This document shows positions 1 to 38,680 of a stretch of DNA of 38,680 bases, in pieces. Under the pieces are notes generated by a model, which ran no database searches, was not told where the DNA came from, and was given only the letters and a program-made list of their open reading frames with translations. The translations under genes and the position numbers were made by a program. Source of the DNA: Burkholderiales bacterium (GTDB taxonomy: Bacteria; Pseudomonadota; Gammaproteobacteria; Burkholderiales; JABEVD01); NCBI GenBank assembly GCA_013044025.1, contig JABEVD010000095.1, positions 1 to 38,680 of the forward strand, written 5' to 3'. The number at the start of each line of letters is the position of its first letter. The first letter of the stretch is position 1.

Positions 1-20
1 AATCAAATCGGAGAACTAGA

Positions 21-97
21 TGGGGTGGCTGATGGGACTCGAACCCACGACAACAGGAATCACAATCCTGGACTCTACCAACTGAGCTACAGCCACC
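21..97 (-). tRNA. tRNA-His (anticodon GTG)
   Basis: The minus strand folds as a full cloverleaf with acceptor arm GTGGCTG/CAGCCAC and anticodon GTG. It carries the extra 5' G (G-1) opposite discriminator C73, a hallmark of histidine tRNAs. The 3' CCA is encoded. It is the last tRNA of the leftward Pro-Arg-His cluster that lies inside the window; more could follow beyond base 1. Confidence 0.97.
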
Positions 98-117
98 ACT
101 GAAACAACACTAACAAC

Positions 118-194
118 TGGCGTGCCCGACAGGAATCGAACCTGTAACCCCCAGCTTAGAAGGCTGGTGCTCTATCCGGTTGAGCTACGGGCAC
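118..194 (-). tRNA. tRNA-Arg (anticodon TCT)
   Basis: The minus strand gives acceptor arm GTGCCCG/CGGGCAC and anticodon stem CCAGC/GCTGG around loop CTTCTAA. The anticodon TCT reads AGA (arginine). The discriminator is G and the CCA end is encoded. It is the middle gene of the tRNA cluster. Confidence 0.97.
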
Positions 195-213
195 AGTTAC
201 CGGGCACTATATC

Positions 214-290
214 TGGTCGGGGTGGAGAGATTTGAACTCCCGACATCCTGGTCCCAAACCAGGCGCGCTACCAGGCTACGCTACACCCCG
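214..290 (-). tRNA. tRNA-Pro (anticodon TGG)
   Basis: The minus strand gives acceptor arm CGGGGTG/CACCCCG and anticodon stem CCTGG/CCAGG around loop TTTGGGA, so the anticodon is TGG (proline). The C1 start, discriminator A and encoded CCA fit a bacterial proline tRNA. It is promoter-proximal; its 5' end lies about 10 bases from the predicted -10 box. Confidence 0.97.
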
Positions 291-300
291 GAAAGGCGAG

Positions 301-329
301 ACTATACGCCGAGTCTGGAGAAACGTCAA
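301..329 (-). promoter_or_regulatory. sigma-70-type promoter of the tRNA cluster
   Basis: On the minus strand TTGACG and TATAGT are separated by exactly 17 bases, and tRNA-Pro begins about 10 bases after the -10 box. The bases after the -10 (CTCGCC) form a GC-rich discriminator, typical of stable-RNA promoters repressed by ppGpp and DksA. The boxes and spacing are seen directly; the stringent control is inferred. Confidence 0.8.
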
Positions 330-387
330 ATGCAGGATGCATCCTGATCCGGAAAAAGGCGCTGCGCCGGGAAAATCCGCGGCAGAT

Positions 388-415
388 TTGATATTGTTAC
401 GATAAAATGGATATT
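388..415 (+). promoter_or_regulatory. weak candidate promoter for dksA
   Basis: TTGATA (5 of 6 to the -35 consensus) is followed after 16 bases by GATATT (4 of 6 to the -10). It lies in the only AT-rich patch of the tRNA-dksA gap. It would give a leader of about 100 bases. The rest of the gap (330-526) shows only short GC-rich inverted repeats and no gene. Confidence 0.3.
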
Positions 416-526
416 GGTGTAGACTTCGGTTTTTGCTCAGGTGCCGGAAGGGTCGGGCGAGGCGGGCCCGAACGATTGGCGGCCCAGGGCTGCAAGCTTG
501 TTCAATTGCCAGATAGTTAGGAAGAT

Positions 527-946
527 ATGATGTCCTCAGAAAAAGTGAAAATTCCGTACGTGCCAGAAGAAGGCGAGGAATACATGAATCCCAGGCAGCT
601 CATGCACTTTCGGAACCTTCTCGAAGGCATGAAGCAGGAACTCGCACTGGATATCGACAGGACCGTGCATACCATGCAGGACGAGGCAACCGTGTTCGCC
701 GATCCCAACGACAGGGCAAGTCAGGAATCGGACATGGCGCTCGAACTCCGAAGCCGCGACCGCGAACGCAAGCTGATCAAGAAGATCGACGAAATCATCG
801 CCAAGATCGATACCGAAGAATACGGCTACTGCGAAAGCTGCGGCGTGGAAATCGGACTCGGCAGGCTGGAGGTTCGCCCCACCGCAACGCTCTGCATCGA
901 TTGCAAGACCCTCGACGAGATCCGCGAAAAGCAGATCGCGAAATGA
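527..946 (+). CDS. dksA: RNA polymerase-binding transcription factor DksA
   Basis: DksA binds the RNA polymerase secondary channel and, with ppGpp, shuts down stable-RNA promoters and activates amino acid genes. The 139-residue protein has a helical N-terminus, a coiled-coil tip with the D-x-x-D-x-A motif (D59, D62, A64) needed for activity, and a four-cysteine zinc finger (C102, C105, C123, C126) in the context CESCG...CIDC. The C-terminal helix ends REKQIAK, as in classical DksA. It is slightly shorter at the N-terminus than the 151-residue E. coli protein. The Shine-Dalgarno AGGA at 519 is better spaced for the second ATG (530) than for 527, so the first Met may not be used. The divergent neighbour is a tRNA cluster, a likely DksA target. 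Confidence 0.97.
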   Translation: MMSSEKVKIPYVPEEGEEYMNPRQLMHFRNLLEGMKQELALDIDRTVHTMQDEATVFADPNDRASQESDMALELRSRDRERKLIKKIDEIIAKIDTEEYGYCESCGVEIGLGRLEVRPTATLCIDCKTLDEIREKQIAK

Positions 947-955
947 TGCACGCCA

Positions 956-1462
956 ATGCATGAAGACGACGAAGAAGTAGAAGTACCCAGCAAATCGAGC
1001 AAAAAGCGCGAAATGCACGCGCTGCAGGACCTGGGCGAAGAACTGGTCGCGCTTTCGAAGGAGCGGCTCGAGGAAATCGAGCTTCCGGAAAAACTGCTCG
1101 ACGCCATCCGGGAAGCGAAAAGGCTCAACAGCTTCGGCGCGCAGAGACGGCAGATGCAGTACATCGGCAAGCTGATGCGCGAAGTCGATCCGGAAGAGAT
1201 CCGGAGAAAGCTCACTTTTTGGGATGCGCAATCGAAGGAAAATGCGGCAGAACTCCATCTCGTCGAACGCTGGAGGGAAAGGCTGCTGGAAGACGATTCA
1301 GCATTCGACGAATTCGCGAGATCCTACCCCGATTCCGACATCACCCGATTGAGGACGCTGGCGAGGAGCATTCTGAAGGACCGCGCCGCGGAAAAGCCTC
1401 CGAAACAGTACCGCCCCTTTTTCAGGATGTTGCGCGACACGATCAGGAAAGAGACGGACTAG
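956..1462 (+). CDS. darP: ribosome-associated protein DarP/YjgA (DUF615)
   Basis: The 168-residue, highly charged protein matches the YjgA/DUF615 family, whose E. coli member (DarP) binds late 50S subunit precursors and helps 23S rRNA peptidyl-transferase centre maturation. Family hallmarks are the acidic start and KSKS/KR-type opening, the segment RLNSFGAQRRQMQYIGKLMR, and the C-terminal RPFFRMLRDTIR. It begins 9 bases after dksA with no strong Shine-Dalgarno, so it is probably translated in an operon with dksA. Both genes serve ribosome production. The family call is from sequence resemblance; the role comes from the E. coli homologue. Confidence 0.9.
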   Translation: MHEDDEEVEVPSKSSKKREMHALQDLGEELVALSKERLEEIELPEKLLDAIREAKRLNSFGAQRRQMQYIGKLMREVDPEEIRRKLTFWDAQSKENAAELHLVERWRERLLEDDSAFDEFARSYPDSDITRLRTLARSILKDRAAEKPPKQYRPFFRMLRDTIRKETD

Positions 1463-1491
1463 GCTGCATGGAATTGGTGTAAAATTCCCCC

Positions 1492-2514
1492 ATGCTGAAC
1501 GAACGCGCCCAAGTACTGCTGAAAACCCTGGTCGAGCGATACATCGAGGAAGGCCAGCCGGTGGGTTCGCGTGCCCTCACACATTACTCCGGACTGGAAC
1601 TCAGCCCCGCCTCGATCCGCAACGTGATGGCCGATCTGGAGTCACTTGGTTTCGTATCGAGTCCGCACACTTCAGCGGGAAGGATCCCGACCGCGAAAGG
1701 CTACCGCTTCTTCGTCGACTCCCTGCTCGTGGTCAAACCGCTCGAAAAACGGGAAATCGAACAACTGGGCGGCAATCTCCAGCCGAACAACCCTGCGCGC
1801 CTCATCAATTCCGCATCGCAGCTCCTTTCCGAACTCACCCGTTTCACGGGGGTGGTGATGGCGCCCAAGCTGGATTCCTCCCCCTATCTGCGCCACATCG
1901 AATTCCTGCACCTTTCGGAGAAGCGCATCCTGCTCATCTATGTCACTTCCGACGGCGAAGTGCACAACCGGATCATCTTCACCGAGAGAAAATACACTTC
2001 TTCCGAACTGAGGGAGGCCTCCAATTTCCTGACCGAGAATTTCGCCGGCAAGACCCTGCAGCAGATCCACGGCAGGATCCGCGCCGAAGTGTCGGCGATC
2101 AGACAGGATGTGAGCGAACTCATGTCCGCCGTCGTGGATGAGGCTTCTTCTTCGAGCGAACCGGCCACAGGCGACTGCGTCATTTCCGGAGAAAGCAATC
2201 TGCTGCATGTCAGCGATCTTTCCTCGAACCTCTCCCGCCTCAGAAACCTGTTCGATCTGTTCGAAAAGAAAACCGCCCTGCTGCAACTGCTCGACGCGGG
2301 AAGAAAAGCACAGGGCGTGCAGATCTTCATCGGCAGCGAATCCGGCCTGGGACAACTCGACGAATGCAGCGTGATCGCAGCCCCCTACCATTCGGAAGAC
2401 AGGATCGTGGGCACGCTCGCCGTGATCGGGCCCAAACGCATGGCCTACGAAAGAATCATACCGATCGTCGATGATACGGCAAAACTCCTGAGCGGAGCAC
2501 TCTCACAGACATGA
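1492..2514 (+). CDS. hrcA: heat-inducible transcription repressor HrcA
   Basis: HrcA represses class I heat-shock genes by binding CIRCE operators and needs GroEL to stay folded. The 340-residue length is normal. The N-terminal winged helix-turn-helix (about residues 5-75) contains [13 protein letters not shown] and the [13 protein letters not shown] segment typical of the family. A GAF-like dimerisation domain follows, with the conserved FIGSE and late ECSVIAAPY stretches. The gene sits directly upstream of hemH-grpE-dnaK-dnaJ and overlaps hemH by 4 bases (ATGA). No CIRCE (TTAGCACTC-N9-GAGTGCTAA) is visible before hrcA, grpE or dnaK, so its targets, probably groESL, lie elsewhere. Confidence 0.97.
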
Positions 2515-3578
2515 CATACAAACCCGAACCACCCCACCGGCACGGCCAACGGAAAAAGGTCGCCATCCTGCTCGTCAATCTCGGCACGCCGGAAGCGCCC
2601 ACCGCGACCGCGCTGAAACCCTACCTGCGCGAATTCCTCTCGGACCCGAGGGTCGTCGAGATCCCGAGACTGCCCTGGTGGCTGATCCTGAACGCTTTCA
2701 TCCTCACCACGAGACCGGCGGAATCCGCGAAGAAATACGCAAAGATCTGGACGCCGGAGGGCTCCCCACTGAAAGTCCATACCGAAAGACAGGCGAAGCT
2801 GCTCGCCTCGAAGATGGAAGGAACGATCGTCGATCATGCGATGCGTTATGGAAATCCTTCCATCGAATCGAAGCTGGGCGAACTGAAAGCGCTGGGATGC
2901 GACCGGGTGCTGATCCTCCCCCTCTATCCTCAATATGCGGCAAGCTCTTCCGGGACCGTCTACGACGCCGTATTCTCCGCCACGAAATGCATGAGGAACC
3001 CGCCCGAAATCCGCATCATCAAGCATTTCCACGACCACCCCGGATACATTGCTGCGCTTGCCGAAAACATTTCGAATTACTGGAAGGTGCATGGCGAGCC
3101 GGAAAAGCTGGTGATGAGCTTTCACGGCGTGCCGCGCCGCACCCTCGATCTCGGCGACCCCTACCACTGTGAATGCCAAAAAACCGCAAGGCTGGTCGCA
3201 AAAGCGCTGGGGCTGGACGAAGACCGCTATATCGTGAGCTTCCAGTCGCGCTTCGGCCGCGCGAAATGGCTGGAACCCTATACGGTCGAAGTGCTGGAAA
3301 AGCTCGGCAAGGAAAAATGCGGCCGGGTCGACGTGGCCTGCCCGGGTTTCGTCTCCGACTGCCTCGAGACGCTCGAGGAAATCGACATGGAAGTCAGGAC
3401 CTCCTTTCTCAACGCAGGCGGCGGACAATTCCGCTACATTCCCGCATTGAACGAGAGCGAAGGCTGGATGCGCGCCCTCGCGGACATCGCGCAGGAGAAC
3501 CTGCAGGGATGGAATTTTCCGGAAAGCGAGGATCCTGCGGCAAGGGAGCGCGCCCTGAAAATGGGGGCGAAGGATTAA
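2511..3578 (+). CDS. hemH: ferrochelatase
   Basis: HemH inserts ferrous iron into protoporphyrin IX, the last step of protoheme synthesis. The 355-residue protein contains the opening [11 protein letters not shown], the catalytic histidine H205 in SFHGVPRR, the [16 protein letters not shown] block, and the acidic metal-path motif [10 protein letters not shown] near residues 282-291. There is no C-terminal cysteine set for a [2Fe-2S] cluster, as expected for proteobacterial enzymes. Its start overlaps the hrcA stop (ATGA), suggesting translational coupling. hemH between hrcA and grpE seems to be a lineage-specific order. A sigma-32-like promoter for the downstream chaperone genes begins 6 bases after its stop codon. 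Confidence 0.97.
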
Positions 3579-3583
3579 AGGCA

Positions 3584-3611
3584 CTTGAAATCCGGACCGA
3601 AGCCTCCATTT
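3584..3611 (+). promoter_or_regulatory. sigma-32 (heat-shock) promoter before grpE
   Basis: CTTGAAA, a perfect match to the sigma-32 -35 box, is followed after 13 bases by CTCCATTT, one mismatch from CCCCATNT. A start near 3618 would give a leader of about 22 bases that includes the AGGAGG ribosome-binding site at 3628-3633. Boxes and spacing are seen; use by RpoH is inferred. Confidence 0.8.
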
Positions 3612-3640
3612 ACAAGACCAACCAATCAGGAGGACCACAG

Positions 3641-4138
3641 ATGCAGGAAGAGCAGAACCCAGAAATCCATGAGGTAGCAGAAGGAACCGGCATGGAAGAG
3701 CTCCTGAAGCAGGCGGAACTCGCCGTACAGGAGCACCGCGATGCCTGGCTGAGAGCCAGGGCGGAAGCGGACAATGTCAGGAAGCGCGCGCAGCTCGACA
3801 TCGCCAATGCGCACAAATACGCCATCGAAAATTTCTCCACCGATCTGCTTTCCGTGAAGGACAGCCTGGAATCCGCGCTTGCAGTGGAAAAGGCAACCAT
3901 CGAAAGCATGAAGGATGGCGTCGAACTCACGCTGAAGCAGCTTGCTTCCGTATTCGCCAAATACCGTATCGAGGAAATCAATCCTCTCGGAGAAAAGTTC
4001 GACCCGCACCACCACCAGGCGATCAGCATGCTTCCCTCGGATCAGCCGGCCAATACGGTGATCCAGGTATTGCAAAAGGGATACAGGCTGAACGAGCGGA
4101 TCATTCGCCCCGCGCTCGTCATCGTGGCGCAGGGTTGA
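3641..4138 (+). CDS. grpE: nucleotide exchange factor GrpE
   Basis: GrpE releases ADP from DnaK and acts as a thermosensor in the DnaK-DnaJ-GrpE cycle. The 165-residue protein has a long N-terminal helix (about 12-85, with [16 protein letters not shown]) followed by the beta domain that inserts into the DnaK cleft, with the signatures FDPHHHQAI and [17 protein letters not shown]. The ORF track extends upstream to 3173, but that part is a shadow of hemH. The ATG at 3641 has a perfect AGGAGG seven bases upstream and fits the family N-terminus. It is the first gene of the heat-shock set, with its own sigma-32-like promoter. Confidence 0.97.
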
Positions 4139-4161
4139 AAATTCCGCCCTGAACCACATAT
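4134..4161 (+). promoter_or_regulatory. second sigma-32-like promoter before dnaK
   Basis: GTTGAAA at the grpE stop codon is followed after 13 bases by CCACATAT, one mismatch from CCCCATNT. The 13-base spacing equals that of the grpE promoter. A start near 4168 would make a dnaK-dnaJ transcript independent of grpE. Confidence 0.65.
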
Positions 4162-4196
4162 ACGATACAAATCAACCAATCTGAAGGATAGACATA

Positions 4197-6089
4197 ATGG
4201 GAAAGATCATCGGCATCGACCTGGGAACCACCAATTCCTGCGTCGCGATCATGGAAGGCGGCAAGCAGAAAGTCATCGAGAATGCTGAAGGGACCAGAAC
4301 CACTCCCTCCATCGTGGCCTACACCGAAGAAGGAGAAATCCTGGTCGGCGCACCTGCCAAGCGCCAGGCGGTCACCAACCCCCAGAACACCCTTTTCGCA
4401 GTGAAGCGCCTCATCGGACGCCGCTTCGCCGAAAACACGGTGCAGAAGGATGTGGCCCTGATGCCCTACAAGGTCATCAAGGCGGACAACGGAGATGCAT
4501 GGGTCGAGGTTCGCGGCAGGAAAATCGCGCCGCCCGAAGTTTCCGCGCAAGTCCTGATGAAGATGAAGAAAACCGCGGAAGACTACCTTGGCGAGACTGT
4601 CACCGAAGCGGTCATCACCGTACCGGCCTATTTCAACGATTCGCAGCGTCAGGCGACCAAGGATGCAGGCAGGATCGCAGGACTCGAAGTCAAGCGCATC
4701 ATCAACGAACCGACCGCTGCCGCCCTCGCTTTCGGCATGGACAAGAAGGAAGGCGATCGCAAGATCGCGGTCTATGACCTGGGCGGCGGAACCTTCGACA
4801 TTTCCATCATCGAGATTGCGGAAATCGACGGCGAGCACCAGTTCGAGGTGCTTTCCACCAACGGCGACACTTTCCTGGGCGGCGAAGATTTCGACCAGCG
4901 CATCGTCGACTACCTCGCAGACGAATTCAAGCGCGAACAGGGAATCGACCTCAAGAACGACAAGCTCGCGCTGCAGCGCCTGAAGGAAGCTGCGGAAAAA
5001 GCCAAGATCGAGCTGTCTTCCTCGCAGCAGACCGAAATCAACCTGCCCTACATCACGGCTGACGCGACCGGTCCCAAGCATCTCGCCATGAAGATCACCC
5101 GCGCCAAGTTCGAAAGCCTGGTGGAAGATCTCATCGAGCGCACCGTCGAGCCCTGCAAGATCGCGATCAAGGATGCAGGCGTCAGCATTTCCGACATCGA
5201 GGACGTGATCCTGGTGGGCGGGCAGACCCGCATGCCCAAGGTTCAGGAAAAGGTTCGCGAATTCTTCGGCAAGGAGCCCAGGAAGGACGTGAATCCGGAC
5301 GAGGCGGTCGCTGTGGGTGCAGCGATCCAGGGCGGCGTGCTGCAGGGCGAAGTGAAGGACGTGCTGCTGCTCGACGTCACGCCCCTTTCGCTCGGCATCG
5401 AAACCCTGGGCGGAGTGATGACCAAGCTGATCCAGAAAAACACCACCATCCCGACCAAGGCTACCCAGATTTTCTCCACAGCGGAAGACAGCCAGACCGC
5501 GGTGACCATTCATGTGCTGCAGGGCGAGCGCGAAGTCGCCAGCGGCAACAAGAGCCTCGGACAGTTCAACCTGACCGACATCCCGCCCTCCCCGCGCGGC
5601 ATGCCGCAAATCGAAGTCACTTTCGACATCGACGCGAACGGCATCCTGCATGTCTCTGCGAAGGACAAGGCCACAGGCAAGGAAAACAATATCAAGATCC
5701 AGGCGAGCTCCGGCCTCTCTGACGACGAAATCGATCGCATGGTGAAGGATGCGGAAGCCCATGCCGCAGAGGACCGCGAGGCGCTCGAAGTGGTCGAAGC
5801 CAGAAACCAGTGCGATGCGATGATCCATTCCATCCGCAGGATGCTCACCGAGCATGGCTCCAAGCTTTCCCCTTCGGAAGTGAGTTCGATCGAAAAAGCC
5901 ATCGCCGATGCGGAACAGGCAGTCAAGGGCAATGACAAGCACGAAATGCATGCGCGTATGGAAGCGCTGAAGACCGCCTCGCAGAAGCTCGCCGAAGTGC
6001 TGCAGCAGCAGGGCAATGCTGCCGGCGGCTCGGGATCCGATTCGGACGTGGTCGATGCGGAATTCGAGGAAGTCAACGACAAAAAATGA
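4197..6089 (+). CDS. dnaK: molecular chaperone DnaK (Hsp70)
   Basis: DnaK is the ATP-driven Hsp70 that binds exposed hydrophobic peptides. The 630-residue protein starts [20 protein letters not shown] (phosphate-1 loop) and carries the other Hsp70 signatures: [14 protein letters not shown], the [14 protein letters not shown] block, and the [16 protein letters not shown] linker into the substrate-binding domain. A helical lid and the C-terminal [14 protein letters not shown], equivalent to the EEVKDKK tail, complete it. Length matches E. coli DnaK (638). An AAGGAT Shine-Dalgarno precedes the ATG. It lies 58 bases after grpE with its own sigma-32-like promoter and 40 bases before dnaJ across a strong hairpin. 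Confidence 0.99.
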
Positions 6090-6098
6090 CCCTGACCG

Positions 6099-6120
6099 GA
6101 TGGCGGGGTAACCCGCCATC
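6099..6120 (+). other. dnaK-dnaJ intercistronic hairpin with GTAA loop
   Basis: GATGGCGGG pairs perfectly with CCCGCCATC (9 bp) around a GTAA loop of the GNRA class. No T-run follows, so it is not a typical terminator. It probably stabilises the dnaK 3' end or tunes dnaJ expression; that role is inferred. The dnaJ ATG lies 9 bases downstream with no clear Shine-Dalgarno. Confidence 0.75.
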
Positions 6121-6129
6121 GACCTGAAA

Positions 6130-7242
6130 ATGACCAAAAAAGACTATTACGAAATACTTGGCATCGGCAGGGATGCTTCCGAGGAGGATATCAAGAAGTC
6201 CTACCGGAAGCTTGCCATGAAATTCCATCCTGACCGGAACCCGGACGATCCCAAGGCGGAAGAGCAGTTCAAGGAAGCCAAGGAAGCTTACGAGACCCTT
6301 TCCGATCCGAAAAAGCGCGCCACCTACGACCAGTTCGGGCACGCAGGATTCGAACCGGGCGCGGGCGGTTTCGGCGGTGGATTCTCGGGCGGATTCGCAG
6401 ATGCATTCGGCGACATCTTCGGCGATATTCTGGGCGGGCGCGGCAGAAGCAATGTCTACCGCGGCGCAGACCTTCAGTACAACCTGGAAATCACGCTGGA
6501 GGAAGCGGCTCGCGGAACCGAGACCAAGCTCAGGATCCCCACCATGGATTCCTGCGAAACCTGCAAGGGTAGCGGAGCGAAGCCGGGAACGCAGCCTGTC
6601 ACCTGCCCCACCTGCGGCGGCCATGGCCAGGTCAGGATCCAGCAGGGTTTCTTTTCGATCCAGCAAGCCTGTCCGAAATGCCAGGGGAGCGGCAAGATCG
6701 TCACCAATCCTTGCGGCGACTGCGGCGGATCCGGACGGGTGAAGCGTCACAAGACGCTTTCCGTGAAGATTCCGGTCGGCGTGGACGAAGGAGACAGGAT
6801 CCGGCTAACAGGCGAAGGCGAAGCGGGCGTCAACGGAGGACCTCCCGGAGATCTCTATGTCGTCATCCACCTGAAATCCCACCCCATCTTCAGGCGCGAG
6901 CACAACGATCTGCATTGCGAAATGCCGATCAGCTTCGGCACGGCAGCACTTGGAGGCGAAATCGAGGTTCCCACTCTGGACGGAAACGTGAAGCTCAAGG
7001 TTTCCCCGGAAACGCAGAGCGGAAAAGTGATGAGGATCCGCGGCAAGGGAATCAAGGGGGTGAGAAGCTCCAGCATCGGAGACATCCTGTGCCATCTCGT
7101 GGTCGAAACGCCGCTCAACCTCACCGATCGACAGAAGGAACTGCTGAAGGAATTCGATTCCATCAGCCACGAAAACCGCTCCCGCCACATCCCGAAATCG
7201 GAATCGTGGATGGACAAGGTCAAGTCCTTTTTCACGGAATAA
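6130..7242 (+). CDS. dnaJ: molecular chaperone DnaJ (Hsp40)
   Basis: DnaJ delivers substrates to DnaK and stimulates its ATPase. The 370-residue type I protein has the J domain (about 1-70, with HPD in [10 protein letters not shown]), a glycine/phenylalanine-rich linker (about 77-102), a zinc domain with four CxxCxGxG-type repeats ([32 protein letters not shown]), and a C-terminal substrate-binding domain. It is the last gene of the heat-shock operon, separated from dnaK by 40 bases holding a strong hairpin and followed after 4 bases by a rho-independent terminator. Its own ribosome-binding site is weak, so translation may depend on dnaK readthrough. Confidence 0.98.
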
Positions 7243-7246
7243 CATT

Positions 7247-7272
7247 TCCGCCACGCAAGTGGCGGATTTTTT
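7247..7272 (+). terminator. rho-independent terminator after dnaJ
   Basis: TCCGCCAC pairs with GTGGCGGA (8 bp) around a GCAA tetraloop and is followed by six T residues. It closes the rightward operon. The stop codon of the convergent DUF2934 gene touches its T-run. Confidence 0.92.
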
Positions 7273-7457
7273 CATACGGCCCCGAATCCGATCAGATTGT
7301 CGATCAAGGCCTCCGCCATCATCCAGTCGGCAGCAGGATCGGCAGGCTCTTCCCTCCTTCTCCTCTCCTCACCGAGGAAATAGGCCTTTTCTGAAATCAA
7401 TGCATAACGCTTGTGCGGGGAAAGCTCCTCGTCCATCCCCTCATCGACCCTTGCCAA
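7272..7457 (-). CDS. small DUF2934 family protein
   Basis: This 61-residue protein has a stretch ISEKAYFLGEERRRREEPADPAADWMMAEALI-like in character that resembles the DUF2934 domain: a helix with an alanine-tyrosine pair, a charged linker, and a tryptophan in a D-W-x-x-A-E context. The function of the family is unknown. The proposed start is TTG at 7457, with GGAG seven bases upstream; an internal ATG seven codons later is possible. It stands alone between the NUDIX gene at the end of the nuo block and the dnaJ terminator, possibly behind its own extended -10 promoter. The coding call rests on the family resemblance and the ribosome-binding site. Confidence 0.7.
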   Translation of the reverse strand: MARVDEGMDEELSPHKRYALISEKAYFLGEERRRREEPADPAADWMMAEALIDNLIGFGAV

Positions 7458-7486
7458 TTCTGTTCTCCGCAGATGTGTCTATAAGA

Positions 7487-7495
7487 TATATAGCA
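7487..7495 (-). promoter_or_regulatory. possible extended -10 promoter for the DUF2934 gene
   Basis: On the minus strand TGCTATATA reads as an extended -10 element (TG-n-TATATA) about 30 bases before the TTG start. No good -35 box is visible. It lies in the 54-base gap after the NUDIX stop codon. Confidence 0.3.
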
Positions 7496-7511
7496 CAACC
7501 TTCCGGAAACG

Positions 7512-8054
7512 CTACCAGGAGCCGGAAAGAATTCTTTCCGCCCAGAACAGTCCTGAAACGGTCTTGCCATCAGAAATCTCGCCGCATCGCACCATTTCCA
7601 GCGCGTCTCCAAGCGAAATCTCGACATTCTCGAGAAATTCCTCTTCGTCCGTTTGCTTTCCTGCGTGGCTCAGGTTTTCCGCGATGAAATAGACGAGACG
7701 CTCGTCCGAATAGCCTATGCAGGGATGAACGGTCGCGATTTCGCGGAAATCGCTCGCTTCATATCCGGTCTCCTCGCGAAGCTCCCTTCTCGCGCATTCG
7801 AGCGGCGTCTCGCCGGGATCGATCTTTCCTGCAGGAAGCTCCAGAAAAGTGCGATCCAGCGGATACCTGAACTGGCGCACCATGAGCAGATTGCCATGCG
7901 GATTGATGGCAATGATGACGGAAGCTCCGGGATGGCGGATATATTCCCGGAAAGCCAGATTTCCGTCAGGAAGCTTCACGCTGTCCCTTCTCACCTTGAG
8001 AAGGCCCCCGTCGTAGACGAGGGCGGAATCGATCCTGGATTCCCGAAGGGACAT
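7512..8054 (-). CDS. NUDIX hydrolase, ADP-ribose pyrophosphatase-like
   Basis: NUDIX enzymes split nucleoside diphosphates linked to another moiety; this subgroup typically cleaves ADP-ribose to AMP and ribose 5-phosphate. The 180-residue protein carries a complete NUDIX box at residues 76-98 (G76, E82, R90-E91, E94-E95, G97), with RQFRYPLDRTFLELPAGKI just before it, as in NudF-type proteins. The ORF track extends to 8396, but that part is a shadow of nuoN. The ATG at 8054 overlaps the nuoN stop as TGATG and fits the family N-terminus. Coupling to nuoN suggests co-expression with complex I and a possible link to NAD turnover. The exact substrate cannot be read from sequence. Confidence 0.9.
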   Translation of the reverse strand: MSLRESRIDSALVYDGGLLKVRRDSVKLPDGNLAFREYIRHPGASVIIAINPHGNLLMVRQFRYPLDRTFLELPAGKIDPGETPLECARRELREETGYEASDFREIATVHPCIGYSDERLVYFIAENLSHAGKQTDEEEFLENVEISLGDALEMVRCGEISDGKTVSGLFWAERILSGSW

Positions 8055-9502
8055 CAGAATCCGGCTGACTGGATGGATTGCGCGCAGAGCGCCATCAGGG
8101 ACGAAGGTAGAATACCGAGCAGCAACATGGCCAGGCCGTTGACGCCGAGCAGGATGCGGCAATCCGAAGTACCCACGATCGGAGAATGATCCACGGGCGC
8201 GTCGAAATACATCAGTTTGACGATCCTGAGATAATAGAATGCGCCGATCAGGGAGAACATCACGGCGGCGATCACGATGCCGAGATGTCCTGCATTGAGC
8301 GCTGCCTGCAGCACGGAAAACTTGGCATAGAACCCGACAGTGGGCGGAATGCCCGCCATCGAGAACATCAGCAACAGCATGACGAAAGCATGCCATGGGC
8401 TCCTGGCATTGAGTCCGCGATAGTCGTCGAGATTGTCCGCTTCGAACCCTTCCCTGGAGAGCAGCATGATCATGCCGAAACCGCCCAGAGTCATCAAAGC
8501 ATAGATGAGCACATAGAACATCGCCGAGCTGTATCCGTTCACGGTTCCGCTCAGAATCCCGAGCAGCAGAAAGCCCATGTGGGAAATGGTTGAATAGGCG
8601 AGCATTCTCTTCAGGTTGGTCTGCGCGATCGCGGTGATGTTGCCAAGGCCCATGGAAAGCACGGAAAGGATCGCAAGCATCTGCGACCAGTCATGAACCA
8701 GGGGCTGCAATCCTCCCGCGAGGATCCTCAACACGAAAGCGAACGCGGCGAGCTTCGGGGCGGAGCCGATGAAGAGCGTGATCGCAGTGGGCGCGCCGTG
8801 ATAGACGTCCGGGATCCACATGTGAAAAGGAACCGCGCCGAGCTTGAAACCGAGTCCGGCCACCACGAACACCACGCCGAACACCAGCACATTGTTGTTC
8901 GCCTGACCGCTGCGAATGACTTCCAGGATGCGCGATACATCGAGGCTGCCGGTCGCGCCATACAGCATCGACATGCCATACAGGAGCAAGCCCGATGCGA
9001 GCGCGCCCAGCACGAAATACTTCATCGCAGCTTCGGTCGATATGGACGAATCGCGCTGCAGCGCCACCATCGCATACAGGCTGAGGGACATCAGTTCCAG
9101 ACCGAGATACAGGGTGAGGAAATTGCTCGCGGAAATCATCACCAGCATGCCGAGGGTGGTGAAAAGCGTGAGGGTGTAGAACTCCCCGCGGAAAAGCCCG
9201 CGCTTTTGCAGATAATCGCGGGAATAGCTGAGCAGGATCATCACGCTGAGAAAGGTGCCGACCTTGAGCACCGAAGTCATCATGTCGCTCACGTACATGC
9301 CGCTGAAGGTGTGGACCGGGCTCATGTGGGCAGTCATGATCGTGACGACCACTGAAATTGCGAGCGCCCCCTGCGTGAGCAGATAGGTCGTGAAACGCTT
9401 CGCATCCTCGATGAAGAGATCCACCACCAGGATGGCCGACAAGGCGCAGAGCAGGAAAATTTCTGGAAGCGCTGGAGTGAAATCAGGCACGGAAAAATTC
9501 AT
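8054..9502 (-). CDS. nuoN: NADH-quinone oxidoreductase subunit N
   Basis: NuoN is one of three antiporter-like membrane subunits that pump protons in complex I. The 482-residue protein is almost entirely hydrophobic, with roughly 14 predicted helices. It holds the antiporter core ([21 protein letters not shown] and [14 protein letters not shown]), including the conserved lysines of proton channels. Start ATG at 9502 has AGGGA upstream; it begins 13 bases after nuoM. Its stop is fused to the NUDIX start (TGATG), so the nuo reading chain continues past the last complex I gene. Confidence 0.98.
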
Positions 9503-9515
9503 TCGATGTCCCTAT

Positions 9516-10997
9516 TTACAATTTGCTGTGGGCGACATGCGCGAGCAGATCGCTCACCGAAGCATGCATGAGTTCGCTGACCGGAAGAGGATAAAGCCCC
9601 ATGCCGAGTACGCCGATGGCGAGAATCGCCAGGAACAGGAACTCCCTTCCCGAAATGTCGGCGAGTTCAGCGACATGAGAATTCGCGATGGCACCGAAAA
9701 TCACCCGCTTGAACATCCAAAGGGTGTATGCGGCGCCGAAAACCAGGGTGGTGGCAGCGCCGAAGGCGAGCCAGAAATTGGCCTTCATCGCACCCAGGAT
9801 CACCATGAACTCGCCGGCGAATCCGCTGGTTCCGGGAAGCCCGGAATTGGCCATGGCGAACAGCATGAAGAAGGCTGCGAACATCGGCATCTTGTTCGCC
9901 ACCCCACCGTAGTCGGAGATCTTCCTGCTATGCATCCTGTCGTAGAGCACGCCCACGCACAGGAACATCGCCCCTGAAACCAGACCATGCGAAATCATCT
10001 GCACGATCGCGCCTTCGGTGCCGATGGAATTGAAGATGAAGATGCCGAGCGTGACGAATCCCATGTGCGAAATCGAGGAATACGCGATCAGCTTCTTCAT
10101 GTCGGTCTGCACCAGAGCGACCAGGCCGATGTAGATCACCGCAATGAGCGACAGGGTGATCATGAAGCCCGAAAGCGCATGGCTCGCATCCGGCGCGATC
10201 GGCAGCGAGAATCTCAGGAAACCGTAAGCGCCCACTTTCAGCATGATCGCTGCGAGCACCACCGAGCCACCCGTCGGCGCTTCGACGTGCGCATCGGGCA
10301 GCCAGGTATGCACCGGCCACATCGGCACCTTGACTGCGAAGGCGAGAAAGAAAGCGATGAAGATGAAAATCTGCGCGGTGATACCGATCGGCAGCCTGTA
10401 ATAATCGAGAATGTTGAAGCTTCCCGACTTGTTGTACAGATAGATCAAGGCGACCAGCATCAGAAGAGAGCCGAGCAACGTGTACAGGAAGAACTTGATC
10501 GCAGCATAAACCCGGTTCGGTCCGCCCCATACGCCGATGATGATGAACATCGGAATCAGCATGGCTTCCCAGAATACGTAGAAAAGCAATGCATCGAGCG
10601 CCATGAAAACGCCGTTGACGATGCCGGACATGATGAGGAAGGCGGCCATGTATTGTGCAACCTTGTTCTCGATCACTTTCCAGCCTGCGATCACAACCAG
10701 CGGGGTAGTGAAACAGTTGAGCAATACCAGCCAGAGCGAAATTCCGTCCAGGCCCAGATGATAATTGACATGGAAGCGCTCCACCCACGGAACCATCTCG
10801 GTGAACTGCATTCCTGCCGTGGAAGGGTTGAACTGGGTATAAAGCGGTATGGCGACCAGGAAACCCAGGATCGAACCGACCAGGGCGATCATCCTGGCCA
10901 TGTTCGCATTCCTGTCTCCTCCGGTCGCGAGCACGGCAAGGCCCGCCAGGATCGGCAGCCATATCACCACGGACAGTATCGGCATTCCTAAAATCAT
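9516..10997 (-). CDS. nuoM: NADH-quinone oxidoreductase subunit M
   Basis: NuoM is the second antiporter-like proton-pumping subunit. The 493-residue multi-helix protein has the family's VPMWPVHTWLPDAHVEAPTGG loop, the KLIAYSSISHMGFVTLG channel segment and a conserved glutamate in the early FYVFWEAMLIPMF helix. The ATG at 10997 has AGGA a few bases upstream; a second in-frame ATG five codons later is a less likely start. It lies between nuoL (20-base gap) and nuoN (13-base gap). Confidence 0.98.
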   Translation of the reverse strand: MILGMPILSVVIWLPILAGLAVLATGGDRNANMARMIALVGSILGFLVAIPLYTQFNPSTAGMQFTEMVPWVERFHVNYHLGLDGISLWLVLLNCFTTPLVVIAGWKVIENKVAQYMAAFLIMSGIVNGVFMALDALLFYVFWEAMLIPMFIIIGVWGGPNRVYAAIKFFLYTLLGSLLMLVALIYLYNKSGSFNILDYYRLPIGITAQIFIFIAFFLAFAVKVPMWPVHTWLPDAHVEAPTGGSVVLAAIMLKVGAYGFLRFSLPIAPDASHALSGFMITLSLIAVIYIGLVALVQTDMKKLIAYSSISHMGFVTLGIFIFNSIGTEGAIVQMISHGLVSGAMFLCVGVLYDRMHSRKISDYGGVANKMPMFAAFFMLFAMANSGLPGTSGFAGEFMVILGAMKANFWLAFGAATTLVFGAAYTLWMFKRVIFGAIANSHVAELADISGREFLFLAILAIGVLGMGLYPLPVSELMHASVSDLLAHVAHSKL

Positions 10998-11017
10998 ATC
11001 AATCCTATTTCAAAAGT

Positions 11018-13000
11018 TCACGGCTTGACGAACCAGGCGTTGAGAACCCCGCTTATGCTCAGCAGAACGAAAAGGCCGAAGATCATGGCGAAGGCATAGT
11101 GATAGACGTATCCCGACTGCAGTTCCCGCATCAGTCTGGAAAATCCGGCCACCACTCGAGCCGCACCGTTGACGAAAAATCCGTCGATCACCCTGACGTC
11201 TCCCTTGCTCCACAGGAAGTTGCCGATCTTCCTGGCGCCTCCTGCAAAAAAGAAATCGTTGAATTCGTCGCAGTAATACTTGTTTTCCAGCAACTTGTAG
11301 ATGAAGCCGAAGCGCTCGGCGATTTTCGCGGGAAGATCGGTTCTCACCATGTACAGGAACCATGCGGTCAGAATCCCGAGCAGCGAAAGAATCATCGGCA
11401 AGGTCAGCAGGTTGTGCAGCACGATGTCGAGCGAGGAAGCGCTGTGATATTCCTCCTTGAGGTGGCCGAGCACGTCATGCACTTCCGAAACCACGATCGC
11501 GCTGCCGAAATAATCCCCGAACAACAGCGGCTTGATGTAAAGCCAGCCGGCCAGCATGGAAGGAATCGCGAGCAGGATGAGCGGCAGCGTCACCGTCCAG
11601 GGAGACTCGTGAAGATGCGACTCGGTGTGATGATCCATCCTGGGCTTGCCGTGGAAAGTCATGAACAGCAGGCGGAAGGAATAGAAGGCGGTCACGAAAG
11701 CGCTCGTCACCACCGCGAAGTAGGCGAATCCCGCTCCCGGGAGCTGGCAGTCGCGCACCGCATCGATGATCATGTCTTTCGAGAAGAATCCGGAGAAAGG
11801 AGGAATTCCGCACAGGGCGACAGAGCCCACCACCACGCACCAGTAGGTGATCGGCATGTATTTTCTGAGCCCGCCCATCTTTCTCATGTCCTGCTCGTGG
11901 TGCATCGCGATGATCACGGAACCCGCGGCCAGGAACAGCAGCGCCTTGAAAAATGCGTGCGTCATGAGATGGAAGATCGCGCCTGCGTAGGCGGATGCGC
12001 CCAGCGCAGTCGTCATGTAGCCGAGCTGGGAAAGCGTCGAATAGGCGATCACCCGCTTGATGTCGTTCTGTACCATGCCGAGGAAAGCCATGAACAGCGC
12101 CGTGATCGATCCGATCACCAGGATCACCGAAAGCGCGGTCTCGGAAAGCTCATAAAGCGGAGACATGCGCGCCACCATGAAAAGGCCGGCAGTCACCATG
12201 GTCGCTGCATGGATCAGCGCGGAAATCGGCGTCGGGCCTTCCATCGAATCGGGCAGCCAGACATGCAGGGGGAACTGCGCCGATTTTCCCATTGCGCCGA
12301 TGAAAAGAAAAATGCAGATCGCGGTCATCAGCAGCCATTGCGAACCCGGAATGATCTCGATGGTGTCCATGGTCATCGAAGGCGCCTTGGCGAACACGGA
12401 TTCATAATCGAGCGTGCCGAAATGCGCCATGATGAGCCCGATTCCCAGCAGGAAACCGAAGTCGCCCACGCGGTTCACCAGGAATGCCTTGAGGTTCGCA
12501 TAGATCGCGGTTGGCCTCGTGTACCAGAAACCGATCAGCAGGTAGGAGACGAGACCCACCGCTTCCCAGCCGAAAAAAAGCTGCAGGAAATTGTTCGACA
12601 TCACCAGCATCAGCATCGAGAAGGTGAAGAGCGAAATGTAGCTGAAAAAGCGCTGATAGCCGTCGTCGTCCTGCATGTAGCCGATGGTATAGATGTGCAC
12701 CATCAGCGAGACGAAAGTGACCACCAGCATCATCAGCACGGTCAGCCGGTCGATGAGGAATCCGATCTCGAAACGCACGTCTCCGGAAGTGAGCCAGGTA
12801 TAGACCGCACCGTTGAAATTGTGACCGGCCATCACGTCCTGAAAGATCAGGATCGAGCACAGAAAGGCCACCGCCACGCCGAGGATGGTGATGGAGTGCG
12901 ATGCCGTCCTGCCGATTTTTCTGCCGAAAAGCCCGGTGATCACGGCGCCGAAAAGCGGAGCCATCGGCACCAGCAGATACAGTTTTTGCATATCGGTCAT
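11018..13000 (-). CDS. nuoL: NADH-quinone oxidoreductase subunit L
   Basis: NuoL is the distal proton-pumping subunit and carries the long lateral amphipathic helix that clamps the membrane arm. The 660-residue protein has an antiporter core with FFGWEAVGLVSYLLIGFW, the loop SAQFPLHVWLPDSMEGPTP, HAATMVTAG, and KRVIAYSTLSQLGYM, then a C-terminal extension of about 150 residues ending in a final membrane helix. The C-terminal extension is expected for NuoL and sets it apart from NuoM and NuoN. AAAGGA precedes the ATG, which lies 2 bases after nuoK. Confidence 0.98.
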   Translation of the reverse strand: MTDMQKLYLLVPMAPLFGAVITGLFGRKIGRTASHSITILGVAVAFLCSILIFQDVMAGHNFNGAVYTWLTSGDVRFEIGFLIDRLTVLMMLVVTFVSLMVHIYTIGYMQDDDGYQRFFSYISLFTFSMLMLVMSNNFLQLFFGWEAVGLVSYLLIGFWYTRPTAIYANLKAFLVNRVGDFGFLLGIGLIMAHFGTLDYESVFAKAPSMTMDTIEIIPGSQWLLMTAICIFLFIGAMGKSAQFPLHVWLPDSMEGPTPISALIHAATMVTAGLFMVARMSPLYELSETALSVILVIGSITALFMAFLGMVQNDIKRVIAYSTLSQLGYMTTALGASAYAGAIFHLMTHAFFKALLFLAAGSVIIAMHHEQDMRKMGGLRKYMPITYWCVVVGSVALCGIPPFSGFFSKDMIIDAVRDCQLPGAGFAYFAVVTSAFVTAFYSFRLLFMTFHGKPRMDHHTESHLHESPWTVTLPLILLAIPSMLAGWLYIKPLLFGDYFGSAIVVSEVHDVLGHLKEEYHSASSLDIVLHNLLTLPMILSLLGILTAWFLYMVRTDLPAKIAERFGFIYKLLENKYYCDEFNDFFFAGGARKIGNFLWSKGDVRVIDGFFVNGAARVVAGFSRLMRELQSGYVYHYAFAMIFGLFVLLSISGVLNAWFVKP

Positions 13001-13002
13001 GC

Positions 13003-13308
13003 TTATCCTTTAAGGCTGTCGATTTCGTCCACGTTCACCGTTCCACGATTGCGGAACAGCACCACCAGAATGGCGAGCCCGATGGCGGATTCGGCTGCTG
13101 CGACGGTCAGAATGAAGAACACGATGATCTGCCCCGCCGTATCGCCGAGATAGCGGGAAAAGGCGATGAAGTTCATGTTGACGGCGAGCAGCATCAGCTC
13201 GATCGCCATCAGGATGATGATCAGGTTCTTCCTGTTGAGGATAATGCCGACGATCCCGATTGCGAACAGAATCGCGCCCAGCACCAGATAATGCGATAGT
13301 GACAACAC
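13003..13308 (-). CDS. nuoK: NADH-quinone oxidoreductase subunit K
   Basis: NuoK is a small membrane subunit (101 residues, three helices) homologous to MrpC. Two glutamates within its membrane helices, here in IELMLLAVN and in the later [10 protein letters not shown] segment, form part of the proton path. The start is GTG at 13308 with AGGGGG seven bases upstream, in the gap after the nuoJ stop. The gene directly precedes nuoL with a 2-base gap. Confidence 0.97.
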
Positions 13309-13324
13309 CCGAATTCCCCCTTAC

Positions 13325-13933
13325 TTAACGTTCGGCTCGCTTGGCCGGTCTGATGTCGACGAGGCGGACCCTTTCCGACCTCTTCACTGCGACCTGCCAG
13401 GCTGCATCCTGCGACTTGGTTCCCTTGCGGCGGCGCAAGGTGAGCGCAATCGCGGCTACGATCGATACCAGCAGCACGACCGCTGCAATTTCGAACGGAT
13501 AGACATATTGCGTATACAGCAGGGTGCCGATTTCACCGGTGTTGCTGTATCCGGCAGGATGCGCCTCGGGGGCGATCATGCCGGCGAGTCCGAAGCGCTC
13601 GCTGCCGAGGACGATCCACATCTCGACCACCATGATGGAAGCGAGCAAGGCACCGAAGGGAAGCCAAGCCCAGATTCCTTCCCGGATCTTCAGCAGGTTG
13701 ATCTCCAGCATCATCACCACGAACAGGAACAGCACCATGACCGCGCCCACATACACGAGCACCAGCACGATGGCGAGAAACTCCGCTTCGAGAAGAAGCC
13801 ACAGCCCCGCCGCTGTGAAGAAGGCCAGCACCAGAAAAAGCGCCGCATGGACCGGATTCCTCACCGTGATCACGGCAAGGGAGGAAAGCACCAGCACGGC
13901 AGCGAAGAAATAGAAAACCAGTGTCTCGATCAT
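13325..13933 (-). CDS. nuoJ: NADH-quinone oxidoreductase subunit J
   Basis: NuoJ is a five-helix membrane subunit next to NuoA and NuoK, with a mobile third helix that couples quinone chemistry to pumping. The 202-residue protein has the family core NPVHAALFLVLAFFTAAGLWLLL and LVYVGAVMVLFLFVVMML. The last roughly 35 residues are basic and soluble, a modest cytoplasmic tail. It begins 9 bases after nuoI. Confidence 0.97.
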   Translation of the reverse strand: MIETLVFYFFAAVLVLSSLAVITVRNPVHAALFLVLAFFTAAGLWLLLEAEFLAIVLVLVYVGAVMVLFLFVVMMLEINLLKIREGIWAWLPFGALLASIMVVEMWIVLGSERFGLAGMIAPEAHPAGYSNTGEIGTLLYTQYVYPFEIAAVVLLVSIVAAIALTLRRRKGTKSQDAAWQVAVKRSERVRLVDIRPAKRAER

Positions 13934-13942
13934 GTTTTCAAC

Positions 13943-14431
13943 CTAGCGGTAGCGCGCATCCTGCGCGCGGTCAGCTGCAATCTGCTCTTCGTTCTTGTCG
14001 CCGATGGCGAGCAGCATGGGTTTGGTGTAGAGCAGTTCGCTCCTCTTTTCTGCGTGATACTCGAAAATCCTGGTCTCCACGATCGAATCGACCGGGCAGG
14101 ATTCCTCACAGAATCCGCAGAAGATGCATTTGGACAGGTCGATGTCGTAGCGGGTGGTGCGACGGGTTCCATCCTCGCGCTGTTCCGAGTCGATGGTGAT
14201 CGCAAGCGCAGGACAGACCGCTTCGCAAAGCTTGCAGGCGATGCAGCGTTCCTCGCCGTTGGGATAGCGGCGCAATGCGTGCAGTCCCCTGAAGCGGTTC
14301 GACTGCGGCGTCTTCTCTTCCGGAAACTGCACCGTGATCTTGCGTGCGAAGAGATAGCGTCCCGTGAGGGCCATGCCCTGCACCAGCTCCAAGAGCAGGT
14401 AGGTTTTAAAAAAGTCCTTGATCCATTTCAT
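13943..14431 (-). CDS. nuoI: NADH-quinone oxidoreductase subunit I
   Basis: NuoI carries the two [4Fe-4S] clusters N6a and N6b that pass electrons from NuoG to NuoB. The 162-residue protein shows two ferredoxin motifs, [12 protein letters not shown] and [12 protein letters not shown], with all eight cysteines present. An N-terminal amphipathic segment anchors it to the membrane arm. It starts 13 bases after nuoH. Confidence 0.98.
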
Positions 14432-14444
14432 CTCGATTTTCTCC

Positions 14445-15470
14445 TCACCACAGCCACAGCGGAGTCTGCATCCAGGCGCCGACGACGACGATCCAGACCA
14501 GCGTCACGGGAATGAATACCTTCCATCCAAGACGCATGATCTGGTCGTAGCGGTACCTCGGGAAGGTTGCGCGAATCCAGAGGAAAACGAAGAGCAGGAA
14601 AGCGATCTTGCCGAGCAGCCAGAAAATTCCGGGAATCCAGGTGAACGGCGCGATATTGACGGGAGGAAGCCAGCCGCCCAGGAACATCAGGGAACAAAGC
14701 GCGGACACCAGGATCATGTTGGCATATTCAGCCAGATAGAACACCGAGAAGGTCATGCCGGAATATTCCACATGGAAACCCGCCACGATTTCGGATTCGC
14801 CTTCGGCCACGTCGAATGGAGCGCGATTGGTTTCAGCCACCGCGGAAATCATGTACACGAGAAAAAGCGGAAACAGCGGGATGAAATACCAGTTCCAGAA
14901 ACCGCCTCCATGCTGTCCTTTCACGATCTCGCCGAGATTGAGGCTGCCCGCCACCATCAGCACGCCTACCAGCGCGAACCCCATCGCGATCTCGTAGGAG
15001 ACGATCTGCGCGGCGGAGCGGATCGCGCCGAGAAACGCATACTTGGAGTTCGACGCCCATCCGGAGACGATCACGCCATACACGCCCATCGAGGTGATGG
15101 CGAGAATGAAGAGCAGACCGGCATTGACATTCGCAAGCACGAGTTCGGGAGAAAAAGGAACCACCGCCCAGGCGACCAGCGCGGGGGCAATCGCAAGAAC
15201 CGGCGCCAGCAGGAAAAGGAACTTGTTCGATTCCTCCGGGATGATGATTTCCTTGAAAAGGATCTTCACCGCGTCCGCGATCGGTTGCAAAAGCCCGCGT
15301 GGACCCACCCGGTTCGGCCCGATCCGGACCTGGATGTAGCCGATCACCTTGCGCTCTGCGAGCGTGATGTAAGCGACCGTTCCAAGGATCGGCAGGACCA
15401 GCGCGACGATCTTCACCAGCGTCCAGACGACAGGCCATGCAGGACCGAGAAGTTGTTGAAAATATTCCAT
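14445..15470 (-). CDS. nuoH: NADH-quinone oxidoreductase subunit H
   Basis: NuoH is the eight-helix membrane subunit that forms most of the quinone chamber and links the two arms of complex I. The protein (341 residues from this ATG) has the family blocks [20 protein letters not shown], the glutamate-rich [20 protein letters not shown] loop and the C-terminal [17 protein letters not shown] one codon upstream (15473) gives an ATGA-like overlap with nuoG; the ATG at 15470 fuses to the nuoG stop as TGATG. A GGAG upstream serves either start. Confidence 0.98.
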
Positions 15471-17746
15471 CACAAACGCTCCACGATGATCTGCCCGAAC
15501 ATCGGACCGAGGTTAGAGGTCATTGAATGCCCTGCCGCGATCGCCACACAATCGTCCGAAAGTCCTTCGTCGAGACGCGCGTGGATGCTGACTTCGCCCT
15601 CTCCCTGCCTGACGAGGACGGGGGATCCGTCTTCGATCCCGAGCTTCGCGAGCAACTTCGCATTCATTGCGGCCGCGGGCGCTGCCGCCAGCGCGGCATT
15701 TTGCAGGGATGGCGCGCGGCGAACCAGCGAATCCGCCGAATAGATCGGAACGTGACTCACGCGCTGCAGTCCATGAACGGGTTCTGCTGCTGCGCAATCC
15801 CCATCCGGGGCGTTGCCAAGTCTGGAGGAAGAAAGGTCGATTTCATCGAGCACCTGCTTCGAATCCTCGTAATCGAATCCTGCCACGCCCATCATGTTGC
15901 CGAGCACCCTCAACACCTTCCAGCCAGGACGGGTATCCTGAAGGGGAGAGACTGCGCCGGCGAAGCTCTGCGCGCGCCCTTCCGCGTTCACGAAAGTGCC
16001 GGAAGTTTCGGTAAATGGAGCGATCGGCAGCATCACGTCCGCATATTCGCATGCCTTGTGCGAGAAGGAAGTGAAGGCCACGACCATTTCAGCCTTTTCC
16101 ATCGCGGCAAGCGCTGCCTGTGGATCGTTGCAATCGAGTTCCACCTCGGCATTCCAGAGCAGATAGGCGTGCCTCGGATCCTTCAGCATGGAAGCTGCAT
16201 CGAGGCCGGATTTTCCAGGCAGCGCGTTGGCAAGATATCCGCCCACGCTGTTCGCAGCTTCTCCGGTGAATCCGAATTTCGCGCCCAGTCTGGCTGCGAT
16301 CTTGGAAGCGAGAACATGGATCGCGGATGCGTCGGGATGATTCGTTGCAAGATTGCCGAGCAGGATTCCGACATTCTTTCCGGAAGCCAGGCTTTTCGCG
16401 ATATCCGCAGCGACTCCTTTTGAATCGGACGTATTCTCAAGCGCGGACAAAACACCGCCCAGCGTTTGGGCAATCCTGTCAGGTGAAGCGGCTGCGATGT
16501 GTTTCGCTGAAATCCGGTTCGCATCTTCGGAAGGATTGATGAAGGATACTTCCAGTCCCTTTTTCGCAGCCTGACGGATGCGGTTCGCCAGAAGCGGATG
16601 ATCGTTCCTCAGATGACTGCCCACCACGAGCAACCTGTCGAGTTGGGAGACTTCCGAAATCTTCATGCCGAGCCAGGGAGCACCCTCGCTCTTCACCCTG
16701 AAATCGGACCGTCTCAGACGAAAATCGATGTTTTCCGACCCGATTCCGCGCATCAGCTTCTGCAGCAGATGCAGTTCTTCCAGCGTGGAATGAGGCGTGG
16801 CAAGCGCGCCGATCGCGGCAGCGCCTTTCGCGGAGACAATGTCCTTCAGCCCGCGCGCGACATATTCGAGCGCGACCTTCCAGTCGACTTCACGCCATTC
16901 TCCGCCCTGCCTGATCATGGGCTTGGTCAGTCTTTCTGCGGAATTGAGGGCCTCGTAGGAGAAGCGGTCCTTGTCGGAAATCCAGCATTCGTTGATTTCC
17001 TCGTTCTCCACCGGCAGCACGCGCATCACCCGGTTGTTTCTCACCTGGATGGAAATGTTCGTGCCCAGGCTGCAATGCGGGCTCACCGAGCGGCGACGCG
17101 AAAGCTCCCAGTTCCTCGCCGAATAACGGAATGGCTTGCTGGTGAGCGCGCCCACCGGGCAAAGATCGATCATGTTTCCGGACAGCTCCGAATCCACGGT
17201 CCTGGAAACGAAAGGCATGATCTCGGAATGCTCGCCGCGTCCTCCCATGCCGAGTTCCATGATTCCGGCGATTTCCTGACCGAAACGCACGCAGCGGGTG
17301 CAATGGATGCAGCGTGTCATGTCGGTGGAAATGAGCGACCCAAGATTCTTGTTGGAAACCACCCTCTTTTCTTCTTCGAAGCGGGATTCCACCCCGCCAT
17401 AGCCAACCGAGAGATCCTGAAGCTGGCATTCGCCGCCCTGATCGCAGATCGGGCAATCCAGAGGATGGTTGATGAGCAGGAATTCCATGACCGCCTTCTG
17501 CGCCTGGACAGCAAGCTGGGAATGGGTTTTCACCTTCATTCCGGCGGCCACCGGCGTCGCGCAGGCGGGAAGGGGTTTGGGCGCCTTCTCCACCTCGACG
17601 AGGCACATGCGGCAATTCGCGGCGATCGAAAGCTTCTTGTGGTAGCAAAAATGCGGCACGTAGACGCCGACCTTGCCGGCGGCATCCATGATCGTGCTGC
17701 CCTGGGGCACGCTGACCGGTTTTCCGTCTATTTCGATTTCAAGCAT
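15470..17746 (-). CDS. nuoG: NADH-quinone oxidoreductase subunit G
   Basis: NuoG is the large peripheral-arm subunit carrying clusters N1b, N4 and N5. The 758-residue protein has the [2Fe-2S] ligands C34, C45, C48 and C62, the N5 motif [14 protein letters not shown] (H94, C98, C101, C107) and the N4 set C146, C149, C152 and C196, followed by a molybdopterin-oxidoreductase-like domain. The four-cysteine N7 site found in E. coli and Thermus is incomplete here: around residue 225 the segment reads PHCSLGTNI, with Ser/His and Thr at expected ligand positions. It overlaps or touches nuoH and starts 10 bases after nuoF. Confidence 0.98.
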
Positions 17747-17756
17747 ATCTTACCGT

Positions 17757-19031
17757 TCAAGAAGAAGCGGGGACCATGCATTTCATATGGTCGATGTGGT
17801 ACTGGAATTCATCGCGAAAGGTCTTCACGAAGCTCCTCACCGGCATCGCTGCTGCATCTCCGAGCGCGCAGATGGTGCGGCCCTGGATGTTGTCGGACAG
17901 GTTGAGCAGAAGATCGAGATCCTCGTTCCTGCCCTTCCCGGACTCGATCCTGTCGATCATGCGGTGCATCCAGCCGGTCCCCTCGCGGCAAGGGGTGCAT
18001 TGTCCGCAGGATTCCTCGTAGTAGAAATAGGCGAGGCGCTGCAATGCTTTGACCATACAGACCGTCTCGTCCATGATGATCACGGCGCCCGATCCGAGAT
18101 AGGATCCCGCTTTCGCGATCGAATCGTAATCCATGTCGAGTTCCATCATCACTTCGCCTGTCAGGACCGGCATCGAAGATCCACCGGGAATGCAGGCTTT
18201 GAGCTTCCTTCCGCCGCGCATTCCGCCGGCCATTTCCAGCAGTTTCGCGAAAGGCGTGCCGAGCGACACTTCGTAATTGCCGGGGCGATTGACATGACCT
18301 GAAACGGAGAAGATCTTGGTCCCGCCGTTGTTGGGCTTGCCCAATGCCTGATATTTTTCTCCGCCGTTCAGGATGATCCAGGGAACCGATGCGAAAGTCT
18401 CGGTATTGTTGATGGTGGTGGGCTTGCCATAGAGGCCGAAGCTCGCAGGAAAGGGAGGCTTGAAGCGCGGCTGCCCCTTCTTACCCTCGATCGATTCGAG
18501 CAGCGCGGTTTCCTCGCCGCAGATGTAGGCGCCGTATCCGTGATGATTGTGAAGCTGGAAGGAAAACCCGGACCCCAGGATGTTGTTCCCGAGATAGCCC
18601 GCGGCTCTTGCCTCGTCGATGGCTTCTTCAGCACGCTCGTAGACTTCCCAGATCTCGCCGTGGATGTAGTTGTATCCAACCGGAATGCCCATGGCATAGG
18701 CGGCGATGATCATTCCCTCGATCAGCATGTGCGGGTTGTAGCGCATGATGTCGCGGTCCTTGAACGTGCCGGGTTCGCCCTCGTCGGTATTGCAGACGAG
18801 ATATTTGGCACCGGTATAGTTCTTCGGCATGAAGCTCCACTTGAGGCCGGTCGGGAATCCTGCGCCCCCGCGGCCGCGCAATGCGGATTTCTTGACTTCG
18901 TCGATCACCTGCTCCGGCGTCATCTTCTCGTCGAAGATTTTCCTGAGCGCGGCATATCCGCCGCGCTTTTCGTAATCCGCGAGACGCCAGGTCCTGTCTC
19001 CGTCCAGTCCCTTGAGGAGTATCTGTTCCAT
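17757..19031 (-). CDS. nuoF: NADH-quinone oxidoreductase subunit F
   Basis: NuoF binds NADH and FMN and holds cluster N3, the entry point for electrons. The 424-residue protein contains the glycine-rich [10 protein letters not shown] (about 53-62), the FMN-binding [15 protein letters not shown] block, and the N3 ligands C342, C345, C348 ([14 protein letters not shown]) and C388. It lies 2 bases after nuoE and 10 bases before nuoG. The NADH dehydrogenase module (E, F, G) is therefore contiguous. Confidence 0.98.
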
Positions 19032-19033
19032 AG

Positions 19034-19510
19034 CTATTCCAGTTCAGCCAGAATTTTGTCGACTTCCGCAGGCGTGAGCGATCCGCACATCTTCACATTG
19101 TTCAAAATGAAGAGCGGAGCTTCGCCGCATGCGCCGAAACACTCCCCTTCCTTCAGGGTGTATTTCCCGTCCGGGGTGGTTTCGTTGAATCCGATGCCGA
19201 GCTTGCCTTTGAGATAGCCACCGATGTCGTTGGCGCCGGAAAGCGCGCATGGCAGGTTGGTGCAAAGCGTGATCTTGTATTTTCCGACCGGCTTCAGGTC
19301 GTACATATTGTAGAAGCTGGCGACCTCGTAGACCGCGATCGACTCCATTTCCAGATATTTCGCAACGAAGGCGATGGTTTCCGGCGCGAGCCAGCCCTTC
19401 TCCATCTGCGCGATCCTGAGCGCAGACATCACGGCGGACTGCTTCTGATCCGCAGGGTATTTGGCGATTTCCCTGTCGATTTTCACCAGGGATTCGGCAC
19501 TCAGCGTCAT
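19034..19510 (-). CDS. nuoE: NADH-quinone oxidoreductase subunit E
   Basis: NuoE is the 24-kDa-type subunit with a thioredoxin-like fold and the off-path [2Fe-2S] cluster N1a. The 158-residue protein has the four ligands C83, C88, C124 and C128 in CTNLPC...CFGAC. The ORF track extends to 19867, but that part shadows nuoD. The ATG at 19510 overlaps the nuoD stop (ATGA) and gives the right family length. Confidence 0.98.
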
Positions 19511-20760
19511 CGATCCACCTCCCCGAAAACGATATCCTGCGTCCCGATAATCGCAACGACGTCTGCTATCATGTGTCCTTTCGACATTTCTTCGAGAGAA
19601 GCGATGTGCGCAAAACCGGGCGCCCTGATCTTCATGCGGTAAGGCTTGTTCGCCCCGTCGGAGACGAGATAGATCCCGAATTCTCCTTTCGGATGCTCCA
19701 CCGCAGCATAGGCTTCCCCTTCGGGCACATGCATTCCTTCGCTGAACAGCTTGAAGTGGTGAATCAGGTCTTCCATGTTTTCCTTCATGGAAGCGCGGGA
19801 AGGCGGCGCCACCTTGTGGTTCTCGGTGATGACCGGGCCGGGATTGGCACGCAGCCAGTCCACGCACTGTTTCACGATGCGGTTGGACTGGCGCAGCTCT
19901 TCCACGCGCACCAGGTAGCGATCGTAACAGTCTCCGTTGACCCCGACCGGGATCTGAAAATCCATCCTGTCGTACACTTCATAGGGACGGTTCTTGCGAA
20001 GATCCCATTCGATTCCTGAACCTCTCAGCATCGGGCCGGTGAATCCCATCTGCAGGGCGCGCTCTGGAGAAACCACGCCGATTCCGACGGTTCTCTGCTT
20101 CCAGATGCGGTTTTCGGTGAGCAGCGTTTCGTATTCGTCGACATAGCGGGGAAAACGCTTGGTGAAATCCTCGATGAAATCGAGCAGGGAGCCCTGCCGG
20201 TTCTCGTTCATCGACTTCACGGCGGATTCGTTGTGCCACTTGGACGCCTGGTATTGCGGCATCACGTCCGGAAGATCGCGGTACACCCCCCCCGGACGAT
20301 AATAGGCGGCATGCATGCGCGCCCCGGAAACCGCTTCGTAACAGTCGAACAGATCTTCGCGCTCGCGAAATGCATACAGGAATACGGTCATCGCGCCGAT
20401 GTCGAGCGCATGCGCGCCGAGCCAGAGCAGATGATTCAGGATTCGGGTGATCTCGTCGAACATCACGCGGATGTATTGAGCGCGGATCGGCACGTCGATC
20501 TGCAGCAGCTTCTCGATCGCCATCACATAGGCATGTTCGTTCGACATCATCGAAACATAATCCAGCCTGTCCATGTAAGGCACGGATTGCAGGAAGGTCT
20601 TGTGCTCGGCAAGCTTCTCCGTCGCCCGATGCAGCAGGCCGATATGCGGATCGGCGCGCTCGATCACTTCGCCGTCGAGCTCCAGAACGAGTCGCAGCAC
20701 GCCGTGCGCGGACGGATGCTGCGGCCCGAAATTCAACGTGTAATTTCTGATTTCAGCCAT
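19507..20760 (-). CDS. nuoD: NADH-quinone oxidoreductase subunit D
   Basis: NuoD is the 49-kDa-type subunit that forms the quinone-binding site with NuoB. The 417-residue protein begins with [22 protein letters not shown], whose histidine loop contacts quinone, and has [16 protein letters not shown] with the conserved quinone-site tyrosine. It is a separate gene, unlike the fused nuoCD of E. coli. It starts 3 bases after nuoC and overlaps nuoE by 4 bases. Confidence 0.98.
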
Positions 20761-20763
20761 TTG

Positions 20764-21336
20764 TCATGCCTCGCCGTAATTCTCTTCACGCACGATGCGC
20801 GGCGTGTTCTCCCTCGGCACCACGGTGACGGGCTGATAGACGACGCGCCCGAGATGTTCGTCGTAGCGCATTTCCACGTTTCCGGAGAGGGGAAAATCCT
20901 TCCTGAAAGGGTTGCCGACGAATCCGTAATCGGTGAGCAGGCGCCGCAGATCCGGGTGTCCCGAGAACATGATCCCGTACAGATCGAATGCTTCCCGCTC
21001 GTACCAGTTCGCGCAGTTCCACACAGGAATGCAGGACTCGACCACCGGAAAATCGTCGTCTTCGGCATACACCCTGACCCTCAACCGCTCGTTGCGACTC
21101 ACCGCGAGCAGATGATAGACGACCGCGAATCTCCTGCCTTCGCGCCCGCCGTTTCCGTAGGTGAGGTAATCCACTCCGCAAAGATCGATGAGCATCTCGA
21201 AACCCATCTCTTTAAGCTTCGCAAGCGATTCCAGCAGACCCGCTGCAGCAATCTCGATGGTGATTTCATCCAGCCGATCCGTGTGGCTCAGCAGTTTCCC
21301 GGACAGAGCCTCTTCGAATTGATTCCTGTCGATCAT
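20764..21336 (-). CDS. nuoC: NADH-quinone oxidoreductase subunit C
   Basis: NuoC is the 30-kDa-type subunit that joins NuoD and NuoI in the connecting module. The 190-residue protein has the family segment [13 protein letters not shown], the signature [29 protein letters not shown] and the tail FRKDFPLSG. The ORF track begins at 21591, but that region shadows nuoB; the ATG at 21336 overlaps the nuoB stop (ATGA) and fits the family. Confidence 0.97.
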
Positions 21337-21815
21337 GATTGTCTGGCGATGGTATTGGTGCGTTTGATCTTGTTCTGCAGCTGAATGACGCCGTACAGAA
21401 GCGCTTCGGCCGTGGGAGGACACCCTGGCACATAAATGTCGACGGGGACGATGCGATCGCATCCTCTCACCACCGAATAGGAGTAATGATAATAGCCGCC
21501 GCCGTTTGCGCAGGACCCCATGGAAATCACCCAGCGCGGCTCGGACATCTGGTCGTAGACCTTCCTGAGGGCGGGCGCCATCTTGTTGCAAAGAGTCCCG
21601 GCCACCACCATCACGTCGGACTGGCGGGGACTCGCGCGAAACACCACCCCGAAGCGGTCCAGGTCATAGCGGGAGGCACCCGCATGCATCATTTCGACTG
21701 CGCAACAGGCAAGACCAAAAGTCATCGGCCAAAGGGAGCCGGTTCTCGCCCAGTTGATCACATTGTCGATCTGGGTGGTGACGACCCCCTTCTCGAGAAT
21801 GCCCTCTATTCCCAT
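21333..21815 (-). CDS. nuoB: NADH-quinone oxidoreductase subunit B
   Basis: NuoB holds the terminal [4Fe-4S] cluster N2 that reduces quinone. The 160-residue protein has the adjacent cysteine pair C37-C38 ([11 protein letters not shown]), C102 ([10 protein letters not shown]) and C132 ([12 protein letters not shown]), a complete N2 ligand set. Its start lies inside the last codons of nuoA (10-base overlap), and its stop overlaps nuoC by 4 bases, so translation is tightly coupled. Confidence 0.98.
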
Positions 21816-22162
21816 TCAAGCGCCCCCTTCGTCCATTCGTAAACAAAACCGATCGTGAGAATCCCCAGGAAAACCACCATGGACAGAAAGCCGAAAAGAC
21901 CGAGCTTCTTGAGGACCACGGCCCAGGGAAAAAGAAAAGCGATTTCGAGATCGAACAGGATGAACAGGATCGCGACCAGGTAATAGCGGACGTCGAACTT
22001 CATGCGGGCATCATCGAAGGCCTCGAAACCGCACTCGTATGGGGAATTTTTTTCCGCGTCAGGACGATGCGGACCCAGTATGGCACCAGCTACCATGGGA
22101 GCAACCCCCATGACGATGCCGACAAAAATGAACAGCAGTACCGGAAAGTACTCTTGCAGCAT
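21806..22162 (-). CDS. nuoA: NADH-quinone oxidoreductase subunit A
   Basis: NuoA is a three-helix membrane subunit at the junction of the two arms. The 118-residue protein has the family marks [41 protein letters not shown], including the switching-loop cysteine. The ATG at 22162 has a strong GGAGGAGG Shine-Dalgarno. It is the first nuo gene, 95 bases after tRNA-Leu; no terminator is seen between them. Confidence 0.98.
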
Positions 22163-22203
22163 AATGCCCCTCCTCCAAACTTGACCGCGGACTGGCGCCC
22201 GGG

Positions 22204-22225
22204 ACCGGCTTATTTTTTACCGGCT
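22204..22225 (-). repeat. short direct repeat in the nuoA leader
   Basis: On the minus strand AGCCGGT occurs twice at a 15-base period, separated by AAAAAATA. The copies can also pair as a small G-U-closed hairpin. It lies between tRNA-Leu and the nuoA ribosome-binding site. No known regulator site was recognised. Confidence 0.45.
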
Positions 22226-22257
22226 ACTTTTTACAGCCAAAGCTTCGTATTATTCAT

Positions 22258-22342
22258 TGGTGCCGATGGCCAGACTCGAACTGGCACAGCTTTCGCCACC
22301 GCCCCCTCAAGACGGCGTGTCTACCAATTTCACCACATCGGC
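22258..22342 (-). tRNA. tRNA-Leu (anticodon GAG)
   Basis: The minus strand has acceptor arm GCCGATG/CATCGGC, an anticodon stem CCGTC/GGCGG around TTGAGGG (anticodon GAG, leucine), a long class II variable arm, the T-arm GCCAGTTCGAGTCTGGC and an encoded CCA. It lies between secG and nuoA, a typical betaproteobacterial position. Confidence 0.97.
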
Positions 22343-22371
22343 AATATTAATGAGAGACATTCAATTCGAAA

Positions 22372-22400
22372 ATTATAACCAATCCATCCGCAGATGGCAA
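22372..22400 (-). promoter_or_regulatory. sigma-70 promoter for tRNA-Leu and probably nuo
   Basis: On the minus strand TTGCCA and a perfect TATAAT are separated by 17 bases. The -35 begins about 5 bases after the secG stop, and the predicted start is about 23 bases before tRNA-Leu. With no terminator before nuoA, it may drive the nuo operon as well. Confidence 0.8.
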
Positions 22401-22405
22401 GTCAT

Positions 22406-22720
22406 TTATTTCGGAATCTCTCCCGTCCTGGACCCGGTTGCAGGCTTCGCCTCGACCTTGACGTGCGCCATGACCCCGGAAGAGCCCGCCCTGTGGCTGG
22501 ACAGATAAGTCAGCCCGAGACTGGTCGCAAAAAAGATGGCTGCCAGCACAGCAGTCGATCGACTCAGAAAATTTGCCGACCCGCTCGAACCAAACAGACT
22601 TCCAGCAGAACCGCTGCCGAAAGCGGCCCCCATGTCCGCGCCCTTGCCCTGCTGAAGCAGAACCAGAACGATCAGCGCAGCCGCAGCCAGCGCATGCAAT
22701 ATCAGAATGACAGTACTCAT
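22406..22720 (-). CDS. secG: protein-export membrane protein SecG
   Basis: SecG is the small accessory subunit of the SecYEG translocon. The 104-residue protein has two membrane helices (about 3-22 and 54-72) joined by the conserved glycine-rich loop LLQQGKGADMGAAFGSGSAGSLFGSSG. The ORF track begins 8 codons earlier, inside tpiA; the ATG at 22720 fits the family start (MSTVILILHALAAAALIV) and lies 2 bases after the tpiA stop. No clear ribosome-binding site is seen, so it is probably coupled to tpiA. Confidence 0.95.
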   Translation of the reverse strand: MSTVILILHALAAAALIVLVLLQQGKGADMGAAFGSGSAGSLFGSSGSANFLSRSTAVLAAIFFATSLGLTYLSSHRAGSSGVMAHVKVEAKPATGSRTGEIPK

Positions 22721-22722
22721 TT

Positions 22723-23478
22723 TTAGCGTGCCGCTGCGCGGCAAATTTCGTTGAATTCGCCCGATACCAGTGACGCGCCGCCGATCAGGCCGCCGTCGAT
22801 GTCGGGCATGGCAAAAAGCTCTTCCGCATTGGAAGCTTTCACGCTTCCGCCATACAGGATACTGATTTTTGCAGCCACTTCCGCATTCAGGCTCGCGATG
22901 CGATTGCGCAGGAACGCATGCACTTCCTGAGCCTGCTCAGGCGTAGCCGTCCTGCCGGTTCCGATCGCCCAGACCGGCTCGTAGGCAATGACGGAATGGG
23001 CCAACGCTTCCGCGCCGACATACCCGGTCACTGCGTCCAGCTGCTCGCCGACCACCTTCTCGGTGATCCCGGCTTCGCGCTCGGCAAGCGACTCGCCCAC
23101 GCAAAGGATCGGAACAAGTCCGGCATCGACCGCCGCCTTGAACTTCTCGGCGACCGTGACACTGGTCTCGCCGAAGATCGCCCGGCGCTCGGAATGTCCG
23201 ATGATAACATAGGTTAGCCCGAAATCCCTGAGCATCGACGCCGAAACTTCTCCCGTATACGCACCCTTGTCGTACTGGGAAAGATTCTGCGCGCCACTGA
23301 AGACATGGGTCCCGGAAAGCTCACCCTGCAGCTGAAAGAGATATGGAAATGGCGAACAGACCACGCAGGTCACACCTTCGAGACCCGCCGTACCTGAAAC
23401 CACCCCTTTCAGAAGCGCTTCGTTGAGCGCCAGACTGCCGTTCATCTTCCAGTTGCCGGCAACAATCTTGTTACGCAT
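22723..23478 (-). CDS. tpiA: triose-phosphate isomerase
   Basis: TpiA interconverts dihydroxyacetone phosphate and glyceraldehyde 3-phosphate in glycolysis and gluconeogenesis. The 251-residue protein has the catalytic residues K11 (GNWKMNG), H95 (IIGHSERR) and E167 (AYEPVWAIGTG), plus the phosphate-binding ILYGGSVKASN and GLIGGASL loops. The ORF track begins 19 codons earlier; the ATG at 23478 fits the family and has AAGGAT at Shine-Dalgarno distance. A strong promoter lies just upstream, divergent to the pstS promoter. Confidence 0.97.
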   Translation of the reverse strand: MRNKIVAGNWKMNGSLALNEALLKGVVSGTAGLEGVTCVVCSPFPYLFQLQGELSGTHVFSGAQNLSQYDKGAYTGEVSASMLRDFGLTYVIIGHSERRAIFGETSVTVAEKFKAAVDAGLVPILCVGESLAEREAGITEKVVGEQLDAVTGYVGAEALAHSVIAYEPVWAIGTGRTATPEQAQEVHAFLRNRIASLNAEVAAKISILYGGSVKASNAEELFAMPDIDGGLIGGASLVSGEFNEICRAAAR

Positions 23479-23506
23479 CGATATCCTTGTGCAAAAAACG
23501 AAATGA

Positions 23507-23535
23507 ATATTACCTTTGAAAGCCTCACTGGTCAA
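23507..23535 (-). promoter_or_regulatory. sigma-70 promoter of tpiA-secG
   Basis: On the minus strand TTGACC and TAATAT are separated by exactly 17 bases. The start codon of tpiA is 28 bases past the -10. The -35 abuts the outermost Pho-like half-site of the divergent pstS promoter. Confidence 0.78.
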
Positions 23536-23557
23536 TTGTCATGATCTTCATCTCCCC

Positions 23558-23591
23558 CTGTAACATTATTGCAATATCCACAGGATATGAT
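23558..23591 (+). promoter_or_regulatory. Pho box and -10 of the pstS promoter
   Basis: CTGTAAC-ATTA-TTGCAAT (23558-23575) resembles the PhoB direct repeat CTGTCAT-N4-CTGTCAT: 5 of 7 and 4 of 7 matches in the half-sites, with an AT-rich spacer. A TATGAT -10 (23586-23591) follows after 10 bases, the usual distance when PhoB replaces a -35. A further half-site TTGTCAT lies in the same 11-base register at 23536. PhoB control is inferred from these and from pstS. Confidence 0.65.
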
Positions 23592-23609
23592 TTGTCTGCG
23601 AAATCATGC

Positions 23610-23630
23610 GGATCTGCAAAGCGCAGATCC
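23610..23630 (+). other. hairpin in the pstS leader
   Basis: GGATCTGC pairs with GCAGATCC (8 bp) around the loop AAAGC, about 30 bases before the pstS start codon. It lacks a T-run and leaves the AAGGAA ribosome-binding site free, so a 5' stabiliser is more likely than an attenuator. Confidence 0.55.
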
Positions 23631-23660
23631 ATCCGATCACCAACGCAGAAGGAATACCTA

Positions 23661-24710
23661 ATGTTCGCAAAGAAAAGCCGCAATCTGATCCTTGCTTCCG
23701 CCATCGCCTATGGCATGAGCGTCACCGCAGCCTTCGCCACCGACATCACCGGCGCTGGCGCAACCTTCCCCTACCCGATCTATTCCAAGTGGGCTGAAGC
23801 CTACAAGGCCAAGACCGGCATCGGTCTCAACTATCAGTCGATCGGCTCCGGCGGCGGTATCAAGCAGATCAATGCGAAGACGGTGGATTTCGGCGCATCC
23901 GACATGCCCCTCACTTCCGATGAGCTCAACAAGGACGGCCTGATGCAGTTCCCGGCCGTGATGGGCGGTGAAGTGCTGGCAGTGAACCTGCCCGGCATCA
24001 AGAAGGGTGAAATCAGGCTGAACGGCAAGATCATCGCAGACATCTATCTTGGCAAGATCACCAAATGGAACGACCAGGCCATCCGCGCGGTCAACAAGGG
24101 CGTGAACCTTCCCGACATGAAGATCTCCGTGGTTCACCGTTCCGACGGTTCGGGCACCACCTTCATCTTCACCAATTATCTTTCCAAAGTCAGCGGCGAC
24201 TGGAAGAGCAAGATCGGCATGGGCACCGCGGTCAAGTGGCCGGTGGGTGTGGGCGGCAAGGGCAATGAAGGCGTTGCTTCCTACGTCCAGCGCATCAAGG
24301 GTTCGATCGGCTATGTCGAATATGCTTATGCGCTGCAGAACAACATGATCTACACCCAACTGCAAAGCCACGACGGCACCTTCCTGATGCCTTCGAGCGA
24401 AACCTTCCAGGCAGCGGCTGCCGGCGCGGACTGGGCGCATGCGCCCGGATTCTACGAAATCCTCACCAACGAGGAAGGCAAGAGCTCCTGGCCCATCACC
24501 GGCGCCACCTTCATCCTGATGCACACCTCACAGGAAAAGCCGGCGAACGCCAAGGAAGTGCTGAAGTTCTACTCCTGGGCCTATGACAACGGCGCCAAGA
24601 TGGCCGAAGAGCTGGTTTACGTGCCGATGCCCAAGTCGGTCGTCGACCTGATCAGGTCTTCCTGGAAGGAAAAGATCAAGGATACTTCCGGAAAATCGGT
24701 CTGGAACTGA
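23661..24710 (+). CDS. pstS: phosphate ABC transporter substrate-binding protein PstS
   Basis: PstS captures phosphate in the periplasm for the Pst importer. The 349-residue precursor has a signal peptide (basic MFAKKSR, hydrophobic core, cleavage near AFA-TD at about 26) and the family blocks ITGAGATFPYPIYSKWAEAY, DFGASDMPLT, RSDGSGTTFIFTNYLSKV and VKWPVGVGGKGNEGV, which hold the phosphate-binding residues. The ORF track starts 40 codons earlier, in the promoter region; the ATG at 23661 has AAGGAA and begins the signal peptide. A probable Pho-box promoter precedes it and a GC-rich hairpin separates it from pstC. Confidence 0.97.
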   Translation: MFAKKSRNLILASAIAYGMSVTAAFATDITGAGATFPYPIYSKWAEAYKAKTGIGLNYQSIGSGGGIKQINAKTVDFGASDMPLTSDELNKDGLMQFPAVMGGEVLAVNLPGIKKGEIRLNGKIIADIYLGKITKWNDQAIRAVNKGVNLPDMKISVVHRSDGSGTTFIFTNYLSKVSGDWKSKIGMGTAVKWPVGVGGKGNEGVASYVQRIKGSIGYVEYAYALQNNMIYTQLQSHDGTFLMPSSETFQAAAAGADWAHAPGFYEILTNEEGKSSWPITGATFILMHTSQEKPANAKEVLKFYSWAYDNGAKMAEELVYVPMPKSVVDLIRSSWKEKIKDTSGKSVWN

Positions 24711-24738
24711 TTTCTGTAACATGACTTGATCTATAATT

Positions 24739-24760
24739 AGGGGCCATTCCGGCCCCTTTT
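24739..24760 (+). terminator. hairpin with T-run between pstS and pstC
   Basis: AGGGGCC pairs with GGCCCCT (7 bp) around ATTCC, followed by TTT and AA. It is a short-tailed terminator, probably leaky, which would let pstS exceed pstCAB expression. It begins 28 bases after the pstS stop codon. Confidence 0.65.
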
Positions 24761-24776
24761 AATTGCAACTTCGACA

Positions 24777-25742
24777 ATGATAACCAATTCAAAATCTGAA
24801 TCCAGGGAAAAATATCAGGCTTTCATCGATGCAGGCTTCAAGCACACGACGAGATTCTTCGCCTTTGCGGTACTGGCGCTTCTTGCCGGAATCATCGCGG
24901 AGCTTTTTATCGGCGCACTCCCTTCCATCAAGGCTTTCGGCTTCGGCTTTTTCACCAGTTCCGACTGGGATCCCGTAAACGTACAGTTCGGCTCGCTGGT
25001 TTCGGTCTACGGAACCCTTGCCACTTCGCTCATCGCCATTCTGATCGGCATTCCGGTCAGCTTCGGCATCGCGCTTTATCTCACCGAGATTTCCCCACCC
25101 TGGCTGAAACGCCCTCTTGGCGTGGCCATCGAGCTTCTCGCCGGCATTCCCAGCATCATTTACGGCATGTGGGGACTTTTCGTGTTCGCGCCCAAACTTG
25201 CGGACACCCTCCAGCCATGGCTCATCGACCACCTCGGGCCCTTGCCGGTGATCGGCGTCCTGTTTCAGGGCGCGCCGATGGGCATCGGCATGCTGACCGC
25301 CGGCATCATCCTCGCGATCATGATCATTCCCTTCATCGCATCGGTGATGCGCGACGTTTTCGAGATCGTCCCCCCGACGCTCAAGGAATCGGCCTATGCG
25401 GTGGGTTGCACCACCTGGGAAGTGGTCTGGCATGTCGTGCTGCCCTACACCCGGATCGGTGTGGTGGGCGGAGTGTTGCTGGGCCTGGGTCGAGCGCTTG
25501 GCGAGACCATGGCGGTGACCTTCGTCATCGGCAATGCCCAGCATCTGAGTTTTTCCCTGCTCGATCCTGGCAGCAGCATCGCTTCCACGCTGGCCAACGA
25601 ATTCAACGAGGCTTTCGGAAAGGTGTATACTTCCGCCCTCATCGAACTCGGCCTCATCATGTTCCTCATCACTTTCGTCGTGCTTGCGTTCTCCAAGCTG
25701 CTGCTCTACAAGCTGAGCAAGCGCGAAGGCGAGAAATCCTAA
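24777..25742 (+). CDS. pstC: phosphate ABC transporter permease PstC
   Basis: PstC is one of two permease subunits of the Pst phosphate importer. The 321-residue protein has about six membrane helices, starting near residue 27, and the ABC-permease EAA-like loop around [31 protein letters not shown] followed by [16 protein letters not shown]. No clear Shine-Dalgarno precedes the ATG. It follows the pstS terminator hairpin by 16 bases and ends with a TAAGGAG overlap of its stop codon and the pstA ribosome-binding site. Confidence 0.96.
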
Positions 25743-25752
25743 GGAGCCGCCA

Positions 25753-26595
25753 ATGAATCTGTATACCAAAAGGCGGATCATCAACGCCGTCAACCTGTCC
25801 CTCTCCATGGCCGCCATGGCTTTCGGTCTGTTCTGGCTGGGCTGGATCCTCTGGACCCTGATCGATCATGGATTTTCGAGCATTTCCATGGATGTGTTCA
25901 CCAAGATCACGCCTGCGCCCGGCTCGAACGGAGGATTGCTGAACGCCATCGCGGGAAGCCTGTTCATGACGGTCGCGGGCATCGCGATCGGCACACCGAT
26001 CGGCATATTCGCCGGGATCTATCTCGCAGAATACGGGCAGCGCGGCTGGCTGGCTCCTGCCACGCGCTTCATCAACGACATCCTGCTTTCTGCGCCTTCG
26101 CTCGTGATCGGACTGTTCGTCTACCAGATCTTCGTCGCATCGACCCATCATTTCTCGGGCTGGGCCGGTTCCTTCGCGCTCGCGCTGATCGTGATTCCGG
26201 TCGTGGTCCGCACCACCGAAAACATGCTGAAACTGGTCCCCAACAGCCTGAGGGAGGCGGCCGCTGCCCTCGGCGCGCATCAATGGAGAGTGATTCTTTT
26301 CGTCACCCTGCGCGCTTCCAAGGCGGGTATCGTCACCGGCATCCTGCTCGCGCTCTCCAGGATCAGCGGCGAGACCGCGCCGCTGTTGTTCACCGCGCTC
26401 AACAATTCCTTCTGGAATGCGAACATGAATGCGCCGATGGCCAACCTGCCGGTGGTCATCTTCCAGTTCACGATGAGCCCTTATGACGACTGGCACAAGC
26501 TTGCATGGGTCGGCGCGCTCCTCATCACGTTCGGCGTGCTGGGGCTCAACATCCTGACCCGAGTGCTGTTCAGAAGCAAGACCAATCTACACTAA
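25753..26595 (+). CDS. pstA: phosphate ABC transporter permease PstA
   Basis: PstA is the second permease of the Pst importer. The 280-residue protein has about six membrane helices and the EAA-type loop [28 protein letters not shown] followed by [12 protein letters not shown], both family features. AAGGAG overlaps the pstC stop and sits seven bases before the ATG. It precedes pstB by 10 bases. Confidence 0.96.
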
Positions 26596-26605
26596 GAAAA
26601 CTGAC

Positions 26606-27379
26606 ATGGAATCGACAAAATCGCAAAAGGCCAAGATCGAGGTTCGCAATCTCGATTTCTATTACGGAAAATATCACGCCCTGCGCTCGATCAATCTTTC
26701 CATTCCGGAAAAGATGGTGACGGCCTTCATCGGACCATCCGGCTGCGGCAAGTCCACCCTGCTCAGGACCATGAACTGCATGTATTCGCTCTATCCTCAC
26801 CAGAGGGCGGCGGGTGAAATCGTCATCGACGGTGAGAACATTCTGGACGGCAAGCGCGACCTCAACAGCCTTCGCGCCAGGATCGGCATGGTTTTCCAGA
26901 AGCCCACCCCCTTTCCGATGTCGATTTACGACAACATCGCCTTCGGAGTGAAGCTGCATGAAAGGCTGAATCGCAGCGACATGGACGACCGCGTGGAATG
27001 GGCGCTCAAGAAGGCTGCGCTCTGGGACGAAGTGAAGGACAAGCTGAAGCAGAACGGAAACAGCCTTTCCGGCGGTCAGCAGCAGCGTCTTTGCATCGCG
27101 CGCGGCATCGCGGTGAAGCCTGAAGTGCTGCTGCTGGACGAACCGGCATCCGCGCTCGACCCGATATCGACCGCCAAGGTGGAAGAACTCATCACCGAGC
27201 TGAAAGACGATTACACCATCGTCATCGTGACCCACAACATGCAGCAGGCTGCGCGAGTCTCGGATTACACCGCCTACCTGTATCTTGGCGAGCTGATCGA
27301 ATTCGGTGAAACCACCTCGATCTTCACCACGCCGAAACAGAAGGCAACCGAAGACTATATCACCGGCAGATTCGGTTGA
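26606..27379 (+). CDS. pstB: phosphate ABC transporter ATP-binding protein PstB
   Basis: PstB is the ATPase of the Pst importer. The 257-residue protein has Walker [10 protein letters not shown] (43-51), the Q-loop [17 protein letters not shown], the signature [16 protein letters not shown], Walker [14 protein letters not shown] and the switch histidine in [14 protein letters not shown]. It is the last gene of the operon: no phoU follows, and the gene on the opposite strand ends 10 bases downstream, within a long inverted repeat. Confidence 0.98.
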
Positions 27380-27383
27380 TTTC

Positions 27384-27429
27384 CGAACGTTACCCGTGGG
27401 CGATGCGTCGCCCTTGCAGGTAACGTTCG
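27384..27429. other. 46-base inverted repeat at convergent pstB and GGDEF-EAL ends
   Basis: CGAACGTTACC and GGTAACGTTCG are perfect 11-bp arms 24 bases apart. The loop holds a nested hairpin, GGGCGA-TGCG-TCGCCC. It spans the stop codon and last 12 or so codons of the minus-strand gene and lies just past pstB. There is no T-run, so it is more likely a 3' mRNA structure for both transcripts than a classical terminator. Confidence 0.7.
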
Positions 27430-29876
27430 AATTCTTCCGGAAGCAGTGGCTCGCTGTAGTAGAAACCCTGGATCTCGTCGCAGCCCTGCTCCTTCAGCAT
27501 GTCGAACTGCGCTTTGGTTTCCACTCCCTCGGCGATCACCTTGAGGTTCAGGCTGTGCCCCATGCTGATGATGGTCCTGGTGATCGCCGCATCCGCCTCC
27601 ACGGTAGTGATGTCCCGGACGAAGGAACGGTCTATCTTCAGCCTGTCCAGGGGGAAATACCTGAGATAATTCAGGCTGGAATATCCGGTTCCGAAATCAT
27701 CTATGGAAAGCTCCACCCCGAGCTTCTTCAGCTTGGCCAGCGTCACCATGGTTTCCTGCGCATTCTGCATCACCATGCTTTCCGTGAGTTCGAGTTCGAG
27801 GAGTTTCGGATCCAGGCCGGTTTCCTCCAGAATGCGCGAAATGATGTCGCTGATTTTCTGCTGCCTGAACTGAAGCGCGGAAATGTTCGCTGAAACCGGC
27901 AGGGAAATCATGCCGGAATCGCGCCAGCGCTGGCACTGACCGCAAGCCGTCTGCAGCACCCAGTCCCCGATCGGGGAAATGAGTCCGCATTCTTCCGCGA
28001 TCGGAATGAATTTCGAAGGCGGGATTTCCCCCTTCTCGCCGTGCCTCCAGCGAATCAGCACTTCCAGACCGATGAGGTTTCCGCTTCGCAAATCCATCTT
28101 CGGCTGGTATTTCAGGTAGAACTCTCCTTTTTTCAGCGCCTGCCTGAGATCCACTTCCATGGAAAGTCGCTCGAATGCTTCCGAATTCATTTCCGCGCTG
28201 AAAAACTGGAAATTGTTCCTGCCGGCTTCTTTCGCATGATACATCGCAGCATCGGCATTCCGGATCAGTGTTTCGCTCGTGCTTCCATCCTGCGGAAAAA
28301 GGCTGATCCCGATGCTGAAGGAAACGACCAGATGCTGGCCTGCGATGTGGTGGGGCTCGGCCATTTCCTTCACGATGCCTTCCGCGACATGGATGACCGA
28401 TTCCGGATTCTCGATCCCGGTGAGGACGATGATGAACTCGTCACCACCCTGTCGGCAGACCGTGTCCGACTCGCGAATGTGCTTTTTCAGGCGTCTTGCA
28501 ACGGACTGGAGCAGCAGATCCCCGGCGAGGTGACCCAGGGAATCGTTGATGCTTTTGAACCGGTCCAGGTCCAGGAACAGCAGCGCGATCTGATTGCCGC
28601 TTCGCCTCGCAGCAGCCAGCGCTCTCGACATGTGTTCCTCGAAGAGCACGCGGTTCGGCAGTTCGGTGAGCGGGTCGTAATAGGCAAGAAAACGGATCCT
28701 TTCCTCGCTGCGCTTTCTGCTCGTGATGTCGGTGAAGATCGCGATATGGTTGGCAAGCTCCCCCCTGTCGTTTTTCTCGGTGCTGATGGAGAGCCATTCA
28801 GGATAGATTTCCCCTGATTTCCTGCGGTTCCAGATTTCCCCCTGCCATTGTCCGGTATTGCGGATCGAGCGCCACATTTCCTCGTAGAATTCGAGATCCT
28901 GCTTTCCGGAAGAAAGAAGTTTCGGATTCCTTCCGACCACTTCCTCCTGGGTATAACCGGTGATCCGGGTGAATGCGCGATTGACGGAAATGATGCGGTT
29001 TTGCGCATCGGAGATGATGATCGCTTCCTCGCTGTTCTCGAAAACCTTCGCATACAGGGCGAGCTTGTTGGTCACGCCTTCCAGATTCTCGACGAAGACA
29101 TTGAAGGTTCCCGCGAGCTCATCCACATCCCGGTGCCTGCCGTCGATTTTCGCTCGAACGGTGAGGTCCATGTTCGACCTCGCCTCGCCCATGATCTGCT
29201 TGAGCCTGCCAAGCGGTTCCTCGATGTTCTTGACGACGATGCGGCGCACGAAGGACCCGATGATGGCGGAGAGGATCAGTTCGAATGCCAGCAAACCCCA
29301 CCAGAGCCAGCTGTTCAGCTTCTCCATGGAGAGTTCCTCGTCGGTCAGGTTCAGCGTGACGCTCGCCGCCCCGTTGACGCTTCCCGGCTGCACATGGTGG
29401 CACATCAGGCAGTTCGTTCCCCTGAAGTTTGTGCTCACCACGAAGGGGATCACTGCCCTGAAGCGCAGTTCCCCGTCCTTTCTGAATTTTTTGTAAACGG
29501 GTCTGGCGGTTTCGATCGCCTTGCGGTCGAGCGCATCGACCGCAGCCTCGGAAGGCAATCCAGGCCCGAACTGATCGCTCACCTGCTTGGCCCGGATGAT
29601 GCGGAGCTCCTCGATGCCCCTGGTGGAGGACATTTTCCTGAGCAGCAGCAGCCGGTTGCGGGGATCGCTGATCTTGCCGGTCACCATCAGCTTGTTGAGG
29701 CCGTTGATGAGGCCGTCAGCGGTATCCTGGGCGATCGATCTCGAATCGGACAGCTCGCGGGATTCGAACATTCCCACGATCCATTGCTGAAAAACCAGGA
29801 ACAGCACGAATACCGCAGTCATGATGAGGATCTGCAGCTTCCACTGTACCCCGAGCGCGTGCCACCAGTTCCGCAT
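27390..29876 (-). CDS. membrane c-di-GMP protein: c-heme sensor, HAMP, PAS, GGDEF, EAL
   Basis: From the ATG at 29876 the protein has 828 residues. It has a membrane helix (about 13-37), a periplasmic domain with the c-type heme motif CLMCH (C156, C159, H160) of the DUF3365/Tll0287-like kind, a second helix (about 188-209), HAMP, PAS (about 275-388), GGDEF with intact RQGGDEF (477-481) and an RESD inhibitory site five residues before it, then EAL. The EAL motif reads EVL but keeps the catalytic acid; ELTES, DDFGTGYSS, KIDRSFV and AEGVET are intact. Both cyclase and phosphodiesterase activity look possible. The ATG has AAGGGGG just upstream and is preferred over a TTG seven codons earlier. It follows glmM by 27 bases. 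Ligand and dominant activity are inferred; redox or gas sensing is plausible. Confidence 0.93.
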   Translation of the reverse strand: MRNWWHALGVQWKLQILIMTAVFVLFLVFQQWIVGMFESRELSDSRSIAQDTADGLINGLNKLMVTGKISDPRNRLLLLRKMSSTRGIEELRIIRAKQVSDQFGPGLPSEAAVDALDRKAIETARPVYKKFRKDGELRFRAVIPFVVSTNFRGTNCLMCHHVQPGSVNGAASVTLNLTDEELSMEKLNSWLWWGLLAFELILSAIIGSFVRRIVVKNIEEPLGRLKQIMGEARSNMDLTVRAKIDGRHRDVDELAGTFNVFVENLEGVTNKLALYAKVFENSEEAIIISDAQNRIISVNRAFTRITGYTQEEVVGRNPKLLSSGKQDLEFYEEMWRSIRNTGQWQGEIWNRRKSGEIYPEWLSISTEKNDRGELANHIAIFTDITSRKRSEERIRFLAYYDPLTELPNRVLFEEHMSRALAAARRSGNQIALLFLDLDRFKSINDSLGHLAGDLLLQSVARRLKKHIRESDTVCRQGGDEFIIVLTGIENPESVIHVAEGIVKEMAEPHHIAGQHLVVSFSIGISLFPQDGSTSETLIRNADAAMYHAKEAGRNNFQFFSAEMNSEAFERLSMEVDLRQALKKGEFYLKYQPKMDLRSGNLIGLEVLIRWRHGEKGEIPPSKFIPIAEECGLISPIGDWVLQTACGQCQRWRDSGMISLPVSANISALQFRQQKISDIISRILEETGLDPKLLELELTESMVMQNAQETMVTLAKLKKLGVELSIDDFGTGYSSLNYLRYFPLDRLKIDRSFVRDITTVEADAAITRTIISMGHSLNLKVIAEGVETKAQFDMLKEQGCDEIQGFYYSEPLLPEEFERYLQGRRIAHG

Positions 29877-29903
29877 GATCCCCCTTCCGGTCTTCAAGCG
29901 GAA

Positions 29904-31262
29904 TCAGCCCGCTTCCTGTCGCACCGCCTGCGCGATCGAATCCGCCCAGAATTGCACCCTGTCCCTGGATTTTCCCTCGACCATCACGCGGATCAGCGGC
30001 TCGGTGCCCGATGCGCGCAGCAGCACCCTCCCCTCGCCGTCCAGATTCCTTTCCGCGTCGATTCTGGCATTTCTCACGGTTTCATTCGCATCGCAATCGA
30101 ATTTCTTCGCCACCCGCACATTCACCAACACCTGAGGATAGAGATCCACTCCTGCAATCAGACCGGACAGCGTGGCATTCGATTCGCGCAGCGCATGCAG
30201 CACCTGAAGCGCGGAAATGATCCCGTCTCCGGTGGAATGCCGGTCGAGACAAAGAATGTGCCCCGATCCTTCCCCACCGATCTGCCATCCGTTCCTTTGC
30301 AGCAATTCGAGCACATAGCGGTCTCCGACCTTCGCCCGCTCGAAAGCAATCCCGGCCCTGGAAAAGGCATGCTCCACGGCGAGATTGGTCATGACTGTAC
30401 CGACCACGCCCCCTTTCAGCGTGCCGTTGTTTTTCCTGTGGTTCGCAATGATGTAGAGAAGCTGATCCCCGTCGAAAAGCCTTCCCTGCGCATCGACCAT
30501 GACCACCCGGTCTCCGTCACCGTCGAAAGCGATGCCGATGTCGGCGCGATTTTCCATCACCGCGCGCTGCAGCGCTTCGGGGTGGGTCGCACCGCATTCA
30601 TGATTGATGTTGATCCCGTCCGGGGATGCGCCGATGGCCACCACGTCCGCGCCCAGCTCGTGGAATACGTTCCAGGCGATGTGGTAGGTCGCCCCATGCG
30701 CGCAATCGACCACGATACGCATTCCCCTGAGATCCAGTTCCGAGGGAAAACTTCCCTTGCAGAACTCGATATAACGCCCGGCCGCATCGTTCATCCGCCT
30801 CGCGCGTCCGAGCTCTGCGGAAGCTCTGGTGACGATGGGATCGTCCATGCTCTCCTCGATCGCCGTTTCCACTTCGTCCGGAAGCTTGCTCCCTGTCCCT
30901 GAAAAAAACTTGATTCCATTGTCTTCATAGGGATTGTGGGACGCGCTGATCACGATGCCCGCCTGAAGGCGCAGCGCGCGGGTGAGATAGGCCACCGCCG
31001 GAGTCGGAATGGGCCCCGCCAGGAAAACGTCCACGCCAGCTGCGGACAGACCTGCCTGCAGCGAGGATTCGAGCAGGTAGCCGGAAACCCGGGTGTCCTT
31101 GCCGATCAGCACGGTGGGACGCTCGCCGCTCGAAAGATGCCAGTCCCGGGAAGCCAGCATCCTGCCCGCGGCATAACCCAGTCTCATCACGAATCCTGGC
31201 GTGATCGGCAGTTCGCCGACTTTTCCCCTCACCCCGTCGGTGCCGAAATATTTTCTGCTCAT
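29904..31262 (-). CDS. glmM: phosphoglucosamine mutase
   Basis: GlmM converts glucosamine 6-phosphate to glucosamine 1-phosphate on the route to UDP-GlcNAc, peptidoglycan and LPS. The 452-residue protein begins [14 protein letters not shown], has the phosphoserine site in [16 protein letters not shown] (S108), the metal loop [11 protein letters not shown], the substrate loop [11 protein letters not shown] and the C-terminal phosphate-binding [15 protein letters not shown]. Its start overlaps the folP stop (ATGA). The ftsH-folP-glmM order is shared with E. coli, where secG follows; here a c-di-GMP gene follows instead. Confidence 0.98.
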
Positions 31263-32077
31263 TTTTTCTTTCCCCTGATTTGATCCAAAATCATGATCGC
31301 GTCGCGCATTCCCGCCACTTCATGCACCCGAACGATGTCCGCGCCCCTCTCCAGAGCGAGCAGGGAAGCTGCGAGGGAAGCCGGATCCCGCCGCTCCACT
31401 GGCTTTCCCGTGATCGCACCCAGCATCGATTTCCTGGAAAGCCCCGCGAGGATCGGCACGCCGTGCAGCTTCAGTTGCTCGAGGTTGCGCAGCAATTCGA
31501 GATTCTGTTCCAGCGTCTTGCCGAAGCCGAAACCCGGATCGATGACGATGCGCTGTTTAGCGATTCCGGCATTCGTCATCGCCTCGATCCTGTCCCCAAG
31601 ATATTTTCCCACCTCGTCGACGACATCGCGATAGACAGGCGCATTCTGCATGGTGCGTGGCTCCCCCTGCATGTGCATGAGGCAGACGCCGACTTCCGAT
31701 CGGGCGATGAATTCCAGGTCGACGCCCTCGAGCGCACGGATGTCGTTGATGATACAAGCGCCGCAGCGGATCGCTTCCTTCATCACTTCCGGCTTCACCG
31801 TGTCGACCGAAACCGGGATGTTCTCCCTGACCAGCGCCTCGATCACCGGGATCACCCTCGCGAGTTCCTCCTGCGCGGATACCGGGCTTGCGCCGGGACG
31901 GCTCGATTCCCCGCCGATGTCGAGAATATCCGCCCCTTCCCGGAATAGATGCAATCCATGACCGATCGCCTCATCCGCGCCGCGTCCGCCATCCGAAAAG
32001 GAATCCGGCGTGACATTGACGATCCCCATGACAAGAGGATGGGTTAATTCAAACCGGAATTTGCCGCAGGTGAGCAT
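31259..32077 (-). CDS. folP: dihydropteroate synthase
   Basis: FolP condenses p-aminobenzoate with dihydropterin pyrophosphate in folate synthesis; it is the sulfonamide target. The 272-residue TIM-barrel protein has [27 protein letters not shown], the NDIRAL strand, [22 protein letters not shown] and the late RVHEV. The ATG at 32077 has no Shine-Dalgarno; instead an 8-bp hairpin ends seven bases before it. It overlaps glmM by 4 bases. Confidence 0.97.
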
Positions 32078-32084
32078 GACAGGA

Positions 32085-32105
32085 GGGCGCAGAAAAACTG
32101 CGCCC
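32085..32105 (-). other. hairpin between ftsH and folP
   Basis: GGGCGCAG and CTGCGCCC pair perfectly (8 bp) around a five-base A/T loop. In the minus-strand mRNA it sits 5 bases after the ftsH stop and 7 bases before the folP start. No T-run follows, so an mRNA-stability or translation-control role is more likely than termination. Confidence 0.65.
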
Positions 32106-32110
32106 GATTT

Positions 32111-34000
32111 TCAGAGTGCGGCGGCCGGCTTTGCGCTGCTTGCGCTGTTGCCGTCTGAAGGGGTGGAAGGCGCCGCTGGAGCGTTATGAGAAGGCCTGGG
32201 CGGACGAGGATCCTTGCCTTCCATGATGTCGTTGATCTGGTCGGCATCGATGGTTTCCCATTCGAGCAGGGCTTTCGTCATCGCTTCGATCTTGTCCGCA
32301 TTTTCCTCGATCAGCCTGCGAGCCAGCGAATACTGGGTTTCGATGATGTTGTGGATCTCGTTGTCCACCTTCTGCATCGTCGCTTCGGAAAGATTCTTGT
32401 GGGTGGTGACGGATCGACCGAGGAATACCTCTCCCTCGTTCTCCCCATACACCATGGGTCCCAGCATATCGCTCATGCCCCACTGGGTCACCATGCGCCG
32501 CGCCAGATCGGTGGCCCGTTCGATGTCGTTGCCTGCCCCCGTGGTCATCTGCTTCATGAACCCTTCCTCGGCGATCCGTCCGCCCATCAGCACGGCGATG
32601 TTCTTCAGGATGTGGTCGCGATTCATGCTGTAGCGATCTTCCTGGGGCAACTGCATGGTCACGCCAAGCGCGCGTCCCCTGGGAATGATGGTGACCTTGT
32701 GAACCGGATCGGTGCCGGGAAGCAGCTTCGCCACGATGGCATGACCGGACTCGTGATAGGCGGTGTTCTTGCGCTCCTCCTCGGGCATGACCATGGAGCG
32801 GCGCTCCGCGCCCATCATGATCTTGTCCTTGGCGCGCTCGAAGTCTTCCATGTCGACCAGGCGCTTGTTGGTGCGCGCAGCGAAGAGCGCAGCCTCGTTC
32901 ACCAGGTTGGCGAGATCGGCGCCGGAGAATCCGGGCGTGCCTCGCGCGAGAATCTGCGCGGAAACGTCGGGCGCGATCGGCACCTTCCTCATGTGCACCA
33001 GCAGTACCTGTTCGCGACCGCGGATGTCGGGCAGCGGCACCACCACCTGCCGATCGAACCTGCCTGGACGCAGCAAGGCAGGATCGAGCACGTCGGGCCG
33101 GTTGGTCGCGGCGATCACGATGACGCCCGAAGCGCCTTCGAATCCGTCCATTTCCACGAGAAGCTGGTTCAGCGTCTGCTCGCGCTCGTCGTTTCCGCCG
33201 CCGAGTCCTGCACCCCGCTGCCTGCCCACCGCATCGATCTCGTCGATGAACACGATGCACGGTGCATGCTTTTTCGCCTGATCGAACATGTCGCGCACCC
33301 GCGATGCGCCGACGCCCACGAACATTTCCACGAAATCGGATCCGGAAATGCTGAAGAAGGGAACCCTCGCCTCCCCGGCAATGGCGCGGGCCAGCAGCGT
33401 TTTTCCGGTTCCGGGACTACCCACCAGCAGCACGCCCCTCGGAATTCTGCCGCCCAGCTTCTGGAACTTGGAGGGATCCCTCAGAAAGTCGACCAGTTCG
33501 CTGACTTCTTCCTTGGCTTCCTCGCATCCCGCCACATCCGCGAATGTGATCGGGTTGGAACTCTCGTCGAGCAGTCTTGCCTTGCTTTTTCCGAAGGAAA
33601 AGGCGCCTCCCTTCCCCCCTCCCTGCATCTGGCGCATGAAGAAGACCCACACCCCGATCAGCAGCAGCATCGGGAACCAGGAAACGAAAATGTTCATCAG
33701 CATGGAAGGTTCTTCCTCGGGCTTGGCTTCGATCAGCACGCCATATTTCAGGAGATCGCTCACCAGCCATGGATCAGAAGGGGAATAGGTCACAAAATGC
33801 TTGCCATCCGTCCTCACGCCCTTCAACAAATGCCCCTCGATGGTCACCTTGGCCACCTGGCCCTGCTTCACTTCGCCGATGAACTGGGAATACTCCAGTT
33901 GCCCCTGGGTCGCATGGCGCGCACTGAACTGGTTGAAAACCGACATCAGCACGAGCGCAATCACGAGCCAGATGACAATATTTTTCAGCAGACTGTTCAA
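32111..34000 (-). CDS. ftsH: ATP-dependent zinc metalloprotease FtsH
   Basis: FtsH is the membrane-anchored AAA+ protease that degrades membrane proteins, sigma-32 and LpxC in well-studied bacteria. The 629-residue protein has two N-terminal helices (about 5-22 and 102-122) around a periplasmic domain, Walker A GSPGTGKT (194-201), Walker [12 protein letters not shown], the pore FVG near 227-229, the second region of homology [18 protein letters not shown] and the zinc site HESGH (416-420). The C-terminus is proline- and alanine-rich. Translation starts at TTG (34000), with AAGGAG five bases upstream. The 70-base gap from rlmE holds a possible own promoter. If sigma-32 is its substrate, it links to the heat-shock operon of this window. 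Confidence 0.98.
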
Positions 34001-34032
34001 CGTATCTCCTTAAACTCGCACGTCCAAATTCA

Positions 34033-34061
34033 ATTCTAAACCCATTTAGGACATTTCGTAA
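34033..34061 (-). promoter_or_regulatory. possible sigma-70 promoter for ftsH
   Basis: On the minus strand TTACGA (3 of 6) and TAGAAT (5 of 6) are separated by 17 bases in the AT-rich rlmE-ftsH gap. A start near 34027 would give a leader of about 27 bases with the AAGGAG. No sigma-32 match is visible here. Confidence 0.35.
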
Positions 34062-34070
34062 CAAATAAGT

Positions 34071-34685
34071 TCAGTTTTTTCCCAGGCCGAGCAGGTATAC
34101 TTCGCTGCTGCGATCCCTGGAAGCTTTCGGCTTTCTGGAAAGCACCTTGTGGAAAACCGCTCTCATTTCCTTCAGGTAATCCTCGTAACCTTCTCCCTGG
34201 AAAACCTTGACCAGAAAAAAACCGCCCGGCTTCAGGTGATCCCTGGAAAATTCCAGGGCAAGCTCGGCAAGATGCATGCTTCTCGCCTGGTCCGTGGTCC
34301 CCACTCCGGAAAGATTGGGGGCCATGTCGGAAATTACAAGGTCCACCTGTCTTCCATCCAGACTTTTTTCGAGAAGGGAGAGCATTTCCTCCTCCCGGAA
34401 ATCCCCCTGGATGAAATCCACCCCGGAAATCGGCTCCATCGGCAGGATGTCGAGCGCGATCACCTTGCCGCCCTTCACCTTCTCAGCCGCCACCTGGGAC
34501 CATCCGCCGGGGGTCGAGCCGAGATCGACGACCGTCATGCCGTTCCTGAAAAGCCTGTCCTTTTCATCGATCTCGAGGAGCTTGAATGCGGCGCGCGAGC
34601 GGTAGCCTTCGCTTTTCGCGCGCTTCACGTAAGGGTCGGTGACATGTTCGTGCATCCATGCACGGCTGGTCTTGCTTCTCTTCAT
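34071..34685 (-). CDS. rlmE: 23S rRNA (uridine-2'-O)-methyltransferase RlmE
   Basis: RlmE (RrmJ/FtsJ) methylates the 2'-O of U2552 in 23S rRNA, a late step in 50S assembly. The 204-residue Rossmann-fold protein has the SAM motif [15 protein letters not shown] and the catalytic tetrad K35 (RAAFK), D120 (SDMAPN), K160 (LVKVFQG) and E195 (SSEVYLLG). It is divergent from yhbY across 28 bases and precedes ftsH by 70 bases, as in E. coli. No strong ribosome-binding site or promoter is seen for it. Confidence 0.97.
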
Positions 34686-34713
34686 CGGTTAAAATCATGC
34701 ATTTGGAAATACC

Positions 34714-35007
34714 ATGCTCACACCCCAGCAGAAAAAATTCCTGTCCGAAAAGGCGCATTCACTCGAACCGGTCGTCCTCATCGGCAAGAACGGACTCACT
34801 CCTGCCGTCCTCAAGGAAATCGATGTCGCGCTGAAAAGCCACGAACTCGTCAAGATCCGCTTCCAGGGCGGTGAAAAGGAAGAGCGGGAAGAAGCGCTCG
34901 GGCAAATCTGCAGCGAGCTTTCCGCTCATCCCGTCAAGCATATCGGCAAGATGCTGGTGGTCTACAGGGCTGCGGAAAAACCGAAGATCGTGCTGCCCAG
35001 GGCCTAA
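34714..35007 (+). CDS. yhbY: ribosome assembly RNA-binding protein YhbY (CRM domain)
   Basis: YhbY is a single CRM-domain protein that associates with pre-50S ribosomal particles. The 97-residue protein covers one complete CRM fold with the GKNGLTPAVLKEIDVALKSHELVKIRF core (GxxG loop in IGKNGL) and a C-terminal LVVYRAAEKPKIVLP strand. It is divergent from rlmE, another 50S maturation gene. A TAAAAT -10-like box at 34690-34695 lacks a good -35. Its stop overlaps that of the convergent DUF4149 gene by 4 bases. Confidence 0.95.
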   Translation: MLTPQQKKFLSEKAHSLEPVVLIGKNGLTPAVLKEIDVALKSHELVKIRFQGGEKEEREEALGQICSELSAHPVKHIGKMLVVYRAAEKPKIVLPRA

Positions 35008-35447
35008 CGCTTCGCCACCACGAGATACAATCCGAGCACGCTTTCCACGAGATAAACCACGCTGGAAATGCCGTGCCAGGTGCGGAAACGGTCCTGGAAC
35101 ACGCTCTGCATTACGTCGCGCGGCATCGCTTCCTCCTTGAGGTGCTCGATGACGGGCTGAATGCCGAAGTGTCCGGCCGCAGTCAGCACCAGCATCAGGA
35201 GCACCGCCCAGAAGAATCCTTCCTTCAGGGCGGAAGTCCCGGAGCGGTGGGCGCTGTCGATGAGCAGATAGATCCCGCAAACGAATCCCACCCAGGAAAT
35301 CGCCGCGAACATCTTGCCGGCGAGCATGCCGGCGAGCATCCTGTCGGGAAGCGACGAGAACAGCAGGGGCGCCACCATGTATCCTGTCACCCACAGCCCG
35401 CCCACCCAGAGGGTGAGCAGGGCATTGCGCAATCCATCCGATTTCAT
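35004..35447 (-). CDS. DUF4149 integral membrane protein
   Basis: This 147-residue protein has four predicted membrane helices (about 7-28, 44-64, 79-98 and 127-145) and fits the DUF4149 family, which is common after greA in betaproteobacteria. The function is unknown. The N-terminal LWVGGLWVTGYMVAPLLF and the late RTWHGISSVVYLVESVLGL segments are family-like. Its start is fused to the greA stop (TGATG), so it is probably coupled to greA. It converges on yhbY with a 4-base overlap. Confidence 0.88.
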   Translation of the reverse strand: MKSDGLRNALLTLWVGGLWVTGYMVAPLLFSSLPDRMLAGMLAGKMFAAISWVGFVCGIYLLIDSAHRSGTSALKEGFFWAVLLMLVLTAAGHFGIQPVIEHLKEEAMPRDVMQSVFQDRFRTWHGISSVVYLVESVLGLYLVVAKR

Positions 35448-35923
35448 CAGATGTATTTGACTTCCAGTATCTCGAGCTCGCGAATGCCGCCGGGAGCCAT
35501 CACTTCCGCGATATCCCCTTCCGACTTGCCGATGAGGGCGCGCGCGATCGGGGAACTCACCGAAATCTTGCCGAGCTTGATGTCCGCCTCGTCGTCGCCC
35601 ACGATCTGATAGGCCACGACTTCACCGGAGGAAAGGTCCTCCAGTTCCACGGTCGCGCCGAACACGCATCTTCCTTCCGCATCCAGGAGCGCGGGATTGA
35701 TGATCTGCGCATTGGAAAGCTTGGATTCGAGTTCTGCGATCCTGCCCTCGATGAAGCTCTGGCGATCCTTGGCCGCATCGTATTCTGCGTTTTCGGAAAG
35801 ATCTCCGTGCGATCTCGCTTCCGCGATCGCCGCGATGACGTTCGGGCGCTCCACGGTTTTCAGGTGATGCAGTTCCGCCTTGAGTTGTTCCGCACCGGTC
35901 ACGGTGAGTGGAATCTTGTTCAT
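35447..35923 (-). CDS. greA: transcription elongation factor GreA
   Basis: GreA enters the RNA polymerase secondary channel and stimulates cleavage of backtracked RNA. The 158-residue protein has the coiled-coil with the acidic tip D41 and E44 ([13 protein letters not shown]) and the globular C-terminal domain with [14 protein letters not shown]. It overlaps the carB stop by 4 bases (ATGA) and is coupled to the DUF4149 gene. DksA, at the other end of the window, uses the same RNA polymerase channel. Confidence 0.98.
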
Positions 35924-38680
35924 TTCTGTTCCTTTGCTTGCGCGGCGTGCAGCCCCTGAACGCTGTAGGCGTGGAGCTCGGACATGTGCTGGATTCCGAT
36001 GCAGGCAGCCCTCGCTTCCGACATCGTCGTGTAATAAGTCACCCTGCCCTGCAACGCCGCATTTCTGATCGAATAGGAGTCGCGAATGGCCGCCTTTCTG
36101 TCTTCCACCGTGTTCACGATGAGGTCGATTTCATGATTCTTGATCATGTCGACGACATGGGGTCGCCCTTCGGTCACCTTGTTGACGGTCACGGCATTGA
36201 TTCCGGCCCGATTCAATTCGAGCGCGGTGCCGCGCGTGGCATGAATGGCGAAGCCTTTTTCGGCAAGCATGCGGCCGATTTCGACTGCCTTCTGCTTGTC
36301 TGCCTGCTTCACGCTGATGAAGGCATTGCCCGATTGCGGAAGCTTCACGCCGGCCGCGAGCTGGGATTTCACGAAGGCTTCCGGGAAGGTCTTCCCCACC
36401 CCCATGACTTCGCCGGTGGACTTCATCTCCGGTCCCAGCAGCGTGTCCACGCCCGGGAACTTGATGAAGGGAAACACCGCTTCCTTCACCGAATAATGAT
36501 CGGGAATCACTTCCCCCCCCACGCCCTGATCATCGAGCGATCTTCCCGCCATGCATCTTGCCGCGATCATCGCAAGCGGCAGGCCGGTCGCCTTCGAGAC
36601 GAAGGGAACGGTGCGCGACGCCCTGGGATTGACTTCCAGAACATACACCGTCTCTCCCTGGATCGCGAACTGGATGTTCATGAGTCCCACCACCTGCAGC
36701 GCTTCGGCCAGCAGCACCGTCTGGCGCCTCAGTTCGTCCTGGATTTCCGGAGAAAGGGAGAAGGGCGGCAGCGAACAGGCAGAATCCCCGGAATGCACGC
36801 CGGCTTCCTCGATGTGCTCCATGATCCCGCCGATCAGCACGCGCTTGCCGTCGCAGACCGCATCCACGTCGACTTCGAGCGCATCGTTGAGGAAGCGGTC
36901 GAGCAGCACCGGCGAATCGTTCGAAACGCTGACCGCCTCCTTCATGTAGCGCTCGAGGTCTTCCTTCCTGTGGATGATGCGCATCGCGCGACCGCCGAGC
37001 ACATAGCTCGGACGAACCACGAGCGGATATCCGATCTCCTCGGCGAGCAAAAGCGCATCCGCCTCGGTCCTCGCGGTACGATTGGGCGGCTGGCGCAGTC
37101 CCAGTTCGTGGATCATCTTCTGGAAACGCTCACGGTCTTCGGCGCAGTCGATCATGTCCGGACTGGTTCCGATCACCGGAACGCCGTTCGCTGCAAGGTC
37201 GTCCGCAAGCTTCAAGGGGGTCTGACCCCCGAATTGCACGATGACGCCCACCGGCTTTTCGACATGCACGATTTCCAGCACGTCTTCCAGCGTGAGCGGC
37301 TCGAAATAGAGCCGGTCCGACATGTCGTAATCGGTGGAGACCGTCTCCGGATTGCAGTTCACCATGATGGTCTCGTAGCCGTCTTCGCGCATGGCGAGCG
37401 CGGCATGCACGCAACAGTAATCGAACTCGATTCCCTGACCGATGCGATTCGGGCCTCCGCCCAGGACCATGATTTTCTTTTTGTCAGAAGGCCTCGCTTC
37501 GCATTCTTCCTCGTAGGACGAATACAGGTAGGCGGTGTTCGTGTCGAATTCTCCCGCGCAGGTATCGACGCGCTTGTACACGGGACGCAGACCGAGTTCG
37601 GTCCTGCGCGCCCTCACTTCTTCTGCAGCGCATCCCAGAAGCTTGGCGAGCCTCCTGTCGGAAAAACCACTCCGCTTCAATTTCCTGAGTTCCGCATATC
37701 CGAGTTCGGAGCAGGATTTTCCGGCAAGCGCCTTCTCCTGGCTCACCAGATCCTCGATCTGGGCGAGAAACCAGGGATCGATCCCGGAAAGGCTGCGGAT
37801 TTCCTCGAAGCTCAGATTGTTGCGGAATGCGTCGGCGACATGCCAGATCCGCTCCGGCCCCGGATCGCCGAGTTCGGATTCGATCTCGTCGAGGTCTGAC
37901 GTGATTTCATCGAGCCCGTCCTTTCCGGTCTCGAGGCCGCGAAGCGCTTTCTGGAAGGATTCCTGGAAGGTTCGCCCCATCGCCATCACTTCGCCCACCG
38001 ATTTCATCTGGGTGGTGAGCCGATCGTTTGCCTGCGGGAATTTCTCGAAGGCGAAACGCGGGATCTTGGTGACGACGTAATCGATGGAAGGCTCGAAGGA
38101 AGCGGGCGTCGCCCCTCCGGTGATTTCGTTCCTGAGTTCGTCGAGCGTATAGCCCACCGCGAGCTTCGCCGCGACCTTCGCGATCGGGAAGCCGGTCGCC
38201 TTGGAAGCAAGGGCGGAAGAGCGCGACACGCGAGGATTCATCTCGATCACGATCATCTTGCCACTTTTCGGATCGATCGCGAACTGCACGTTCGATCCGC
38301 CGGTGTCCACGCCGATTTCGCGCAACACGGCGATCGATGCGTCGCGCATGATCTGGTATTCCTTGTCGGTGAGCGTCTGCGCGGGGGCGACCGTGATCGA
38401 ATCCCCGGTATGCACGCCCATCGGGTCGAGATTCTCGATGGAGCAGACGATGATGCAGTTGTCGTGCCGGTCGCGAACGACCTCCATCTCGTATTCCTTC
38501 CAGCCGATCACCGATTCCTCGATGAGAAGCTCGCGGGTCGGAGAAGCATCCAGCCCCGCCTCGCAGATCGAAGCGAATTCGTCGCGGTTGTAGGCGATCC
38601 CTCCCCCGCTTCCGCCCATGGTGAAGGAAGGCCGGATGATCACCGGATAGCCGATGGAAGCCTGAACCTGGAACGCTTCC
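35920..38680 (-). CDS. carB: carbamoyl-phosphate synthase large subunit (5' end outside the window)
   Basis: CarB makes carbamoyl phosphate from bicarbonate, ammonia (channelled from CarA) and two ATP, for arginine and pyrimidine synthesis. About 919 residues are visible; E. coli CarB has 1073, so roughly the first 150 are missing beyond base 38680. Seen are the first ATP-grasp core ([33 protein letters not shown]), the oligomerisation domain, the second ATP-grasp half ([47 protein letters not shown]) and the allosteric domain. The track start at 38643 is an internal GTG (valine); the frame is open to the edge. Its stop overlaps the greA start by 4 bases. Confidence 0.98.

Follow-up and report, generated by a model that had tools for sequence, protein, structure and literature searches.

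A conserved Pho box points to a PhoB-activated pstS promoter back to back with an independent tpiA promoter in a Burkholderiales bacterium

The gap of 182 bp between tpiA (minus strand) and the pstSCAB operon (plus strand) contains two divergent sigma-70 promoters (Table 1). On the basis of sequence comparison, we conclude with high confidence that this region holds a canonical PhoB-activated pstS promoter, beside a divergent housekeeping promoter that serves tpiA independently. The whole stretch of DNA analysed, of 38,680 nucleotides, is here called the window; the genome to which it belongs is betaproteobacterium-like. Ordinary activation of pstS by PhoB, which the preliminary description had put forward, is very likely, because the PhoB (Pho) box and its spacing to the -10 element are conserved, PhoB and PhoR are both encoded in the genome, and the same layout precedes phoB. 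The comparison itself establishes the box, its spacing, its conservation and the presence of the regulators.

Table 1. Coordinates of the features in and around the tpiA–pstS gap (window numbering)
Feature	Position	Strand	Evidence
tpiA, triose-phosphate isomerase	22723..23478	-	NCBIfam TIGR00419, 214 bits (cut-off 130.6); ATG at 23478
tpiA promoter	23507..23535	-	Promoter scan; -35 TTGACC 23535-23530, 17-bp spacer, -10 TAATAT 23512-23507
PhoB-like half-site TTGTCATG	23536..23543	+	In register, -22 from the box; 7.8 bits, P=6e-4
PhoB (Pho) box CTGTAACATTATTGCAATAT	23558..23577	+	Two direct-repeat half-sites, 11-nt period; matrix 21.7 bits
pstS -10 TATGAT	23586..23591	+	8 nt past the 20-nt box, 10 nt past the last 7-nt repeat
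pstS 5' leader hairpin GGATCTGC-AAAGC-GCAGATCC	23610..23630	+	8-bp perfect stem; fold z=-2.56
pstS, phosphate-binding protein	23661..24710	+	NCBIfam NF008171, 478 bits (cut-off 339); ATG at 23661
pstC, pstA, pstB	24777..27379	+	NCBIfam TIGR02138, TIGR00974, TIGR00972, each above cut-off

Three half-sites had been described in an 11-base register, and they were read as TTGTCAT at 23536-23542, CTGTAAC at 23558-23564 and TTGCAAT at 23569-23575, with offsets of 22 (23536 to 23558) and 11 (23558 to 23569) that confirm the register. The distance of 10 bases from the last half-site to TATGAT and the contact of the first one with the tpiA -35, which abuts position 23536, were likewise borne out. The two promoter-proximal half-sites (P=3e-5 at 23558 and P=5.5e-4 at 23569) make up the box CTGTAACATTATTGCAATAT. 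We built a PhoB matrix iteratively from the regions preceding pstS in the relatives, excluding the window; sites above 7 bits were taken from 101 of the 103 regions, giving the consensus TTGTAATAATTCTGTAACAT and an information content of 20 bits. Scanning with this matrix singles out the pstS box, which scores 21.7 bits against 8.8 bits for the runner-up site in the window and 17.0 bits for the top scorer among 2 million random 20-mers, so that the pair of half-sites far exceeds what chance would give. Most relatives have a stronger second half-site than TTGCAAT, and a manual count gives about five mismatches between the box and the E. coli consensus. Other genome-wide pattern matches with 2-3 mismatches are about as numerous as those of a control pattern (195 versus 167).

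The Pho box occupies the place of a -35 element, about 10 nt upstream of the -10, and stands before the phosphate-acquisition operon pstS-pstC-pstA-pstB. In 90 of 96 relatives the 20-nt box is separated by exactly 8 nt from a nearly invariant TAnnAT -10, which agrees with the published E. coli layout, where the box, described in the literature as two 11-nt direct-repeat units (PMC4415409), lies 10 bp upstream of the -10 (PMC1906773). The boxes of the relatives are mostly found about 60-110 bp before pstS. Within the genus, the tpiA–pstS gap was aligned for the window and six genus mates, and the seventh mate, G004, was scored separately and carries a Pho box too (22.2 bits). The alignment contains two invariant islands, one at the tpiA promoter (GGTCAA ... 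TTACC on the plus strand) and the other formed by TGTAACA-nnnn-TG-AA-AT followed by TA-GAT; every one of the seven genus mates with sequence retains the box together with its distance of 8 nt from the -10. The divergent adjacency of tpiA and pstS extends well past the genus, to 23 relatives (e.g. L009, L010, L012, L014, and L015).

PhoB is encoded in the genome (359 bits, cut-off 296), with the PhoR gene adjoining phoB (432 bits, cut-off 334) and the PhoU gene on a different contig (222 bits, cut-off 130). A comparison of the PhoB DNA-binding domain with 1gxp, the solved structure of the E. coli PhoB domain, gives E=1e-38, and the stretch rtvdvhirrlrkale is identical. Upstream of phoB we identified CTGTCACATTCCCGTAATAC (L119:6063-6082, G000:C174; 19.7 bits), followed by 8 nt and TAACAT, and thus the succession of box, 8-nt gap and -10 is common to phoB and pstS, having been found at phoB independently of pstS. 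Autoregulation of phoB through its own upstream Pho box is therefore predicted. At the phoU locus no Pho box scores above 6.3 bits. A Pho-box-like sequence, CTGTCACAATCCCGTCATA, lies on the minus strand at L150 (G000:C108:16101-16119), 73 bp before an ORF resembling a membrane transporter, and a -10 at the usual spacing is absent beside it.

In the mechanism that we favour, phosphate limitation would lead PhoR to phosphorylate PhoB, and a PhoB dimer would then occupy both direct repeats of the box (23558-23577), which stands in for a -35, and recruit sigma-70 RNA polymerase to TATGAT at 23586-23591, with the pstSCAB transcript probably starting at about 23598. In the opposite direction, tpiA and secG, which lies behind it on the minus strand according to curated models, would be transcribed from their own -35 and -10, and TTGTCAT at 23536 would be either coincidental or an additional half-site peculiar to this species, contributing at most weak additional PhoB binding.

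This layout resembles that of the E. coli pstS promoter, in which two direct repeats with an 11-nt period replace the -35, 10 nt upstream of the -10 and before pstSCAB, and, as in the E. coli PhoB/PhoR regulon, both PhoB and PhoR are encoded. It differs from E. coli pstS in the half-sites (TGTAAC/TGCAAT rather than CTGTCAT), in the location of phoU outside the operon, and in having tpiA as divergent neighbour. With the betaproteobacterial pstS boxes (101 loci) the window shares the motif and the 8-nt gap to TAnnAT, whereas its extra in-register half-site at -22 is present in only 7 of the 96 others.

The leader hairpin at 23610-23630 has one exact copy in the genome, and no counterpart was seen in the genus alignment. 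In the pstS–pstC intergenic region (24739-24766) a G+C-rich stem-loop is followed by T-rich sequence, and this is possibly a partial terminator, which could result in PstS being in excess of PstCAB. The pst operon stops at pstB without phoU (27379-27390), and its neighbour is a convergent gene for a GGDEF/EAL protein.

The lone upstream half-site at 23536 is above chance at a suggestive level (P=0.0006). The intervening half-site expected at 23547 (TTCATCTC) is absent (P=0.62), which rules out an array of three consecutive repeats: the arrangement consists of a single full box and a detached half-site, and a second complete box is lacking, since of its two half-sites the one at -22 is present and the one at -11 is missing. 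All seven genus mates with sequence lack TTGTCAT at this position. Across the 96 other boxes, a half-site exactly 22 bp upstream occurs in seven, whereas the background rate at the other offsets is 1.03% (binomial P=6.5e-5, or about 0.005 once the 70 offsets are allowed for), and -22 is the most populated upstream offset. These seven loci belong to differently labelled organisms, have a likewise poor -11 half-site and are mostly away from tpiA, a scatter suggesting that in-register extra half-sites may be gained now and then and do not form a stable part of the promoter. We regard the -22 excess as a weak lead.

The tpiA side was compared in the window and 23 relatives with a divergent tpiA less than 400 bp from pstS. 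The window and 21 of the 23 relatives, 22 loci out of 24, have a recognisable -35 of the form GTCAA/GGTCAA, which lies 12, 19, 22 (the window), 30 and up to 204 bp from the Pho box (median 61). None of the 22 tpiA promoters has a full PhoB box, the best score being 2.3 bits, in the window, with mostly negative values elsewhere, and no overlapping PhoB site conserved in the relatives was found at tpiA. Judged across this set, tpiA has a conserved promoter that is independent of the Pho box. Selected control of tpiA by PhoB would predict either a fixed geometry or a box; neither is seen, so such control is unsupported, and a conserved form of it was rejected on the variable spacing and the boxless tpiA promoters of the relatives. 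The proposal that PhoB could block tpiA-secG, linking phosphate supply to triose-phosphate flux, was thus not upheld, given the drifting distance and the absence of the half-site from the genus mates. AGGTAATA, which lies on the minus strand at the -10 of tpiA (P=0.003), was considered as a repression site like that of E. coli phoB and rejected, as no 11-nt partner was visible by eye and the sequence is explained as a plain tpiA -10, TAATAT/TAACAT.

As to what the half-site at 23536 represents, we lean slightly towards chance: the first two T's of TTGTCAT would derive from the AATT that often trails the conserved tpiA -35 block GGTCAATT, a block followed by CC in most genus mates, with GGTCAATTGTCATG present in the window only, although the P value was obtained at a pre-specified register position. 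The half-site shares strand and register with the box, and the scattered -22 excess lies mostly away from tpiA, so it could instead raise PhoB occupancy and strengthen pstS activation only, leaving tpiA unaffected; we hold this to be possible but rather doubtful, with the partner at 23547 missing and the half-site not conserved in the genus. An effect on tpiA would require PhoB at 23536, binding cooperatively with the main box, to sterically hinder RNA polymerase, so that tpiA-secG transcription would fall under phosphate starvation in this species. The register, the abutment on the -35 and the exact -22 half-sites of the relatives speak for this, as does the auto-repression of E. coli phoB, a precedent for repression by weak PhoB half-sites at a promoter (PMC6194859). 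That site, however, covers the -10 with two antisense half-sites, whereas the window has a single half-site, which adjoins the tpiA -35 on its upstream side. With an incomplete second dimer site, no half-site in any of the seven genus mates, the variable distance to boxless tpiA promoters, and no report of PhoB controlling tpiA among the papers searched, we consider such hindrance unlikely. Since E. coli PhoB can repress by covering a promoter (PMC6194859), repression of tpiA-secG is possible in principle, as a low-probability and at most species-specific mechanism; that the half-site was gained beside the tpiA -35 to create a divergent phosphate switch, repressing tpiA-secG while activating pstS and absent from the genus mates, is very improbable.

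If PhoB did control tpiA, a glycolytic/gluconeogenic step would come directly into the Pho regulon, but the comparison counts against this as a general feature. The preferred reading, a PhoB-activated pstS promoter beside an independent tpiA promoter, confirms the textbook PhoB–pstS design in uncultured betaproteobacteria, and the analysis yields a usable betaproteobacterial Pho-box matrix.
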